Source of the DNA: an uncultured Clostridia bacterium
GTDB taxonomy: Bacteria; Bacillota; Clostridia; Oscillospirales; Ruminococcaceae
NCBI GenBank assembly: GCA_947166275.1
Contig: CAMVDP010000002.1
Coordinates: 62,001 to 126,000 of the forward strand
DNA length: 64,000 bases
Reading direction: 5' to 3'
The notes under the pieces were generated by a model that did no database searches, was not told the origin of the DNA, and worked only from the letters and a program-made list of their open reading frames with translations. How positions within the stretch are numbered: the first letter of the stretch is position 1; the number at the start of each line of letters is the position of its first letter. Below, in pieces: positions 1 to 64,000 of this stretch. The translations under genes were made by a program, and so were the position numbers.

Positions 1-546
1 CATCTCAACAAGCTCCTGTGGGCTCGTGACAACGATGATACCGCTGACGGGGAGCGACTGGAACACTGTAAGCGGTACATCACCCGTTCCGGGAGGCATA
101 TCCACGAACATATAGTCCACCTTATCCCAGATAACGTCCGACCAGAACTGCTTTATCACGCCGGCGATAACAGGGCCGCGCCATACTACCGGGTCGGTAT
201 CATTCTCAAGAAGCAGATTCACGGACATGATACGAACGCCGTTTTTAGACTGCGACGGAAACAGCGCGTTCTCTGTACCCTGCGCTCTTTCACGCAGTCC
301 GAACAGCTTCGGCACCGACGGTCCCGTTACGTCCGCGTCGAGTATCGCGGCAGTCTTTCCCGCGCGTACCGCGGCATTCGCCATAAGCGCAGTCACCAGA
401 GACTTGCCCACGCCGCCCTTGCCAGATACTACGGCAATGACCTTCTTTACGTCCGAGAGCTCATTCTGCGGCGCAAGCAGGCTTTCCGCAGTACGTGAAG
501 CGCAGTCCGCCCCGCAGGTCTCACAATTGTGTGTACATTCACTCAT
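1..546 (-). CDS. Mrp/NBP35-family Fe-S carrier ATPase (3' end outside window)
   Basis: This is a cytosolic P-loop ATPase of the Mrp/NBP35/ApbC family, which binds and passes on Fe-S clusters. About 182 residues are visible and the C-terminus lies beyond the left edge. The short N-terminal leader has four cysteines (C4, C8, C11, C15). A deviant Walker A, GKGGVGKS, lies at about 42-49, DADVTGPS at 70-77, and DMPPGTGD near 147. The ATG at 546 is preceded by AAGGAGGT at a good distance. It sits 16 nt behind the SDR gene and is probably the last visible member of the lepA operon. The C-terminal CxxC cluster site cannot be seen here, so carrier function is inferred from the family. Confidence 0.93.
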   Translation of the reverse strand, partial: MSECTHNCETCGADCASRTAESLLAPQNELSDVKKVIAVVSGKGGVGKSLVTALMANAAVRAGKTAAILDADVTGPSVPKLFGLRERAQGTENALFPSQSKNGVRIMSVNLLLENDTDPVVWRGPVIAGVIKQFWSDVIWDKVDYMFVDMPPGTGDVPLTVFQSLPVSGIIVVTSPQELVEM

Positions 547-562
547 AACTATTACCTCCTTG

Positions 563-1459
563 TTATTCTAAACCATTGATGTCTTTTATATCATTGTACA
601 TTCCCGAGATCGCGTCCTCAAGCTCCTCCTCGGTGAGCCGCAGCTTCATGTCCGCACCTGTGTTCACCGGCGGCTCAAGCTCGTTCTCCGGCTCATGTAC
701 GGTGCGCGAACGCTGCACCTTGCCAGTCGCGGCGAGAAGCATCTTCGTGGGAGCTACTCTCACAGCCGTTGACAGAAGCTTCGCGTAGAACGACGGCACG
801 ATGATGAGCCTGCCGTCGAACATCTTCTCTATCGCGTACTCCGCCGCAGCCATCTCGTCCAGACCCTCCACCGCGAACTCCGCGCCCGCTACGGAATTGA
901 ACTCCGTCTTGACGGGGCCCGGACAGAATGCGCCGATATACACGTTGGAGCGCTCACTGCGAAGCTCCTCATACAGCGCTTTCGTAAGCTGGAGCACGTA
1001 GTTCTTCGACGCGTAGTACGACGAGAAATACGGTCCCGCCATAAAGCCCGCGAGCGACGCTATGTTCAGAATGAAGCCGTAATTGCGCTTCACGAACTTC
1101 TTCATAAACAGCTTCGTCAGTATATGCACCGCCTTGATGTTCAGGTCTATCATTTTAAGCTCGCTGTCAAGGTCAGTCTCGGTAAACTTGCCGTAAACGC
1201 CGAAGCCCGCGTTGTTTATCAGGATATCGATGTTGGCGTGCTCGACTTCCTCGTAAAGCTGTATGCACTCGTCCGGGTCCGAAAGGTCGTGACAGAGCAC
1301 CTTGACCTTGACTCCGTATTTTTCGGTGAGCTCGGCTCTGAGCTCCTCAAGACGCTGCCTGCGCCGCGCTACAATGACAAGATTGAAGCCGCGCCGCGCA
1401 AGTATTCTCGCGAATGACCTGCCCATTCCCGAGCTCGCGCCTGTTACCATTGCTATCAT
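563..1459 (-). CDS. Short-chain dehydrogenase/reductase (SDR family)
   Basis: A 298-residue classical SDR oxidoreductase. The Rossmann motif TGASSGMG lies at residues 6-13, the NNAG motif is near residue 86, and the catalytic YxxxK reads YYASK near residue 150 with an upstream Ser (IASLAG). The substrate cannot be deduced. SDRs of this length reduce or oxidise varied hydroxyl or keto compounds with NAD(P)H. The ATG overlaps the stop of the preceding DUF4177 gene as ATGA, so translation is probably coupled. The C-terminal 40 residues are acidic and lie outside the SDR fold. Confidence 0.9.
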   Translation of the reverse strand: MIAMVTGASSGMGRSFARILARRGFNLVIVARRRQRLEELRAELTEKYGVKVKVLCHDLSDPDECIQLYEEVEHANIDILINNAGFGVYGKFTETDLDSELKMIDLNIKAVHILTKLFMKKFVKRNYGFILNIASLAGFMAGPYFSSYYASKNYVLQLTKALYEELRSERSNVYIGAFCPGPVKTEFNSVAGAEFAVEGLDEMAAAEYAIEKMFDGRLIIVPSFYAKLLSTAVRVAPTKMLLAATGKVQRSRTVHEPENELEPPVNTGADMKLRLTEEELEDAISGMYNDIKDINGLE

Positions 1460-1806
1460 TCGTCGTCCTCACTTTCTTCGTGATCGTCGTCACCTTCATA
1501 ATCCCAGATGTCATCCGGCACCGCAAATGTTACCTTATCAGCCTCGGCTTCTTCCTCGTCCGTGATCTCTGCCTCACCATCATCTTCGTCATCCTCGGTC
1601 ACTATCTCGATGCTGATCTCATCATTGTCGTCATTATACTCGATATCGGCATCATGGTCGTAAGCCTCACGCTCGTAGAATACATCAAGAAATCCCGAAT
1701 GGTGGTCAGGGGTCACCGCGATGACTCTCCAGCCTTCCTTTGCGTAGGTGTTCATCGCGTCCTCCGCGTACTTCACCTTATAGATATCCACCTTATACTC
1801 GTACAT
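1456..1806 (-). CDS. DUF4177-like small protein with acidic tail
   Basis: A 116-residue protein. The first 50 residues (YEYKVDIYK ... EGWRVIAVTPD ... FYERE) resemble DUF4177, a small alpha/beta domain of unknown function. The second half is almost entirely Asp and Glu. Two in-frame ATGs exist at 1812 and 1806. GGAGG at 1815-1819 is only 2 nt from the first but 8 nt from the second, so 1806 is preferred. It overlaps the end of dusB by 14 nt and the SDR start by 4 nt, so it is embedded in the lepA operon. Function is unknown. Confidence 0.8.
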   Translation of the reverse strand: MYEYKVDIYKVKYAEDAMNTYAKEGWRVIAVTPDHHSGFLDVFYEREAYDHDADIEYNDDNDEISIEIVTEDDEDDGEAEITDEEEAEADKVTFAVPDDIWDYEGDDDHEESEDDE

Positions 1807-2800
1807 TGTCATTTCCTCCGTTGCAGTTTTTATTTTCAGCCTTTATAAGTTCTGTCAGCTCGTAAAGGTCATTGAGTTCGTTCAGTTTTCCGCACATCCC
1901 GCGGTATTTCGCGGCATTCGTCATGCCCTTGAGGTAAAACGCAGCCTGTGCGCGTGCTTCCTTCATGCCGATGTATTCGCCCTTGTACTTCACGAGAAGC
2001 TCTATCTGCTCACGCATCACCGAAAGCCTCTCGTCAAGCGTGGGAGCAGGTTTCCGCGGCCTGCCCTCGTAATAGTCATCTATATCGCGGAACAGCCACG
2101 GATCTCCGTATGCGCCCCGTCCGATCATAACCAGGTCACAGCCCGTTTCGCGGTACATCTCCTCGCAGCTCTCCACACTGTCAACATCGCCGTTCCCGAT
2201 GACCGGGACACTTACAGTCTGCTTGACCGCCGCGATCACGCTACGGTCAGCCTTTCCGGTGTACATCTGCGTTTTCGTGCGCCCGTGGACTGCGATCGCT
2301 GCGGCTCCGCATTCCTCTGCGATATGCGCGATCTCGCAGGCGTTTATATGCTCCGGGTCCCAGCCCGCGCGTATCTTCACCGTCACCGGAACGTGAGCGG
2401 CTTTCACAAGAGCTGTCACCATATCCGCAAACAGCTTCGGGTCCTTCATCAGTGCGCTTCCCGCGCCGTTTCCCGCCACCTTCGGCACAGGACACCCTGC
2501 GTTCAGGTCGATGATATCCGGTCTGAAACGCTCGGCTATCTCAACGGCTGCAGCCGCAAACTCCGGTTCACTGCCGAACAGCTGTATCGCCGCGGGACGC
2601 TCCGGATCGCTTATCGTGAGCAGCTCCGCGGTCTTGCGGTCACTGTACACGAGACCTTTGCAGCTTGCCATCTCACCGACGACGTACGCCGCGCCGAAGC
2701 GCTTTGCCACCGTGCGGAAAGCAGCGTCGGCTACTCCCGCCATGGGAGCCAGCGCCGCTGTTTTCTTTATTATTACGTTTCCTATCGAAATAAATTCCAT
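1793..2800 (-). CDS. dusB: tRNA-dihydrouridine synthase (DusB type)
   Basis: An FMN-dependent enzyme that reduces uridines in the tRNA D-loop. It is a TIM-barrel protein of about 335 residues. It carries the N-terminal APMAGVAD signature, the catalytic-cysteine motif NAGCPVPKV near residue 97, the phosphate-binding segment GNGDV, and MIGRGAYGDPWLF typical of the DusB branch. The ATG at 2800 follows the hemW stop in the arrangement TGACATG. A TTG at 2809 is an alternative start that would add three residues. It lies between hemW and the DUF4177 gene in the lepA operon. Confidence 0.93.
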   Translation of the reverse strand: MEFISIGNVIIKKTAALAPMAGVADAAFRTVAKRFGAAYVVGEMASCKGLVYSDRKTAELLTISDPERPAAIQLFGSEPEFAAAAVEIAERFRPDIIDLNAGCPVPKVAGNGAGSALMKDPKLFADMVTALVKAAHVPVTVKIRAGWDPEHINACEIAHIAEECGAAAIAVHGRTKTQMYTGKADRSVIAAVKQTVSVPVIGNGDVDSVESCEEMYRETGCDLVMIGRGAYGDPWLFRDIDDYYEGRPRKPAPTLDERLSVMREQIELLVKYKGEYIGMKEARAQAAFYLKGMTNAAKYRGMCGKLNELNDLYELTELIKAENKNCNGGNDNVRV

Positions 2801-2801
2801 G

Positions 2802-3881
2802 TCAGCCAAAAATCAGTTTTCCTATCACCGCGTTTGAGATGATAAAGCCCTCCGGCGTGAGCCGCACACCGCTGTCGGTCAATTCCACGAGCACGTGCGG
2901 CAGCTTCTCCGCATTTGCGCGAAGCTCACCCGCCTTACCGAAACGCTCCGCCTCCGCATACGTGATACCCTCCGTGAGCCGCAGCTTCAGCATAGAGAAC
3001 TCCTCCCAGCCGCCCGGTAAATCATCGGTCACGGTCGTTATCTGCAGCGACGATGCTATAAATCCGTCAATGTCGCGCTCGGTGCAGTATCGCCTGCCGT
3101 CAAGGTAAGAGTGCGCTGCCGCGCCGATACCGAGGTATTCCTCGCACCGCCAGTATTTCAGATTATGCCGGCATTCATGCCCCGGCTTCGCGAAATTGCT
3201 TATCTCGTACTGCGCATATCCAAGCTCTTCAAGCGTGCGAACTGTATGCAGATACAGCTCCGATACGCTGTCATCCTCCGGCAGCTCGATCTCACGCTCT
3301 GCGAACGGTGTGCCGTCCTCGATCTTCAGGATATACGCCGAGATGTGGTCGGCACCGAGCTGCGAGAGCTTCTGCGCAGTCGATATGATGCTGAAGCAGT
3401 CCTGTCCGGGCAGCCCTATCATCATATCTGCCGAAACGCTCGTGAACCCCGCTTGCTTCGCGGTCATCAGCGCGTCCTCCGCCTGCTTTACCGTATGCCG
3501 CCGCCCGAGCAGTTTCAGTTCCCGCTCGTTCATCGACTGAACACCGAACGAGATCCTGTTCACGCCCGCGCTCCGCAGAGTTTCCAGCACCTGCGGCTTC
3601 GCCATGCACGGGTTGGCTTCGGCGGTGATCTCCGCGCCCGCTGCAATATCGGCAGCCGCGAGGATATCAGCGATATGCTCATACAGCAGTATAGGCGTGC
3701 CGCCGCCAAGGTACACGGTATCGTACCGCAGCGCGTGACCGCGGATATTCCGCTTCACCGCCTGCGCGTACTCCGATGCCTTCTCCCGGCTGTACGGTAC
3801 GGAATAAAAGTCGCAGTACGGACACTTCGACAGGCAGAACGGAACGTGGACATACAGCCCGACGGGCTTACTCGTCGTCAA
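2802..3881 (-). CDS. hemW: HemW-like radical SAM protein
   Basis: A 359-residue radical SAM protein, formerly annotated as oxygen-independent coproporphyrinogen oxidase. Cys16, Cys20 and Cys23 ([10 protein letters not shown]) form the 4Fe-4S site. Phe25 occupies the position of the fourth Cys of true HemN, which points to the heme chaperone HemW rather than the oxidase. GGGTP follows near residue 60. The start is a TTG at 3881 that overlaps the lepA stop by 14 nt. No ATG fits upstream of the conserved VHVPFC motif. The lepA-hemW order is common in Firmicutes. Confidence 0.92.
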
Positions 3882-5685
3882 GCTTGAGCACCGCCATGAA
3901 CGCTTCCTGCGGCACCTCTACCGAGCCTAACTGCCGCATGCGCTTCTTGCCTTCCTTCTGTTTTTCGAGAAGCTTCTTCTTACGCGTGATATCGCCGCCG
4001 TAGCACTTCGCAAGTACGTCCTTGCGCATTGCTTTTATAGTCTCGCGGGCGATTATCTTACCGCCCACCGCAGCCTGCACCGGCACTTCAAAAAGCTGGC
4101 GCGGTATGTGGTCTTTCAGGCGCTCGCATATCTTGCGGGCACGCGGGTAGGCGCTGTCGGAGAATACTATGAATGAAAGCGCGTCCACCACATCGCCGTT
4201 GAGCAGTATGTCGAGCTTGACAAGCTTTGACGCTACAAAGCCCTTGAACTCATAATCATAGCTCGCATAGCCCTTGGTCCGCGATTTGAGCGCATCGAAG
4301 AAGTCGTAGACTATCTCGTTGAGTGGCAGATCATAGTGCAGATCGACGCGGGTCTTATCGATATATTTCATGTCTTTGAACACGCCGCGGCGCTGCTGGC
4401 AGAGCTCCATGATGTTGCCGACGTAGTCCGAGGGCGCGTAAACGTGCGCTTCGACCATGGGCTCGTAAGCCTGCTTTATCTCGGTCGGGTCGGGGTAGTT
4501 CGTGGGGTTGTCGATGAACACGGTCTCACCGTTCATCTTGTCTATCTTGTACACAACGGACGGTGCCGTGGTGATAAGATCAAGATTATACTCACGCTCA
4601 AGGCGCTCCTGTATTATCTCCATGTGGAGAAGTCCGAGAAAGCCGCAGCGGAAGCCGAAGCCGAGCGCCACTGATGTCTCAGGCTCAAATGTGAGCGAAG
4701 CGTCATTGAGCCGCAGCTTTTCCAGCGCGTCACGCAGGTCGCCGTATTTCGAGCCGTCGGCGGGATAAATGCCGCTGAAAACCATGGGGTTAACACTGCG
4801 GTAGCCTGCGAGAGGCTCGTCTGCCGGCTCGTCACAACGGGTCACGGTATCACCGACCTTCGTATCGCCTATCGACTTTATCGAAGCCGCGATGTAACCG
4901 ACCTCGCCCGCTTTCAGTTCGTCCGAGGGTGAAAGGCTTGTAGCACCCATGTAGCCGAGCTCGACCACCTGGAACTCCGCGCCCGTCGCCATCATGCGGA
5001 TCCTGTCGCCCACGTGAAGCGAGCCCTCCTTGACACGCACGTACACGATAACTCCCTTGTAGCTGTCATAATAGCTGTCGAATATCAGAGCCTTCAGCGG
5101 TGCGTCCGGGTCGCCCTTGGGGGCGGGTATATCCGTCACGATGCGCTCCATGACTTCCTTGATGTTGATTCCCATTTTGGCGGAGATGAGCGGAGCGTCC
5201 ATGGCGGGAATGCCGATGACATCCTCGATCTCCTGCTTTACCTCTTCGGGGCGGGCGGAGATAAGGTCGATCTTATTTATAACGGGTACGACCTCAAGGT
5301 CCTGCTCTATTGCAAGGTATGTGTTGGCAAGAGTCTGCGCTTCTATGCCCTGGGACGCGTCAACTATAAGTATCGCACCCTCGCAGGCGTTGAGCGAACG
5401 TGAGACCTCGTAGTTGAAGTCCACATGACCGGGAGTGTCTATCAGATTGAACACGTATGTGTTACCGTCGTCAGCCTTGTAGTTGAGCCGCACTGCACGG
5501 GCTTTGATGGTGATGCCGCGCTCACGTTCGAGCTCCATGTTATCGAGGAGCTGCTCCTCCATGTCACGCTCGGCAACGGTACTTGTCTGTTCGAGTATGC
5601 GGTCGGCAAGGGTCGACTTACCGTGGTCTATATGCGCGATTATGCAGAAATTGCGAATTTCGCCTAAATAGCTGTTATCGGACAT
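3868..5685 (-). CDS. lepA: Elongation factor 4 (LepA) ribosomal GTPase
   Basis: A translational GTPase that acts on stalled or assembling ribosomes. Its 605 residues match the family length. The P-loop AHIDHGKST lies at 17-25, followed by [15 protein letters not shown] near 86 and NKID near 140. The LepA C-terminal domain is complete and ends in a basic stretch before KLDDE. It is first in an operon with hemW, dusB, a DUF4177 gene, an SDR gene and mrp. GGAGGGA lies about 6 nt before the ATG, and a promoter is visible at 5729-5757. Confidence 0.97.
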
Positions 5686-5728
5686 TTAATTCCCTCCGGA
5701 TATAGATTGGCAAAGATATACAAAAAAT

Positions 5729-5757
5729 AGTATAGCACATTTCTCCGGATTTTGCAA
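5729..5757 (-). promoter_or_regulatory. Promoter of the lepA operon
   Basis: On the minus strand, TTGCAA (5752-5757) and TATACT (5729-5734) are separated by 17 nt. Transcription would start about 35-40 nt upstream of the lepA ATG. It is divergent from the promoter at 5816-5844. Confidence 0.75.
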
Positions 5758-5815
5758 CACAAAAGTGAAAATAAACCGCATTTGTGAAATCTGTGTGAAA
5801 AAAGCTTCGGTTTTC

Positions 5816-5844
5816 TTGTATTGTGCGGCAGAATATAGTATAAT
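5816..5844 (+). promoter_or_regulatory. Promoter of the 5883-8229 gene group
   Basis: TTGTAT (5816-5821) and TATAAT (5839-5844) are separated by 17 nt. Transcription would begin near 5851, so a TTG at 5850 cannot be a normal start of the first gene. Confidence 0.75.
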
Positions 5845-5882
5845 TAAAGTTGATTTTGCACACGAAAGGACGAAAGACAGAT

Positions 5883-6224
5883 TTGCGTGACCTCACAGAT
5901 ATGAAGAAAGATATGTACCGGTTGAGACGGTTTCAGATGTACGTTGTGTTCATACGGATATTCTTCACGATATTCGCACTGGTGCTTGTCGTTATGAGCA
6001 TAATACACTGTATCGGGAACGGTGATATCGGCGCACTTCTGCTGAAGCTCCTCGCAATAACCGTAGCATACATCATCAATGTCTTCGCTTATCACAAAGC
6101 AATGTCAGGTATGGAGGAGAGATACCAGGCACTGAAGCAGCACATAGACGAAAAAGAAAAAGAAGTCAGACCCACTCCGGCTCCCGCCACGAAAAATGAT
6201 GACTCCGATGAAAACAATGATTAA
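5883..6224 (+). CDS. Small two-TM membrane protein, unknown
   Basis: I do not recognise this 113-residue protein. Two hydrophobic segments (about residues 18-40 and 45-65) are followed by a charged helix and a Pro/Ala then Asp-rich tail. The start is uncertain. A TTG at 5883 has AAAGGA 12 nt upstream; an ATG at 5901 lacks a clear ribosome binding site. The reading frame opens further upstream but would reach the predicted transcription start. It is first of four plus-strand genes that probably form one transcript. A small membrane partner of the next two proteins is possible but speculative. Confidence 0.65.
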   Translation: MRDLTDMKKDMYRLRRFQMYVVFIRIFFTIFALVLVVMSIIHCIGNGDIGALLLKLLAITVAYIINVFAYHKAMSGMEERYQALKQHIDEKEKEVRPTPAPATKNDDSDENND

Positions 6225-6238
6225 CAGGTGATCATATC

Positions 6239-7051
6239 ATGTCATATCAGGACGACAAACGTGAGCTGCTCAAGCTCAAACAGGGACTTATCGACGAGAA
6301 CGAATCGGAGATACACGAGGAAGAAAAGCCGGTGTACGAGCTGCACGGCTTCAAGCGTATCGAAAACTTCTTCTACCATAACAAGTGGTATGTCGTTGCG
6401 GGAATATTTTTTCTCGCGGTCGCGGCATTCCTTATAAACTCGCTGCTCGAAAAGAAGCAGGGCGATCTGCGTGTCCTCGTGGTGACAAAGGACAAGGAGA
6501 TCTCCGCAAATGTGATGTACAAGATACAGGAGTTCGAGGAAGCGTTCGAGCTGTACTGCCCGGACTACGACAACAGCGGTTACATCCATGTTGACGTATA
6601 TAACGCAGACCTGAGCGACAACCCCGACCCCCAGTACTCCCTCGCGGCGGTGACCAAAGTGACGAGCGAGGCTATGTACGGTGAAGCACAGATGTTCATT
6701 GTTGACAGCGCCGCCGCGGAAGCCATAACCAACGGCGATCTGTCGCAGTTCGTAGACCTGAGCGATCTGTACCCCGACGCGGACTGCATTAAGGGCAGGT
6801 TCCTGCACATAAAGGACAGCGGATTCGCAGTCAACGCCCAGTACCTTGAGGCATGCCCGGACGACCTGTACATGGCAGTCAAGACCGTGAGCGAAACGGA
6901 CACCAACGCCGCCCGCGCCGTCCCCGCGCAGAAGCGTGCTCTCGAAGTCATGGACAACATCGTGAACGGCTACTATGCCGGCTGGGTGGACGACAGCGGC
7001 AGGATCTACGGCATCAGCGGCAAGGAGGACTTTAAAAGAAATGAAGCGTGA
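6239..7051 (+). CDS. Single-pass membrane protein, unknown
   Basis: A 270-residue protein that I do not recognise. The first 45 residues are charged and predicted cytoplasmic. One hydrophobic segment lies at about 50-68 (VVAGIFFLAVAAF), and the remaining 200 residues are probably extracytoplasmic. The outer part has repeated acidic and aromatic segments and resembles no catalytic motif I know. It overlaps the following gene by 11 nt, which suggests translational coupling. An AGGTGAT precedes the ATG. Confidence 0.75.
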   Translation: MSYQDDKRELLKLKQGLIDENESEIHEEEKPVYELHGFKRIENFFYHNKWYVVAGIFFLAVAAFLINSLLEKKQGDLRVLVVTKDKEISANVMYKIQEFEEAFELYCPDYDNSGYIHVDVYNADLSDNPDPQYSLAAVTKVTSEAMYGEAQMFIVDSAAAEAITNGDLSQFVDLSDLYPDADCIKGRFLHIKDSGFAVNAQYLEACPDDLYMAVKTVSETDTNAARAVPAQKRALEVMDNIVNGYYAGWVDDSGRIYGISGKEDFKRNEA

Positions 7052-7583
7052 CAATGTATTCATTATCTTTGCCAAGGGGCTTGGACTGTGTGTGTTCGGC
7101 AATATTCTCGGCGGCATCATGACAGTATCGATAGCTCCCCTGCTCTCGGAGTGGTATATACCGTACGTGGCAGTGCTGTTCACTGTATTCATATACGCGT
7201 CACTGGCGTTTACCGCCGGACTGCGCGACGGGCAGAAGGAAGCCAAGATGCTTCGGGCAAAGCGTGTTGAAAGCGCGCCGAAGCTGCGCTGGGTGTTCGT
7301 CGGTCTTGCAACAGCAGCGGTGATGTGCATACCCTGCGGAGCGCTGCTCGCGTGCGCACTCGGAGCTTTTCCGATGACGGGTGAGCTCCTGCTCGGCTCA
7401 TACTTTGTTTTCGGTGCGCTGGCACCGACGTTCTTCATCATCGAGGATGCCTCACAGCCGCCGGTGCTGTTTCCGGTAATACTCGCCGCGGTTTACCTTA
7501 TCGTGACTCCCGTTTCGGCACAGCTCGGGTATAAATTCGGTATAGACGAAAAGTCAGCAAAGGACTTCATGTACGAAAAATAA
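7041..7583 (+). CDS. Integral membrane protein, unknown
   Basis: A 180-residue protein with about five hydrophobic segments: near residues 5-33, 40-62, 82-108, 112-133 and 139-160. The ATG at 7041 overlaps the end of the previous gene, and AAGGAGG lies 12 nt upstream. A longer frame exists upstream inside the preceding gene but lacks a start with a ribosome binding site. No family is recognised. With its two upstream neighbours it looks like a small membrane complex. Confidence 0.75.
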   Translation: MKRDNVFIIFAKGLGLCVFGNILGGIMTVSIAPLLSEWYIPYVAVLFTVFIYASLAFTAGLRDGQKEAKMLRAKRVESAPKLRWVFVGLATAAVMCIPCGALLACALGAFPMTGELLLGSYFVFGALAPTFFIIEDASQPPVLFPVILAAVYLIVTPVSAQLGYKFGIDEKSAKDFMYEK

Positions 7584-7593
7584 GGAGAATTTT

Positions 7594-8229
7594 ATGAAAA
7601 AAGGGATACTTTTCGACCTCGACGGAACATTGTGGGATTCCTCGGCAAACGTTATCGCGTCATGGAACGACTGCATCGCGAAGAACTCACAGATCGGGCG
7701 CACATATACACAGGAGCAGATGCAAAGCTACATGGGTAAGACGCTCGAACAGATAGCCGACATCATGTTTCCTATGCTGGCTCCGGACGAACGGTACTCG
7801 CTTCTCAGGAAATGCAACACCAACGAGCTTGACTATCTGCGCGAGCACAAAGACCAGAAGTATTATCCGCTCGAACGCGAGACGCTTGAAAAGCTGTATG
7901 AAGGATATCTGCTCGCGGTCGTGAGCAACTGTCAGGACGGATACATACAGGTATTCCTTGAGCAGTGCGGCTTCGGCGGGCTTTTCGCAGACTTCGAGTG
8001 TGCAGGCAGGACCGGTAAGAGCAAGGGCGAGAATATCCGGTTGGTAATGGAACGAAACGGGCTCGAAAGCTGCGTTTACGTCGGTGATACAAACCTTGAC
8101 GGTGAAGCTGCACGCGCTGCGGGAGTCCCGTTCATCCATGCGGGATACGGATTCGGCTTTCCCGATGAATTCGATGCGCGTATCATGGGATTTGACGAGC
8201 TTCCCGCAACGGTCGCAAAGCTTATCTGA
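7594..8229 (+). CDS. HAD-family phosphatase (phosphoglycolate-phosphatase-like)
   Basis: A 211-residue haloacid-dehalogenase hydrolase. Motif I is FDLDGTLWDSS at residues 7-17 with the nucleophile Asp. Motif II is VVSNCQ near 109, motif III is the Lys in GKSKG near 140, and motif IV is VGDTNLDGEAARAAG near 160. The cap is the small helical type found in phosphoglycolate and pyrophosphate phosphatases. The substrate is unknown. TAAGGAG lies 10 nt before the ATG. It follows three membrane-protein genes closely, so cotranscription is likely, but a functional link is not evident. Confidence 0.9.
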   Translation: MKKGILFDLDGTLWDSSANVIASWNDCIAKNSQIGRTYTQEQMQSYMGKTLEQIADIMFPMLAPDERYSLLRKCNTNELDYLREHKDQKYYPLERETLEKLYEGYLLAVVSNCQDGYIQVFLEQCGFGGLFADFECAGRTGKSKGENIRLVMERNGLESCVYVGDTNLDGEAARAAGVPFIHAGYGFGFPDEFDARIMGFDELPATVAKLI

Positions 8230-8338
8230 GCCGGTACTCATGTAACCCGATATGTATATTTTTAACATATCAGCTCTTGTTATGCCGCGTGTTATTATAG
8301 CATTCAGACAATATGCGGTTATGCGCCTTTAAAACATA

Positions 8339-8367
8339 TTGACAAATCATTAATATGTAAATATAAT
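8339..8367 (+). promoter_or_regulatory. Consensus promoter of the degenerate-GGDEF gene
   Basis: An exact TTGACA (8339-8344) and an exact TATAAT (8362-8367) with a 17-nt spacer. The start codon is 43 nt downstream of the -10 box and is preceded by AAAGGAG. Confidence 0.88.
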
Positions 8368-8409
8368 ATATACTATATAAAAAATCCGATCTCAAAGGAG
8401 AAAAAGACA

Positions 8410-10026
8410 ATGGCTCAACTTATCTTTCCTGCGGTAATAATGATCTTCTCGCTCGTCATAGGCGCAGCAGTGGCTTTCTCAAGAGCTACCGATGCCAGAA
8501 AATGGGCGACTATCGCGCTTGCAGGCGCATTCGGTTACGGAATGTCCAGCTATGCGGCACTGTTATGCGGCACTGCACCGGGATTCACGGTGCTCCATAT
8601 TCTCGGACTCGTTGCGCTTTCGATCATGGGTGTTTCGTTCATGTTCTCCGTTGCTGCGGCAACAGGCGTCATGCTCGGCAATCCACTCAAGATCGTCGCA
8701 TCTGTCGTGATGCTGCTTTTTGCCGCTTTCCACTTTACCACGAGACTTCACGGACTCAGCATCAAGGACGTAAAGCTTGCGGGACCTGATTCAAGCGACC
8801 TTTATGATGTGACCTACTCCATCGGACTGCCTTATTACATAGCCAACGGAGTAATGATCGCAATAACCGCGATTATCGCTGTCTGCGCGTTTGTCGGCTT
8901 GTCGAAGAAAATAATCAAGCCCACATCCGGCGAGCGCGTCCTCGTGGTATTATCCGTACTTCTTACAGCAGGCACGGCTCTCGGCGGTGTATTCACCTCG
9001 ATATGTGTTGTTGCCGGACTTCTGCTTCTCCTTCTGATAATAAAGGGCATCGACAAGACCGATGTCATCGACTTCGGTAAGAGCTGCACCGTTGACAGCA
9101 CGAACGACGGTGCCATTATCATCGACAAGAAGAAGAACTTCCTGTTTGCAAACAAGACGGCAAAGAGCGTGTTCTTCGAGCTCTCCGAGACAGACCGTGA
9201 CAAGATGACAAAGTTCGTCTCCACGATCTCCGACAAGGACACCCTCACGCGCGGCGAGCGCATCTTCTCGCTCAAGAAGGGCGCTTACACCGACTACACA
9301 GGCAACTGCGACTGTACGATCATCATGATCCACGATATAACAGAGCAAGAGCTCCGTACGAGCCGTCTCAATGAAGAGGCCGCTGTTGACAGCATCACCG
9401 GTCTCAACAGCCGCTCAAGCGTCATCGAAATGCTCGAGAACGCATGTGCGGAACTCGACGGTACACTGCTCAACATCAGCTTCGACGGCTTCAAGGCTAT
9501 CAATAACCTCTACGGCCATGAGGACGCCAACAAGCTTCTCGCGTCATTCGGTACGATACTCCGCAACAATACCAACACCGACGACATCCGCGGAAGACTC
9601 GGCGGTGAGCAGTTCACCGTGTTCCTCAAAGGCTGCACCAACGAAAGCGTTATCGCGAACCTTACCATGCGCATTGAAGAACAGATACTTGACGCTCTGC
9701 ACAAGCAGTTCGGTGAGTCGGTAGACGTTTCTGTCGGCGTTTCCGTCGGCGGTGTATTCGTTCCCGACTATGGCAAGGATTACGAAACACTTTCCGGACT
9801 TGCCGAAAGCGCTCGCCTCAAGATAAAGAACAGCGGCGGACACGGCTACGATATACACAAAGCTTCCGGCAAGGCTACCAACAGCACTGTCGAGGACATC
9901 AACGAATTCATCGCCAACACTGACGCAACATCGGACAGCGATGACAGCGCTCCCGCCGAAAGCGGAGAAGTGATCACAGACCATCTCCCCACAGGTGACG
10001 ACGAGCTTTCGGAATTCAAGCTTTGA
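8410..10026 (+). CDS. Multi-TM sensor with degenerate GGDEF domain
   Basis: A 538-residue membrane signalling protein. Residues 1-215 hold about six or seven hydrophobic segments, like the 7TM sensor modules of Gram-positive kinases. A PAS-like segment follows (about 225-315), then a GGDEF-fold domain (about 325-485) and a low-complexity acidic tail. The signature is GGEQF at 398-402 instead of GG[DE]EF, and the usual DxDxFK substrate motif reads SFDGFK. No RxxD inhibitory site precedes it. Cyclase activity is therefore doubtful; nucleotide sensing or heterodimerisation is possible. It faces an EAL protein across a shared terminator, which suggests a shared c-di-GMP circuit. Confidence 0.85.
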   Translation: MAQLIFPAVIMIFSLVIGAAVAFSRATDARKWATIALAGAFGYGMSSYAALLCGTAPGFTVLHILGLVALSIMGVSFMFSVAAATGVMLGNPLKIVASVVMLLFAAFHFTTRLHGLSIKDVKLAGPDSSDLYDVTYSIGLPYYIANGVMIAITAIIAVCAFVGLSKKIIKPTSGERVLVVLSVLLTAGTALGGVFTSICVVAGLLLLLLIIKGIDKTDVIDFGKSCTVDSTNDGAIIIDKKKNFLFANKTAKSVFFELSETDRDKMTKFVSTISDKDTLTRGERIFSLKKGAYTDYTGNCDCTIIMIHDITEQELRTSRLNEEAAVDSITGLNSRSSVIEMLENACAELDGTLLNISFDGFKAINNLYGHEDANKLLASFGTILRNNTNTDDIRGRLGGEQFTVFLKGCTNESVIANLTMRIEEQILDALHKQFGESVDVSVGVSVGGVFVPDYGKDYETLSGLAESARLKIKNSGGHGYDIHKASGKATNSTVEDINEFIANTDATSDSDDSAPAESGEVITDHLPTGDDELSEFKL

Positions 10027-10038
10027 TCAAAAAGAACA

Positions 10039-10070
10039 AAGCCCGCAGACTTATGTCTGCGGGCTTATTT
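10039..10070. terminator. Bidirectional terminator between the GGDEF and EAL genes
   Basis: A perfect 12-bp stem (10039-10050 with 10055-10066) with a TTAT loop. T-rich tracts follow on both strands (TTATTT on plus; TTTGTTCTTTTT on minus). Confidence 0.92.
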
Positions 10071-10080
10071 CGTATTTAAG

Positions 10081-13065
10081 TCATTCTACGAGCTTCTCTA
10101 CTCCGACTATAAGCTTGTCGCCGTCGCCCTCTCTTACAAGCGCCGCACGAAGCGCCACAAGTTTCGGTTCGTTGTTCAGCATCAGGTGATACTGTATAGA
10201 GAACACTCCGCTGCGCCTTATAGTGCGAAGCATGTTGTTCTTGGTCACAAGGTCACGATATCTCGGGAAATCATCCCGCAGCACCACACGCTCACCGTCC
10301 ACAAGTGCCGCGTGGAAAAAGTCATCGCCGCTCTTCGCGAAGCCCAGGCCTTCATATATGCTCGCAACGCTGTATTCAACATACTCGCTGGTCATAGGGT
10401 CGACCGTGTACATCGCAATAAAGTCGCCCGACAGCGCCATGAGCCTTGAATAAACGATACGGTCGCGCTCTATACGGTCAAGCCTCTCCTTCTGCTTCAT
10501 CTGCGCATCGACGTTGCTTATACCGATTATGATATTCCTTCCCTGATCGTCCATGCGCATAGCCTTCATTACCACATATACAGGCTCGCCTTCCTGCATG
10601 ATACGGAACGTAAGCGCGAAAACGCCCTGTACCGCAAAAGCACTTACGACCTTTTCCTTGGTGAACGTTTTCAGGAAATGATCCAGATCCTCCTGATAAA
10701 TATGGCGCTCTGCTTCTTTTGCGCTCATAGCGAAGAAATTGCTTCCGTGCCGCTCGACCGCAAGATCTTCCTTACCGGCAGCGGAGGAATACTCTATGAA
10801 CTCCTCTGTCTCAAGATCCACGTAGTAGAGTATGTAATAATCCGCCGCAAGCGCGCGTGCGATGCTCGAGTATGTCAGTTCATTATCGGAAGCATGAATC
10901 GAAAGCACAACAACGGCCACAGCCACGGTTCCCGTGACGGGGTTATTTGCCATACGGCGCAGGAAGATATGCGCTGTTGCGCCGTCATTCATCTTGATAT
11001 CAACGAATACTTTGTCATCATTTCCGCTGCATCTGCGGATAATGTCCGCAAACGTTGACGATGCGCTCTGAATTTTATTCGTGTAGAAATCTATCTCCAT
11101 ATCGGTCATTTTGTAACCGAAATACCGCTCTATGAAATCACGGCAGGACTGATTGCTTCGCGCGACCTTCACGTTCCCTTCGGTGGTAAGCTCCACTACC
11201 GCCATCGGAAGCACGTTGAAGAAGTTGCTGAACTCATCGCGGCTGTCACGTGTCAGGACTTCGAGGTCATGCAGATTGATACGCCCGATGCGGTCGTAAT
11301 AATCCGTTTCACGCGGATCCTCGAAGCCTATCTGCTCACCCTTCTTATATCTCTCGAGTATCTTCTCGAGCGATATGGGCTTGATATAATAGAAGCCCTG
11401 GAGCTTCGAGCAGCCTGTTTCACGCAGAAATCTCACCTGTGCGGATGTTTCAACGCCCTCGCATATCGTATCTATGCCGAGCGAAGTCGCCATTTTGATA
11501 AGCTCGGTAAGCATGATCTTGCCTTTTTCGCTCTCATCGAAATGCTGGAGGAAGCGCATATCAAACTTGACAAGGTCGAAATGGACACTCGTGAGCGTAT
11601 CGAGAGAGGAGTAGCCGTTCCCGAAATCATCCATCCAGACCGCAAAGCCAAGCTCTCTGAAGCGGTCTATCTGGACGCTCATCAGCTCGGTATCGCGGCC
11701 TATGGCGCTCTCGGTTATCTCGATCGTGAACAGCGACCTGCTGAAGCCCGACTCGTCTACACGTCTGCGGACCTCATCCACGATATCGCAGCAGTCAAAG
11801 TCAGATCTTGACAGATTTATCGACTGCGGCACAAGGTGAAGATGCGCGGCTTCCTGCTTTTTCAGCTTATCTATGACCAGCCCGACAACGTACAGATCAA
11901 GCTTGTATACCAGGCCACTGCTCTCAAGCACGGGAATGAACTCCGACGGCATCATTAATCCGAACACAGGGTCATCCCATCTTGCAAGCACTTCCTCATC
12001 ACAGACACGTCCGTTGGCAGACCTTACGATAGGCTGGAAACAAACTTTGATCCAGCCCTCGTGAATTGCCTTGTCGAGGTTAGCGACGATATACTGTCGC
12101 TTTTCCTCCGCGTCAAGCATCGACGCGTCATAGCTGCAGTACGTCGAGGAATAGATGTTCCACAGCGAGTCGCACGCGAGCTTCGCACGGTCGCATGCCG
12201 TGGCTGCACCGACCGTCTCCACGCTGTTCTTGTATATACCTACATGTACCGGCAACGACATGCCGTTGTTAAGGTCCCGCACTTCCGCAAACAGCACATC
12301 GAGCTTCTTCTCAAGCTCGTCTTCCTCTGTATACACCGCAAAATGATCCTTGTCAAGGCGACAGCAGTTCTCGTTGCCGAAAAACTTCGCCAGGAGTCTT
12401 CCGTAGGAACGCAGCAGCTCGTCACCTTTTGCGAAGCCGTTCTTGTGGTTGTAGTACTTCATCCTGCACAGGTCCGTGAAGAGCATGACGGGGTTCTTGC
12501 CCTCGGCAGTCATAGCGTTTCTTCCCGCTAACGCAAGTTCGAAGAAATATGCCATGCTCGGAAGTCCCGTGAGACTGTCGTAATGAGCGTCCTTGCGGAA
12601 GCTCTCCTCGCGCAGCACGTTGTTCAGGTGATCGGTAAGGATCCCGCCTTTTGTTTCGGGAGAAGCGTTGTACATGCCCTCGTAAGTATACCATATATAT
12701 GCAAGACGCTCACCTGTGGGAGCAAAAACATGCTCGCCCAAGGCGTGGATGATCATGTAGTTCACGCGATCCTTATCGAGCGTACGGTACAATACGTCAT
12801 ATCTCGCGTCAGGAGAATCATCGGTGGCAAAGCGCACCGCGTCATCAGCGATACGCGCGGCATCGTCCGGGTGAGTATCCTTGTACATGTCGTGATCCAT
12901 GTCAGAATATGCAAGGAACTTGTCCGTGTACCCGAAAAGATCGCAAAAGCCCGCAGACAGAATAACCGTGACCACGCGCTTATCAATAAACTGATATACG
13001 GCAAAAGGAACGCGCGATCTTTCCATTGATTCACGTTCCGCATCATCAAAACGGTAAACATCCAT
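10081..13065 (-). CDS. PAS-GGDEF-EAL c-di-GMP phosphodiesterase with C-terminal sensory repeats
   Basis: A protein of about 994 residues with no clear membrane segment. Order: N-terminal PAS-like region, GGDEF-fold domain (about 155-290), EAL domain (about 320-570), a PAS-like linker, and two related domains of about 125 residues at the C-terminus. The GGDEF signature reads DKDHF near 238, so it is degenerate. The EAL domain looks intact: EVL near 360, INLS, ITES, MDDFGNGYSS, VKFD, EGVET near 535 and LQGFY. It therefore probably hydrolyses c-di-GMP. The ATG at 13065 has AGAGGGGTG upstream; a GTG at 13077 is less likely. Regulation by small molecules through the PAS-like parts is inferred. Confidence 0.9.
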   Translation of the reverse strand: MDVYRFDDAERESMERSRVPFAVYQFIDKRVVTVILSAGFCDLFGYTDKFLAYSDMDHDMYKDTHPDDAARIADDAVRFATDDSPDARYDVLYRTLDKDRVNYMIIHALGEHVFAPTGERLAYIWYTYEGMYNASPETKGGILTDHLNNVLREESFRKDAHYDSLTGLPSMAYFFELALAGRNAMTAEGKNPVMLFTDLCRMKYYNHKNGFAKGDELLRSYGRLLAKFFGNENCCRLDKDHFAVYTEEDELEKKLDVLFAEVRDLNNGMSLPVHVGIYKNSVETVGAATACDRAKLACDSLWNIYSSTYCSYDASMLDAEEKRQYIVANLDKAIHEGWIKVCFQPIVRSANGRVCDEEVLARWDDPVFGLMMPSEFIPVLESSGLVYKLDLYVVGLVIDKLKKQEAAHLHLVPQSINLSRSDFDCCDIVDEVRRRVDESGFSRSLFTIEITESAIGRDTELMSVQIDRFRELGFAVWMDDFGNGYSSLDTLTSVHFDLVKFDMRFLQHFDESEKGKIMLTELIKMATSLGIDTICEGVETSAQVRFLRETGCSKLQGFYYIKPISLEKILERYKKGEQIGFEDPRETDYYDRIGRINLHDLEVLTRDSRDEFSNFFNVLPMAVVELTTEGNVKVARSNQSCRDFIERYFGYKMTDMEIDFYTNKIQSASSTFADIIRRCSGNDDKVFVDIKMNDGATAHIFLRRMANNPVTGTVAVAVVVLSIHASDNELTYSSIARALAADYYILYYVDLETEEFIEYSSAAGKEDLAVERHGSNFFAMSAKEAERHIYQEDLDHFLKTFTKEKVVSAFAVQGVFALTFRIMQEGEPVYVVMKAMRMDDQGRNIIIGISNVDAQMKQKERLDRIERDRIVYSRLMALSGDFIAMYTVDPMTSEYVEYSVASIYEGLGFAKSGDDFFHAALVDGERVVLRDDFPRYRDLVTKNNMLRTIRRSGVFSIQYHLMLNNEPKLVALRAALVREGDGDKLIVGVEKLVE

Positions 13066-13118
13066 AATGATACCCACCCCTCTGTAGATCCCAATAAGGT
13101 CTATATATAACTAATTGA

Positions 13119-13147
13119 ATTATAACATACATCCAATACTAAAGCAA
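13119..13147 (-). promoter_or_regulatory. Promoter of the EAL-domain gene
   Basis: On the minus strand, TTGCTT (13142-13147) and TATAAT (13119-13124) with a 17-nt spacer, giving a leader of about 45 nt before the ATG. Confidence 0.78.
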
Positions 13148-13321
13148 TAACCGAGGGGCATTTTAGGACATTGTGCACAATCGGGCATATATTTTTTTCT
13201 ACGGGAGGTGGCAAAAGGTTACACTTTCGTAACAAATCGTCAAAATCGGGTCTGCGCCTGCTGACGGAGATAGCAGACCATATCTTGTTTTTCGTGTATT
13301 CGTGTGACTCCTGCCGTGCAG
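13148..13321. other. Intergenic region with two small hairpins
   Basis: Between the EAL promoter and the HU terminator there is no credible gene. Two inverted repeats are visible: GTTAC/GTAAC (13218-13222 with 13229-13233) and GGTCTGC/GCAGACC (13249-13255 with 13273-13279). No promoter or riboswitch consensus was recognised, so the role is unknown. Confidence 0.4.
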
Positions 13322-13359
13322 AAACAAAAAACGGCATCCGCCATGCGACAGATGCCGTT
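13322..13359 (-). terminator. Terminator of the HU gene
   Basis: A 9-bp stem AACGGCATC/GATGCCGTT (13330-13338 with 13351-13359). On the minus strand it is followed by a TTTTTTGTTT tract. Confidence 0.9.
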
Positions 13360-13371
13360 TTATACGTTGAC

Positions 13372-13647
13372 TTACTTTGCAACAGAATCCTTAAGAGCCT
13401 TACCAGCCTTGAATGCGGGAACTGTTGTAGCCTTGATCTTGATCTTCTTCTTGGTCTGGGGGTTGATACCTGTTCTTGCAGCGCGCTTACGTGTCTCGAA
13501 TGTACCGAAACCAACGAGCTGAACCTTACCGCCCTTTGCAAGCTCTTCTGTAATGATAGCTGTGATCGCGTCAAGTGCCTTGCCGGAATCCTTCTTTGTG
13601 AGTTCTGTCTTTTCTGCGATTGCAGAGATGAGATCTGTTTTTGTCAT
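13372..13647 (-). CDS. hup: HU-family nucleoid DNA-binding protein
   Basis: A 91-residue histone-like protein that bends and compacts DNA as a dimer. The N-terminal helices read [20 protein letters not shown], followed by [16 protein letters not shown], the arm segment [22 protein letters not shown], and the C-terminal helix. Length and motif order are standard. The ATG at 13647 has GGGAG 7 nt upstream. The frame continues 31 codons further upstream, but that part overlaps the promoter and is not translated. It is monocistronic, with its own consensus promoter and terminator, as expected for an abundant protein. Confidence 0.97.
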
Positions 13648-13708
13648 TTTTGATACTCCCTTTTGTAGTTTTACGTGAAACATCGGTACTAACACCGGAT
13701 TCACCCAT

Positions 13709-13737
13709 ATTATAACGCATTTGGCTCCATTTGTCAA
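13709..13737 (-). promoter_or_regulatory. Consensus promoter of the HU gene
   Basis: An exact TTGACA (13732-13737) and an exact TATAAT (13709-13714) on the minus strand with a 17-nt spacer. The leader is about 60 nt. Confidence 0.92.
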
Positions 13738-13803
13738 CACATTTCTTCAAAAAAACGCATTTTTCCGCTAATTTCGTAATCAATGAGGTCCAACGAATCC
13801 GTT

Positions 13804-14358
13804 TTACTCTCTCCACACGTATTCCCTGTATGCTTCGCCGGTATTCAGATCCTTCCAGAGGAAGGTGCTGCCGTCGAAGGTCATGTAGCTGTGAGGACTG
13901 TTTTCCTTTGGTATCGACACCGAGCCGGGGTTGATGTATGTATATGTATCATGCTCCGTACAAGCAGGTATATGAGTGTGACCGTGAAGAAGGATATCCC
14001 CGCTGCGAAGCGCCGGCGGAGTCTGCTCGTTCGCGAGATGACCGTGGGTCACGTATATCAGGCGTTTACCCACAGGCAGGAGCGCGTAATCCGCCATTAC
14101 CGGAAACGGCAGCACCATCTGATCCACCTCGGCTTCACAGTTCCCGCGGACGCAGAACAATTGATCCGCACGCGCGGCAAGCATTGTTATCACCTCTTTC
14201 GGTGCATATCCCTCCGGAAGATCGTTTCTCGGTCCGTGGTAAAGCAGATCGCCGAGAAGTATCAGCCTGTCCGCCTTCTCCGCGTCAAAACGCCCGAACA
14301 TCTTACCGCAGTATAATGCCGAGCCATGTATATCCGATGCTATCATCCATCTGAACAT
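13804..14358 (-). CDS. yfcE: YfcE/MJ0936-type metallophosphodiesterase
   Basis: A 184-residue calcineurin-like phosphoesterase, the same length as E. coli YfcE. The metal-binding motifs are in order: SDIHG near 8-12, GDLLYHGPRND near 36, GNCE near 70, HGH near 104 and HGHTH near 124. The family hydrolyses phosphodiesters; the physiological substrate is unknown. The ATG at 14358 has AAGGAG 9 nt upstream; the longer upstream frame lacks support. It lies 43 nt after the sensor-kinase stop on the same strand and may be the last gene of the ABC/two-component operon. Confidence 0.92.
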   Translation of the reverse strand: MFRWMIASDIHGSALYCGKMFGRFDAEKADRLILLGDLLYHGPRNDLPEGYAPKEVITMLAARADQLFCVRGNCEAEVDQMVLPFPVMADYALLPVGKRLIYVTHGHLANEQTPPALRSGDILLHGHTHIPACTEHDTYTYINPGSVSIPKENSPHSYMTFDGSTFLWKDLNTGEAYREYVWRE

Positions 14359-14401
14359 GATGTGAAGCTCCTTTCGATGGTGTTTCCGTGCGTTCTGCAC
14401 G

Positions 14402-15619
14402 CTATCTCTTTCTGCATACTGCCGTGACGCGCATCTCACCGCCGCTTGTCTCTGCGAAGATATCGCCGCCCATTGCGCGCATAAGGGTGCGGCAGATGTA
14501 AAGCCCGAGGCCGCTGCCCGGCTGAGAGCCTGTATTTGAGCCGCGCCAGAAGCTCTCGAATACATGTGTGAGCTCGTTTTCCGGCAGAGTACACCCGCTG
14601 TTCGCCACTGTCACCAGCCGGCAATCCTCCTCTTCAGAGAACGAGATGCGTATATAGCGTCCGTCACCGTACTTGACCGCGTTTTCGATGATATTCCGCA
14701 GCACCTCCGTAAGCTTGTCCGGATCACCAAGCATGATACAGTCGGGAAACGTCTCTACCGTGAACTCTGTCCCCGTGAGCCGGTCACAGTAGTATGACCT
14801 GACACTTCCTATGACTTCGGAGAGATAGAACTCACGCTCGTTTATCTCGAAGCGCATGAGCTCCTCGCTGTTCGCGTGCATTATCTCGTCTGTGAGGCGC
14901 TCTATCTCCGCCGCGTTCGCAGATATGTTCTCCGCTGTCTCACGCTGTCTTTCCGGATCGGTGTAAAGCCCGCGGGCAAGTGCCTGCGATGACAGCTTTA
15001 TCGCGGAAAGCGGAGTCTTTATATCATGCGAGAGCGACATCAGCATGGTCTTCTTCTCCCGCTGCAGCTCAAGCTCCGCTTCTTTGGTATGCGCCATGTT
15101 CTCACGCAGCATATCGAGTCCCCACAGAAATCTGCTGAAATAGCGGCTGCTGCGCTGTTTGAGCGGCATGACGAGATTTCCCTTCGAAAGCTCGATCGGA
15201 AGCTCGCGTATCTCGTCGAACGGCTTTATCACTGCCTGACGCAGATAGATCAACAGCCCCAGCACAAAAACCGAAAAAGCAGAAAGCGCAAGGTTCACGT
15301 ACAGTATGCGCGGGTCGTCATGCTCTTCAGTGTAATCGATGCGATACAGGCGGCCGTCAGCCTCACGGTACGCGCAGGTGCCGGGAGCTGTGAAGAAATC
15401 GCCGCCGCTTGTGTACTCACGGACTCCGGTTATCGTGTCAAAGCCGGAAATGTCAGGTATGCTGCCGGTGTCCTCTATCCGGCGCATCACACGCTCTATC
15501 TCCACGACCGCCAGACGCGCGGAGCTGTCCTCACTGCCCGCGTACAGCACGTTCACAAGCACGAACATCGCAGCTATAAGCACTGCGGCAAGCGCGATCA
15601 ACCTGTCAAAGCTTTTCAT
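14402..15619 (-). CDS. Membrane sensor histidine kinase
   Basis: A 405-residue sensor kinase. TM1 is at about 5-25, an extracytoplasmic loop of about 100 residues follows, then TM2 at about 125-150, HAMP-like linker and HisKA. The phosphoacceptor His lies in SLSHDIKTPLSAIK. The ATPase boxes are NIIENAVKYGDG (N box) and GSGLGLYICR (G2 box). The ATG at 15619 is 1 nt after the response-regulator stop (TGATATG) and has GGGAGGG 5 nt upstream. It pairs with the adjacent regulator and ABC exporter. The sensed signal is unknown; peptide or envelope stress is inferred from the neighbours. Confidence 0.93.
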   Translation of the reverse strand: MKSFDRLIALAAVLIAAMFVLVNVLYAGSEDSSARLAVVEIERVMRRIEDTGSIPDISGFDTITGVREYTSGGDFFTAPGTCAYREADGRLYRIDYTEEHDDPRILYVNLALSAFSVFVLGLLIYLRQAVIKPFDEIRELPIELSKGNLVMPLKQRSSRYFSRFLWGLDMLRENMAHTKEAELELQREKKTMLMSLSHDIKTPLSAIKLSSQALARGLYTDPERQRETAENISANAAEIERLTDEIMHANSEELMRFEINEREFYLSEVIGSVRSYYCDRLTGTEFTVETFPDCIMLGDPDKLTEVLRNIIENAVKYGDGRYIRISFSEEEDCRLVTVANSGCTLPENELTHVFESFWRGSNTGSQPGSGLGLYICRTLMRAMGGDIFAETSGGEMRVTAVCRKR

Positions 15620-15620
15620 A

Positions 15621-16283
15621 TCAGCCCTCCCAGCGGTAGCCCTTGCCCCACACGGTGACGATATGCACGGGAGTCTTCGGGTCGTTCTCAATCTTCTCGC
15701 GCAGCCACTTAATATGCACGGTGAGCGTCTGCTGCTCGGAAAAGCTGTCGATGCCCCATACCGCGTTGAACAGACGCTCCTTTGTTAGAGTCTGGCCCTT
15801 GTTCTCGATAAGGAATTTCAGCAGCTCGAACTCCTTTGATGTCATTTCAAGCGGCTTGCCTGCCTTTGTCACCTTCTCCGCGGCAAGGTCGATCGTTATG
15901 TCGCCCTCCGTCAGCTTGTCGTCGGCAAAGCGGCGCTTGAATATGCCCTTTATCTTCGCGATGAGGATATCTATGTCGTACGGCTTCTCGATATAGTCGT
16001 CCGCGCCAAGGATGATCCCGTTCAGCTTGTCCTCCTTGCTTACTCTCGCGGTGAGCATGATTATCGGCGTATTGCCGAGCTTACGTATCTTCTCGCAAAC
16101 CGCAAAGCCGTCGAGCCCCGGCAGGTTTATATCAAGCAGAACAAGCCTTGCCCCGTACTTTTCGTACAGAGACAAAGCTTTCTCACCGCTGCTGACGGCG
16201 CTCACGGTATATCCCTCTTTGCGCAGGAAATCCGTGAGCAGCGACTGCAGTTCACTGTTGTCCTCAACTATCAGTATATCCAT
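15621..16283 (-). CDS. OmpR/PhoB-family response regulator
   Basis: A 220-residue DNA-binding regulator. In the receiver domain (1-118), acidic residues E7 and D8, phosphoacceptor D51 (LLDINLPG), a Thr in MLTARV and Lys in EKPYDI are all present. A winged-helix effector domain (about 128-220) ends in VHIVTVWGKGYRW. It is cotranscribed with the kinase downstream and the ABC exporter upstream. Its target is probably the promoter of this operon, where a short AT-rich palindrome lies at 19785-19797 (inference). Confidence 0.95.
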   Translation of the reverse strand: MDILIVEDNSELQSLLTDFLRKEGYTVSAVSSGEKALSLYEKYGARLVLLDINLPGLDGFAVCEKIRKLGNTPIIMLTARVSKEDKLNGIILGADDYIEKPYDIDILIAKIKGIFKRRFADDKLTEGDITIDLAAEKVTKAGKPLEMTSKEFELLKFLIENKGQTLTKERLFNAVWGIDSFSEQQTLTVHIKWLREKIENDPKTPVHIVTVWGKGYRWEG

Positions 16284-16306
16284 CGTCTGTCCTTTGTCAC
16301 GGGCAC

Positions 16307-17065
16307 TTACCAGCCCATTTCCATGAGCCAGTTGTTAAGACCGCGCTCACGGTCGCGGAGATTGTCTTCCTTGTTTATATTATACTCCCCTTTTATGTTC
16401 CCGTCAACTATAAATAACACTCTTGTGCATTTTGCCGCGACCTTTGAGTCGTGGGTCACGAGCATTATCGTGGTGCCGTCCTCGTTGAGCTTCATGAGCT
16501 CGTTCATGACCTCTTCCGACGAAGTGCGGTTGAGCGCTCCCGTGGGCTCGTCCGCGAAGATCACCTTCGGAGAGTTTATCATGCTTCGGCAGATACACGC
16601 GCGCTGGAGCTGGCCGCCCGAGACCTCGTTGATATCGTTGTCAGCGATATCCGCAATGCCGAGCCTGTGCATGAGTGCACGGCCGCGCTTCGCGGTCTCG
16701 GCACGGGGCTCCTTGTTGTTTTCACGTTTGCAGGCGGGGAGTATCACGTTATCCAGCACGGTGAGGTTCTTCAGCATATACATCTGCTGAAAAATGAAGC
16801 CCATGTCCTCAAGGCGCAGCTTCGCCAGCTCATTGTCGTTCAGTCCGGATATATCCTTCCCGCAGAACTTCACCTGTCCCGCGGTCATTCTGTCCATGCC
16901 CGAAACAGTATACAGCAGCGTCGATTTACCGGAGCCCGACGGTCCCATTACCGCGACCATCTCGCCCTCGTTCACGTTAAGATCCACATTGCGCAGTACG
17001 TTGTTCTGACGCTTGTTGACTATGTATGTCTTGCACAGGTCTTTTACTTCGAGTATCGTTTCCAT
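16307..17065 (-). CDS. ABC transporter ATPase (MacB/BceA-like)
   Basis: A 252-residue nucleotide-binding subunit of an FtsX-type ABC transporter. Walker A is GPSGSGKST near 41-49, the Q-loop is GFIFQQMYML, the signature is VSGGQLQR near 144, Walker B is VIFADEP, and a switch His lies in VTHD. This ATPase class serves exporters or mechanotransducers for antimicrobial peptides and lipoproteins. The ATG at 17065 has AAGGAG upstream. The permease is immediately upstream, 11 nt away. Confidence 0.95.
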   Translation of the reverse strand: METILEVKDLCKTYIVNKRQNNVLRNVDLNVNEGEMVAVMGPSGSGKSTLLYTVSGMDRMTAGQVKFCGKDISGLNDNELAKLRLEDMGFIFQQMYMLKNLTVLDNVILPACKRENNKEPRAETAKRGRALMHRLGIADIADNDINEVSGGQLQRACICRSMINSPKVIFADEPTGALNRTSSEEVMNELMKLNEDGTTIMLVTHDSKVAAKCTRVLFIVDGNIKGEYNINKEDNLRDRERGLNNWLMEMGW

Positions 17066-17076
17066 TGTTGTTCTCC

Positions 17077-19449
17077 TTATTCAATATCCGCCGTATCGGA
17101 AGACTTAATGGTTTTCGTATAAAGTGACGTAACGAACGCTGCGAGCATTGTTGCGGCGATCATTACAAGCGGGTATATCCCGAATATCTCCCATGCGTTT
17201 ATATCATATCCTACCCCGTTCACTGCGCCCATCATACCCATTATAGGATCTATCGAGAGCTTTGTGAGCGGTATGCACAGTGCCGCTGCGAGCACTGACG
17301 CTATGAACGCGACTATCGTAAATCTCGCTGTATGGTGTGCGATGACCGAACCGCTCCTGAATCCGACAGCCTTCATGAGTGCTATCTCCGCCTTCTCGCG
17401 CGAGATGAACGAACGCTCCATGAGCACAGCAATCAGCATCACGATGATGAGTGTTATCAGAAGTATCATGTTCTTGACAGCTACAATGATGTCAGCCGAT
17501 TTGGTGCTGTCATTGACAAACTCCGCAGCATCAAACACGTTATTCGTGTCATATATGTCTTTCAGCATGTCTATGCGCTTTCTGATCTCCGCGGAGCCGG
17601 GGTGGTCATCAAAATCTATCTGGAACGAGTACGCGCTTGACAGACCGAGCCCGCTGATATCAAAGTTTTCGTTCAGTCTCGCGCATTTTCCGAGCTGTCC
17701 GAAGCTCTGGAACAGCGCCGTTATCATACATCTGCGTTCCTCGCCGTTCACCGACAGTGTCACCGTATCGCCTATGTGCGCGCCGAAACGTTCCGCGATG
17801 ATCGGAGTTACCGCGATCTCGTTCTCATATACGGGCGCAGTGCCCTCCTCGTATACATAATCCGTGGCTCTGGTCTGAGGACAGTACTGGAACATCACAT
17901 TTGCGCTTTCACCGTCAAAGGACATCGGGATCTGGTACATTCTTTCGACATGTACCTTTCCCGGAATTCCGTTGTCTGCCAGCGTTTTTTCGAGCCGCGC
18001 GATCGAGTCCTTTATGTTAGCGTCACTGGCAGACGGGTCACCCATCGCGTTGGATATTTCATCGTTCAGCGTTATGTACGCATCGCTTTTCGTTGTACCG
18101 AGAAGAAACAGCAGGCTGTCACTGCTGAGCGTGTTCGCTGTATTCACAAGTATCATTACGAGCAGCAGCAGTATGGTGAACACCACGGTCATCATGCCGT
18201 ACTGCTTCTTGCTGCTGATAACGTCATTGAGCGCGAGGAAGCCTGTGGTGCCGAGCCTGCTCCCGCCAAGGTGCATTACGCTCTTTCTGCGGAAGCGCTC
18301 ACCGGTCTGACCGCTTCGTACCGCATCTATCGGTGAGAGCTTGTTCACCTTGCGGGTGCTGCCCCAACAGAACAGCATTATGATGACTACCACCGCGGCA
18401 CTGCACAGCAGCGCGACAAATACCGAGTTATCGCTTTCGAGCACCATGGTCTCCGAAACACTCGCAAGTATCATGCTGCCGAACGGAATACTGCCGATGA
18501 AGCCTATCAGAGCTCCGGCAACAGCTATACCGAAGTACTTCACGAGATATAATGCGCGTATCGAGCGGTTCTTTATTCCGATAGCCTTCATCACGCCTAT
18601 CTCACGGAACTCATCCTCCAGTGTGAAACGTATCGTGAAGCGCAGCACAACAAACGCCACGAGTATCAGACTCACACTCACTATAAGCAGGAGAGCCGCC
18701 ACGAGCATAGACAGTACGTATGACATCTTCATCTGCTCACGGCTGCCGTCAAAGAGCAGCCCGGGCATACCCGCAAGCTTTTTTTCAAGCTCCGGAATGT
18801 CAGTGGTGTTGATGTAGTACACGCTACCTTCAGCCGCCTTTGCGCGCTCGTCGGCCGCGATAACGTCATAGTCCTCCCGGCTGATCATAAGCCGCGAATT
18901 CCCCATGAACGGTGAGCCGAGAAATGCGTCCTTCGCGTAACCCGCATATTCAAACTCGCGCTTTACGCTTCCTATCTCGACGGTGAATCTGTCACCGACT
19001 TCAATGCCGCTCGCACGGGGGATATTTCCCGTTATGTACGCTTTGCCGGGCTCCACCGAGGTAATGGGCGCGTTGCTGCGGTCGAAGTAAGTAAGCTTCA
19101 GTCCGTCGTCCGGCATTATGAAGATGCTGTTCGTTACGTCCGCGAGCTTTTTGCCGTCACGCCTGATATTCACGCTGTCCACGAATACCGCACGCTCTCT
19201 GCGAAGCTCGGTGACATACGTTTCGTTTTTCATAGTACCTTCCAGACCGCTGTTCATACTGTCGAGCGAGATGATGAAGTAATCCGTCATTCCCGCTTTT
19301 TCGAAGTAACTGTCAAGTCCAGTCGAGACCGCGATGATGTTGTTCATGCTGCTCCCCGCGAACATCGCCGAGAGCACCACGAACAGCATCACAATGATAT
19401 TCATCGTTTTTTTGCGCTTCAGATCTTTTTTCAGAATGTTCAGATACAT
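17077..19449 (-). CDS. FtsX-family ABC transporter permease
   Basis: A 790-residue permease with two FtsX modules. TM1 is at about 15-35, followed by a large extracytoplasmic domain (about 40-230), a TM cluster (about 235-375), a short cytoplasmic link, another TM at about 405-430, a second extracytoplasmic domain (about 440-640), and a final TM cluster to about 775. Duplicated FtsX modules with two outer domains are typical of Firmicutes permeases linked to peptide or lipid export and resistance. The coupled ATPase and two-component genes follow directly. Confidence 0.93.
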   Translation of the reverse strand: MYLNILKKDLKRKKTMNIIVMLFVVLSAMFAGSSMNNIIAVSTGLDSYFEKAGMTDYFIISLDSMNSGLEGTMKNETYVTELRRERAVFVDSVNIRRDGKKLADVTNSIFIMPDDGLKLTYFDRSNAPITSVEPGKAYITGNIPRASGIEVGDRFTVEIGSVKREFEYAGYAKDAFLGSPFMGNSRLMISREDYDVIAADERAKAAEGSVYYINTTDIPELEKKLAGMPGLLFDGSREQMKMSYVLSMLVAALLLIVSVSLILVAFVVLRFTIRFTLEDEFREIGVMKAIGIKNRSIRALYLVKYFGIAVAGALIGFIGSIPFGSMILASVSETMVLESDNSVFVALLCSAAVVVIIMLFCWGSTRKVNKLSPIDAVRSGQTGERFRRKSVMHLGGSRLGTTGFLALNDVISSKKQYGMMTVVFTILLLLVMILVNTANTLSSDSLLFLLGTTKSDAYITLNDEISNAMGDPSASDANIKDSIARLEKTLADNGIPGKVHVERMYQIPMSFDGESANVMFQYCPQTRATDYVYEEGTAPVYENEIAVTPIIAERFGAHIGDTVTLSVNGEERRCMITALFQSFGQLGKCARLNENFDISGLGLSSAYSFQIDFDDHPGSAEIRKRIDMLKDIYDTNNVFDAAEFVNDSTKSADIIVAVKNMILLITLIIVMLIAVLMERSFISREKAEIALMKAVGFRSGSVIAHHTARFTIVAFIASVLAAALCIPLTKLSIDPIMGMMGAVNGVGYDINAWEIFGIYPLVMIAATMLAAFVTSLYTKTIKSSDTADIE

Positions 19450-19462
19450 GGTATGACCTTTC

Positions 19463-19726
19463 TTACTTATCCTCGTCGTTTCCGCCGAACGGATGGAGGA
19501 TCTTGTTCTTTATGTTTCCCGCTATAAGTCCGGATGCTGTGTTCGATATTCTCTCTGCCGTTGCTTCATCCACTCCGAGCTTTTCACCGATCTCTGCTAT
19601 GACAGCGAGCTTGCTGTTTTTTCCTATTATGGGATGAGCTTCGATGATCTCGTCCACCTGAGCTGCCTGTTCTATGGTGAGTCCTGTTGCTTCTGCGATC
19701 TGGCTGATAAATCCCGTCTTGTTCAT
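19463..19726 (-). CDS. Small protein with HU-like N-terminus, unknown
   Basis: An 87-residue protein that I cannot assign. Its first 30 residues (MNKTGFISQIAEATGLTIEQ) look like the N-terminal helices of HU proteins. The rest lacks the HU beta-arm (no GFGTF or NP segment) and instead carries a repeated helix pattern and a GNDEDK tail. It precedes the ABC permease by 13 nt and has its own ribosome binding site (GGAGGTAAT). It could be a small regulator or a helical partner of the transporter; both are guesses. Confidence 0.75.
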   Translation of the reverse strand: MNKTGFISQIAEATGLTIEQAAQVDEIIEAHPIIGKNSKLAVIAEIGEKLGVDEATAERISNTASGLIAGNIKNKILHPFGGNDEDK

Positions 19727-19771
19727 AATGATTACCTCCGTTGCGGTCGTTTTTCCTTACCTTCTGATATC

Positions 19772-19780
19772 ATTATATCA
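19772..19780 (-). promoter_or_regulatory. Extended -10 promoter of the ABC/two-component operon
   Basis: On the minus strand TGATATAAT forms a TGn extended -10 with an exact TATAAT at 19772-19777. No good -35 is present at the expected distance, which fits an activated promoter. Confidence 0.6.
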
Positions 19781-19784
19781 TGGA

Positions 19785-19797
19785 ATTATTAAATAAT
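19785..19797. promoter_or_regulatory. Short palindrome upstream of the extended -10
   Basis: ATTATT-A-AATAAT is a perfect inverted repeat just upstream of the -10, in the place of the missing -35. It could be a binding site for the operon's own response regulator, but AT-rich palindromes arise by chance. Confidence 0.35.
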
Positions 19798-19851
19798 CAT
19801 TAAAAACCGCAAAGCGCCGGAAAATGTATGACAGAGCCACGCAAAGCCCGC

Positions 19852-19880
19852 TTGACATATTTCGTGTTTTGGTGTACAAT
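19852..19880 (+). promoter_or_regulatory. Promoter of hisI
   Basis: TTGACA (19852-19857) and TACAAT (19875-19880) with a 17-nt spacer. The AAAGGAG ribosome binding site and ATG follow about 30-40 nt downstream. Confidence 0.87.
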
Positions 19881-19920
19881 ACTGTTGTAAACGATACGAA
19901 CGCACAAAAGGAGAACACTT

Positions 19921-20328
19921 ATGGGAATGATAGAAGAGACGGACGAGCTCATGCTCGACTTTGACAAACTCGGTAAGATCGACCCCTCGAACCGCGTGAT
20001 ACCTGTCGCGGTGCAGAACATGGATACCAAAGAGGTGATACTCATCGCGTACGTCAACGAGCTCGCGCTGAAGGAAAGCATAAAGCAGCGCAAGGTGATA
20101 CTCTGGAGCACCTCGCGCAACAAGCTGTGGTTCAAGGGTGCCGAGAGCGGCAACACCTTCACGCTTCATCACATCTTTGTGAACTGTGAGCAGAACTCGC
20201 TTGTGTTCCAGGCGACTCCCGACAAGGGCGGGATATGCCACACAAGCTTCAACGGCGTACCGAACAACTGCTACTATCGTGAGCTTGACATGGAGACCGG
20301 AAAGCTGATAGATCTCAACCTCAAATAA
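19921..20328 (+). CDS. hisI: Phosphoribosyl-AMP cyclohydrolase
   Basis: A 135-residue enzyme for the third step of histidine synthesis, opening the adenine ring of phosphoribosyl-AMP. It is the stand-alone HisI form. Family motifs: STSRNKLWFKG, SGNTF, a Cys in VNCEQN and two more in GICHTSFNGVPNNC, which together form the zinc site. The start is an ATG at 19921 after AAGGAG. It is monocistronic and faces hisE across a terminator; the other his genes are not in this window. Confidence 0.92.
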   Translation: MGMIEETDELMLDFDKLGKIDPSNRVIPVAVQNMDTKEVILIAYVNELALKESIKQRKVILWSTSRNKLWFKGAESGNTFTLHHIFVNCEQNSLVFQATPDKGGICHTSFNGVPNNCYYRELDMETGKLIDLNLK

Positions 20329-20335
20329 AGAGCGC

Positions 20336-20369
20336 CCCGTGGTTCAGTGAGAACCGCGGGACGTTTTTT
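20336..20369 (+). terminator. Terminator of hisI
   Basis: A 10-bp stem with one G-T pair (20336-20345 with 20351-20360), an AGTGA loop and a GTTTTTTC tract on the plus strand. It ends at the hisE stop. Confidence 0.88.
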
Positions 20370-20695
20370 CATGTGTTCTTATCCACCGTATGGAACTGCT
20401 TGAGATTGCCGGTCTTGTTGCTTCTATTCGCGAGGACGGCTTCAACGTCCTCCCAGGGAAGTCCGCGCTCGACGCACATTACCATAATATGATACATGAG
20501 GTCGGCGATCTCATTTTTAAGCTCGTCATTATCTGCGTTCTTCGCAGCTATCACCATTTCGGTGCACTCCTCGCCGCACTTCTTGAGTATCTTGTCAATA
20601 CCCTTCTCGAACAGATAGCATGTGTACGAGCCTTCCATCTTTTCGCTTTTGCGCTCTACGACTGTATCGTAGAGTTCCTTCAGTACATTGTCCAT
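20369..20695 (-). CDS. hisE: Phosphoribosyl-ATP pyrophosphohydrolase
   Basis: A 108-residue all-helical MazG-like enzyme for the second step of histidine synthesis, removing pyrophosphate from phosphoribosyl-ATP. Motifs: GSYTCYLFEKG, KKCGEECTEMVIAAKN, NEIADLMYHIMVM and the C-terminal LANR. The ATG at 20695 has GGAGA 7 nt upstream. It is 62 nt downstream of polC on the same strand and may be read from the polC promoter. Together with hisI it supplies consecutive steps of the pathway. Confidence 0.94.
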   Translation of the reverse strand: MDNVLKELYDTVVERKSEKMEGSYTCYLFEKGIDKILKKCGEECTEMVIAAKNADNDELKNEIADLMYHIMVMCVERGLPWEDVEAVLANRSNKTGNLKQFHTVDKNT

Positions 20696-20757
20696 TTTGT
20701 TTTCTCCATTTGTTATTATTACCATTCCCCCGCCTGCGGCGGGGAAACAGCACATTA

Positions 20758-23700
20758 TTAAAAGAACGATAATTGCGCGGTGTCCTGAAGTCCTTCAAAG
20801 ACACCCTTTTCCTTTAGCTTATCTATCACTGACGCGTTTACGCCGGAGGAAGCTATGATGTCCTCAACGCTGACGTAACCGCCTTTCTGTATAGCATCGT
20901 ACAGCATCTGCGACGCGGTCTCCCCGCAGCCTGCCACTGCCATGAACGGAAGCCTTAAATTTCCGTCCTCGATAAGATACTTTGTGGCGTGGGATTTCAG
21001 ATAATGCGGCGGCAGGAAGAATATATCCCTGCACAGCATCTCATATATGATCTGGTACGACTCGTACTTTGCGTCGTCCTTCGCCGAGGAATCGGGGTCA
21101 GCCACGATCGCGAGCATACGCTGCTTTACCGCATCCCTGCCCTTAAGCACCACATCGATCTCGATGTTCTGCGTGTGCTTCGTAAGCGTTGCCGCGTAGA
21201 ACTCCGACGGGTAGTAGATCTTGAACCAGCCGAGCTTCACGGCAGCGGTAACGTATGCCGCAGCGTGCGCCTTCGGGAACATATACTTTATCTTCTTACA
21301 GCTCTCAACGTACCATTCGGGAACATCGTGCTCCTTGAACGCGGCGTAGATCTCGTCGGTGAACAGCTTCTTGGCGTTGCCCTTACGGGTTATCTCCATT
21401 ATCTTGAATGCCATTGACGGCTCAAGGCCCTTGTGCAGCAGATACACCATTATGTTGTCACGGGTACCTATTACCTCGCTTATCGTGCAGATCTTCTTCG
21501 CGATAAGCTCCTGCGCGTTGCCGAGCCATACATCGGTGCCGTGGGAAAGACCGGAGATCTGAAGCATATCCGAGAAATTCTTCGGCTTCGATTCGAGCAG
21601 CATCCCGATAACGAAGTTGGTACCGAGCTCCGGAAGTCCGAAGGTGCCTGTCTTGATGCCGGTCTGTTCCTCGGTTATCCCGAGAGCCTCGGGCGAAGTG
21701 AACAGGCTGTAGACCTTCGGGTCGGAGGTGGACACATCGGCGATCTTAACACCTGTCATGTCCTCAAGGTGGCGATACAGCGTCGGAACATAGTGACCGA
21801 GCTCATCGAGCTTGAGAATCGTATCATGCAGGGCGTGGAAGTCGAAGTGCGTGGTTATCATCTCACCCTCGTCTTTGTCCACCTTGTCCGCGGGATGCTG
21901 TACAGCAGTGAAGTCGTACACATCGTAGTTGTTCGGTACGACGACCATTCCGCCCGGATGCTGTGAGGTCGTGCGCTTTACGCCGGTGAAGCCGCGTGCG
22001 AGACGCGTAAGCTCGGCGTTGTTTATCATCATCTGCTTCTTTTCGAGCCACTTTCTTACGAAGCCGGCCGCGGATTTCTCCTGCACGGCGGAGATAGTAC
22101 CCGCCTTGAATACGTGGTCTGAACCGAACAGTTCTTCGGTGTATTTATGCACCTTGCTCTGAACTTCTCCGGAGAAGTTAAGGTCGATATCAGGCGCCTT
22201 GTCACCGTAGAAACCGAGGAACGTCTCGAACGGTATATCATGGCCGTCACGGAACATCGGCTCGCCGCAGTGCGGACAGTTCTTCTCGGGCAGGTCAAAT
22301 CCCGAACCTACCGAGCCGTCCGTGATGAACTCGTTGTAGCGGCATTTTTTGCAGCGGTAATGCGGCGGCAGCGGGTTGACCTCGGAAATACCGGACATTA
22401 TCGCGACAAATGACGAACCGACCGATCCTCGCGAACCGACGAGGTAGCCGTTCTTCTCCGAGAATGCCACAAGCTTCTGTGCTATCATGTAGAGCACAGA
22501 GAAGCCGTATTTTATGATCGACTGGAGCTCGCGGTCGAGACGCTTGGACACGATCTCGGGGATCTTGCCCTCGTAGCCGTACCAGTCCATCGCTCTGTCC
22601 CAGCAAAGCTTCTGAAGCTCCTCCTCCGCGCCCTCAAGGAACGGGGTGAACGTGCCCTTCGGGATAGGACGTATGAACTCCACCATATCAGCGATCATCT
22701 GCGGATTGTCTATGACTACTTCCCTGGCTTTTTCATCACCGAGGTAGCTGAACTCCTCAAGCATCTCGTCAGTGGTGCGGAAGTACAGCGGAGGCTGCTC
22801 CTCCTTGTCGTCATAGCCCTGACCGACCTGCATTATCTCGCGGTATATCGCGTCTTCCTTATCCTTGAAATGCGCGTCGGTGGTAGCGACAACAGGTATG
22901 CCGAGCTTATCACCGAGGTCGCAGATACGCTTGTTTATCTTGCGGAGCTCAAGCTCAGAGCTTACAGTGCCGTTCGCTATCATAAAGCGGTTGTTGCCTA
23001 TCGGCTGTATCTCAAGGTAGTCGTAGAACTTCGCTATCTCCTCTATCGCCTCGTCAGACTTGCCGTTCACTATGGCGCGGTACAGCTCTCCCGCCTCACA
23101 GGCGCTTCCGATGATAAGTCCTTCGCGGTTCTTCTTCAGCTCCGACATGGGGATACGCGGCTTTTTGTAGAAATACCGCAGGTTGGAGAGTCCTATAAGC
23201 CTGTACAGGTTCTTGAGTCCGGTATTGTTGCGGACAAGTATTATCATGTGATACGACGGGAGCTTGCATGGGTCGCTGCCGCCGAGCTGGTTAAGATCGC
23301 CGAGCTTGCGGATATCGCGTCCGCGGCGGCTCTCGGAGATCAGCTTCCGGTAGATCATCGCGAGCATTTTCGCATCGTCCACCGCACGATGATGATTGAA
23401 ATCGCCCAGTCCGAAATAATCCGCCATGGTATCGAGCTTGTGGTTCTTTGCAGCCGGAGCGACAGCCCGGCAGAGCGCCACGGTATCAAAGTAATCCGGG
23501 CGGAATCCTAAACGGTGGCGCTTGCAGACAGCGTTGATGAACGACATATCGAACTTCGCGTTGTGTGCAGCGAGACACGCTCCGCCGCAGAATTCTATGA
23601 ACTTCCCGACAGCTTCCTCCTCTTTCGGTGCGCCTTTCACCATTTCATCGGTGATGCCCGTGAGCTCGGTTATCTTCTCGGATATGGGCTGCTCCGGGTC

Positions 23701-25155
23701 AACGAAGGTCTGGAACTCGTCCACGATCTCCATGTTGCGCAGCCTTACCGCGCCTATCTCCGTAAGGCGGCAGTCCGCAGCATTGAGTCCCGTTGTCTCG
23801 GTATCGAAAATGATGATATCGTCCTCGATCAGTCGGTCAGCACCCCTGTCGATGAGCGGCTCCTCGTTGTTAACGAAGTACGCTTCCATGCCGTAGATAG
23901 GCTTGAACTTTGTCTCGGGGTCCTTCTTGCGGATGTCGTTGACAGTATTCATTATCTCGGGGAATGCCTGCACGTTGCCGTGATCGGTTATCGCAACGGC
24001 GGGATGCCCCCACTTGTACGCCTGCATGACCAGCTGCGCAGGGGGAGTGATCGCGTCAAGATCGGACATATTCGTGTGCATGTGGAGCTCGATACGCTTC
24101 TGCTCGCACTTATCCACGCGCTCGGCGGTCTTGACGGTCATTATCGACTTCGGCTCGACTATAAGGGCATTGCCCGCGAACTTATCGAACAGCGAGTCAC
24201 CGCTCACAAGTATTACAGCGCCTTCCTTGATGAAGCTGTACGCGCCTATCTTGTCCGCTGCGGTGAAGATGCTCAACTGCTGCGACGAGGTACGGTCAGT
24301 AAAGTACACCGACCTTTTTATATACTTGCCGTCCTTAATGGACTTATCTTCCGTCGAGAACACTTCTCCCCAGAGCGTGATGTCCTTGCGTTCATCAACG
24401 AGCTCCACCATACGCATCGGAGGCTCGGTGATCTCCTTGCCGACCATGAGGTCTGCCTCATCACCGAAAGCATCATTCGAGAAAGGAAGCTTCACGTGCT
24501 TCGGCGGGTCATGTATCACGGGACCTTTGCTGCTCTTGCGGTGTTCCCCGCCGCCATTGTCGCCGAAGCCGCCCCTGTTATATGACTTTCCGCTTTCAGA
24601 CGCAGTCTCGGGCGGCGGAGGCGGAGGAGGCGGCGGTACGGGAAGCGCGGCATCGGCTTCCTCTACCTTGCGTGAGTACTCCTCTGTGTTGAACTCTGTA
24701 TGACCGGTAAACTCAACATTTATATCAAGTCCGTAAAAACCCTTCACGAACTTCTTTATCTGCTTGTCAATGCCGTCTTTGAGCATCAGCGACGCACCGT
24801 TCTGCTTTATCTCTATCTTCGCGCTGCCGTCCGATATCTCTGCCGTAGCGCCCTCGAAATACCCGTTGACAGGGTAGCCCTCTCGGCGCAGGAAATTCGC
24901 GACATCCAACAGCGCGTCACTGTCAAACAGCTCCGGACGATACTTCGGATATATGCTGACACTCTTGCATTCGAGCGTGTTGCGTATGCTGTCGGCTGCA
25001 CCGAACAGCAGCGAAAAAGGAACTCTTTCCTCAAACTCCGTCTGGAGCAGGAGAGAGTCATCCTTCTCACGCCGCACCACCGAAAGCACTACACCTTCAG
25101 CGCATACGTCGTCAAATTCGAGCTCCTCAAAAAGTTCTTTAAGCTTTGCAGGCAC
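20758..25155 (-). CDS. polC: DNA polymerase III alpha subunit, Gram-positive type
   Basis: The 1465-residue replicative polymerase with built-in proofreading. Order: N-terminal domain; a proline-rich linker of nine prolines near 175-183; an OB-fold region; a PHP domain starting at HMHTNMSD near 358; a 3'-5' exonuclease inserted in PHP with DTETTG near 448; then the polymerase core with a zinc-binding CKKC...CPHC segment and PDIDLNFSGE near 990. The start is a GTG at 25155 with AGGAAAGGAT about 10 nt upstream. The presence of PolC supports a Bacillota host. Confidence 0.98.
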   Translation of the reverse strand: MPAKLKELFEELEFDDVCAEGVVLSVVRREKDDSLLLQTEFEERVPFSLLFGAADSIRNTLECKSVSIYPKYRPELFDSDALLDVANFLRREGYPVNGYFEGATAEISDGSAKIEIKQNGASLMLKDGIDKQIKKFVKGFYGLDINVEFTGHTEFNTEEYSRKVEEADAALPVPPPPPPPPPETASESGKSYNRGGFGDNGGGEHRKSSKGPVIHDPPKHVKLPFSNDAFGDEADLMVGKEITEPPMRMVELVDERKDITLWGEVFSTEDKSIKDGKYIKRSVYFTDRTSSQQLSIFTAADKIGAYSFIKEGAVILVSGDSLFDKFAGNALIVEPKSIMTVKTAERVDKCEQKRIELHMHTNMSDLDAITPPAQLVMQAYKWGHPAVAITDHGNVQAFPEIMNTVNDIRKKDPETKFKPIYGMEAYFVNNEEPLIDRGADRLIEDDIIIFDTETTGLNAADCRLTEIGAVRLRNMEIVDEFQTFVDPEQPISEKITELTGITDEMVKGAPKEEEAVGKFIEFCGGACLAAHNAKFDMSFINAVCKRHRLGFRPDYFDTVALCRAVAPAAKNHKLDTMADYFGLGDFNHHRAVDDAKMLAMIYRKLISESRRGRDIRKLGDLNQLGGSDPCKLPSYHMIILVRNNTGLKNLYRLIGLSNLRYFYKKPRIPMSELKKNREGLIIGSACEAGELYRAIVNGKSDEAIEEIAKFYDYLEIQPIGNNRFMIANGTVSSELELRKINKRICDLGDKLGIPVVATTDAHFKDKEDAIYREIMQVGQGYDDKEEQPPLYFRTTDEMLEEFSYLGDEKAREVVIDNPQMIADMVEFIRPIPKGTFTPFLEGAEEELQKLCWDRAMDWYGYEGKIPEIVSKRLDRELQSIIKYGFSVLYMIAQKLVAFSEKNGYLVGSRGSVGSSFVAIMSGISEVNPLPPHYRCKKCRYNEFITDGSVGSGFDLPEKNCPHCGEPMFRDGHDIPFETFLGFYGDKAPDIDLNFSGEVQSKVHKYTEELFGSDHVFKAGTISAVQEKSAAGFVRKWLEKKQMMINNAELTRLARGFTGVKRTTSQHPGGMVVVPNNYDVYDFTAVQHPADKVDKDEGEMITTHFDFHALHDTILKLDELGHYVPTLYRHLEDMTGVKIADVSTSDPKVYSLFTSPEALGITEEQTGIKTGTFGLPELGTNFVIGMLLESKPKNFSDMLQISGLSHGTDVWLGNAQELIAKKICTISEVIGTRDNIMVYLLHKGLEPSMAFKIMEITRKGNAKKLFTDEIYAAFKEHDVPEWYVESCKKIKYMFPKAHAAAYVTAAVKLGWFKIYYPSEFYAATLTKHTQNIEIDVVLKGRDAVKQRMLAIVADPDSSAKDDAKYESYQIIYEMLCRDIFFLPPHYLKSHATKYLIEDGNLRLPFMAVAGCGETASQMLYDAIQKGGYVSVEDIIASSGVNASVIDKLKEKGVFEGLQDTAQLSFF

Positions 25156-25210
25156 AAAAATTATCCTTTCCTATTTTTATAGTATCCTTTCCAAAGAGAA
25201 TGTAAATTAT

Positions 25211-25240
25211 ATTATACCACATATCGACATGTTTTGTCAA
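25211..25240 (-). promoter_or_regulatory. Promoter of polC
   Basis: On the minus strand, TTGACA (25235-25240) and TATAAT (25211-25216) with an 18-nt spacer, plus a TGG giving an extended -10. The -35 box overlaps the last codons of the upstream flavoprotein gene. Confidence 0.85.
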
Positions 25241-27312
25241 TACATACAAGATGTCGCGGCTGCACGACCCGCCGCATATCCCGACGCGAACGCTACCGTG
25301 AGATTGAACCCGCCGGTGAAGCCTGTCACATCAAGTATCTCGCCGGCGAAGTACAGTCCGTCAACAAGCTTCGAGCGCATCGTCTTCGGATCGACCTCCT
25401 TCACCGATACTCCGCCGTCCGTGATTATCGCCTCGTCAATCGGGCGGTACCCCGTTATCTCCAGCGGATACGCTTTGAGCGTCCTCACAAGAGCAGCACG
25501 CTCCTCCCGCGTCACTGAATTGCACTGCTTTCCCGGCTCGACCCGCGCTTCGCCGAGCACGGCAAGTATAGCCGACTGCGGCAGCAGCTTTTTCATCGCG
25601 TTCGCGAGGTGCGTATTCTTCATCTCGTCGAAATCACGCATGATACGCTTATCGAGCGTCTGCTCGTCAAGAGCGGGCTTGAAGTCGATGTACGCGGTGT
25701 ACTTTCCCGGCGTTATCTCGCCCATTACCGAGCCCGCGCTGAGCACCAGAGGTCCCGATATCCCGAAGTGAGTGAACAGCATCTCGCCCATTTCGCGGAA
25801 TATGGGCTTTTTCTTTCCTTCCTCGCGCACCGTCAGGGTAACGTTTTTCAGGCTGAGCCCGCACCACGGGAAATCGGGATAATTCGTCTCCAGCGGCACC
25901 AGCGACGGCTTGAGCTCCGTGACCGTATGCCCGAGCTCACGCGCGAAATCGTACCCGTCGCCGGTGGAGCCGGTCACGGGATAGGACATACCGCCGGTAG
26001 CGACGATGACGCTTTTGGCGCTTATCATACCGCGTTCAGTCACGACTCCCGTGACCGCGCCGTTTTCAGCCGTCACCTCCGTCGCGCGGGCGTTAACGAT
26101 GCGTACTCCGAGCTTCTTCATCTTGTTATACAGCGCATCCACGATATCGTAAGCCTTGTCCGACACCGGGAATACGCGGTTACCGCGCTCGGTCTTGAGC
26201 GGCACTCCCTCGCGCTCGAAGAACGCCTTGATCTCACTCGGCGGCATCTCCGACAGTGCGCTGAACATGAACCTCGGGTTCTTCGGCAGGTTCTTCATCA
26301 CCTCGTCCGCGCCGCAGTCGTTCGTGACGTTGCAGCGTCCCTTGCCCGTTATCGCGAGCTTTCTGCCGACCTTCTCGTTACGCTCGATGACCGTCACCTT
26401 CGCGCCGTTCTCCGCCGCGGCTATCGCCGCGAACATTCCCGCTGCTCCCGCGCCGATCACCGCAACGTCGGTGGTGCTTTCATGCAGGTCGCGCCTGTAT
26501 TTTTTGAGATACTCCGCATATATCTTCCGCGCTCTTTTGGCATTCAGTATCTCAAGCTCGCCGTCATGCACATACACACCGATCTCCGCGTCTTTTACGA
26601 AGTCGGACTCTATCAGATAGTCAAGCTCCCCTTCCTGCTTCAGAGCAAACACCATATCGAGGAACGGGAAAAGCCCCGCGAACAGCAGTCCGTCCTGTAT
26701 CAGCTCTGCCGTGTCGGGGTATTTGGTCGTGTTGGACATCCGGTCTATGCGCCCGTCCGCTTTCCAGAAGATCTCGTAAAAATCGATCGTATACGCGCCA
26801 ATGTTGTGGCCCGGCTCATCGTCGAAACGTTTCCAGTCATTGACGGACTTTTCAATGAGCGCCGCTTGTTCCGGGGTGAGCGGCTTGCCGATAAGCGCAT
26901 AGTACGGATACTTTTCATCCGATGACCACTTGAGCGCGGCATCGTCATCTATCGTGATGTGACAGCTTGCGAACTTTGCGGCGCTGTCCGGGTCTATCTC
27001 CCAGCGCGCCCACTTCTCCGGAAAATCCCGCCTGACATTATACTCATGACAGACTGCGGGATCTCCGCCGGACAGTGTACGAATGATGATCTCATATATC
27101 TCGTAGACCTTATGTGCCCAGAAAAGCGTATTGCCTTTGAAATGGTCATTATCGTAATCTTCATACAGCTTGTCCAACTCCGCGAAGTCAACATACACTC
27201 CGCCGTCCTCACGGTCGTGGAAAACATCGGCACCGAAGACGCACGAAAAAAACTCCCTGACCGTCAGCCTTTTGCCGACCAGCGATCCCGTATCCCTGCC
27301 CGTATCTTTCAT
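25237..27312 (-). CDS. HI0933/BaiN-type flavoprotein fused to an unknown N-terminal domain
   Basis: A 691-residue protein. Residues 290-691 are a complete flavoprotein of the HI0933/BaiN family (about 400 residues): the FAD-binding GAGAAG lies near 286-291, followed by GRKLAITGKGRCNVTN, VIVATGGMSYPVTGSTGDGYDFA and a C-terminal FAGEILDVTGFTGGFN. Residues 1-280 are an additional domain that I do not recognise, rich in Tyr, Trp and Asp, with no catalytic motif. No start codon with a ribosome binding site lies at the junction, so it is a real fusion. BaiN relatives reduce bile-acid intermediates, but most of the family is uncharacterised. It follows the methyltransferase by 12 nt, probably in the recG operon. 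Confidence 0.88.
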   Translation of the reverse strand: MKDTGRDTGSLVGKRLTVREFFSCVFGADVFHDREDGGVYVDFAELDKLYEDYDNDHFKGNTLFWAHKVYEIYEIIIRTLSGGDPAVCHEYNVRRDFPEKWARWEIDPDSAAKFASCHITIDDDAALKWSSDEKYPYYALIGKPLTPEQAALIEKSVNDWKRFDDEPGHNIGAYTIDFYEIFWKADGRIDRMSNTTKYPDTAELIQDGLLFAGLFPFLDMVFALKQEGELDYLIESDFVKDAEIGVYVHDGELEILNAKRARKIYAEYLKKYRRDLHESTTDVAVIGAGAAGMFAAIAAAENGAKVTVIERNEKVGRKLAITGKGRCNVTNDCGADEVMKNLPKNPRFMFSALSEMPPSEIKAFFEREGVPLKTERGNRVFPVSDKAYDIVDALYNKMKKLGVRIVNARATEVTAENGAVTGVVTERGMISAKSVIVATGGMSYPVTGSTGDGYDFARELGHTVTELKPSLVPLETNYPDFPWCGLSLKNVTLTVREEGKKKPIFREMGEMLFTHFGISGPLVLSAGSVMGEITPGKYTAYIDFKPALDEQTLDKRIMRDFDEMKNTHLANAMKKLLPQSAILAVLGEARVEPGKQCNSVTREERAALVRTLKAYPLEITGYRPIDEAIITDGGVSVKEVDPKTMRSKLVDGLYFAGEILDVTGFTGGFNLTVAFASGYAAGRAAATSCMY

Positions 27313-27324
27313 GCCTTGCTCTCC

Positions 27325-28443
27325 TCACTTTGAGAAGCTGTACAGCCTGCACATTATCATGCCGTTGTACAGCTTGCGGTTCCTGTCCGCCTTCTCGCCG
27401 AAAAGCTCCTCGAACTCCTCGGAGGCGGTTATCACATACAGCTCATTTTCCCCGCGCGGAAGCAGCACTTTTCCCATCGTGCGGTATATCTCACGCACCT
27501 CGTCAGCTTCTCCCATACGCTCCGCGTACGGCGGGTTGGTTATAACCTTGACCGCCCCGGAAGTATAGTGAAAATCGCGTATCGCGCGCCCGGTCACTCT
27601 GACATTATCCGACACGCCCGCCTTGCGCGCATTCTCTGCGGTGAGCTTCACAGCCTCGGGATCGATGTCATAGCCGTACGCCTCAAAGCCGCAGTCGGTG
27701 CGTATCGCGGCTTTCGCAGCCTCTCGCGCGTCAGCCCACACCCGCTTGTCCGTGAAGCTCCAGCTTTCAGCGGCAAACCGCCGGTTCAGACACGGCGCGA
27801 TATTGCAGGCTTTCAGCGCAGCTTCGATCAGCACAGTGCCGCTCCCGCAGAACGGGTCGATCACCGTATCGTTTTGCCTTACATGCGCAAGGTCAACTAT
27901 CCCCGCCGCGAGCGTCTCCTTTATCGGCGCGGCATTGGAGAATGCGCGGTAACCGCGCTTGTGCAGTCCCTCGCCCGATGTGTCGAGCGTGACCGTCATC
28001 TCATCCTTCATCAGCAGGAAATGTACGGGCAGCACAGCACCCGTCTCCGGCAGTCTGCCGAGCTTGTACGCTCCCTGCATACGTATCACGAGCGCCTTCT
28101 TTATTGTGCGCTGGAGCGCGGGGATACTCGTGAGCTTCGAATTCAGCGAATGCCCCTTCACGATATGGAGCTTGTCCGCCTTCGCTGCGAACCGCTCTAT
28201 CTCTATTCGCTTGCAGTTCTCGAACACATCGTCGAATGTGTGTGCCGTGAACCGGGCAAGGACTATCCCGACGCGCTCCGCCACCGAACAGGTGATGTTC
28301 GCGCGGGCTATGACGCTCTCATCGCCCTCGAAGTCCACGCGTCCGTCCTTCACTGTAACATTTTCTCCGCCGGCGCGCTTCACCTCGAAGGACAGCGTTT
28401 TTTCGAGCCCGAAATGGCACGGCGCGGTTAGTTTATATATCAT
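27325..28443 (-). CDS. THUMP-domain class I RNA methyltransferase (RlmL/YpsC-like)
   Basis: A 372-residue SAM-dependent methyltransferase. Residues 1-155 form a THUMP-like RNA-binding part. The catalytic domain has a SAM motif DPFCGSGTVLIEAA near 195 and the target-base motif TNPPY near 290. YpsC/RlmL relatives methylate guanine N2 in 23S rRNA; the exact position here is unknown. It starts 1 nt after the recG stop and is followed by the flavoprotein gene. Confidence 0.9.
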   Translation of the reverse strand: MIYKLTAPCHFGLEKTLSFEVKRAGGENVTVKDGRVDFEGDESVIARANITCSVAERVGIVLARFTAHTFDDVFENCKRIEIERFAAKADKLHIVKGHSLNSKLTSIPALQRTIKKALVIRMQGAYKLGRLPETGAVLPVHFLLMKDEMTVTLDTSGEGLHKRGYRAFSNAAPIKETLAAGIVDLAHVRQNDTVIDPFCGSGTVLIEAALKACNIAPCLNRRFAAESWSFTDKRVWADAREAAKAAIRTDCGFEAYGYDIDPEAVKLTAENARKAGVSDNVRVTGRAIRDFHYTSGAVKVITNPPYAERMGEADEVREIYRTMGKVLLPRGENELYVITASEEFEELFGEKADRNRKLYNGMIMCRLYSFSK

Positions 28444-28444
28444 A

Positions 28445-30469
28445 TCAGTTCACCCCGAATATCTCTCTGCCTGCGAACAGCTCTCCGACAAGCCTGCGAA
28501 GCCCCGCGTTCTCCGGCGAGGTAAGCCTCGGGTCGCTTGCGAGTATCTGCTCCGCGAGCTCGGACGTATCATGCAGCAGCATAGTATCCGCCGTCATGTC
28601 CGCTATCTTCAGCTCCGGAAGTCCGTGCTGCTGCGCACCGAAGAAGTTTCCGGGACCGCGCAGCTTCAGGTCCTCGTTCGCTATCTCAAAACCGTCGGTA
28701 GTTCGTACCATTGTGTCTATGCGGGCTTTGGTGTACTCCGAACGGCTGTCGGTCATCAGTATGCAGTGGGACTGCACGCTTCCGCGCCCGACGCGCCCGC
28801 GCAGCTGATGCAGCTGCGACAGACCGAACTGCTCGGCGTTCTCCACGAGTATGATGATCGCGTTGGGTACGTCTATGCCGACCTCGATTACCGTAGTGGC
28901 TATCAGCAGCTTCAGCTCGCCGTTCTTGAACGCCGCCATGGTCCTGTCCTTATCCGCCTGCTTCATCTTGCCGTGCAGCAGACCTATCGGTATACCGCGG
29001 AACCACGTATCACGCAGCTTCGCGTAGTACTCCTCAGCAGAAGCTTTGTCGGACATGGCTTCGCTTTTTTCGACAAAAGGACATACTATGTAAGCCTGAT
29101 ATCCCTCGTTTATGTTCTTTATTATGAAATTCAGCACGCGCTCGCGGTAGCCCGAATCCACACCGTAAGTGCGTATCGGTACGCGCCCTTTCGGCATTTC
29201 GTCAAGTATCGACACATCGAGGTCGCCGTACACGGCAAACGCGAGAGTGCGCGGTATCGGTGTCGCGGACATGACCAGAGTGTGCGGGGATATGCCTTTC
29301 GAGCCCAGCATCGTACGCTGGCGGACTCCGAAGCGGTGCTGCTCGTCCGTGATAACAAGACCGAGCGAACGGAAATCCACTGCCGACTGTATCAGCGCGT
29401 GAGTGCCGACCACCACCTGCGCCGCGCCGCTCTCTATTGCCTCGTAGACAGGCTTTTTGACCGTACTGCCGGTGAGCAGCGCAACTGTGATGCCGAGCGG
29501 GTCAAGAAGATCCGCGAGAGTATTGGCGTGCTGCTTTGCGAGTATCTCGGTAGGTGCCATCAGAGCGGACTGGTAGCCGTTGTGCGCCGCAAAGCAGCAC
29601 AATGCCGCCGCCACCAGCGTCTTACCGCTTCCGACATCGCCCTGTAACAATCTGTTCATCGGGCTCCCGCTCTTCATGTCGGCTATGCACTCATTTACCG
29701 AGCGCAGCTGCGCACCTGTGGGAGCAAACTTCAGCGCTGACCAGAACGGATCCATATCCACATCTGACATGACCGCGGGCGTGAATTTCTTCGTGCTGTT
29801 CTTCACTGTGCGCAGACCTATCTGAAGCGTGAGCAGCTCCTCGAACGCAAGTCGTCTGCGAGCTTCGGCAAGCTCCTCATGGCTGTGAGGGAAATGGACT
29901 CTCATAATAGCTTCGCGATAGCCGATGAGTCCGTATCGCTCACGTATGCTGTCAGGGAGCGGCTCCTCAAGCGTACACTTCCCGAGCGCATCCTTCACGC
30001 AGTTGGTCATTATGTTCATGCTTATCCCCGCCGTCAGATGATATCGCGGAACAAGCACATTCGGGTCGCCGGCTTTGATAAAGCTCGGAGAACTGCACTC
30101 CTTCGCAAGCACGGTTCCCTTTATCTTCCCGAAGAACAGATAGCTCTTCCCCTGCTCAAGGCAGTCAAAGGAGTACTTGCTGTTAAATATCGTGATAAGC
30201 ATCTCTTCGGTGCCGTCGCTCACGGTGAGCTTGTAAATAGAATAGCGCGGAGAGATGTACGGTCTGAGCTTGCGGGTGACCTTGCCGGCGAACACGGCAG
30301 TATCGTCCGGCTGCAGCTCGCATATCGGTACAGGCTTCGTATAGTCGGTGTAGTCACGCGGGTAAGCACGAAGCAGCCCGCCGACAGTGGTTATGCCAAG
30401 TGACCCGAAGGTCTCCGCACGCCTGCCGCCGACTCCTTTGACCATTGTAATACTGTCATTCTCACGCAT
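28445..30469 (-). CDS. recG: ATP-dependent DNA helicase RecG
   Basis: A 674-residue helicase that remodels stalled replication forks and branched recombination intermediates. Order: N-terminal wedge/OB domain, Walker A GDVGSGKT near 280, DEQHRFGVRQR near 375, SATPIPRT, then the second RecA-like domain with TTVIEVGIDVPNA and HQLRGRVGRG, and a C-terminal TRG-type end. The ATG at 30469 is preceded by GGCGGGTAAG. The frame extends 21 codons further upstream without a good start. It is first in an operon with the methyltransferase and the flavoprotein. Confidence 0.97.
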   Translation of the reverse strand: MRENDSITMVKGVGGRRAETFGSLGITTVGGLLRAYPRDYTDYTKPVPICELQPDDTAVFAGKVTRKLRPYISPRYSIYKLTVSDGTEEMLITIFNSKYSFDCLEQGKSYLFFGKIKGTVLAKECSSPSFIKAGDPNVLVPRYHLTAGISMNIMTNCVKDALGKCTLEEPLPDSIRERYGLIGYREAIMRVHFPHSHEELAEARRRLAFEELLTLQIGLRTVKNSTKKFTPAVMSDVDMDPFWSALKFAPTGAQLRSVNECIADMKSGSPMNRLLQGDVGSGKTLVAAALCCFAAHNGYQSALMAPTEILAKQHANTLADLLDPLGITVALLTGSTVKKPVYEAIESGAAQVVVGTHALIQSAVDFRSLGLVITDEQHRFGVRQRTMLGSKGISPHTLVMSATPIPRTLAFAVYGDLDVSILDEMPKGRVPIRTYGVDSGYRERVLNFIIKNINEGYQAYIVCPFVEKSEAMSDKASAEEYYAKLRDTWFRGIPIGLLHGKMKQADKDRTMAAFKNGELKLLIATTVIEVGIDVPNAIIILVENAEQFGLSQLHQLRGRVGRGSVQSHCILMTDSRSEYTKARIDTMVRTTDGFEIANEDLKLRGPGNFFGAQQHGLPELKIADMTADTMLLHDTSELAEQILASDPRLTSPENAGLRRLVGELFAGREIFGVN

Positions 30470-30546
30470 ATACTTACCCGCCCTGTGTTCTGTATCGCTG
30501 CGGTCCGCCCTGTTACGGACGCGCAGACACAATATATCATCATAGA

Positions 30547-30575
30547 ATTATACCACAACCACGGCGGATTGTCAA
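30547..30575 (-). promoter_or_regulatory. Consensus promoter of the recG operon
   Basis: On the minus strand, an exact TTGACA (30570-30575) and an exact TATAAT (30547-30552) with a 17-nt spacer. The -35 box overlaps the stop of the ParB-like gene. The leader is about 70 nt and contains a small GTCCG/CGGAC hairpin. Confidence 0.88.
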
Positions 30576-31393
30576 TCGGTCTGTTTGAGCGGTATCTTGA
30601 CCACGTACTCGATGAAATCCTCGGTACGGCTCCGGGAAGCGTCACAGTTTATGCCTGCCTCCTTCATCGCGTCTATGGTCTTGTTGAACGTGTTGATGTA
30701 CAGATTCACGGCACGGAAGTTCCAGCGGCGGTGCACGGTAGGCTTCGGAGGCTTGTCCTTCAGCAGACTGTCGATGTATGAATCGGTCTGCGCGGTATTA
30801 AGCTGGTTAGCGCTTATATAGTGTATCGCGTCCGGACGTTTGTCCGACTCCAGCCGCAGCAGCGCTCTCGCCTGCCGCTCCCCGAGCTTATACTTCACCA
30901 CCAGCGCCTTCTCGTCATCGGTGAGCTTGAGCAGGCGAAGCTTGTTCGCTATCGTGGACTGGGCTGTCCCGAGCCGGGCGGCGGTCTCTTCCTGTGTGAA
31001 GCCGTAGTAATCGATAAGGTTCTTTATCGCGTATGCCTCCTCCATGAAGTTCAGGTCAGCACGCTGAAGGTTCTCAAGCACCGCGAGCACCGCCGAATCG
31101 CGCACTGTCGCAGTGATGATGATGCACGGGACCACGGACATATTGAGCAGCTTGCACGCGCGGAGCCTTCTCTCACCGGATATCAGCTCGTAATACATGC
31201 CGTTCTCCGACCTGCGCACGGTGAGCGGCTGGAGAATGCCGTTCTGCTGTATACTGACTGCGAGCCGCGACAGCTCGTAATCATCGAATATCACCCGGGG
31301 CTGTGCGGGATTTGGGACTATCTCGCTCACCGGTATCTCCACCACCTTGTTCACCGCACGGTCGTCCGTCTGCTGTCTCTGAAATAACGCCAT
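30572..31393 (-). CDS. ParB/Noc-like DNA-binding CTPase
   Basis: A 273-residue protein of the ParB/Spo0J/Noc family. An N-terminal ParB/Srx fold carries ISGERRLRA near 75-83, the CTP-binding motif. The helix-turn-helix follows (GFTQEETAARLGTAQSTIANK near 130-150), then a C-terminal dimerisation segment. The family spreads as clamps on DNA around parS or NBS sites for chromosome segregation or nucleoid occlusion. No parA lies next to it, which fits Noc or an orphan ParB. The ATG at 31393 has AGGAGG 7 nt upstream; the longer frame is not supported. Confidence 0.9.
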   Translation of the reverse strand: MALFQRQQTDDRAVNKVVEIPVSEIVPNPAQPRVIFDDYELSRLAVSIQQNGILQPLTVRRSENGMYYELISGERRLRACKLLNMSVVPCIIITATVRDSAVLAVLENLQRADLNFMEEAYAIKNLIDYYGFTQEETAARLGTAQSTIANKLRLLKLTDDEKALVVKYKLGERQARALLRLESDKRPDAIHYISANQLNTAQTDSYIDSLLKDKPPKPTVHRRWNFRAVNLYINTFNKTIDAMKEAGINCDASRSRTEDFIEYVVKIPLKQTD

Positions 31394-31650
31394 ATCATGA
31401 CCTCCTTTGTTTTCTCCATGATAGCACGGATATTCGCAAAAATCCACACAAATAATCACCCACATTACGAGCAGATCGGATCAGATGCGGTATTATCCTC
31501 CGGTTTCCGACAAAATACCGCCCGGAACGCAGTCGGATACGCCGTTATCCTGTCGGGAAAAGTCGCAGGATTCGTATGCCTATCGCGTCATTGGTGAAAA
31601 TACCGTATCAAATCCCACTCGCCCAGTTGTGGTTTTGTGCATACATACAA
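31394..31650. other. Intergenic region, no gene supported
   Basis: About 257 nt between divergent genes. Short open frames exist on the plus strand, but none has a ribosome binding site or a recognisable product. The stretch nearest 31394 must hold the promoter of the ParB-like gene; a TATCAT is visible but without a matching -35. Confidence 0.4.
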
Positions 31651-31679
31651 TTGACATTGAGCTGCGGATAGAGTAAAAT
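31651..31679 (+). promoter_or_regulatory. Promoter of the small HExxH membrane gene
   Basis: TTGACA (31651-31656) and TAAAAT (31674-31679) with a 17-nt spacer. The predicted transcription start is only a few nucleotides from the first ATG at 31689. Confidence 0.72.
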
Positions 31680-31688
31680 AAACTATAT

Positions 31689-32126
31689 ATGATACCGATT
31701 TATAAGATGATACCGGCAACAGTGCTGCAATTCACGTGGGGAGCGCTCCAGAACCTTGCGGGCGCAGTTCTCACGCTGATACTGATAAAACGACGGCACT
31801 TCATATACCGCGGGAGCGTGGCGTGCGAATGGGGACGCGGCGAAAGCCTGTCGCTCGGAATGTTCATTTTTATTTCCGAACGCGCACAGGACAAGTTCCG
31901 CGACGAGCTCTGCGCACACGAGTACGGACACAGCGTACAGTCGATGCTGCTCGGGCCGCTGTATCTGCCGATGATAGCGCTGCCGTCGGCGGTATGGTGT
32001 ATGCTCCCGGCGTGCAGAAAACACAGAAGCGAAAAGAAGTTGTCGTACTACGGCTTCTTCACAGAGCGCTGGGCTAACCGGATAGCGGAAAAGCTCACCG
32101 GAGAGCCGATGACACTGCTGATATAG
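31689..32126 (+). CDS. Small membrane protein with HExxH motif
   Basis: A 145-residue membrane protein. Two or three hydrophobic segments surround an AHEYGH motif near residue 77, directly before a hydrophobic stretch. HExxH is a zinc-peptidase signature, and small membrane proteins with this arrangement occur in anaerobic gut bacteria, but I know of no assigned activity. There is no ribosome binding site, and the promoter places the start codon at or within a few nucleotides of the transcript 5' end; a second in-frame ATG is at 31707. The next gene, a PASTA pseudokinase, begins 49 nt downstream on the same strand. Confidence 0.7.
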   Translation: MIPIYKMIPATVLQFTWGALQNLAGAVLTLILIKRRHFIYRGSVACEWGRGESLSLGMFIFISERAQDKFRDELCAHEYGHSVQSMLLGPLYLPMIALPSAVWCMLPACRKHRSEKKLSYYGFFTERWANRIAEKLTGEPMTLLI

Positions 32127-32175
32127 AGAGATAAATACATTGGTCTGTCCCACGGGGACGGCGGAGGTAAAGGAT

Positions 32176-34008
32176 ATGAAAAAAGATATAAGCCGCTGCA
32201 TGGGCTGCATGAATGAGAAGCTGTACAACGGGCCCTGCGAGATATGCGGATATGACGGAAGCGCGGACAGTCCGCAGGAATACCTTGCCGCGAGAACGTT
32301 GCTCGCTGACAGGTACGTGCTCGGCAGAATGATATCCAAAGGCGGCGAAGGCGCGGCGTACATAGCTTTCGACACTAAACTCGGACTCACGGTGGAAATA
32401 CGCGAGTTCATGCCCGACATGCTGTGCAGACGCGGTGAGGACGGCGAATCCGTCGAAGTAAATGAAGGCGCGCTGCCGCTGTTCAAATCGTATCTGTCGG
32501 AATTTGCAGATCTGCACAAATCGCTTATGACAGGCTTTGAAGGCGGCGGTCTGAAGAAAACATACGATATTTTTGCTGCCAACGGCACAGGTTATGTAGT
32601 AACCGAGCACATCAACGGATTGTCACTGGAAGAATACACGGCTTCCCATGGCGGAAAGCTCGGCTGGACAGAGGCGCAGAAGCTCCTGCCCTCGCTGCTG
32701 GACACACTCTCGGCACTGCACGATAAGGGTATAGTCCACAGAGGACTGAGTCCCGAGACGATAATGATAACACAGGACGGACGTACCGTGCTCACCTCGC
32801 TGGAAATATCGGCGGCGAGAACTGCCGATTCCAGCCTCACAAGCGATATTTATGACGGTTATGCCGCTCCCGAGCAGTATGACCTATCGGAGAGACAGGG
32901 AAGCTGGACGGACGTATACGCTATAAGCGCCGTACTCTATCGAACGCTTACAGGCATCGTCCCGCCCTCCGCCAATGAGCGCAGGAACGGCGCAGCACTC
33001 GCGCCCGCACATACTGTCGATCCCGATGTGCCGATGCAGGTCTCGGACGCGATAAACGCCGGCATGAAGCTCGCAAGAGCCGAGAGATCGCATGATATCG
33101 CGACTCTTCGTGCAATGCTCAATGACGAGCCGGAGCAGTCGTCGATACCTGAATCTTCCGGTGAAAGCGACGGGCCTATCACTCCCGAAGTACATGTAAA
33201 GTTCGACATTGAGGAGCATGAACAGCACCGCATCTCCGAAGCCAAGAAAAAACGCAGAAAAAAGGAAGAACGCAGGAACATAGGCACTGCGATAGGTCTT
33301 TTCGTGTTCCTTGCCATGGTAGCGGCGCTCGTTATATGTATAATCTACTTTTCGGAAAGCGCGCAGGATATACAGAATAATGCCGTGACCGCGCAGACGA
33401 CCGACGAAACGCCCGCTGTCACCGAGGATACCACGCCCCGTGTAACTACGGTGCAGGTGACCGACACACCCGCCGTGACAGAAGTTACCGCGGAGAAGCT
33501 GGTCGTTCCCGACCTCGTGAACAGATTCTATAACTCGTCGCTGGAAAACCGCTACTCGATGCTGATATTCGAGGTAGAGGAGGAATACTCCGACGAATTC
33601 GCCGAGAGCCTTATTATGGAGCAGGATATCCCCAGCGGCTCACAGGTCACCGCCGGCACCGTGATCCACATCAAAGTCAGCAAGGGCGCGGCATACACCT
33701 TCCTGCCCGATTATGTAGGCATGAAGCTCAGCGACTACACCAACAAGCTCACAACGCTCGGCGTGCGGTTCAGGATCGAGGAGGAGGAGACCACCGAGGT
33801 CAAGAAGGGTTACGTGGTACGCTGCAGCAAGGAAGTGGGCGAAAAGGTGATGATCTCCGAAGACGAGGAAATTACCGTATACTACGCCAAGACTCCCGCC
33901 AAGACTACCCCCGCGGAAACGGAGCCGCCCGCCGAGACCACCGAGGTAGAGATACCCGTGAACAACGATGACTCCGACAATGAGATACCGATAAACGGCG
34001 AGGAATAA
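32176..34008 (+). CDS. Membrane-anchored PASTA pseudokinase
   Basis: A 610-residue protein with the layout of a PknB/PrkC-type Ser/Thr kinase. Order: a four-Cys zinc ribbon (CMGC...CEIC) in the first 30 residues, a kinase-fold domain (about 45-310), a TM at about 366-394, a Thr-rich linker, and two PASTA domains (about 440-575) outside the cell. The catalytic residues are lost: R76 for the ATP-binding Lys (VEIREF), HRG at 188-190 for HRD, T195 for the metal-binding Asn, and SLE at 208-210 for DFG. HRD-to-DFG spacing is normal, so the alignment is secure. It is probably a non-catalytic muropeptide or lipid II sensor. The ATG at 32176 has GGAGGTAAAGG upstream; pheA follows 1 nt after the stop. 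Confidence 0.9.
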   Translation: MKKDISRCMGCMNEKLYNGPCEICGYDGSADSPQEYLAARTLLADRYVLGRMISKGGEGAAYIAFDTKLGLTVEIREFMPDMLCRRGEDGESVEVNEGALPLFKSYLSEFADLHKSLMTGFEGGGLKKTYDIFAANGTGYVVTEHINGLSLEEYTASHGGKLGWTEAQKLLPSLLDTLSALHDKGIVHRGLSPETIMITQDGRTVLTSLEISAARTADSSLTSDIYDGYAAPEQYDLSERQGSWTDVYAISAVLYRTLTGIVPPSANERRNGAALAPAHTVDPDVPMQVSDAINAGMKLARAERSHDIATLRAMLNDEPEQSSIPESSGESDGPITPEVHVKFDIEEHEQHRISEAKKKRRKKEERRNIGTAIGLFVFLAMVAALVICIIYFSESAQDIQNNAVTAQTTDETPAVTEDTTPRVTTVQVTDTPAVTEVTAEKLVVPDLVNRFYNSSLENRYSMLIFEVEEEYSDEFAESLIMEQDIPSGSQVTAGTVIHIKVSKGAAYTFLPDYVGMKLSDYTNKLTTLGVRFRIEEEETTEVKKGYVVRCSKEVGEKVMISEDEEITVYYAKTPAKTTPAETEPPAETTEVEIPVNNDDSDNEIPINGEE

Positions 34009-34009
34009 C

Positions 34010-35140
34010 ATGGAACTCAACGAACTCAGAAATGAAATTGATAAGGTAGACGACGAGATCCTGGCTCTTTTCGAGAAGCGCACACGTATCGCAGGCGAGA
34101 TCGCGGAATACAAGCGCGCTAACGGCATGGAGATACTCCAGGCGGGACGCGAGGACGAGGTGTTGAGACGCGCCGCCGAACGTGTCTCACCGGATAACGC
34201 AGACGGCGCGAGACTGCTGTTCGCGACTCTCATGGATATATCAAAGTGCCGCCAGCAGCAGCTGCTGACAAACGTAAAGCCGTTCGTGCCGGAATGTGAG
34301 GTCGCGAACCCCGTGGTCGGCGCGGTAACAAAGGGCAGCTACACCGCGGATGCGTGTGAAAAGTTCTTCGGCAGCGGGCGCAACATAAAGTACTACCATG
34401 ACTTCGAGAGTGTGTTCAGAGCTGTTGAGGACGAGGCTGTGGACTATGGCGTGATACCGATAGAGAACTCTACCGCCGGAGAGGTCAGCGCGACCTACGG
34501 ACTTATGCTCCGGCACCGTTTTTTCATCTGCCGCGATACGAAGATCCGCATTAATCATGTGCTCGCAGCAAAGCCCGGCACAAGACCCGAAGATATAAAG
34601 ACCGTAACATCGCACGAAATGGCGCTTAAGCAGTGCTCGGGATTTCTCGACAGGACAGGCTACGCCACGGAAGAAGCTCTCTCGACAGCCAAAGCAGCAG
34701 AAAGCGTAGCGGCATCGGACGACAGAACGCTGGCGGCGATATGCTCCGCGTCATGCGCGAAGCTGTTCGGGCTGGTACCCGTCATGACCGATATCATGGA
34801 CATCCGCGACAACTACACCCGTTTCATCATGATCTCCAAGGATCTGCAGATACCGAAAAACGCCTCGGTGGTATCGCTTTGCCTTACCGTACCGCATACC
34901 GCGGGGAGCCTGTACCGCACGCTCACAAGATTCGCATACTGCGGGCTCAACCTGTGCCGGATAGAGAGCAAGCCCATGCCCGGGTCACTCGCGTACCTGA
35001 AGGACGACGCGTTCGAGTTCATATTTTACCTCGATTTCATAGGGAACGTCAAAGACCCGAATGTCGTGAAGCTCCTCACGGGACTCGAAAAAGGCGCGAA
35101 ATTCTACCGTTTTCTGGGGAATTACGAAGAAGTTGAGTAA
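34010..35140 (+). CDS. pheA: Bifunctional chorismate mutase/prephenate dehydratase
   Basis: A 376-residue enzyme converting chorismate to prephenate and then to phenylpyruvate for phenylalanine synthesis. An AroQ-type chorismate mutase lies at 1-85 (LRNEIDKVDDEILALFEKR). The dehydratase domain (about 105-275) has PIENSTAGEV and the catalytic TRF in NYTRFIMI. A C-terminal ACT domain (about 285-376) has an ESKP variant of the phenylalanine-binding ESRP motif, so feedback inhibition is likely. It starts 1 nt after the pseudokinase gene. Confidence 0.96.
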   Translation: MELNELRNEIDKVDDEILALFEKRTRIAGEIAEYKRANGMEILQAGREDEVLRRAAERVSPDNADGARLLFATLMDISKCRQQQLLTNVKPFVPECEVANPVVGAVTKGSYTADACEKFFGSGRNIKYYHDFESVFRAVEDEAVDYGVIPIENSTAGEVSATYGLMLRHRFFICRDTKIRINHVLAAKPGTRPEDIKTVTSHEMALKQCSGFLDRTGYATEEALSTAKAAESVAASDDRTLAAICSASCAKLFGLVPVMTDIMDIRDNYTRFIMISKDLQIPKNASVVSLCLTVPHTAGSLYRTLTRFAYCGLNLCRIESKPMPGSLAYLKDDAFEFIFYLDFIGNVKDPNVVKLLTGLEKGAKFYRFLGNYEEVE

Positions 35141-35155
35141 AATTGAAAAAAACAC

Positions 35156-35184
35156 TTGCATTTGTCGGCGAAGTGTGATATAAT
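35156..35184 (+). promoter_or_regulatory. Promoter of secG
   Basis: TTGCAT (35156-35161) and TATAAT (35179-35184) with a 17-nt spacer, followed by a 46-nt leader containing TCGGAGGA. Confidence 0.85.
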
Positions 35185-35230
35185 GTAATCTACGTTATGA
35201 AAAATCGAGTTATTATCGGAGGAATTTGAA

Positions 35231-35665
35231 ATGTCAGTTATAGAAATAGTATTTGCGATACTTCTTATACTTTCCTGCGTTTTCATCATTGCGGTCGTTC
35301 TTATGCAGGAATCCAAGCAGGGTATGTCCAACGTTATCTCGGGCGGAAGCTCCGATAACTATTTCCAGAAGAACAGCGGCAGAACAAAGGAAGCAAAGCT
35401 TTCCCGCGCAACAAAGGCTGCCGCAGTCGTGGTATTCATCGTAGCTATCGCCGTTAACCTTATTTCCGTATACTGGGGCGGCAGCTCGGACAGCACAGCA
35501 GATAACAACACCTCCATATCCGCAGACGATCTTGAATTGAGCACCATTGACGTTGCCGGCAGCGATGCTGTCGTTGACGATACACCCGCAGAGAGCATCG
35601 CGGAAGATACTGCTGAAAGCGCAGATGTTACCGAAGCAGCAGAAACATCCGCCGCAGCTGAATAA
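35231..35665 (+). CDS. secG: Preprotein translocase subunit SecG
   Basis: A 144-residue subunit of the SecYEG membrane channel. The first hydrophobic helix (about 4-24) ends in VLMQESKQG, then ISGGSSDNYF, then the second helix (about 55-77). These are SecG hallmarks. SecG is usually 75-90 residues; here a tail of about 65 residues, rich in Asp, Ala, Glu, Ser and Thr, follows. TCGGAGGA precedes the ATG. The small unknown gene downstream is 51 nt away. Confidence 0.94.
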   Translation: MSVIEIVFAILLILSCVFIIAVVLMQESKQGMSNVISGGSSDNYFQKNSGRTKEAKLSRATKAAAVVVFIVAIAVNLISVYWGGSSDSTADNNTSISADDLELSTIDVAGSDAVVDDTPAESIAEDTAESADVTEAAETSAAAE

Positions 35666-35716
35666 ACGATATAAGTCAGGATAAACGCACGGCGTGTCTG
35701 TACGGGAGGGATGACT

Positions 35717-36031
35717 ATGGCAGATAAAAAGAAGATCTCCCTGTATTTCGATATCCCGGAGATATCCATGTTCACCGAAGGAAATACATTTACGGGAAGC
35801 GAGAACACCTTCAATTTCCGTATCAAACCCTCGGACGAGAAGCTCACAGCCTCTGTATGGTATGGTCTGAAGTGCGCGGATCTGTCGGAAATGTGCGCCG
35901 AATACGAAGACGAGAAGACCGCCGAAGGTCACGAGGCTCTCATCCACAAGATAGATGAGGAGTATGACAAATACCTCAAAAAACTTGAGTCCGGCGAGGT
36001 CGAAGGCAGAAAGACATATCTGCCGCACTGA
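35717..36031 (+). CDS. Small hypothetical protein
   Basis: A 104-residue soluble protein that I do not recognise. It is mixed alpha/beta in character, with a charged C-terminal helix (HKIDEEYDKYLKKLESGEVE). Two in-frame ATGs exist at 35711 and 35717; GGGAGGG at 35704-35710 abuts the first but is 6 nt from the second, so 35717 is chosen. It lies between secG and the infC promoter. Confidence 0.7.
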   Translation: MADKKKISLYFDIPEISMFTEGNTFTGSENTFNFRIKPSDEKLTASVWYGLKCADLSEMCAEYEDEKTAEGHEALIHKIDEEYDKYLKKLESGEVEGRKTYLPH

Positions 36032-36050
36032 AAAAATTTTTCAAAAGGTA

Positions 36051-36079
36051 TTGACAAACGAATAATATTGTTGTATAAT
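36051..36079 (+). promoter_or_regulatory. Consensus promoter of the infC operon
   Basis: An exact TTGACA (36051-36056) and an exact TATAAT (36074-36079) with a 17-nt spacer. Confidence 0.93.
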
Positions 36080-36085
36080 AGCGGA

Positions 36086-36236
36086 GTGATTATAAACATA
36101 AGCAGATCGGATCTCACCCGCCGGCGTGAAAACTGTCAGGCGCGGTCGTTTATAAGATACAGCCGATAACGGATTGTTTCTTTGAGCGCAGGTGAGTCCT
36201 GCGCTTTTGTTTTGCTTTTGAAAGGGAGTGTACACC
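36086..36236 (+). promoter_or_regulatory. Structured leader of infC-rpmI-rplT (L20-leader type)
   Basis: About 150 nt of untranslated leader between the promoter and infC, ending in a terminator hairpin. In Firmicutes this position carries the L20 leader, where free ribosomal protein L20 promotes early termination. Position, gene order and attenuator fit; the L20-binding fold itself was not verified by folding. Confidence 0.78.
36185..36213 (+). terminator. Attenuator hairpin in the infC leader
   Basis: A perfect 8-bp stem AGCGCAGG/CCTGCGCT (36185-36192 with 36198-36205), a TGAGT loop, then a TTTGTTTTG tract about 25 nt before the infC start. Confidence 0.9.
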
Positions 36237-36806
36237 ATCAGCAAAAAGGAACTTCTCATCAACGATGAGATACGCGAAAAGGAAGTCAGAGTCATAGGAG
36301 CGGAGGGAGAACAGCTCGGAGTGATGTCGTCCGATGACGCGCTCAAAAAAGCAGAAGAGGCAGACCTCGACCTCGTGCTCATCGCCCCACAGGGAAACCC
36401 GCCCGTATGCCGTATAATGAACTACGGAAAGTATCGCTTTGAACAGGCAAAACGCGAGAAGGAAGCCCGCAAGAACCAGAAGCAGGCCGAGCTCAAGGAG
36501 ATACAGATGTCGCTCAACATCGATACGAACGATTTCAACACAAAAGTCAACCAGGCGATAAAATTCCTGAAAAACGGCGACAAGGTGAAGCTTCGTGTGC
36601 GTTTCAGACGCGCAAGAGAGCTTACCCATATGAACCTGGGTGAAGAACTGATGAAGAAATTCGTGGAAGCCTGCGCTGAATTCGGAAGCACGGAAAAAGC
36701 TGCGGTGCTCGAAGGAAAGAACTATATGATAGTCATCTCCCCGAAGTCCCAGACCCCCGCAAAGAAAGCGAAAAACGCCGACGGAGAAAGCTCCGACGAG
36801 CAGTAA
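36237..36806 (+). CDS. infC: Translation initiation factor IF-3 (ATC start)
   Basis: A 189-residue IF-3. The N-terminal domain starts ISKKELLINDEIR, and the conserved NPPVCRIMNYGKYRFEQ segment lies near 55. The basic linker and C-terminal domain (IKFLKNGDKVKLRVRFRRAR) follow, with a short acidic tail. The conserved N-terminus fits a start at ATC 36237, with AAGGGAG 8 nt upstream; an in-frame GTG at 36228 overlaps that ribosome binding site. Rare AUU/AUC initiation is known for infC and allows IF-3 to limit its own translation. It is first in infC-rpmI-rplT. Confidence 0.93.
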   Translation: MSKKELLINDEIREKEVRVIGAEGEQLGVMSSDDALKKAEEADLDLVLIAPQGNPPVCRIMNYGKYRFEQAKREKEARKNQKQAELKEIQMSLNIDTNDFNTKVNQAIKFLKNGDKVKLRVRFRRARELTHMNLGEELMKKFVEACAEFGSTEKAAVLEGKNYMIVISPKSQTPAKKAKNADGESSDEQ

Positions 36807-36828
36807 ATAAACAAGGAGGAAACTAAAA

Positions 36829-37035
36829 ATGGCAAAGAATAAGATCAAAACTCACAGCGGTGCCAAAAAGCGCTTTAAGTTTACAGCAACTGGCAAGATC
36901 AAGTACCAGCGTACAAACCGCCGTCACAGACTCACACAGAAGGCTACAAAGCGTAAGAGAGTAAACCGTGCAGCAGGCTATGCCGACAGCACCAACATGG
37001 CAGAAGTAAGAGCACTTATGCCCTACGCAAAGTAA
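36829..37035 (+). CDS. rpmI: Ribosomal protein bL35
   Basis: A 68-residue basic large-subunit protein. The diagnostic start [17 protein letters not shown] and the [14 protein letters not shown] segment are present. AAGGAGG lies upstream of the ATG. It lies between infC and rplT, the standard order. Confidence 0.97.
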
Positions 37036-37059
37036 GAGTAAAGAACAGGAGGAAAAGAC

Positions 37060-37413
37060 ATGGCACGTATCAAAGGCGCTTTAGCCACACGTAAAAGAAG
37101 AAACAAGACCTTAAAGCTCGCGAAGGGCTACTGGGGCGGCAAGAGCAAGCTCTTCAAAACCGCCAAGGAAGCCGTTTGGAAGAGCGGTCAGTACGCATAC
37201 ATCAGCAGACGCCTCAAGAAGAGAGACTTCAGAAAGCTCTGGATCACGAGAATCTCCGCAGCATGCAAGCTCAACGGAATGAATTACTCGACATTCATCA
37301 ATGGTCTCAAAAAGGCTGATATCTCCCTCAACCGCAAGATGCTTTCCGAAATAGCGATAAGCGACGCGGCTGGCTTCACAGCGCTTTGCGAAAAGGCAAA
37401 GGCTGCTCTTTAA
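37060..37413 (+). CDS. rplT: Ribosomal protein bL20
   Basis: A 117-residue protein essential for early 50S assembly. [16 protein letters not shown] at the N-terminus, [11 protein letters not shown], and [17 protein letters not shown] are family signatures. In Firmicutes, L20 represses its own operon through the leader upstream of infC, which fits the attenuator at 36185-36213. AGGAGG lies upstream of the ATG. Confidence 0.97.
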
Positions 37414-37421
37414 CAACAACA

Positions 37422-37456
37422 AAATATCACGTCCGTACGCGCGGGCGTGATATTTT
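37422..37456. terminator. Terminator of the rplT operon, probably bidirectional
   Basis: A 10-bp stem AAATATCACG/CGTGATATTT (37422-37431 with 37446-37455). On the minus strand it is followed by TTGTTGTTG, so it may also serve approaching transcripts from the convergent gene. Confidence 0.82.
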
Positions 37457-37487
37457 CGCATTATAAGGGGCTCCGTAAATAAATGTT

Positions 37488-38441
37488 TTACGGCTTTCCG
37501 CCGGGCTTTGAGGGTTCATCTCTCACAGACCTCACAGTCTCTTCAGGGTGACGGGTGAAGTAAAAAACATATATCACAACGCACGCCAGAACGGCAAGCA
37601 CAAGTCCGCGCGTGATATAGCCGAACATGAAGCTTCCGACGCTATCAAAGCGCTCAAGATACTGCGGATAATCGCGAAGCGCCTGCATGAACGATACCCC
37701 CGCAAACTTTGAACAGGCACGCACACCAACGCCAAGCCCCGACAGCACCACTGCCGTCGGCGTAAGAAGCGAACAGGCGATGACACCGCAGGCATCAAGC
37801 TTGCGTGCTATGAACCGGTAGTCCGCAAATATCACTATCGCTGTCACTCCCGAAAGTATGTAGGTCGAGATCTCAAAACGCAGTTCAAGCGTGTTTATCT
37901 CAAAGTCTGCATCAACTGTAAGGATCGCGATGACCACCATAGCAAGTGCTCCGATGACCGCACCAAACAGTCCGATGACACTGTGGATATCGAACCCGAG
38001 CTTAACACGCCTTACACCGGGCGCGGGTGCCGGCGCTTCGACCGGCTTGTCCGGAGCAAAGAACCTGTACTCACAGCCTGTGATACCGAGCTCACCAAGC
38101 TTAACGGCAAGCTTATCTAAAAATTCCGGAATGTACACGATGTTTTCCTGCAGCAGGCAGTATTTGTCCAGCGTGATACGCACAAAACCCCACTCACAGG
38201 ACTGTGAGAGCATCGTATTTTTAGGTAAGCCTTCACCGAGAGCCGATATCGACGCGGCTATACTACCGCACAGCTCACGCTCACGCGCCTGATCCATATC
38301 GCAGAAGATATCCGCGACATAGTTATCACCGATGTCGGTCACGGTCAATCCGAAGCCGTTTATACTGCCGTACAGTGCGGTATGCTCATCGGAAAAAGCG
38401 AGTCCGTTCTCGCCGTCAAGTGCGCCAAGCTCCGAAAACAT
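37488..38441 (-). CDS. Membrane protein, unknown
   Basis: A 317-residue protein that I do not recognise. The first 125 residues are soluble, with a pattern of alternating strands; a Pro/Ala hinge follows, then four or five hydrophobic segments at about 150-175, 188-208, 215-240 and 275-300, and a basic tail. AAGGCGGT precedes the ATG. It stands alone between convergent rplT and divergent spoU. Confidence 0.75.
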   Translation of the reverse strand: MFSELGALDGENGLAFSDEHTALYGSINGFGLTVTDIGDNYVADIFCDMDQARERELCGSIAASISALGEGLPKNTMLSQSCEWGFVRITLDKYCLLQENIVYIPEFLDKLAVKLGELGITGCEYRFFAPDKPVEAPAPAPGVRRVKLGFDIHSVIGLFGAVIGALAMVVIAILTVDADFEINTLELRFEISTYILSGVTAIVIFADYRFIARKLDACGVIACSLLTPTAVVLSGLGVGVRACSKFAGVSFMQALRDYPQYLERFDSVGSFMFGYITRGLVLAVLACVVIYVFYFTRHPEETVRSVRDEPSKPGGKP

Positions 38442-38503
38442 AGTAACTACCGCCTTTCATAAACCTATCGAACACATTTTACCACACGGAACGGGTGATG
38501 TCA

Positions 38504-39289
38504 ATGATTATTTCGTCAAGGAAAAATCCTCTGATCGCACGATACCGCCTGCTTAACAGCGACAAGAGGGTGCGAGATGAGTGGGAGCTGTTCAACATCG
38601 AAGGTGTACGGCTATGCGAGGAAGCGGTCGCCGCAGGGTTACTCATAGAGACAGCTTTCATCACCGAGACTGCCGTATCAAAGTACCCCGAAACATACAA
38701 AAAGCTTTGTGAGGTGCGCGAGCCGGTCGTGATAACGGACGAGCTTGGCGGGTACATCGCCGATACGAAGTCCCCGCAGGGCGTGTTCATCACAGCGGTG
38801 CAGCCGGTCGGCTTCGCGGGTTTCGACCCCGCGGACAACGGCAGATACATACTGTTGGACGGGCTTCAGGACAGCGGCAACATCGGCACGATAATACGCA
38901 CCGCCGACGCTTTCGGGATAAGCGGCGTGATACTCTCGCCGGACTGCGCGGACGTATGGTCTCCGAAGGTCGTGCGCGGGGCAATGGGAAGTCTGTTCAG
39001 GCTGCCGATCATGACACAGAGACTTCCGGAGTTCATTGAGCGTCTTCGTGCCGGAGGCTTCAGCGTCAGCGCCGCAGTGCTCGACAAGGATGCGCGAAGT
39101 ATAGATACCGTGCGGTTTTCCGATAAATGTGCAATAGTGATCGGAAACGAAGGCAACGGGGTCTCGGAAGCTGTTATACAAGCAGCGGGAAGCAGCATAT
39201 ATATACCGATAGAAAACGCGGAATCGCTCAACGCGGCTGTCGCAGCGTCGATATTCTGCTACGAAATGAGAAATATAAACAAGAAATAA
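38504..39289 (+). CDS. TrmH/SpoU-family RNA methyltransferase
   Basis: A 261-residue SPOUT methyltransferase that 2'-O-methylates rRNA or tRNA. The N-terminal substrate-binding part begins ISSRKNPLIARY. The trefoil-knot motifs are LDGLQDSGNIGTIIRTADAFG near 125, IVIGNEGNGVSEAV near 210 and the final IPIENAESLNAAVAASI. The exact nucleotide target is unknown. Three nearby starts exist (GTG 38495, ATG 38498, ATG 38504); GGGTGA is 5 nt from 38504. topA follows 22 nt downstream. Confidence 0.92.
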   Translation: MIISSRKNPLIARYRLLNSDKRVRDEWELFNIEGVRLCEEAVAAGLLIETAFITETAVSKYPETYKKLCEVREPVVITDELGGYIADTKSPQGVFITAVQPVGFAGFDPADNGRYILLDGLQDSGNIGTIIRTADAFGISGVILSPDCADVWSPKVVRGAMGSLFRLPIMTQRLPEFIERLRAGGFSVSAAVLDKDARSIDTVRFSDKCAIVIGNEGNGVSEAVIQAAGSSIYIPIENAESLNAAVAASIFCYEMRNINKK

Positions 39290-39311
39290 CCAAAGAAAGG
39301 TTCTGGAAGAT

Positions 39312-41417
39312 TTGTCCGATTTAGTAATTGTTGAGTCGCCCGCAAAGGCAAAGACCATTAAGAAGTACCTTGGTAAGAACTACGATGTAGTGGCGTCGGT
39401 CGGTCACATACGCGACCTCCCGAAGTCAAAGCTCGGAGTAGATATCGAACACAACTTTGAGCCTATGTATGAGAACAAGCGTGAAAAAGCGTCACTTATC
39501 AAGGAACTCAAAGAGGAAGCCAAAAAAGCCGGTACAGTTTATCTCGCAACCGACCCGGATCGTGAAGGTGAAGCTATTTCATGGCATCTCGCTCATGTTC
39601 TTGATCTCGACGTACGGAAACCTATCAGAGTCACATTCAGCGAGATAACACAGACAGGAATCAAAAACGGCATGGCACAGCCCCGGAGCATTGACATGGA
39701 CCTTGTCAACGCACAGCAGGCTCGACGCATACTCGACCGCATCGTGGGATATAAGCTCAGTCCGTTCCTTTGGAAAAAGGTAAGGCGCGGACTCTCCGCA
39801 GGACGAGTACAGTCAGTGGCGGTAAGACTCATAGTTGACCGCGAGAACGAGATAAAAGCGTTCACGCCGCAGGAATACTGGACTATCGACGCAAAGCTGC
39901 ACGGAAGCTCATCCAAGAAACAGTTCCCGTCGAAGCTCACTGAAATAGACGGCAGAAAAGCTGAACTCAAAAACAAAGAAGAGACCGACAAGGTGCTTGA
40001 GTACCTGAAGGACAAGACCTTCACCGTGGCATCGATCAAGAAGTCTACCCGCAAAAAACAGCCCGCACCGCCGTTCACTACCTCCACGCTCCAGCAGGAG
40101 GCTTCCCGCAGACTGTCATTCAACGCGAAGCGTACCATGAAGACAGCACAGGAGCTGTACGAGGGCGTCGAGCTTGAAGGACGCGGACTTACCGGTCTTA
40201 TCACCTACATGAGAACTGACAGCCTGCGTATTTCAGAAGAAGCGCAGCAGGCCGCTATAAACATGATACGTGAACGCTTCGGCGATGATTACGTACCTGC
40301 GAAGCCGCGTGTCTACAAATCCCGCAGCAACGCCCAGGACGCACATGAAGCGATCCGCCCGTCAACTATCGACATCACTCCGGAGGAAATAAAGTCGAGC
40401 CTCACGAACGACCAGTTCAAGCTCTACAAGCTGATCTGGGAGCGCTTCATGGCAAGCCAGATGGAGAACGCTCTGCTTGAATCCACAACTATCGACATAG
40501 CCGCGGGATACTGCATATTCCGTACAACGGGCTTCACGGTGAAGTTCGACGGCTTCACGAGACTATACGAGGAAAGCTCCGACAACTCCGATGAGGAGGG
40601 CGGCGCTATCCCGAAGATAAACGAGAACGAGAAGCTAACAGTGACATCGCTGCTCGGCAATCAGCACTTCACACAGCCGCCTCCGCGCTACACAGAGGCG
40701 AGCCTTATCAAGGCACTGGAGGAAAACGGCATCGGCCGTCCGTCCACTTATGCTCCGACTATCAGCACTATACTTGACAGGCATTATGTTGAGCGTGAAC
40801 AGAAGCAGCTCAAACCAACTCCCCTCGGAGATGTCATAACCGAAGTGCTCAAAGACCACTTCGAAAACATTGTCGATACGAAGTTCACCGCCCAGATGGA
40901 GGGAAGTCTCGATAAGGTCGAGGAAGGCAAGACACAGTGGTATGACGTACTCAAGAGCTTCTATGGTGATTTCGCGGCTACTCTTGAAAAGGCAGAGCAC
41001 GATATGGAGGGCAAACGCGTCAAGGTGCCAAACGAGCCTACGGATATCATCTGTGAGCAGTGCGGCCGTCACATGGTAATAAAGATAGGTCCGTACGGAA
41101 AGTTCCTCGGATGCGAGGGATTTCCGGAATGCAAGAACACCAAGAAGATAGTAAACGAGACCGAGGGCAAATGTCCGAAGTGCGGCAAGAAGATGCTCGC
41201 AAAGAAGAGCAAGAAGGGCAAGCCTTTCTTCGGCTGTGAGGACTATCAGGGCTGCGGTTTCATGACATGGGACACTCCCGTTTCGGACGTTTGTCCGAAG
41301 TGCGGCTCAACGCTGTTCAAGAAGGCAGGCAAAAAGGGAAAGCTGTACTGCGCAAAGGAGAACTGCGGCTATGAAGCAGACCCCGATACGGAGAACGGCG
41401 GAAGCAATGAGAGCTGA
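39312..41417 (+). CDS. topA: DNA topoisomerase I
   Basis: A 701-residue type IA enzyme that relaxes negative supercoils. The Toprim domain starts LVIVESPAKAKTIKK and contains DPDREGEAISWHL. The active-site Tyr lies in ITYMRTDSLRIS near 298. Three zinc ribbons follow at the C-terminus (CEQCGR, CPKCGKK, CPKCGST). The start is a TTG at 39312; the conserved N-terminus begins 3 residues later, so no other codon fits. It overlaps trmFO by 11 nt. Confidence 0.97.
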   Translation: MSDLVIVESPAKAKTIKKYLGKNYDVVASVGHIRDLPKSKLGVDIEHNFEPMYENKREKASLIKELKEEAKKAGTVYLATDPDREGEAISWHLAHVLDLDVRKPIRVTFSEITQTGIKNGMAQPRSIDMDLVNAQQARRILDRIVGYKLSPFLWKKVRRGLSAGRVQSVAVRLIVDRENEIKAFTPQEYWTIDAKLHGSSSKKQFPSKLTEIDGRKAELKNKEETDKVLEYLKDKTFTVASIKKSTRKKQPAPPFTTSTLQQEASRRLSFNAKRTMKTAQELYEGVELEGRGLTGLITYMRTDSLRISEEAQQAAINMIRERFGDDYVPAKPRVYKSRSNAQDAHEAIRPSTIDITPEEIKSSLTNDQFKLYKLIWERFMASQMENALLESTTIDIAAGYCIFRTTGFTVKFDGFTRLYEESSDNSDEEGGAIPKINENEKLTVTSLLGNQHFTQPPPRYTEASLIKALEENGIGRPSTYAPTISTILDRHYVEREQKQLKPTPLGDVITEVLKDHFENIVDTKFTAQMEGSLDKVEEGKTQWYDVLKSFYGDFAATLEKAEHDMEGKRVKVPNEPTDIICEQCGRHMVIKIGPYGKFLGCEGFPECKNTKKIVNETEGKCPKCGKKMLAKKSKKGKPFFGCEDYQGCGFMTWDTPVSDVCPKCGSTLFKKAGKKGKLYCAKENCGYEADPDTENGGSNES

Positions 41418-42699
41418 AGTCATCGGCGCGGGACTCGCGGGGTGTGAAGCCGCGTGGGCGCTCGCAAACCGCGGAACGGAAATCACACTGTATGAGATGA
41501 AGCCCGTAAAAATGTCGCCGGCACACAGATACCCGGGGTTCGCGGAGCTCGTATGCAGCAACTCGCTGAAAGCAGCACGCGTGGGAAGCGCGGCAGGTAT
41601 GCTCAAAGAAGAGATGCGTATGCTTGGCTCGCTGACCATGGAAGCCGCGGCGAAAACATCAGTGGAAGCAGGCGGCGCGCTCGCAGTGAACCGTACAGAC
41701 TTTTCGGACTACATCACCCGCAGGATACGCTCACACCCTCTTATAACAGTGGTTGAGCGCGAGGTGACGGATTTTCCCGCAAAAAACACGGTGATAGCCA
41801 CGGGGCCTCTGACAAGCGATACTTTCGCGGACGTAATATACGAGCGGCTCGGGAAAGCGCTCAGCTTCTATGACGCAGCGGCACCGATAGTGACTGCCGA
41901 AAGCATAGATATGTCAAAGGCGTTTCTTGCCTCGCGATATGACAAGGGCGGCGCGGATTACATCAATTGCCCGTTCAGCCGAGAGGAATATGAGGTCTTC
42001 TACGAGGCGCTTGTAAATGCTGAGACCGCTCCGCTGCATGAGTTCGAGGAACTCACGGTATATGAGGGCTGTATGCCCGTGGAGGTGCTCGCGAAGCGCG
42101 GTGCAGACAGCGTACGCTACGGCTGCATGAAGCCGGTGGGACTCACCGACCCGAGAACGGGCAGGAGACCCTACGCTGCGGTACAGCTCCGCAAGGAGAA
42201 CCGCGAGGGCACGTTGTACAATATCGTGGGATTTCAGACCAATCTTAAATTCGGCGAGCAGAAGAGAGTCTTCGGACTTATTCCGGGACTTGAAAACGCA
42301 GAGTTCATGCGCTACGGTGTGATGCACCGCAATACATTTCTGAACTCCCCTGCCCTGCTGGACGGAGGGTTCAGACTCAAAGACAGCGAGAACATATTCT
42401 TCGCGGGGCAGATGACCGGCGTGGAGGGCTACACCGAAAGCGCGGCAAGCGGTATCGTTGCGGGCATAAACCTGCACAGAGCGCTGAACGGACAGGCTCC
42501 GCTGGACCTGCCGCGCACCTGCATGATCGGAGCGCTTGCGGCGCACGTGAGTACGGGAAACGAAAATTTCCAGCCTATGGGAGCAAACATGGGGATACTC
42601 CCCGAACCGGAAACACACATAAAAAACAAACAGGAGAGGTATGAGGCTATAGCGGCGAGAGGGCTGCGTGACCTCGGAAACGTTCTGAAAGAGGGATAA
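41407..42699 (+). CDS. trmFO: Folate-dependent tRNA m5U54 methyltransferase
   Basis: A 430-residue FAD enzyme that makes ribothymidine at tRNA position 54, using methylenetetrahydrofolate. The FAD motif GAGLAGCEAA is at 7-16, followed by LYEMKP, LVCSNSLK and the C-terminal GQMTGVEGYTESAASG. The ATG at 41407 overlaps the topA stop and has GGCGGAAG upstream. The topA-trmFO order is common in Firmicutes. Confidence 0.96.
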   Translation: MRAEVIGAGLAGCEAAWALANRGTEITLYEMKPVKMSPAHRYPGFAELVCSNSLKAARVGSAAGMLKEEMRMLGSLTMEAAAKTSVEAGGALAVNRTDFSDYITRRIRSHPLITVVEREVTDFPAKNTVIATGPLTSDTFADVIYERLGKALSFYDAAAPIVTAESIDMSKAFLASRYDKGGADYINCPFSREEYEVFYEALVNAETAPLHEFEELTVYEGCMPVEVLAKRGADSVRYGCMKPVGLTDPRTGRRPYAAVQLRKENREGTLYNIVGFQTNLKFGEQKRVFGLIPGLENAEFMRYGVMHRNTFLNSPALLDGGFRLKDSENIFFAGQMTGVEGYTESAASGIVAGINLHRALNGQAPLDLPRTCMIGALAAHVSTGNENFQPMGANMGILPEPETHIKNKQERYEAIAARGLRDLGNVLKEG

Positions 42700-42702
42700 A
42701 AC

Positions 42703-43725
42703 ATGAGAATTGCAGTTGACGCGTTCGGCGGCGACAACGCTCCGGACGAAGTGATAAAAGGCGCGGCGGACGCGATCAAGGAGTACGCCGACAGACATAT
42801 CGAAGTGATACTCACCGGAGATGAAAAGACCATAAACGAGCGTATCGACGCTCTCGGTGTTTCGCGTGACGGCATAAGCATCGAGCCGGCGGATGGAGTT
42901 ATCCGCATTGAGGACAATCCGCAGGATATCCGCAGGAGCAAGGCAAACTGCTCCATGGGACGGGCGTTCGCACTCGTCAAGGAAGGTAAAGCTGACGCAT
43001 TCGTAAGCGCGGGCAGCACCGCGGCGATCGTTGTCGGCGGAACTGTCGTGATAGGCAGACTCAAAGGCGTGAAGCGTCCGTCGCTGGTACCGATAATGCC
43101 GTCTATTTCAGGACAGTATCTGCTGCTGGACGGCGGAGCTAACCTTGAATGCCGCCCCGAAATGCTGATGCAGTTCGCGGTAATGGGCAGCATATATATG
43201 CGCGAGCTCATGGGCGTTGAAAAGCCCCGCGTCGGACTTCTCAACATCGGCGCGGAAGAGGAAAAGGGACGCGACCTCGAGCATGGAGCGTACGAGCTTC
43301 TCAAAAAGTCCGACCTCAACTTCGTCGGCAACGTGGAAGCACGTGACGTTCCGCTCGGAGCTGTGGACGTTATAGTTACTGACGGCTTTACCGGCAACAT
43401 CTACCTCAAAGCTGTCGAGGGCATGGGGAAGTTCATGAAGCGCGCCCTGAAAGAGACGATCTTCGGCAGCGGGATATCAAAAGTCGGCGCAGTGTTCGCG
43501 CTCGGCGGGATCAAGAAAATATCCAAACAGATGGACTACCGCGAGGTGGGCGGCTCACCGCTGCTCGGCTCCGCGAGACCAGTCATAAAAGCGCACGGCA
43601 GCAGTGACGCTGTGGCATTCAAAAACGCGATCAGACAGGCGAACGACTTCGCCGAACAGAACGTGAACGCAAAGATAACAGATGCTTTGAGCGCATTCGA
43701 GACTTCGGGAAAGGAAGATGCGTAA
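42703..43725 (+). CDS. plsX: Phosphate acyltransferase PlsX
   Basis: A 340-residue peripheral membrane enzyme that makes acyl-phosphate from acyl-ACP for phospholipid synthesis. DAFGGDNAPDEVIKGA lies at 5-20, SAGSTAA near 103, and NIGAEEEKG near 185. It starts 3 nt after trmFO. An acpP gene, often found between plsX and rnc, is absent here. Confidence 0.96.
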   Translation: MRIAVDAFGGDNAPDEVIKGAADAIKEYADRHIEVILTGDEKTINERIDALGVSRDGISIEPADGVIRIEDNPQDIRRSKANCSMGRAFALVKEGKADAFVSAGSTAAIVVGGTVVIGRLKGVKRPSLVPIMPSISGQYLLLDGGANLECRPEMLMQFAVMGSIYMRELMGVEKPRVGLLNIGAEEEKGRDLEHGAYELLKKSDLNFVGNVEARDVPLGAVDVIVTDGFTGNIYLKAVEGMGKFMKRALKETIFGSGISKVGAVFALGGIKKISKQMDYREVGGSPLLGSARPVIKAHGSSDAVAFKNAIRQANDFAEQNVNAKITDALSAFETSGKEDA

Positions 43726-43727
43726 AC

Positions 43728-44402
43728 GTGAACGCACTTGAAAACAAGATCGGATACAAGTTCAAAAATCGTGCTCTGCTCGAAAAGGCACTTACCCATT
43801 CATCCTACGTGAACGGCAAACAGAACAGCAACGAACGGCTCGAATTTCTCGGCGACAGCGTGCTTTCGCTTGTGGTGTCGCAGCATCTGTTCTCGCAGCT
43901 TGACGTACCGGAGGGTATGCTCACGAAGATACGTGCGAAGCTCGTCTGCGAGGATTCTTTGTTTTCATTCGCAAACCGCATCTCGCTGGGAGAGTATATA
44001 AAGCTCGGCAAGGGTGAGGTGGCTACCGGCGGGCGTAGCAGAAAATCCATACTCGCGGACGCGTTTGAAGCGCTCATAGCGGCGATATTCCTGGACGGCG
44101 GGCTTGAAAGCGCACGCAGCTTCATTATCGGATTTATACCACCGAATGACACGCTCAAAAGCAACAAGCTGACATTCGGCGACTTCAAAACGAGCCTACA
44201 GGAGGTCATCCAGAAAAACCCCGAAGAGCACATTGAATACCGCATCGTGAACGAGACAGGAGCGGCGCACTGCCGGACATTCACAGCGAACGTGCTGCTC
44301 AACGGACAGGTCATCGGAAAAGGCTCCGGAAGAAGCAAGAAGGAAGCCGAAATGGAAGCTGCCAAAGAGGCTTTGAGTCTCATGGGATATGAAACAGACT
44401 AA
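43728..44402 (+). CDS. rnc: Ribonuclease III
   Basis: A 224-residue double-stranded-RNA endonuclease for rRNA processing. The catalytic signature ERLEFLGDSVLS lies near 37-48, a second acidic site is DAFEALIAAIFLDGG near 115, and a dsRNA-binding domain occupies about 155-222 (GKGSGRSKKEAEMEAAKEAL). The start is a GTG at 43728, just after the plsX stop, with AAGGAAG about 10 nt upstream. It overlaps the radical SAM gene by 14 nt. Confidence 0.96.
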   Translation: MNALENKIGYKFKNRALLEKALTHSSYVNGKQNSNERLEFLGDSVLSLVVSQHLFSQLDVPEGMLTKIRAKLVCEDSLFSFANRISLGEYIKLGKGEVATGGRSRKSILADAFEALIAAIFLDGGLESARSFIIGFIPPNDTLKSNKLTFGDFKTSLQEVIQKNPEEHIEYRIVNETGAAHCRTFTANVLLNGQVIGKGSGRSKKEAEMEAAKEALSLMGYETD

Positions 44403-45387
44403 CATCTCCGTTTTCGTGCCGCATACCGGCTGTCCGCACCGCTGCACGTTCTGCGACCAGCGAACGATAAGCGGCGAAGTGAAGGCTCCCACCGCGGATG
44501 AGGTGAGGTCGCTGCTGCGGGAACAGGTCCCCGTGCTGCGTGAACATGATACCCGCGCGGAGATAGCATTCTTCGGCGGCAGCTTCACGGGCATCGCGCA
44601 CGGATACATGGTATCGCTGCTTGAAGCCGCACATGAAGCCGTGATGGCTCACCCGGACGTTTACTGCGGCATACGCTGCTCCACCCGCCCGGACTTCATC
44701 GACGAGGAGACCCTCGATGTATTGTGTTCATACGGCATGACAGCGGTAGAGCTCGGTGCGCAGAGCATGAACGACAATGTGCTCCGGCTCAACGAACGCG
44801 GACATACCGCGCATGACGTAGAGACTGCCGCAGCTATGATAAAGCAGCGGGAACTGTCACTCGGGCTGCAGATGATGACGGGGCTGTACGGTGACAAACC
44901 GGAATACTGCGTCCAGACCGCGGAGCGATTCATAGCTCTCGGCGCTGACACAGTTCGCATCTACCCCACCGTGATACTTGCCGGTACACGGCTCGGCGAG
45001 CTGTACGAAAGCGGCGAATACCGCACGTTTACTTTCGGTGAGACCGTGGAGCTGTGCGCGGGACTTCTGCGTATGTTCGATAAGGCACACATACCGGTGA
45101 TACGGCTCGGGCTGCACGCAAGCAAGGATGTCGAAGCAAAAATGCTCGGCGGGGTATATCACCCGGCGCTTCGTGAGATCGTCGAGAGCCGTGTATTCTA
45201 CGAGGAGATGCTCGAAGAGATGAAACGGCTCGGAGGTCATAGATTCACTGTGTACACCGACCCCACAAACATCAGCAAAATAGTCGGACAAAGGAAAGAG
45301 AACAAGGAAAAGCTGAATGCGAACGGCTTTGACTTTGTTATAAAAACAGAACAAGGAACGAGACTAAGGATAGAAAATGCACTTTAA
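44389..45387 (+). CDS. Elp3-like radical SAM protein
   Basis: A 332-residue radical SAM protein. Cys15, Cys19 and Cys22 (CPHRCTFCDQ) coordinate the cluster, followed by AFFGGSFTG near 66 and LGAQSMND near 122. It lacks the acetyltransferase half of true Elp3. This family commonly sits between rnc and smc in Clostridia, and its reaction is unknown. It overlaps rnc by 14 nt and smc by 11 nt, so all three are translationally coupled. Confidence 0.92.
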   Translation: MKQTNISVFVPHTGCPHRCTFCDQRTISGEVKAPTADEVRSLLREQVPVLREHDTRAEIAFFGGSFTGIAHGYMVSLLEAAHEAVMAHPDVYCGIRCSTRPDFIDEETLDVLCSYGMTAVELGAQSMNDNVLRLNERGHTAHDVETAAAMIKQRELSLGLQMMTGLYGDKPEYCVQTAERFIALGADTVRIYPTVILAGTRLGELYESGEYRTFTFGETVELCAGLLRMFDKAHIPVIRLGLHASKDVEAKMLGGVYHPALREIVESRVFYEEMLEEMKRLGGHRFTVYTDPTNISKIVGQRKENKEKLNANGFDFVIKTEQGTRLRIENAL

Positions 45388-48300
45388 AACACTTGAGATA
45401 CAGGGCTTCAAGTCATTTGCGGACAAGACTCTGCTCGATTTCGATACCAAGATGACCGCCGTGGTCGGAAGCAACGGCAACGGTAAGAGCAACATAAGCG
45501 ACGCGCTGCGCTGGGTAATGGGCGAACAGGGCGCAAAGACGCTGCGCGGTGACAAGATGGAGGACGTTATCTTCCACGGTACCGTCACGCGTAAGCAGAT
45601 GGGCTTCGCCAAAGTCGCGCTCACGATCGACAACACCGACCGTGCGCTCAAAGTCGACAACGACGAAGTAGTTATAGCGCGTAAGCTCTACCGCACAGGC
45701 GAGAGCGAATACCTTATAAACGGCGACAAATGCAGGCTCAAAGATATCCAGGAGCTTCTCATGGGCACCGGACTCGGACGTGAGGGCTACTCGATAATCG
45801 GACAGGGACGCGTCGCAGAGATAGTCAATGCAAAAGGCTCACAGCGTCGCGAGATATTTGAAGAGGCAGCGGGAGTATCAAAATTCCTGCATCAGAAGGC
45901 TGACGCGGAACGTGAGCTTGCCCGTGCGGAAGCGAACTACCTGCGTCTGAAAGACTCGGAGACCGCGCTCTCGGAGCGTGTGCCGAAGCTTCAGAAAGCA
46001 TCGGAAAAAGCAATAAAGGCAAAGGGCCTGATCGAGCGCGAAAAGAACATCGAGATCTCTGTAACAGCTGCAGAGCTCGAACGCCTTGACAAGGATATGT
46101 CAGATATCGAGAACTCGATACTTGAGAACCAGGGTCAGTGCGAGCACTTCGACCGCGAGATAGGTGAACTTGAGGAAGAAAGCGATACGCTCACCACCAG
46201 AAAGGGTCAGTACGCCGCACAGCTCGACGACCTTCGTAAAAGCTCGGAATCCGCACGTGACGAGATAGCAAACGCGGATAAGGATATCGCCGTACTTGAA
46301 AACGAGATAAAGCATAACGAGGAACGCCTCAAAGACATAGAGCGCCGCCGCGAGGAAAGCAAGCGCAGCGCAGGAGAGTTCACCGCACAGATCGGCGGAC
46401 TTGAAAAACAGGCAGAGGCAAAGCGCCGCGACTGTGAAAAGCTATCGGCACAGATAGAGGAACTCAAAGCGAAGCTCGGCTCCGACGATGAGAGCGGAAA
46501 AGAGCTCGATGACGAGTACAAGGCTCTCGACAGCGAGACCGCTAAACTGTACGCGCGCTTCACAGAAGCAAGACTCACGGTGCAGCAGGCTGAAAAGACC
46601 CGCGCTGACATAGCAGAACGACTCGAAGCAGACTCCAAAGGCATCGAGGATCGCGAAAAGGCCGCGGAAGAACATCGCGCAAGACGCAGAGCACTGACGG
46701 AAGAGCTGGATGCTCTGACCGAGGAACGCTCGGAGCTTGAAAATAAACTCGGCGGCTATAACAAGCTATTCGAAAACAAGAACTCAAAGCTCACCGAAAG
46801 CCGCACAAAATATGAACAGCTTCGCCGCACGTTCGACGGCAAACGCCAGAAGCTCGACGCTCTCAATGATATCGAGAAGAACATGTACGGCTACTTCAAC
46901 AGCGTCAAGGCTGTCATGAACGCTAAGCGCTCCGGTCAGCTCGGAGGCATACACGGCACGGTTGCAGAGCTTATATCCGTTGACGGGAAGTATTCTGTAG
47001 CTATCGAGACCGCGCTCGGCAACGCTCTGCAGAATATCGTTGTCGACAACGAAGAGACCGCTAAACGCTGCATCAGGTTCCTGCAGGACACCAAGAGCGG
47101 CTCGTCCACTTTCTACCCGATCACTTCGATGAAAGGGACACTGCTCAAACAGGACGGGCTCGATGACGAGGACGGCTTCGAGGGCATCGCTTCGGAGCTC
47201 GTGAAGTGTGACGCAAAGTATACGGATATCATCCGGCAGGTGCTCGGAAGAACAGCTGTGGTGGATGATATCAATTCAGCAACAAGGATCGCGAGAAAAT
47301 ACGGGTACAAGTTCCGCATCATCTCGCTCGACGGCTCGATAATCAACGCGGGCGGCTCATACACCGGCGGTTCACGCAAGGAAAAGAGCGGAATCATCAC
47401 GCGTAAGCAGGAGATCGAGACGCTCGAAAAAGAGATCGCGGAGATATCCGAAACTATAAAGACCCAGCAGGCCGACTACTCGACCCTGTCCGCCGAAGTC
47501 AGCAAGATGAGCATAGAGATCGAAGGCTTCACCGAGCGGCTCAACGTGATCAAGCAGGAGGATGCGCGTCTTGGCGCCGAGATCAACGGTATCAAGGATC
47601 TGATACGTCAGTCAGAGGAACAGCAGGACAGCGCCGAATCTCTGATCGCGAGGAGCCGTAAACAGCTGAAAGAACAGGACGACCTTATCAAGACAAAGAA
47701 AGAAGAGTCCTGGACGCTCGAAAAGCAGATCACCGCGAACAACGAAAAGCTGAAAGCTGCGGGCGAGAAGCTGGAAAAAGCAAACGCGAAACGCGCCGAG
47801 ACTGCCGAGAAGATATCACAGCTCAACATTGACCGTCTCAACGCCGAAAACGACATAAAAACGATCATGGCGCAGAAGACCGAGGTCGAGCACGCAAGAG
47901 ATGCCGCTGCGGGAAGCGGTGAACGGTTCGACCGTGAAACTGCCGAGGTCAGCGCGTCCACAGAGGAGATCAAGAAACAGATCGAAGAGCGCAGAAAGGA
48001 AGCCGAGGAAGCAAGCAAACGCTACGGCGATACCGGTACTGCGATCGAGGAGCTGATACGCAAGCAGAACGACTGTGAAAAGCGAATCAGCGAGCTCGCT
48101 AAAGAAGTACGCGAGAAGAGCTCCGACAAGGAGAAGTTCTCCGTGGCACTCGCTTCAGCTACAGAAAAGCGCGCTTCGGCAGACCGCGAACGTGACAAGC
48201 TGCGGCTGTCGCTGTGGGAGAAATACACGCTCACGGTGAGCGAAGCCAAAGAGACTGCCGAAAAGCTCGAAGACCTGGCAGCGGCGCGGCGTGAGCTGCA

Positions 48301-48943
48301 AAGCCTGCGCGGACAGATAAATGCGCTGGGCGACATAAACTTCGCTGCCATAGAGGAATATGAGACCGTAAAGGCTGAATATGACACGCTCTCGACGCAG
48401 CTGCGCGATGTGGAGAAATCAAAGCATGAGCTCGAAAAGCTGATAAACAACCTGACTGCGGACATAAAGGCGAGGTTTTTGGCAAGCTTCAATGATATCA
48501 ACGATAAGTTCAGCAAGGTGTTCAAGGAGGTATTCGGCGGCGGCGAGGCACACCTGGAGCTCATTGACCCCGAAAACGTGCTGGAAAGCGGCATAGAGAT
48601 ATTCGCGGCACCTCCGGGAAAGCTGATAAAGAACCTGATATCGCTGTCCGGCGGAGAGCAGACTATGGTGGCTATCACGATATACTTCGCGATACTCATG
48701 CACCGCCCCACCCCGTTCTGTATGCTTGACGAGGTCGACGCGGCGCTGGATGAGATCAACGTCGTGAAGTACGTGACGTACCTGAAGCGCTTCTGTACCA
48801 ACACACAGCTCATGATCATCACCCACAGGCGCGGCACGATCGAAGGCTGCGATGTACTGTACGGTGTGTTCATGCAGGAAAAGGGAGTCTCACGGCTGAT
48901 ACATCAGGAGCTTATCGACGACATGGAGCTGGAGCTCGATTAA
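45377..48943 (+). CDS. smc: Chromosome condensation ATPase SMC
   Basis: The 1188-residue SMC that organises and segregates the chromosome with ScpA and ScpB. Walker A is GSNGNGKSNISDALRW near 32. Long coiled coils lie at about 170-500 and 665-1010, with the hinge at about 515-640 (LGGIHGTVAELI ... GGSYTGGS). The signature is LSGGEQ near 1095 and Walker B is CMLDEVDAALD near 1115. AAGGA lies before the ATG. Confidence 0.98.
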   Translation: MHFKTLEIQGFKSFADKTLLDFDTKMTAVVGSNGNGKSNISDALRWVMGEQGAKTLRGDKMEDVIFHGTVTRKQMGFAKVALTIDNTDRALKVDNDEVVIARKLYRTGESEYLINGDKCRLKDIQELLMGTGLGREGYSIIGQGRVAEIVNAKGSQRREIFEEAAGVSKFLHQKADAERELARAEANYLRLKDSETALSERVPKLQKASEKAIKAKGLIEREKNIEISVTAAELERLDKDMSDIENSILENQGQCEHFDREIGELEEESDTLTTRKGQYAAQLDDLRKSSESARDEIANADKDIAVLENEIKHNEERLKDIERRREESKRSAGEFTAQIGGLEKQAEAKRRDCEKLSAQIEELKAKLGSDDESGKELDDEYKALDSETAKLYARFTEARLTVQQAEKTRADIAERLEADSKGIEDREKAAEEHRARRRALTEELDALTEERSELENKLGGYNKLFENKNSKLTESRTKYEQLRRTFDGKRQKLDALNDIEKNMYGYFNSVKAVMNAKRSGQLGGIHGTVAELISVDGKYSVAIETALGNALQNIVVDNEETAKRCIRFLQDTKSGSSTFYPITSMKGTLLKQDGLDDEDGFEGIASELVKCDAKYTDIIRQVLGRTAVVDDINSATRIARKYGYKFRIISLDGSIINAGGSYTGGSRKEKSGIITRKQEIETLEKEIAEISETIKTQQADYSTLSAEVSKMSIEIEGFTERLNVIKQEDARLGAEINGIKDLIRQSEEQQDSAESLIARSRKQLKEQDDLIKTKKEESWTLEKQITANNEKLKAAGEKLEKANAKRAETAEKISQLNIDRLNAENDIKTIMAQKTEVEHARDAAAGSGERFDRETAEVSASTEEIKKQIEERRKEAEEASKRYGDTGTAIEELIRKQNDCEKRISELAKEVREKSSDKEKFSVALASATEKRASADRERDKLRLSLWEKYTLTVSEAKETAEKLEDLAAARRELQSLRGQINALGDINFAAIEEYETVKAEYDTLSTQLRDVEKSKHELEKLINNLTADIKARFLASFNDINDKFSKVFKEVFGGGEAHLELIDPENVLESGIEIFAAPPGKLIKNLISLSGGEQTMVAITIYFAILMHRPTPFCMLDEVDAALDEINVVKYVTYLKRFCTNTQLMIITHRRGTIEGCDVLYGVFMQEKGVSRLIHQELIDDMELELD

Positions 48944-48972
48944 TGATTCGTTGAAAGAAAAGAGGAAGCTTG

Positions 48973-49584
48973 ATGAACAGACTTATCGCAAAAACAGGCG
49001 CGGCACTTGTCACTCTGACAGTTTTTCTGTTCGCGGTATTCATACTGATAAACTTCCCGTTCGGCTCGTATTTTGTGTGTATGATACTGCCGCTCGGATT
49101 TATAATGATGACCGCGGGGCTGCATCACGAGAGCATCGATGACCGCAAGGTACCCGCAAATACCGGGCTCGTTCTTTCCGCTGTATATGCGGTCCTGATA
49201 CTGCTCGTATACTATTCGCAGTGCACAACGGTAAGCCTTGAGGAGCTGTCCGGACAGGCTTCGCGCGTTCTCAACTATCAGTGCGGCGGACTTATGTTCA
49301 ACTACGACCTTCTCGGGTACGGAATGATGGCACTGTCTACGTTTTTTACTGGCCTCGCGTTCAGAGCGGAAAACAAGCCTGACAAGTGGCTGAAACGGCT
49401 GCTCATCATACATGGCGCGTTCTTCCCCGGCTGCTTCATTATGCCGATGACGGGAATGTTCTTAAACCTTGAAAACAGCGGCGAAGGCGGAAGCATAGCT
49501 CTGCTTGTCTGGTGCGCTTACTTCATTCCCGTGGGCGTGCTGGCATTCATACATTTCGGTAAAGGCCCGAAACAGAAAGGATAA
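48973..49584 (+). CDS. Integral membrane protein, unknown
   Basis: A 203-residue protein with about six hydrophobic segments (near 8-28, 32-48, 62-85, 108-128, 142-162 and 175-195). I do not recognise it. GAGGAAG lies just before the ATG at 48973. It is wedged between smc and ftsY, 4 nt before ftsY, so it is part of this operon; a link to the SRP pathway or segregation is only positional. Confidence 0.78.
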   Translation: MNRLIAKTGAALVTLTVFLFAVFILINFPFGSYFVCMILPLGFIMMTAGLHHESIDDRKVPANTGLVLSAVYAVLILLVYYSQCTTVSLEELSGQASRVLNYQCGGLMFNYDLLGYGMMALSTFFTGLAFRAENKPDKWLKRLLIIHGAFFPGCFIMPMTGMFLNLENSGEGGSIALLVWCAYFIPVGVLAFIHFGKGPKQKG

Positions 49585-49587
49585 TAA

Positions 49588-50544
49588 ATGGGATTTTTTG
49601 ACAAGCTCAAAGAAGGCTTAAAGAAGACGAAGGACAGCTTCGTCGCAAAGGTCAACACGCTCGTGAACTCGTTCACGAAGATTGATGAGGACTTTTTCGA
49701 GGAACTGGAGGAAACTCTGATACTGTCGGATATAGGAGCGGTAACGGCAGAAAACATCTGCACGAAGCTCCGCGCTGAAGTAAAGCGCACCGGCACTACC
49801 GATACTGCGGCGGTAAAGGGGCTGCTCAAAGGGATAGTAGCCGATATGCTTCGGGGGGACAACTCGCTGATGCTCGACACGAAGCCCTCCGCGATACTCG
49901 TTATCGGCGTGAACGGCGCGGGTAAGACCACGACTATCGGAAAGCTCGCGGCAAACCTGAAGCGCGACGGCAAAAAGGTCATAGTAGCCGCAGCCGATAC
50001 TTTCAGAGCCGCAGCGATAGACCAGCTGAACGTCTGGACGGACAGAGCGGGCGTGGACATCGTAAAGCACGCCGAGGGCAGCGACCCGGCATCGGTGGTA
50101 TTCGACGCATGCTCGGCTGCAAAAGCGAGAAACGCGGATGTACTTATCATCGATACCGCCGGAAGACTTCACAACAAGAAGAACCTCATGGACGAATTAC
50201 GAAAGATATCCGGTATCGTGTCAAAACAGCTTCCGGAGTGCTCGCTGGAGACGCTGTTGGTACTGGACGCAACAACGGGACAGAACGCGGTCAACCAGGC
50301 GCGGCTCTTCAAGGAAGTCTGTGACATCACGGGCATCGTACTCACAAAGCTCGACGGTACCGCCAAGGGCGGCATAATACTTCCGATAAAGGATGAGCTC
50401 GGGATACCGGTGAAGCTCGTAGGCGTCGGCGAGAAAATAGATGACCTGCAGAACTTCATTCCCGAGGATTACGCGGAGATACTCTTTGCAGAAGACGAAA
50501 ACACAAAAACTGACGACGAAGATGAAAATGAGGAAGACGAATAA
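49588..50544 (+). CDS. ftsY: SRP receptor FtsY
   Basis: A 318-residue GTPase that docks SRP-ribosome complexes at the membrane. An N-domain helix bundle (1-95) precedes the G-domain: GVNGAGKTTTIGKLA near 108, DTFRAAA near 140, DTAGR near 190 and TKLDGTAKGG near 250. The N-terminal acidic A-domain is absent, as in most Firmicutes, but an acidic tail of about 18 residues ends the protein. Confidence 0.97.
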   Translation: MGFFDKLKEGLKKTKDSFVAKVNTLVNSFTKIDEDFFEELEETLILSDIGAVTAENICTKLRAEVKRTGTTDTAAVKGLLKGIVADMLRGDNSLMLDTKPSAILVIGVNGAGKTTTIGKLAANLKRDGKKVIVAAADTFRAAAIDQLNVWTDRAGVDIVKHAEGSDPASVVFDACSAAKARNADVLIIDTAGRLHNKKNLMDELRKISGIVSKQLPECSLETLLVLDATTGQNAVNQARLFKEVCDITGIVLTKLDGTAKGGIILPIKDELGIPVKLVGVGEKIDDLQNFIPEDYAEILFAEDENTKTDDEDENEEDE

Positions 50545-50546
50545 CG

Positions 50547-51137
50547 ATGAAACTTGTAATTGCTACGAATAACCAGGGTAAAGTAAGAGAGATAAAAGAA
50601 ATGCTCACACCGCTCGGATATGAACCCATATCGCTCAAGGACGCGGGGATCGAGATAGATGTGGTCGAGGACGGTGAGACCTTCGCAGAAAACGCTCACA
50701 AGAAGGCTGCTGCGGTATACGAGATATGCCGCTGCCCCGTCATCGCAGATGACAGCGGTCTTGAGGTGGATTTCCTCGGCGGTGCGCCCGGAATATACTC
50801 CGCACGCTACGCAGGCGAGAATGCCACCGATGAACAGCGTGTGCAGAAAATACTCGATGAGCTCGATGGCGTGGATATGAGCATGAGAACGGCACGGTTC
50901 GTCTGCTCTATATACTGCATACTCGACGACGAGACCGAGTACAGCGTGCGCGGGACGCTCGAAGGCTTCATAGGAACAGAGCCTATGGGAGAGAACGGCT
51001 TCGGTTACGACCCTATCTTCATGGTGGACGAGGAAACAAGCGTGGCAATGCTTCCGCCCGAAGAGAAAAACCGCATAAGCCACCGTGCGTCGGCGATCCG
51101 GCAACTCACAGAAATACTTTCAAAGGAAAATCAATAA
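50547..51137 (+). CDS. rdgB: XTP/dITP pyrophosphatase
   Basis: A 196-residue house-cleaning NTPase of the RdgB/HAM1 family that removes ITP, dITP and XTP. TNNQGKVREIKEML lies at 5-18, ADDSGLEVDFLGGAPGIYSARYAG near 68-91, GFGYDPIF near 150 and SHRASA near 177. It starts 3 nt after ftsY and is coupled to it. Confidence 0.95.
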   Translation: MKLVIATNNQGKVREIKEMLTPLGYEPISLKDAGIEIDVVEDGETFAENAHKKAAAVYEICRCPVIADDSGLEVDFLGGAPGIYSARYAGENATDEQRVQKILDELDGVDMSMRTARFVCSIYCILDDETEYSVRGTLEGFIGTEPMGENGFGYDPIFMVDEETSVAMLPPEEKNRISHRASAIRQLTEILSKENQ

Positions 51138-51152
51138 ACGGAGGAAAACAAA

Positions 51153-51500
51153 ATGAAAAAGATAGCAGTGGATCTGGCGGCAAAGAAGCTCGGCGAAAAA
51201 GCTGCGGATATCAGAAGAGCGGCTGACGAGGAGATCGTCATAAGCAAGAAGGTACAGACACTTGAGATACTCGTGGCTCTGCTCGGCGGCATCGTGCTCG
51301 GTATGTTCCTGTCGCCCCGCAAGAAGGTAAGCTACAAGATAGCAAGCGAGAACCACGATATCGGCGGCGGCGAGTTCTCTGTAAACAAGCCCGGCGGCAC
51401 CGATGACGATGATGTTGATGATGATGACTTCGATGACGATGACGATGACGATTTCGACACCGATGACAACGGCAAAAACGGCAAGTTCATCAAGCTTTAA
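51153..51500 (+). CDS. Small membrane protein with poly-Asp region
   Basis: A 115-residue protein that I do not recognise. Residues 1-30 are charged helix, a hydrophobic segment at about 34-51 (LEILVALLGGIVLGMF) may be a membrane anchor, and residues 85-108 are almost pure aspartate with Val and Phe. CGGAGGAAAA precedes the ATG. It lies between rdgB and yhbY. Confidence 0.75.
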   Translation: MKKIAVDLAAKKLGEKAADIRRAADEEIVISKKVQTLEILVALLGGIVLGMFLSPRKKVSYKIASENHDIGGGEFSVNKPGGTDDDDVDDDDFDDDDDDDFDTDDNGKNGKFIKL

Positions 51501-51512
51501 GGAGATACACGA

Positions 51513-51809
51513 ATGACGGGAAAAGAACGCGCGAAGCTGCGCGCACTCGCTAACACGTACGAGACCATACTGTACGTCGGAAAGAACGGTATCGGCGACG
51601 AGCTGATAAAGCAGGCGGATGACGCGCTCACCGCCCGTGAGATGATAAAGGGCAAGGTACACGAGACCTGCGAGCTCACACCGCGTGAGGTATGCGGTGA
51701 GCTCTGCGAGAAGCTCGGAGCGGAGCCCGTGCAGGTGATAGGCACAAAGTTCGTGCTGTACCGACAGAACAAGGATCCCGACAAGCGGGTGGTGTTCATA
51801 GATGAGTAA
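51513..51809 (+). CDS. yhbY: YhbY-type CRM-domain RNA-binding protein
   Basis: A 98-residue protein of the CRM (YhbY/YqeI) family, associated with 50S assembly. The fold starts GKERAKLRALANTYE, with YVGKNGIGDELIKQADDALTARE near 28-50 containing the GxxG-like loop. AAGGAGA precedes the ATG. It overlaps nadD by 8 nt. Confidence 0.94.
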   Translation: MTGKERAKLRALANTYETILYVGKNGIGDELIKQADDALTAREMIKGKVHETCELTPREVCGELCEKLGAEPVQVIGTKFVLYRQNKDPDKRVVFIDE

Positions 51810-52395
51810 GGTCGGCATTTTCGGCGGAGCATTTGACCCGCTGCACACCGGACATTTCGAGCTCGCGGTGCAGACAAGGAAAGAGCTGAAGCTCGCGGAG
51901 ATGCTGCTTATACCCGCCAATGACCCGCCGCTCAAGGACAAGGCTTGCTCCACATCCTTCGAGGACAGGTTCAGGATGATAAAGCTCGCGTTCGAGGGCA
52001 TGGACGGCTTTGCTGTATCGGATATCGAACGTAAGCTCGGCGGCAGGAGCTACACCATAAATACCGTGAGAGCGCTGCGGGAACTGTACCCGCCCAAGAC
52101 CGAGTTCCACCTTATCATCGGCGGCGACCAGCTTTTCAAACTACCGGAGTGGTACCGCTTCGAGGCGCTGCTGAAGGAGTGCAGAGTGACTGCTGTTACC
52201 CGCGGCGGCATAAGCTACGCGGATATGCAGGAATACGCAAACGAGCTCGGACATGTGCGGGTGCTCAACCTTGATATCCCGGAGATATCGTCCACAGAGC
52301 TTCGCGATAAGCTGAAAAAAGGGATCGATGTCAGCGGACTGATACCGGAGAAGGCACTCGCGTATATCACGGAGAGGGGGCTCTACCGTGGCTGA
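51802..52395 (+). CDS. nadD: Nicotinate-nucleotide adenylyltransferase
   Basis: A 197-residue enzyme of NAD synthesis, joining nicotinate mononucleotide and ATP. The HxGH-class motif is GGAFDPLHTGHFELA at 7-21, IIGGDQLFKLPEWYRFE lies near 97, and ISSTELRDKLKKG near 160. It overlaps yhbY upstream and yqeK downstream by 8 nt each, the conserved Firmicutes cluster. Confidence 0.96.
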   Translation: MSKVGIFGGAFDPLHTGHFELAVQTRKELKLAEMLLIPANDPPLKDKACSTSFEDRFRMIKLAFEGMDGFAVSDIERKLGGRSYTINTVRALRELYPPKTEFHLIIGGDQLFKLPEWYRFEALLKECRVTAVTRGGISYADMQEYANELGHVRVLNLDIPEISSTELRDKLKKGIDVSGLIPEKALAYITERGLYRG

Positions 52396-52966
52396 CGAAT
52401 ACAAGGACATGATACGCGGTATGATGGGCAAAAAGCGGTACATCCACTCCTGCAACGTGGCGGATATGTGCGTGAAGCTCGCACAGGTACACGGCGGCGA
52501 CGTAAACAAGGCGTACACCGCGGGTATACTGCACGACTGCCGCAAAGAAGCCGACGCGGAGACCCAGCGTGCGGAAATGATGGCAAGCGGGTTTTACGTT
52601 GACCCCGCAGAGCTCGACTCAAAAAGCACGTGGCACGGCATCGCGGCAGTGACATATCTGCGTGATACGCTCGGGATAACTGACAGCGACATACTCGGCG
52701 CGGTGAGATACCATACCGTGGCAAGAGCGGCAATGTCAAAGCTCGAAAAGATAGTGTACCTCGGCGACCTCGTGTCGGTGGAGCGTGACTTCCCCGATGT
52801 GGAAAAGTACCGCGCATACGCGCTCAAAGACCTCGATGACGGTATGTACCGCGCGCTTAAGTGGTCGGTGCAGAACCTTTCCGAAAACGACAAGAAGATA
52901 CCCGTCTCGACAATAGAAGCGTTCAACTACTATATGGACAGGCGGACGAAGAAAAAAGGAGAATAA
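52388..52966 (+). CDS. yqeK: YqeK-type HD-domain hydrolase
   Basis: A 192-residue HD-domain protein. Metal and catalytic residues are visible in KKRYIHSCNVADM (His near 20), ILHDCRKE (HD near 50), HGIAAV and YLGDLVSVERDF. B. subtilis-type YqeK enzymes hydrolyse diadenosine tetraphosphate symmetrically, which is the likely role here. It starts inside the end of nadD and is followed by rsfS. Confidence 0.93.
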   Translation: MADEYKDMIRGMMGKKRYIHSCNVADMCVKLAQVHGGDVNKAYTAGILHDCRKEADAETQRAEMMASGFYVDPAELDSKSTWHGIAAVTYLRDTLGITDSDILGAVRYHTVARAAMSKLEKIVYLGDLVSVERDFPDVEKYRAYALKDLDDGMYRALKWSVQNLSENDKKIPVSTIEAFNYYMDRRTKKKGE

Positions 52967-52967
52967 T

Positions 52968-53318
52968 ATGACCGATATCGAAGAAGTAAAAACAGCTGTC
53001 AAGGCGCTGGATTCCAAGAAGGCAGGAAACATAAAGGTCATACGCATAGGCGACATCACAGTGCTCGCAAACTATTTCGTCATCGCGGAGGGCACAAGCT
53101 CGACACAGGTGAAGGCTCTCGCGGACGAGGTGGAGTTCAGAATGGGTGAGGCAGGTGTGCAGCCGAAATGCTCGATAAACCAGCAGGGCACGAACTGGAT
53201 AACCCTCGACTACATCGATGTGGTGGTGCACGTGTTCCTGAACGAGACCCGCGAGTTCTACGGGCTTGAAAAGCTGTGGGCGGACGGCGAGGAAGTTGAC
53301 ATTGCCACGCTCGCCTGA
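52968..53318 (+). CDS. rsfS: Ribosome silencing factor RsfS
   Basis: A 116-residue RsfS/YbeB/Iojap protein that binds uL14 and blocks subunit joining when nutrients are scarce. VIRIGDITVLANYFVIAEG lies near 21-39, and the C-terminal WITLDYIDVVVHVF and REFYGLEKLW are typical. AAAGGAGAA precedes the ATG, 1 nt after yqeK. Confidence 0.95.
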   Translation: MTDIEEVKTAVKALDSKKAGNIKVIRIGDITVLANYFVIAEGTSSTQVKALADEVEFRMGEAGVQPKCSINQQGTNWITLDYIDVVVHVFLNETREFYGLEKLWADGEEVDIATLA

Positions 53319-53332
53319 AAGCGAGACAGTAT

Positions 53333-53791
53333 ATGCGACTAAACAGAGTTATCGACAAGGAGACCGCGGAATTTCTGCTGCCGTATCTTCGCAAGCGCCT
53401 TCCGGTCGAGCATTATATGAAGTGCATGGGAAACCTGACGGCGAGAGAGTACCTCAAAGCGGCGGGTATAGCGCTGCGGACGACGTTCTCCGACGAAGAG
53501 AACGATATGCTCGAAAATGACGATGAGTGCTATCTGTTCGGACGGTGCTTCTCGATACCCGGAAAGACCGGAACGCCGCGGCCTATGGAAGCACCCGACC
53601 ACGAGGGCGACCTGTCTCTCGGACTGCTGTACCTTGACCGTGACAGTCCCGAAGAATTCAAGGACAGTCTCGGCGCATTCAGTTCAGCGTTCCACTGGTG
53701 GGAGATAAGCTTCGGAAGAGCGGAGTTAAGACCGGTTCTGCTGCAATACGGCTATCCCCTTGACAGCCGAACAAGTGAAAAAAGCCGATAA
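53333..53791 (+). CDS. Hypothetical protein
   Basis: A 152-residue soluble protein that I do not recognise. It has several acidic helices, a Cys pair (ECYLFGRC) near 66-73, and WWEISFGRAELRP near 122. No good ribosome binding site is seen, but the ATG closely follows rsfS. It overlaps the next unknown gene by 32 nt. Confidence 0.68.
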   Translation: MRLNRVIDKETAEFLLPYLRKRLPVEHYMKCMGNLTAREYLKAAGIALRTTFSDEENDMLENDDECYLFGRCFSIPGKTGTPRPMEAPDHEGDLSLGLLYLDRDSPEEFKDSLGAFSSAFHWWEISFGRAELRPVLLQYGYPLDSRTSEKSR

Positions 53792-54203
53792 GGGTGACAC
53801 GAAGGGGATCCCGGTAAACGTAAAGTATGACCGTGTTTTCAAGGTGGCGTACTTCGATTTTAACGAGTGGAAGTTAGAGCTCTCAACGCACAGCGGTTTA
53901 ATGAAATGGGACCCGGAGGACGTACAGCGCATAGGCGTGATGTACGCGGCGCTGCTGAAAGCCGGATATCCCGTGGAGCTGCACGATGACGAAAAGAAGC
54001 TCATACGCAGAGAGGTGCTGGATATCATCTCCGGCAAGGTGGATCGCGTGAAGCAGATGCAGGAAGAGAAAGAACTGCTCGAAGAAAACCGTAAAAAGTG
54101 CGGGAAAGCATGGTTTGAGCTGCTTTCCGCGATGGGAACAGAGGACGACGACAGCGGCGAATGGGACGATGACATCGGCGATAATGATGACTTCGACCTC
54201 TGA
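53760..54203 (+). CDS. Hypothetical protein with acidic tail
   Basis: A protein of up to 147 residues that I do not recognise. A first half with YDRVFKVAYFDFNEWKLEL is followed by a helical region, a coiled-coil-like stretch (about 90-112), and an Asp-rich end. The start is unclear: TTG at 53760 and GTG at 53775 both lack a clear ribosome binding site. It overlaps the preceding gene and is the last of this long plus-strand run. Confidence 0.62.
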   Translation: MTAEQVKKADKGDTKGIPVNVKYDRVFKVAYFDFNEWKLELSTHSGLMKWDPEDVQRIGVMYAALLKAGYPVELHDDEKKLIRREVLDIISGKVDRVKQMQEEKELLEENRKKCGKAWFELLSAMGTEDDDSGEWDDDIGDNDDFDL

Positions 54204-54273
54204 AATGTACACAATAACAGGGCAAAAAACTTGTCTGTTATGCCGAAAAAATGTAAAATTTTTAAAATAATGC

Positions 54274-54302
54274 TTGACAAATTTTGCAACATAAGGTATA
54301 AT
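54274..54302 (+). promoter_or_regulatory. Consensus promoter of rpsU
   Basis: An exact TTGACA (54274-54279) and an exact TATAAT (54297-54302) with a 17-nt spacer, leading a transcript with a leader of about 85 nt. Confidence 0.92.
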
Positions 54303-54396
54303 GTGTTGTGGGTTTATATAAAGCCCGTAATATCGTTATCATTACTTAGTTTTTGATATAACATCCTGTGTCGTAAGGCAAAGGGAGGGAAAATGA

Positions 54397-54573
54397 ATGG
54401 CAGAAATTCGTCTTGGTAAGAACGAATCGCTCGATACAGCTTTAAAGCGTTTCAAGCGTTCGTGCGCAAGAGACGGCGTACTTGCTGAAGTCCGCAAGAG
54501 AGAGCATTACGAGAAGCCTTCCGTAAAGCGTAAGAAGAAGTCTGAAGCTGCACGCAAGCGCAAGTTCAAGTAA
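54397..54573 (+). CDS. rpsU: Ribosomal protein bS21
   Basis: A 58-residue basic small-subunit protein. It begins [20 protein letters not shown], followed by [14 protein letters not shown] and an Arg/Lys-rich end. AAGGGAGGG lies 7 nt before the ATG at 54397; an overlapping out-of-frame ATG is at 54393. It has its own strong promoter and a stem-loop after the stop. Confidence 0.96.
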
Positions 54574-54616
54574 GCCGCAGGCAGACTGTATTTTACAGTA
54601 CGGATCACAAAGAAAT

Positions 54617-54651
54617 TTAAGCGGGTTCTGAGAGAGTCCGCTTAATTTATT
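54617..54651 (+). terminator. Terminator of rpsU
   Basis: An 8-bp stem TTAAGCGG/CCGCTTAA (54617-54624 with 54638-54645) followed by TTTATT. Read-through into yqeG, 18 nt away, is possible. Confidence 0.72.
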
Positions 54652-54668
54652 GTAAACGAGTTGATTTT

Positions 54669-55163
54669 ATGTTATTCAAGCCGGGCATCTGGATAAAAAA
54701 CGTGCTCAGCATAGACGAGGATTTCCTTAAACAGCACGGCATCGACGCGCTGATACTCGACCTCGACAATACCCTGTCCATGCACGGCGATCCCGCCGCG
54801 GAACAGGGCATCCCCGAATGGCTCGACAAGATGCACGGGCTCGGGGTAAAGATGATGGTAGTGTCAAACAATACCACCCGCCGCGTCGCACCGCTCGCAG
54901 GAAAGCTCGGGCTTCCGTTTATCGCGAACGGCGCCAAACCGCTCACTATCGGCATTACCCGTGCTCTGCGCATCCTCGGCACCGACAGGGAACGCACTGC
55001 CGTTGTCGGCGACCAGATTTTCACCGATGTTATGGGCGGCAATCTCGCACATACACAAACTATACTTGTAGAGCCGTTCCACCTTGAAAAAGGCATACTT
55101 TTCAAGATAAAACGCGGCGCGGAAAGCCTCGTGTTCAGGCGCGACTTTACAAAGCTCAAATAA
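54669..55163 (+). CDS. yqeG: YqeG-family HAD phosphatase
   Basis: A 164-residue HAD-family protein of the YqeG type. Motif I reads LDLDNTLSMHGD near 30-41, motif II VVSNNTTRR near 61, a Lys lies in NGAKP near 82, and motif IV VGDQIFTDVMGGN near 113. YqeG is close to mitochondrial GEP4 phosphatidylglycerophosphate phosphatase, so a lipid phosphate is a possible substrate (inference). Confidence 0.92.
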   Translation: MLFKPGIWIKNVLSIDEDFLKQHGIDALILDLDNTLSMHGDPAAEQGIPEWLDKMHGLGVKMMVVSNNTTRRVAPLAGKLGLPFIANGAKPLTIGITRALRILGTDRERTAVVGDQIFTDVMGGNLAHTQTILVEPFHLEKGILFKIKRGAESLVFRRDFTKLK

Positions 55164-55175
55164 AGGATAATTGCT

Positions 55176-56021
55176 ATGATAACTTTCGCACCGGGAGGAA
55201 ACTCCGACAGCTTCGGCAAACGCAAGTTCCCGGAGCAGCTTCCCGAATATCTGCTCTCAATGGGGCTCAACGGATATGAGGTCGAATGCGGACGCGGTGT
55301 GCGCATTTCCGACAAGACCTACGAGCTGCTGCCGAAGCTCGCCGCCGATAACGGCATTTACCTCACGCTGCACACGCAGTACTTCATCTCGCTCTCAAGC
55401 GAGAAGGAGGAAACGCGGCTCAAAAGCGTGGATTACATACTCGAAAGCGCACAGGCTGCAAAGAAGCTCGGCATACGCAAAATAGTCGTACACTCCGGTT
55501 CCTGCGCTAAAATGACCCGTGAAGCTGCCCTCGCACTCGCAAAGGACACTCTCACAAGGTCGCAGAAAGCACTGGACGAGGCGGGGCTCGCAGATATCAT
55601 CATCTGCCCCGAAACTATGGGCAAGATAAACCAGCTCGGTACGCTGTCAGAAGTCATCGAGCTCTGCGGCATCGACGAGCGGTTCCTGCCCTGCGTGGAT
55701 TTCGGTCATCTCAATGCCCGCACGCTCGGCGGACTGAAGACCGAAGCCGATTACGCCGCTGTGCTCGACGAGATAGAAAACAAACTCGGACATGACAGAC
55801 TTAAGCACTTCCACGTGCATTTCAGCAAGATCATGTACACCGACGGCGGTGAGAAAAAGCACCTCACCTTTGAGGACACCGAGTACGGGCCGCAGTTTGA
55901 ACCGCTCATGGAGCAGTTCGCGAAGCGCGATCTTGAACCCTCGATCGTCTGTGAGAGCGACGGTACTCAAGCCGAAGACGCAGCTGAAATGAAGCGTTAT
56001 TTCGAGAAGTTCAGGCACTGA
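55176..56021 (+). CDS. Endonuclease IV-like TIM-barrel protein
   Basis: A 281-residue TIM-barrel protein of the AP endonuclease 2 family. Candidate metal ligands follow the Nfo layout: His in LTLHTQY near 68, His in VVHSG near 103, Glu in CPETMGK near 147, Asp/His in CVDFGHLN near 173, His in HFHVHFSKI near 212 and Glu in CESDG near 258. It may be a deoxyribonuclease IV or a sugar-phosphate isomerase-like relative. The next gene follows almost immediately. Confidence 0.85.
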   Translation: MITFAPGGNSDSFGKRKFPEQLPEYLLSMGLNGYEVECGRGVRISDKTYELLPKLAADNGIYLTLHTQYFISLSSEKEETRLKSVDYILESAQAAKKLGIRKIVVHSGSCAKMTREAALALAKDTLTRSQKALDEAGLADIIICPETMGKINQLGTLSEVIELCGIDERFLPCVDFGHLNARTLGGLKTEADYAAVLDEIENKLGHDRLKHFHVHFSKIMYTDGGEKKHLTFEDTEYGPQFEPLMEQFAKRDLEPSIVCESDGTQAEDAAEMKRYFEKFRH

Positions 56022-56033
56022 ATGGAGCAAAAC

Positions 56034-57536
56034 ATGAAAAAACGGGCTTTTTCTGCTATAGCATTGACTGCCGCAATGGTGATCTGCACGCTGTTTACGG
56101 GAGTGAACGCAAGCGCGGCTTCACCGTATGACGGATATTCCGAAAGCTCTCCGTCTGTAGGATATCAGCTGCTGAAAAAAGATGCCGGCAGCACGAGCGG
56201 CAAACTTGCCGCTCCGAAGAATATCACTGCTACGGTAACAGATACATCGGCGAAGATCAAGTGGGACAAGGTCTCCGGCGCGGATTCGTACAGGATATAT
56301 TTCTACTCCGCGGAAAATGGTTCGTATGTTTATAAATACACGACAAAAAAAACTGCATATACCGTAAAATGGCTGAAAAGCAATACAAAATACAAATACA
56401 AAGTCAGCGCGGTGAAAGCCAGCAAAGAAAGCGCTCTCTCGTCAGCACAGAAATTCACCACAAAGAAGCCGAACAAGATACAGGCTCCCACAGAGATCAA
56501 AGCTTACACCACCGATACGGATGTCAAGCTCACATGGAAAGCGGTAGAAGGTGCCGTGAAATACAAGATCTGGTTCCATGACTATACGACGAATGAATAT
56601 ATTCATTATTACACGACAGAGGATCCATATTTTGAAAAGACGTTGGTACAAGGGGCCCACTATCTGATAAAATTGAGCGCCGTAGACAGCAGTGACAAAG
56701 AAAGCGAGCTGTCATTGCCGTACCGCTTTGCGATAAAAAAAGAGAACGATGAATACAGTATACCTGCCGCGGAAAACACATGGAAGTATATTGATCCGGA
56801 TGGGATCGGAACTGCCGGTCATCTTTCGGGAAAGACTGTCATAGTTACTATTTTTGCAGGCTGTAAGAACGGCAGCTGGGATATCAAAGGCAAAGACCGA
56901 AGCACATACTCAAATGCAAAAAAATACATCGGTATAGCTGCCAGATGGCTCACCGCCGAGGCAGCAGGATATGGAAAGAAAGCCGAGTTCGTATACGACT
57001 GGACAAAACATCCCGACATCATTTACCAATTCAATTACAACGCGGACCTGTCCGAATGGAAAGATGTGTATGACCCGTTGGTGGCGGATATAGACAAGAA
57101 GATCGATACTGCGGCGATTAAGGCAAATTACAATGCGGACAATGTGGTATTTCTGACGTTCATGAACTTCGACGGACGCTCCGCCGCATTCTGGGCTGTC
57201 GACAGATACCGCAACGGCTACAAATACCCCTACGAGATCCCGATCGTAAAAACAATCGTCCCAGCTGTCATCGCACATGAGATCCTGCACTGCTTCGGAG
57301 CTCCTGACATGTACGCCGACGGTGGTAAGGGCATAACAACCGATTTTATCGAGTACGCCAAGGATTCCAAGCTCAACGATATCATGCGCATCACATGGGA
57401 TCCCAAAACAGGTAAATATGTTTACGACAAGATATTAAACCACATCACCGAGGTCACGGCTTATTACGTCGGTCTTACAGACAGCTCCGCTTCCGTAAAG
57501 AAGTGGAATCTGCCCCCGCTCGAATATGCCGCGTAG
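56034..57536 (+). CDS. Secreted FN3 protein with metzincin-like zinc site
   Basis: A 500-residue exported protein. A signal peptide (KKR, hydrophobic core, ASAA cleavage region near residue 30) precedes two fibronectin type III-like domains at about 55-145 and 150-235. The remaining 260 residues carry HEILHCFGAPD, with H415, E416, H419 and D425 matching the HExxHxxGxxD metzincin pattern, preceded by a region with several Trp and Tyr. It has no sortase signal, dockerin or TM, so it is probably secreted. The substrate is unknown. GGAG precedes the ATG at 56034; an ATG at 56022 adds four residues. Confidence 0.85.
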   Translation: MKKRAFSAIALTAAMVICTLFTGVNASAASPYDGYSESSPSVGYQLLKKDAGSTSGKLAAPKNITATVTDTSAKIKWDKVSGADSYRIYFYSAENGSYVYKYTTKKTAYTVKWLKSNTKYKYKVSAVKASKESALSSAQKFTTKKPNKIQAPTEIKAYTTDTDVKLTWKAVEGAVKYKIWFHDYTTNEYIHYYTTEDPYFEKTLVQGAHYLIKLSAVDSSDKESELSLPYRFAIKKENDEYSIPAAENTWKYIDPDGIGTAGHLSGKTVIVTIFAGCKNGSWDIKGKDRSTYSNAKKYIGIAARWLTAEAAGYGKKAEFVYDWTKHPDIIYQFNYNADLSEWKDVYDPLVADIDKKIDTAAIKANYNADNVVFLTFMNFDGRSAAFWAVDRYRNGYKYPYEIPIVKTIVPAVIAHEILHCFGAPDMYADGGKGITTDFIEYAKDSKLNDIMRITWDPKTGKYVYDKILNHITEVTAYYVGLTDSSASVKKWNLPPLEYAA

Positions 57537-57551
57537 CAAGGAGAATACAAC

Positions 57552-57974
57552 ATGAAAATTTTCATTATCAACGGACCCAATCTTGACATGCTCGGACTTC
57601 GCGAGCCGGAGATCTACGGCGCAGATACGATGGAATCCATTAACCGTGAGATCGCCGAATACTGTAAGGGGGTGGGTGTGGAGCCGGAGTTTTACCAGTC
57701 CAACTCCGAAGGCGGACTGATCGATATCATACATTCAGCTCGCGGAAACGCGGACGGGATAGTGATAAACGCGGGAGCGTACACACACTACAGCATAGCG
57801 ATACGTGACGCGATCGCGGCTGTGGAGCTGCCCTGCGTGGAGGTGCATCTCTCGAACGTGCACAAGCGCGAGGAATTCCGGCACAAGTCCATGTTATCGG
57901 CGGTATGCACCGGTGTGATATGCGGTTTCGGGAAAAAGGTCTACAGACTCGCGATAGACGCATTGAGCCTGTAA
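57552..57974 (+). CDS. aroQ: 3-dehydroquinate dehydratase, type II
   Basis: A 140-residue type II dehydroquinase of the shikimate pathway. NGPNLDMLGLREPEIYG lies at 7-23 with catalytic Arg and Tyr, QSNSEGGLIDIIH near 51, NAGAYTHYS near 73, and EVHLSNVHKREEFRHKS near 97. The family forms dodecamers. CAAGGAGAA precedes the ATG. It is followed 19 nt downstream by the M24 peptidase, an order common in Firmicutes. Confidence 0.96.
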   Translation: MKIFIINGPNLDMLGLREPEIYGADTMESINREIAEYCKGVGVEPEFYQSNSEGGLIDIIHSARGNADGIVINAGAYTHYSIAIRDAIAAVELPCVEVHLSNVHKREEFRHKSMLSAVCTGVICGFGKKVYRLAIDALSL

Positions 57975-57993
57975 TATAAAGGAGAATTGCGAC

Positions 57994-59061
57994 ATGACAC
58001 GAACAGACAGGATAGCGGCGGAGCTTAAAGACCCAACACATGCTGCGCTCATAACAAGCCCTGTGGCAAGGCAGTACGCCAACGGCTTCAAGTCATCGGC
58101 GGGCATTGTTTTCGTAACGCGTGAGAAAAGCTACTTCCTCATCGACGCGAGATACTACGAAAAAGCCGCACAGCAGGCGGAAGGTGTCGAAGTGCAGCTG
58201 CTCACCGATATCCGCAAGCAGCTCTGGAGCATAATCGAAACACACGGCATAAAGGTCATTTCCATTGAGAGCAAGACCGTCACGGTGAACGAGCTTGAGG
58301 ATTTCAAGAAGCTCTTCAACCCGCTGATAGTCGACCATTCCAACTGGCTCTCCACAACGTTGGAGAAAATGCGTATTATCAAAAGCCCGGAGGAGATACA
58401 GAAGATCGAAGCGGCGCAGCATATTTCTGACGCGGCTCTTTCGAAGCTGCTAACCAACATACGCCCCGGCATGACCGAGAAGCAGGTCGCTTCTGTGCTC
58501 GATTTCTACATGATGGATCTCGGTGCCGACGGAATATCCTTCGAGACCATCGCGGCAAGCGGTATCAACTCCGCCTGCCCCCACGCAGTCCCTACTGACA
58601 AGCCGATACAGAAGGGCGAGTTCCTTACGCTTGATTTCGGTGCAGTCGTTGACGGATATCACTCCGATATGACACGTACTGTGGTAATAGGCGAACCTAC
58701 CGAGGAAATGACAAAAGTGTACAACGCCGTGCTCGGAGCACAGACCGACGCGCTCAAGGCTGTTCACGCAGATATTACCGGTAAGCTCCTCGACAGCGTG
58801 GCAAGAAGCACACTCGAAGCCTGGGGATACGAAAAGTACTTCTCACATGGGCTCGGACACGGTGTCGGACTTGAGATACATGAATCCCCCACAGTCTCAT
58901 CGAAAAGCCCTTTCACCCTCCACGAGGGAATGATAATCACCATTGAGCCTGGCGTGTATATCCCGCATAAATACGGCGTGCGCATAGAGGACATGGTAGT
59001 GGTGACCACCGACGGCTGCATCGACCTCGCACACAGCCCCAAAACGCTTATAAGGATATGA
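57994..59061 (+). CDS. M24-family Xaa-Pro peptidase
   Basis: A 355-residue creatinase/aminopeptidase P-type metallopeptidase. A N-terminal creatinase fold (1-120) precedes the pita-bread domain with metal ligands in LDFGAVVDGYHSDMTR near 210-225, GHGVGLEIHE near 285, TIEPGVYI near 310 and IEDMVVV near 330. It probably releases N-terminal residues preceding proline. AAGGAGAA precedes the ATG. In many Firmicutes it lies between aroQ and efp, as here. Confidence 0.95.
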   Translation: MTRTDRIAAELKDPTHAALITSPVARQYANGFKSSAGIVFVTREKSYFLIDARYYEKAAQQAEGVEVQLLTDIRKQLWSIIETHGIKVISIESKTVTVNELEDFKKLFNPLIVDHSNWLSTTLEKMRIIKSPEEIQKIEAAQHISDAALSKLLTNIRPGMTEKQVASVLDFYMMDLGADGISFETIAASGINSACPHAVPTDKPIQKGEFLTLDFGAVVDGYHSDMTRTVVIGEPTEEMTKVYNAVLGAQTDALKAVHADITGKLLDSVARSTLEAWGYEKYFSHGLGHGVGLEIHESPTVSSKSPFTLHEGMIITIEPGVYIPHKYGVRIEDMVVVTTDGCIDLAHSPKTLIRI

Positions 59062-59144
59062 TGTGTGAAGATAGCCGATTTGAGCTCCCGCTACAGCGGA
59101 AAATTCGGCAAAACGCAAAAAATTCCGAAAATTTTTAAAAACTA

Positions 59145-59173
59145 TTGCTTTTTTTTCGAAAATATAGTACAAT
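59145..59173 (+). promoter_or_regulatory. Promoter of efp
   Basis: TTGCTT (59145-59150) and TACAAT (59168-59173) with a 17-nt spacer; efp starts 61 nt beyond the -10. Confidence 0.75.
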
Positions 59174-59234
59174 ATATAAAATGTGATAATGTGCAGATAA
59201 CGGAAACACGGCATATTACAAGGAGGATAAACCA

Positions 59235-59798
59235 ATGATAACAGCAGGCGATTTCAGAAACGGTATGACATTCGAAGAAGACGGACAGGTAATGCAGGTC
59301 GTCGAGTTCCAGCATGTTAAGCCCGGTAAGGGTGCCGCTTTCGTAAGAACAAAGACCAAGAACGTTCTCACAGGCGCAGTAGTTGAAAAGTCATACAACC
59401 CCACAGCAAAGTTCCCTACCGCTTTCATTGAGAGAAAGGATATGGAATACACATACGCCGACGGCGAACTGTACCACTTCATGGACAGCGAGACATACGA
59501 GGACGTTCCGATCAACGCGTCTGAAGTCGGCGACAGCTTCAAGTTCGTAAAGGAGAACACAGTCTGCAAGATCCTTTCCTACAAGGGCAAGGTATTCGGC
59601 GTTGAACCGCCTAACTTCGTAGAACTCGAAGTAACACAGACTGACCCCGGCTTCAAGGGCGATACTGCTACCAACGCTACAAAGCCCGCTACACTCGAGA
59701 CCGGTGCAGAGATCAGAGTTCCGCTCTTCATCGATATCGGTGATGTTATCCGTATCGATACAAGAACCGGCGAGTACATGGAGCGCGCAAACAAGTAA
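59235..59798 (+). CDS. efp: Elongation factor P
   Basis: A 187-residue factor that rescues ribosomes at polyproline stretches. Three OB-like domains are present. The loop carrying the modified Lys reads [12 protein letters not shown] near 30-41. The C-terminal signature [16 protein letters not shown] and [12 protein letters not shown] near 175 are typical. ACAAGGAGGA lies upstream of the ATG. It follows the M24 gene but has its own promoter. Confidence 0.97.
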
Positions 59799-59834
59799 GA
59801 ACTGTTTTATAACTATGATCATGAGGTGTATGTT

Positions 59835-60239
59835 ATGGAAAACATGACCATTGCCGAAAAGGTATCATATATCAAAGGCCTTGCCGAAGGACTCAAGCTC
59901 AATACAGAGACTCCCGAGGGCAAGATTCTCGCGGCTATCATCGATGTGCTCGGTGATATCGCACTCAACATCGAAGATATCGACAGCGACCTTGCCGACG
60001 TTTCCGATGTCGTTACAGACCTTGAGGAAAGCGTTATGAACCTTGAGGACGAAGTTTACGGCACAGAGGACGACGACTACGGCGATGACGACGAGGATGA
60101 TGACTCTTATGAGATCACCTGCCCGAACTGCAATAACACGATGGTGACAGACTTCGCCACTATTGAGTCGGGTAACCTTGTCTGCCCCAACTGCGGCAGT
60201 GTCATCGAGTTCGAGATCGACGACGAAGACGACGAATAA
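59835..60239 (+). CDS. CD1247-type protein with zinc ribbon
   Basis: A 134-residue protein. The N-terminal helical hairpin (AEKVSYIKGLAEGLKL ... EGKILAAIIDVLGDIA) resembles the CD1247 N-terminal family of Clostridia, function unknown. A run of acidic residues follows, then a zinc ribbon with CPNCNN and CPNCGS, and an acidic end. AGGTG lies 6 nt before the ATG at 59835. It follows efp closely. Confidence 0.8.
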   Translation: MENMTIAEKVSYIKGLAEGLKLNTETPEGKILAAIIDVLGDIALNIEDIDSDLADVSDVVTDLEESVMNLEDEVYGTEDDDYGDDDEDDDSYEITCPNCNNTMVTDFATIESGNLVCPNCGSVIEFEIDDEDDE

Positions 60240-60274
60240 TACGGCAATAACGCCTATTATAAACAAAACAAAAA

Positions 60275-60599
60275 TGTTTCGGGGCGGAGTGAAATTCTCC
60301 ACCGGCGGTGCTGCACGACGCAGCCGTTAAGCTCCTGCGAGAGAGCTGACGATAGTCCGCGAACGCCTTATATGGTGCCGAATCGGTGAAATTCCGATAC
60401 CGACGGTAAACGGATAACTGTGGTGGGTGTATGCGCCCATAGGAGATCCTGCTGCATGACGCAGCAAAGGAGCTCCCCAGAGCGCGTCAGGACGACGCGC
60501 CCATAGGAGATCCTGCTGCATGACGCAGCAAAGGAGCTCCCCAGAGCGCGTCAGGACGACGCGCCCATAGGAGATCCGAAAGTCCGGATGAAAGAAACA
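60275..60599 (+). promoter_or_regulatory. FMN riboswitch (RFN element) with expanded P6 arm
   Basis: The conserved RFN segments are present in order: GGGGCGGAGTGAAATTC and CCACCGGCGGT near 60281-60309, a GCTGC/GCAGC hairpin in the P3 position, AGTCCGCGAACGCC, GGTGAAATTCCGATACCGACGGT split around 60384-60407, and AGTCCGGATGAAAG at 60581-60594. P1 pairs TGTTTC (60275-60280) with GAAACA (60594-60599). The usual aptamer is near 120-150 nt; here it spans 325 nt, because CCGAC (60400-60404) and GTCCGG (60582-60587) enclose an extra stem CGGAT/ATCCG (60411-60415 with 60574-60578) and a tandem repeat. FMN binding should favour the terminator at 60616-60650 and shut off ribU. Confidence 0.93.
60433..60577 (+). 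repeat. 64-bp tandem repeat inside the FMN riboswitch (2.3 copies)
   Basis: Two identical 64-bp copies (60433-60496 and 60497-60560) and the first 17 bp of a third (60561-60577). Each unit has TGCTGC/GCAGCA with an ATGAC loop, flanked by GGAG/CTCC. GCGCGTC/GACGCGC with an AGGAC loop spans each unit junction. The repeat lies at the tip of the extended P6 arm. Confidence 0.95.
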
Positions 60600-60615
60600 A
60601 GCCTGTAAAGGTGTC

Positions 60616-60650
60616 GCCCTGCTGTTTTTATGCGCAGCAGGGCGTTTTTG
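60616..60650 (+). terminator. Riboswitch-controlled terminator before ribU
   Basis: A perfect 9-bp stem GCCCTGCTG/CAGCAGGGC (60616-60624 with 60635-60643), then GTTTTTG. It ends 27 nt before the ribU ATG. Confidence 0.93.
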
Positions 60651-60676
60651 TTCCTCCGAAGGAAATGGAGTACATC

Positions 60677-61288
60677 ATGTCAGAAAACACTATCCAGAAA
60701 AAAAAGCCAAACCACGTACGATTCCTCACACTCACGGCGATACTTACGGCTATCGCGGTGATACTGCAGTACCTTGAATTTCCGGTGCCGCTGATACCAA
60801 GCTTCGTGAAGTTCGACTTCTCGGATCTGCCCGCGATACTTGCGGCGTTCCTCGTTTCACCGCTCTCCGGTATAGCAGTCTGTATGCTCAAAAACCTGAT
60901 ACACATTGCGGTTTCGATGTCAGCAGGTGTCGGAGAGCTCTGCAACTGCCTGCTCGGTATAGCTATGGTCGTTCCCGCGTGGCTCATATACAAGATAAAG
61001 CCGTCGAAGGTGAATGCCGCGCTCGCTATGATCGCCGGCTCATGTGTAGCAGCTGCCGCAAGCCTTCCGATAAACTACTTCATAACCTACCCGTTCTACG
61101 AGAACTTCTACGGGCTTCCCATGGAAGCGATACTCGGAATGTACCGCGAGATAAACGACGGTGTGGGCTCGCTCTGGGATGCACTGATATGGTTCAATCT
61201 GCCGTTCACATTCGTCAAGTTCATGGTAGACTCGATCATCGTATTCTTTATCTACAAGCCGCTCGCAAAAGTCACAAAGAAATACTGA
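60677..61288 (+). CDS. ribU: Riboflavin ECF transporter S component
   Basis: A 203-residue substrate-binding membrane subunit for riboflavin uptake, working with the shared EcfA/A'/T energising module (not in this window). Six hydrophobic segments follow a charged N-terminus; the family motif FVKFDFSDLPAILAAF lies near 48-63. The FMN riboswitch directly upstream confirms the substrate class. The ATG at 60677 has GGAG 6 nt upstream; an in-frame ATG at 60665 would put its ribosome binding site too close. Confidence 0.95.
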   Translation: MSENTIQKKKPNHVRFLTLTAILTAIAVILQYLEFPVPLIPSFVKFDFSDLPAILAAFLVSPLSGIAVCMLKNLIHIAVSMSAGVGELCNCLLGIAMVVPAWLIYKIKPSKVNAALAMIAGSCVAAAASLPINYFITYPFYENFYGLPMEAILGMYREINDGVGSLWDALIWFNLPFTFVKFMVDSIIVFFIYKPLAKVTKKY

Positions 61289-61293
61289 TCCGG

Positions 61294-61320
61294 CTCCCCT
61301 GCCTCATCGCAGGGGAGTTT
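61294..61320 (+). terminator. Terminator of ribU
   Basis: A 9-bp stem CTCCCCTGC/GCAGGGGAG (61294-61302 with 61309-61317) with a short TTT tail, 5 nt after the ribU stop. Confidence 0.85.
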
Positions 61321-61390
61321 CTGCGTTATCTGACATGACCCGCGAACCGAAAGAGTATGCTCAACACAAGTCCTGTTTACCTTGCAGGCA

Positions 61391-61433
61391 TAAAAAAACA
61401 GCCTCCGGAACGATCCACTGTCGTACCGGAGGC
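61391..61433 (-). terminator. Terminator of the oligopeptide ABC operon
   Basis: An 8-bp stem GCCTCCGG/CCGGAGGC (61401-61408 with 61426-61433); on the minus strand it is followed by TGTTTTTTTA. Confidence 0.88.
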
Positions 61434-61441
61434 ATTCTGTT

Positions 61442-62461
61442 TTATTCAGTAGCTTTCTTGACCCCCTCTGCCACAAGGTGACAGCCGACCATAAGAAGTA
61501 TCATTATGATCGCGGGAGGAATGAGCTTGTACGGATGCAGCAGTGCGTTCGCAAAGCCGTCCGACAGCAGCGTTCCCAGCGAGCATGTACCCGCAGGCAT
61601 CCCAAGACCCACGAAGCTTAAGAACGCTTCCAGGAATACTGCTGAAGGGATACTGAGCATTATCTGCGTCACAAGCTTGCCGACGATGTTCGGGACTATC
61701 TCGCGGAATATCAGGTGTAAATGCCCCGCGCCCATGGTCTTTGCAGCCTGGACGTACTCGAGCTGCTTTACCTTGAGCACCTCGGAGCGTGCGATAAGAC
61801 TCATCTCGAACCACCCCGAAAGCATCAGCGCGAACATGATAGAGCCCATACCCGGTTTAAGCACGAGCATAAGCAGCGTCACAACGACAAGCGTCGGAAT
61901 ACTTCCTATGATGTCGACTATCCTCTGCATGATAATGTCGGTCACGCCGCCGAAATATCCGGAGATTATGCCGTAGTTCATGCCGATCAGCAGGTTTATC
62001 GCTGTCGCCGCGAATGCGATGATAAGCGATATGCGAAGCCCCATGAAGCATCTCGCGAACATATCACGCCCGAGCTTATCGGTACCGAAGAGATAATACT
62101 CGTTAGTGAGTCCGAGCTCGTCATACTTGTTGTCGGTAATATAGCCGCTTGTCATCGGTACAGCTTCCGAGCCGTCAAGTATGCCTGCCGAGGCAAGCAC
62201 CGGCACACGCGGCGCAAGATTTGCACGGGTCAGATCCTGGTCGTCATAGCTGTGACCGGAGATGTACGGGCCGACAATGGCAAGCAGTACCAGCAGGCAT
62301 ATTATCACGACGCCGAGAACGCTCGACTTATTCGAGAAAAAGCGCCTGACAGTCTCGTGCTTCACGCCGCCGATAGATTCTTTCACAGCGCTTCGGGTAA
62401 GTTCAGGAGGAGCAAGGACAAAGTCCTCCTTTACAGGTATGTATGCGGTTTCGTTGTTCAT
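61442..62461 (-). CDS. Oligopeptide ABC transporter permease (OppC/DppC type)
   Basis: A 339-residue inner-membrane permease. A N-terminal cytoplasmic segment of about 40 residues precedes TM1, then a long loop (about 65-125) with FGTDKLGRDMFAR and a BPD transporter domain with five further TM segments; the EAA-like loop reads EVLKVKQLEYVQAAKTMGAG near 225. It pairs with the OppB-like permease just upstream (23 nt). Peptide or nickel transport cannot be told apart from the permeases alone. Confidence 0.93.
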   Translation of the reverse strand: MNNETAYIPVKEDFVLAPPELTRSAVKESIGGVKHETVRRFFSNKSSVLGVVIICLLVLLAIVGPYISGHSYDDQDLTRANLAPRVPVLASAGILDGSEAVPMTSGYITDNKYDELGLTNEYYLFGTDKLGRDMFARCFMGLRISLIIAFAATAINLLIGMNYGIISGYFGGVTDIIMQRIVDIIGSIPTLVVVTLLMLVLKPGMGSIMFALMLSGWFEMSLIARSEVLKVKQLEYVQAAKTMGAGHLHLIFREIVPNIVGKLVTQIMLSIPSAVFLEAFLSFVGLGMPAGTCSLGTLLSDGFANALLHPYKLIPPAIIMILLMVGCHLVAEGVKKATE

Positions 62462-62484
62462 TCTTCTTTTACCTCACTTTCCCG

Positions 62485-63417
62485 TTAATCGCGGCCGCCG
62501 AGACGCACACGCGGGTCGATGATACAGTACAGTATATCAAGCAGTAGCATCACAACGATGTACAGCGCCGAATATATAAAGCTTAATGCGATGACCACGC
62601 TGTAATCGTTGGAATCTATCGCGCTTGTGAGAAGTCCGCCCACTCCGGGAACAGAGAACATGCGTTCGATCACGAGCGAGCCGGTGAGCAGGCTCACGAG
62701 AAGGCTCGCCACTACCGTAATGACTGGCATCAGCGAGTTTTTCAGCACATACTTCATTATCACGGTGCCGTTGGGAAGACCCTGACACTTCGCAAAAAGC
62801 ACGTAATCAGACTTCATGACGTCGCTCGCTTCAGCCTTCGCGAAACGCGCTATGACCGACATTACCCCGAAGCTCATCGCCATTATCGGCATGACTGTGG
62901 ATAGTATCGGTGTGCGGAAATCATACAGGAGCGGAAGCATGTCGACTCTGTATCCCAGAAAGTAGGAGAAGAACATTGCGAATATGTATGACGGCACCGC
63001 TATTCCGAGCAGTGTGAATAACCCGTATATAAAGTTCAGCACCTTATTGCGGAAAAATGCTGTAAGAAAGCCCAGCACCAGCCCAGAAAACGTACCGACG
63101 ATCATACTCGCGAGACCTATCTGCACAGTTATGGGGAACCTGTTAACGAGAAGCTCGGTTATCGGTGTGTTCGCCGAAAGCGAATAACTTACGCCAAGAT
63201 CACCGCGCAGCATATTGACGATGTACCTGAAAAACTGCTCGATGACGGGTCGGTCAAGCCCGTATTTTTCCTTGAGTTGAGCTACCTGCTCCGGAGAAAG
63301 CTTCTCGTCATTGAAGGGCGAGCCCGGCATCAGCTGGAGCAGCAGAAACAGTATCAGCAGTATCACAAGCAGCGTGATAACAGATATCAGAAGCCGCTTT
63401 CCTATGTATTTCAGCAT
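62485..63417 (-). CDS. Oligopeptide ABC transporter permease (OppB/DppB type)
   Basis: A 310-residue permease with six TM segments. The N-terminus MLKYIGKRLLISVITLLVIL and PGSPFNDE are typical of OppB/DppB, the EAA loop is near 195 (AKAEASDVMKSDYVLFAKC), and the C-terminus ends in DPRVRLGGRD. Its ATG overlaps the stop of the binding-protein gene by one base (TAATG). Confidence 0.94.
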   Translation of the reverse strand: MLKYIGKRLLISVITLLVILLILFLLLQLMPGSPFNDEKLSPEQVAQLKEKYGLDRPVIEQFFRYIVNMLRGDLGVSYSLSANTPITELLVNRFPITVQIGLASMIVGTFSGLVLGFLTAFFRNKVLNFIYGLFTLLGIAVPSYIFAMFFSYFLGYRVDMLPLLYDFRTPILSTVMPIMAMSFGVMSVIARFAKAEASDVMKSDYVLFAKCQGLPNGTVIMKYVLKNSLMPVITVVASLLVSLLTGSLVIERMFSVPGVGGLLTSAIDSNDYSVVIALSFIYSALYIVVMLLLDILYCIIDPRVRLGGRD

Positions 63418-64000
63418 TATCGCACCTCCTTTGTAAGACCGGTCACCACAAACCCGGTACCTGTCGGAGTAAGGCGAAAGCCCTCGACTCCCTCATGCAC
63501 GAGGTACGAACGTCCGACTGTCCAGAGCGGTATCACTGCCGCGTCCTCCATCAGCATTTCTTCAGCGCGGTGCATGAGATTCACACGCTCCTCGTTATTA
63601 TTCGCGACCTCCGCGCTCTGACAGCGTTCGATCAGAGCTTCATAATCCGGATCGTTGTAGCTGTTCGTGTGATCCGTGGAAAGGAAGCAGCTCAAAAACG
63701 CTGTGGGATCCGAATAATCGGCTACCCAGCCCACCATTATCATGTCAAAGTCTCCCGACATACGAATACGCGAGTGCTCCTTTCGCGGCACCGGTTTCAG
63801 CTCGATCTTCAGTCCCGGCAGCGCTTTTTCCATCTGCGCGCATATTGCCTCGGCAACATCGCCGGAAGTCGTTGCATACACAAAATTCAGAGTCAGCGAC
63901 GAAATGCCGAGCTCGCTCAATCCGAGCTCCCACAGCCGCTTCGCTTCATCAGTGTCATATACTGCGTATTCGTCGTACATCGTGCGATCACCGGCGAAAT
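63417..64000 (-). CDS. Oligopeptide-binding protein, SBP family 5 (5' end outside window)
   Basis: The C-terminal 194 residues of an extracytoplasmic solute-binding protein of SBP family 5 (OppA/DppA). Visible features are the hinge and second lobe, with VGWVADYSDPTAFLSCF and HRAEEMLMEDAAVIPLW, both typical of the family. The N-terminus with the lipoprotein signal lies beyond the right edge; the frame runs open to 64000. It is first of the visible transporter genes; the ATPases are not seen in this window. Confidence 0.92.
   Translation of the reverse strand, partial: FAGDRTMYDEYAVYDTDEAKRLWELGLSELGISSLTLNFVYATTSGDVAEAICAQMEKALPGLKIELKPVPRKEHSRIRMSGDFDMIMVGWVADYSDPTAFLSCFLSTDHTNSYNDPDYEALIERCQSAEVANNNEERVNLMHRAEEMLMEDAAVIPLWTVGRSYLVHEGVEGFRLTPTGTGFVVTGLTKEVR

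Follow-up and report, generated by a model that had tools for sequence, protein, structure and literature searches.

A dispersed two-hairpin repeat in the P6 loop of a predicted FMN riboswitch upstream of ribU

The riboswitch locus and its enlarged P6 arm

The DNA analysed here, called the window, is a stretch of 64,000 nucleotides (G000:C2:62001–126000) from the draft genome of an uncultured Clostridia bacterium, which comprises 1.88 Mb in 49 contigs and is 81% complete (G000, "own genome" below). On its forward strand lie a predicted FMN riboswitch aptamer (60275–60599, P1 to P1), a predicted intrinsic terminator (60615–60652) and ribU (60677–61288), the gene for a riboflavin ECF transporter S component. 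Directly 5′ of the riboswitch, 59826–60239 encodes a small, acidic protein whose N-terminal domain is of the CD1247 type and which also has a TFIIB-like zinc ribbon. The ribU product matches PF12822 (E 1.6e-30), and its best solved-structure match is the riboflavin uptake protein 3p5n_A (E 7.3e-23). The best NCBIfam ECF family is FolT, far below its cutoff, and the name RibU therefore rests on PF12822 (ECF_trnsprt), 3p5n_A and the riboswitch. The terminator of the putative expression platform consists of a stem at 60615–60644 followed by a T tail. It came from a hairpin scan that is no evidence by itself (1 terminator-like hairpin found, 1.4 expected in shuffles), and like hairpins are seen by eye at the corresponding place in relatives.

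The stretch 60275–60599 is predicted to be an FMN riboswitch, and its core letters leave little doubt of this. The P1 strands are TGTTTC (60275–60280) and GAAACA (60594–60599), and the P6 strands CCGAC (60400–60404) and GTCCGG (60582–60587) enclose 177 nt. For comparison, 101 distinct aptamers were taken from the loci accepted by a pattern parser, nine loci yielding none. The P6 5′ strand with the start of L6 (CCGACGGTAA, 60400–60409) equals the consensus of these parsed aptamers, the strings of P5 and of both P6 strands are the majority strings among them, and the 3′ strands of P6 and P1 (60582–60599) were assigned from core letters and majority strings. The P1, P2 and P3 strands were recognised by eye. 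Core strands, helix order and the place before ribU and a terminator are those of the Rfam FMN model RF00050, from which the window aptamer differs in having an L6 of 173 nt and an L3 of 44 nt.

In a permissive scan RF00050 matches 60271–60429 with 58.3 bits (E 9.7e-13), below its gathering score of 66.2 bits, the insert being too long for the model to bridge. With default settings a scan over the entire window came back empty; standard annotation would thus miss this riboswitch, since the score is under threshold. A close relative without inserts, G031, scores 109.5 bits. The alignment stops short of the true 3′ strands at 60582 and 60594, and hence the 3′ strands of P6 and P1 are misplaced into the insert, at 60410–60429. 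The position of the insert is not settled by the RF00050 alignment, and therefore its placement rests on the core letters, which put it in L6 and not outside P6. These letters bear out the sequence-only reading of the locus, which had proposed an aptamer with CCGAC/GTCCGG strands enclosing 177 nt in front of ribU.

Tandem Repeats Finder reports an array at 60433–60577 with a period of 64, 2.3 copies and 100% match (score 290), as had been proposed for a 64-bp unit. Within the insert, the 5′ half of a sealing stem (CGGAT and CTGTGG, 60411–60423) is followed by a small hairpin (60424–60439) formed with the leading partial unit. This partial unit, the 3′ end of a copy, opens the array (60433–60448) and is followed by copy 1 (60449–60512), with hairpin A, stem B and hairpin B, and by copy 2 (60513–60577). 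The 3′ half of the sealing stem (CCATAG and ATCCG, 60565–60578) is common with the end of copy 2. The CGGAT/ATCCG seal suggested earlier is present in the minimum-energy fold, lengthened by CTGTGG/CCATAG, and stems equivalent to it are seen by eye in G058, G030 and G060.

The 191-nt arm (60400–60590) folds at −93.6 kcal/mol (z −6.96), a value reached by none of 200 shuffles. Its minimum-energy fold joins hairpin B strands from different copies, and many registers compete because the units are identical. The ladder of hairpins envisaged before is supported: forcing P6, the seal, the small leading hairpin and both hairpins of each unit together gives −89.1 kcal/mol, at a cost of 4.5 kcal/mol. 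The single-copy register of the dispersed copies, without the seal, gives −73.0 kcal/mol.

A dispersed two-hairpin repeat

The unit of the array recurs at loci without a riboswitch. Two covariance models were used, R1 from 12 riboswitch-located copies and R2, built against circularity, from 67 matches in loci without a riboswitch. R2 finds copy 1 in the window insert at 60449–60514 with 67.3 bits (E 2.2e-16). Copy 2 is matched by R1 at 60513–60578 with 87 bits, and by R2 with 67.3 bits in the whole-genome search (G000:C2:122513–122578). Other riboswitch inserts score 35.3–72.2 bits with R2, and 12 of the 14 matches that it reported in riboswitch loci are riboswitch inserts. The other two are copies in opposite orientation just 5′ of the G058 riboswitch (L041:1303–1369, minus strand, 55.7 bits; L041:1397–1461, plus strand, 56.1 bits).

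Judged by these matches, the L6 unit is a member of a dispersed two-hairpin repeat and not a riboswitch-specific expansion. The sequence-only reading had taken the insert for a tandem-repeat expansion of the riboswitch. Tandem units do stand in L6, but they were not born in P6; they belong to a dispersed genomic family that also occurs in L3 and is tandem elsewhere. The 44-nt L3 insert of the window (60310–60353) is probably a decayed copy of the same element, with hairpin A kept and hairpin B lost. R1 matches it at 60308–60350 with 21.1 bits (E 0.0036), and the independent model R2 gives no match there at E ≤ 0.1.

Seventeen R2 matches at E ≤ 0.1 were found in the own genome; 12 of them reach E ≤ 7.2e-10, and two of these are the riboswitch units. 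The riboswitch units form a sequence subfamily of their own, which is why BLAST in the same genome recovered only the riboswitch copies. Across the genus, R1 has matches at E ≤ 0.1 in 27 of 71 genomes, counting the own genome, and as many as 59 in a single genome. The single-contig genome G001 holds nine dispersed copies, and R2 also finds copies in G032. Matches thin out beyond the genus: 8 of 396 genomes in a family sample match at E ≤ 0.01, three of them weakly, and 9 of 394 in an order sample match R2 at E ≤ 0.001, six being of the genus, one of genus g94 in the same family and two weak ones elsewhere. Within the samples searched, the repeat family as delimited by these models is nearly confined to the genus and its neighbours. 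Viral contigs gave no match to two exact patterns, which miss variants, and plasmids none to the 145-bp array. Six of the 58 sources searched contain adjacent tandem copies; among these, the own genome has two behind trpA, and G031 and G033 have three each. In G023, G048 and G002 many copies (L221–L235, L261) have longer common flanks (GACACC...GATAAAC...ATGCAGTATTTC), and the element there seems to be part of a larger repeat.

The element is about 66 nt long and consists of hairpin A followed by a longer stem with an A-rich internal loop and hairpin B. The caps are usually C-ANGAY-G, and ANGAY loops occur in most of the 67 copies. Hairpin A loops are mostly AGGAC, ACGAT or AGGAT, those of hairpin B mostly ACGAT or ACGAC, and the internal loop mostly places CAAAA or CCAAA against AUAAAA-like strands. 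In alignment A5, which was fitted to the R1 structure and hence leans towards it, both sides change in 19 of the 20 pairs, and 96.6% of 1283 cells are paired. The covariation score of 0.651 compares with 0.173 after shuffling and with no more than 0.093 when the partners are slid. Both-sided change also occurs in 11 of 12 predicted pairs of A4, an alignment of 40 copies made from sequence alone, which is misregistered in places and weak in its consensus fold (−4.46 kcal/mol).

The stems contain few G-U pairs. Dispersed copies have 14 G-U and 16 A-C among the 1283 cells (14 and 9 with the outermost pair excluded), and riboswitch copies have eight of each in 239, while the P5 stem of the 101 aptamers, certainly selected as RNA, has 15 G-U and 2 A-C in 303. 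As a share of standard pairs, G-U makes up 1.1% in dispersed copies and 3.6% in riboswitch copies. The corresponding shares are 8.8% for P4 stems and 10.7% for 33 other L3 hairpins, both obtained by folding, which selects the pairs and so biases these two values upward. These statistics, small in numbers, point to upkeep of the palindrome at the DNA level, or to recent copying, rather than to selection on one RNA strand.

About a third of the sites tested lie within a strong outer hairpin. The flank test started from 69 listed sites; one was dropped because its flanks were short, and nine because of a 3′ flank that recurs in a single genome. Mutual pairing of the flanks at the remaining 59 averages −12.4 kcal/mol versus −8.4 kcal/mol when permuted, with none of 200 permutations as low. 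At 19 of the 59 sites, against about three expected, flank pairing falls within the lowest 5% of permuted values and forms a strong outer hairpin, and some of these are terminators; no unusual outer stem is found at the other 40. The threshold down-weights near-identical families, and the longer-flank copies of G023, G048 and G002 stay among the non-hairpin sites. In the own genome, six of eight tested arrays fall in the strong outer-hairpin group; a T-rich tail like that of intrinsic terminators is seen by eye in all six, on the element strand in five and on the opposite strand in one. Behind one ABC-transporter gene, a filled and a bare site can be compared by eye: the hairpin of G058 is plain, and a similar one in G002 carries the element in its loop. 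Two own-genome copies, one following trpA and the other an ABC permease gene, were compared with 10 relatives, and for neither was a clean empty site found. At both sites relatives have the shared gene, the gene order beyond differs, and some carry other copies (by eye). Twenty-seven sites could be viewed in context: neighbouring genes are convergent at 12, in the same direction at eight and divergent at two, and a neighbour is missing in the stretch at five. Four of the 27 overlap a called ORF of at least 90 aa.

Aptamer loops of related species

L6 is at most 3 nt long in 89 of the 101 parsed aptamers, 18–32 nt in seven and more than 100 nt in five, whereas L3 is at most 3 nt in 62, 12–40 nt in 33 and more than 40 nt in six. 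The seven intermediate L6 loops (L053, L060, L062, L063, L114, L120, L128) hold a plain hairpin in those inspected by eye, and L6 therefore appears to tolerate helices more widely. The five long loops are those of G000 (173 nt), G058 (162 nt), G060 (146 nt), G030 (410 nt) and G012 (113 nt). G000 carries 2.3 units of the element in L6, G058 two, G060 one and G030 four; the sister G031 carries none. One copy stands in L3 of G058, G002, G023 and G033 (69–70 nt). Inserts in L3 and L6 lie at an equivalent point, between CGGT and AGTCC. Copy number in L6 thus differs between species, as the sequence-only reading had anticipated, and with inserts in assemblies of four different species the arm is neither invariantly short nor peculiar to one assembly.

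Records with identical riboswitch letters are CAMVNQ010000003.1 for G060, CAMVEM010000069.1 for G058, JAGAWN010000225.1 for G033, JAFPUE010000039.1 for G023, DEWH01000018.1 for G002 and JAGBLA010000083.1 for G031. The 113-nt L6 insert of G012 (L044) gave no match with R2 and is, by its sequence, unrelated to the element. It seemingly contains two related AT-rich hairpins (GAACATTA...TAATGTT), another sequence expanding L6. The G020 contig (L087, L108) breaks off 196 bases before a ribU-like gene, at the place where a riboswitch would be expected.

On a ribU tree, riboswitch occupancy needs five changes, of which starred branches enforce at least four. As few changes suffice in 127 of 500 label shuffles, and occupancy is therefore not clustered. 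Four outgroup branches of the tree are long and one outgroup row (G029) is misplaced; the tree was used only for in-group sister pairs. Such pairs differ in occupancy: G000 has the element and G031 lacks it (98/95), and so it is with G058 and G056 (100/99) and with G023 and G048 (92/80).

Each of 13 riboswitch units is nearer to a riboswitch unit of another species (71–89%) than to the dispersed copies compared from its own genome (61–75%; 2–10 per genome). L6 units are 79–89% alike between species. The L3 copy of G058 is 88% identical to an L6 unit of its own genome and 62–72% identical to L3 copies of other species. The four-fold sites of ribU are near saturation (24/73 for G000 and G058, chance 26%; 33–51% in pairs among the four species with the element in L6). 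Two histories fit these data: an old, selected riboswitch lineage with repeated clean loss and L3–L6 exchange, or a single subfamily that has recently spread to the same sites.

Probable origin of the insert and its possible bearing on ribU control

The data establish the homology with dispersed copies, their covarying structure, tandem arrays elsewhere, the excess of outer hairpins, unit numbers that vary among species and core letters of the aptamer left intact. We consider it probable that the window insert comprises two complete copies plus a 3′ remnant of a dispersed palindromic repeat amplifying within the genomes of the genus, often in the loop of another hairpin (in terminators and in L3 and L6 of FMN aptamers) and often in tandem, and that it is mainly a tolerated passenger of the riboswitch. 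The element would have come into L6 ready-made, as a hairpin module, at a helix-tolerant point. The sealing stem would close the module off, with P6, P1 and the FMN pocket still able to form, and copies may later have been gained or lost through slippage or unequal exchange. The insert would chiefly lengthen the P6 arm; a modest effect on co-transcriptional folding may exist but would be secondary. In the simplest reading, with pocket and P1 intact and the module sealed, FMN would still favour the terminator. The added 170 nt precede the P1 3′ strand, and therefore completion of the aptamer would be delayed, while the interval from completion to the terminator would not be lengthened. An effect of the insert on ribU control is possible. 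Against this explanation stand the mobilising enzyme, which was not found, the 40 of 59 sites with an unremarkable outer stem, the two own-genome copies for which relatives gave no clean empty site, and the riboswitch units, which are more alike across species than to their own dispersed copies and may thus be under purifying selection.

Published work places the bound FMN at the junction and describes P2/P6 and P3/P5 as rigid domains at the periphery (Wilt et al. 2020, PMC7573352). Riboswitches are described as tolerating structured insertions, and FMN T-loops as open to interruption by a helix (Barrick and Breaker 2007, PMC2258182). The variable aptamer insertions, as presented there, are nonconserved, whereas the insert here is a tandem copy of a genome-wide repeat, common to L3 and L6 and conserved. 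Pneumococcal BOX elements, boxA-(boxB)n-boxC, are likewise described as small dispersed folded repeats with tandem modules, one of them lying between two T-box riboswitches and cotranscribed with them (Croucher et al. 2011, PMC3049150). The likeness drawn from that account is one of organisation; the BOX copy lies between riboswitches, whereas the present element lies inside an aptamer loop, and outer modules of the A and C type were not identified.

A more specific, tentative proposal is that a mobile palindromic element preferentially enters apical hairpin loops, those of terminators and the pseudo-symmetric L3 and L6, giving expandable peripheral arms. Single-stranded or cruciform DNA may perhaps be the route of entry, and the CGGT...AGTCCG edges common to L3 and L6 would allow transfer from one loop to the other; copy number would then alter aptamer folding.

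Alternatively, the units in L6 (and L3) may be domesticated, selected for folding rate, RNA polymerase progress or contacts of P2/P6 and P3/P5, with copy number setting ribU induction. We regard this as unlikely. The likeness of L6 units between species, set against the 33–51% at ribU four-fold sites, could mean purifying selection rather than a passenger. Five element pairs covary among the riboswitch copies, and the riboswitch subfamily was found nowhere else in the 71 genomes at E ≤ 0.001, save two 26-base matches in G054. However, the element is patchy on the ribU tree, where shuffled labels often need no more changes, and the sisters G031, G056 and G048 lack it. The equal numbers of G-U and A-C cells in riboswitch copies, small as they are, give no sign of selection on the RNA strand, and the patchy, high-identity pattern also fits a recent spread.

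A pairing of CCTGCTGC in hairpin A with GCAGCAGG in the 3′ strand of the terminator, which would make an antiterminator, was considered and set aside. By eye, no such match is seen between the terminators and hairpin A stems in G058 and G030, and the pairing is probably local.

It is quite doubtful that the element is itself an RNA device, binding a protein or ligand through its two similar loops and spread as an RNA-coding module. The mini-ykkC motif, which is guanidine-II, and the TwoAYGGAY motif likewise have two hairpins with similar short loops; the element differs from both in its ANGAY loops, strict Watson-Crick stems and dispersed copies. The near-identical capped loops, the conserved CAAAA/AUAAAA internal loop and the strong covariation would suit such a device, and the loops resemble the ACGR loops of mini-ykkC as given in PMC2864571. 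Nevertheless, the repeat matches no Rfam family in the 54 loci with copies that were scanned (E ≤ 0.5 for 14, E ≤ 0.01 for 40), where nothing convincing but tRNAs appeared. Neither mini-ykkC nor TwoAYGGAY was matched there, the latter result holding only if Rfam 15 has such a model. The G-U share of 1.1%, against 8.8–10.7% in folded neighbouring stems, also argues against a device, and a constant gene context was not seen.

Mobilisation by a Y1 transposase, as a REP/RAYT or IS200/IS605-type element, is very unlikely. REP/BIME sequences with RAYT transposases are also short, palindromic, intergenic and multicopy, and the DNA-level pairing pattern of the present element would suit such a mover, but the element is without Y1 association. 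Y1_Tnp (PF01797) occurs in 20 of the 71 genomes, 9 of the 27 with R1 matches and 11 of the other 44, which are not all empty, as R2 finds copies in G001 and G032; it was not found in the own genome (81% complete). Y1_Tnp thus does not track the element and is disfavoured as its mover. An assembly artefact is extremely unlikely: short tandem arrays can be miscounted in a draft of 49 contigs, yet related inserts stand at the same point in three other assemblies, and dispersed copies are present in single-contig G001.

In the open-licence papers searched, neither a dispersed repeat within an aptamer loop nor a report of this element was found, and by that literature a small interspersed palindromic repeat in riboswitch aptamer loops is new. 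At least some of the "variable insertions" in aptamers are thereby given a concrete origin, in that a dispersed genomic repeat can be their source. With 0, 1, 2 and 4 units in the same loop of natural relatives, the effect of peripheral-arm length on an aptamer becomes directly testable. Elsewhere in the window, at 51398–51467, lies a short tandem repeat of the CGATGA type (Tandem Repeats Finder score 84).
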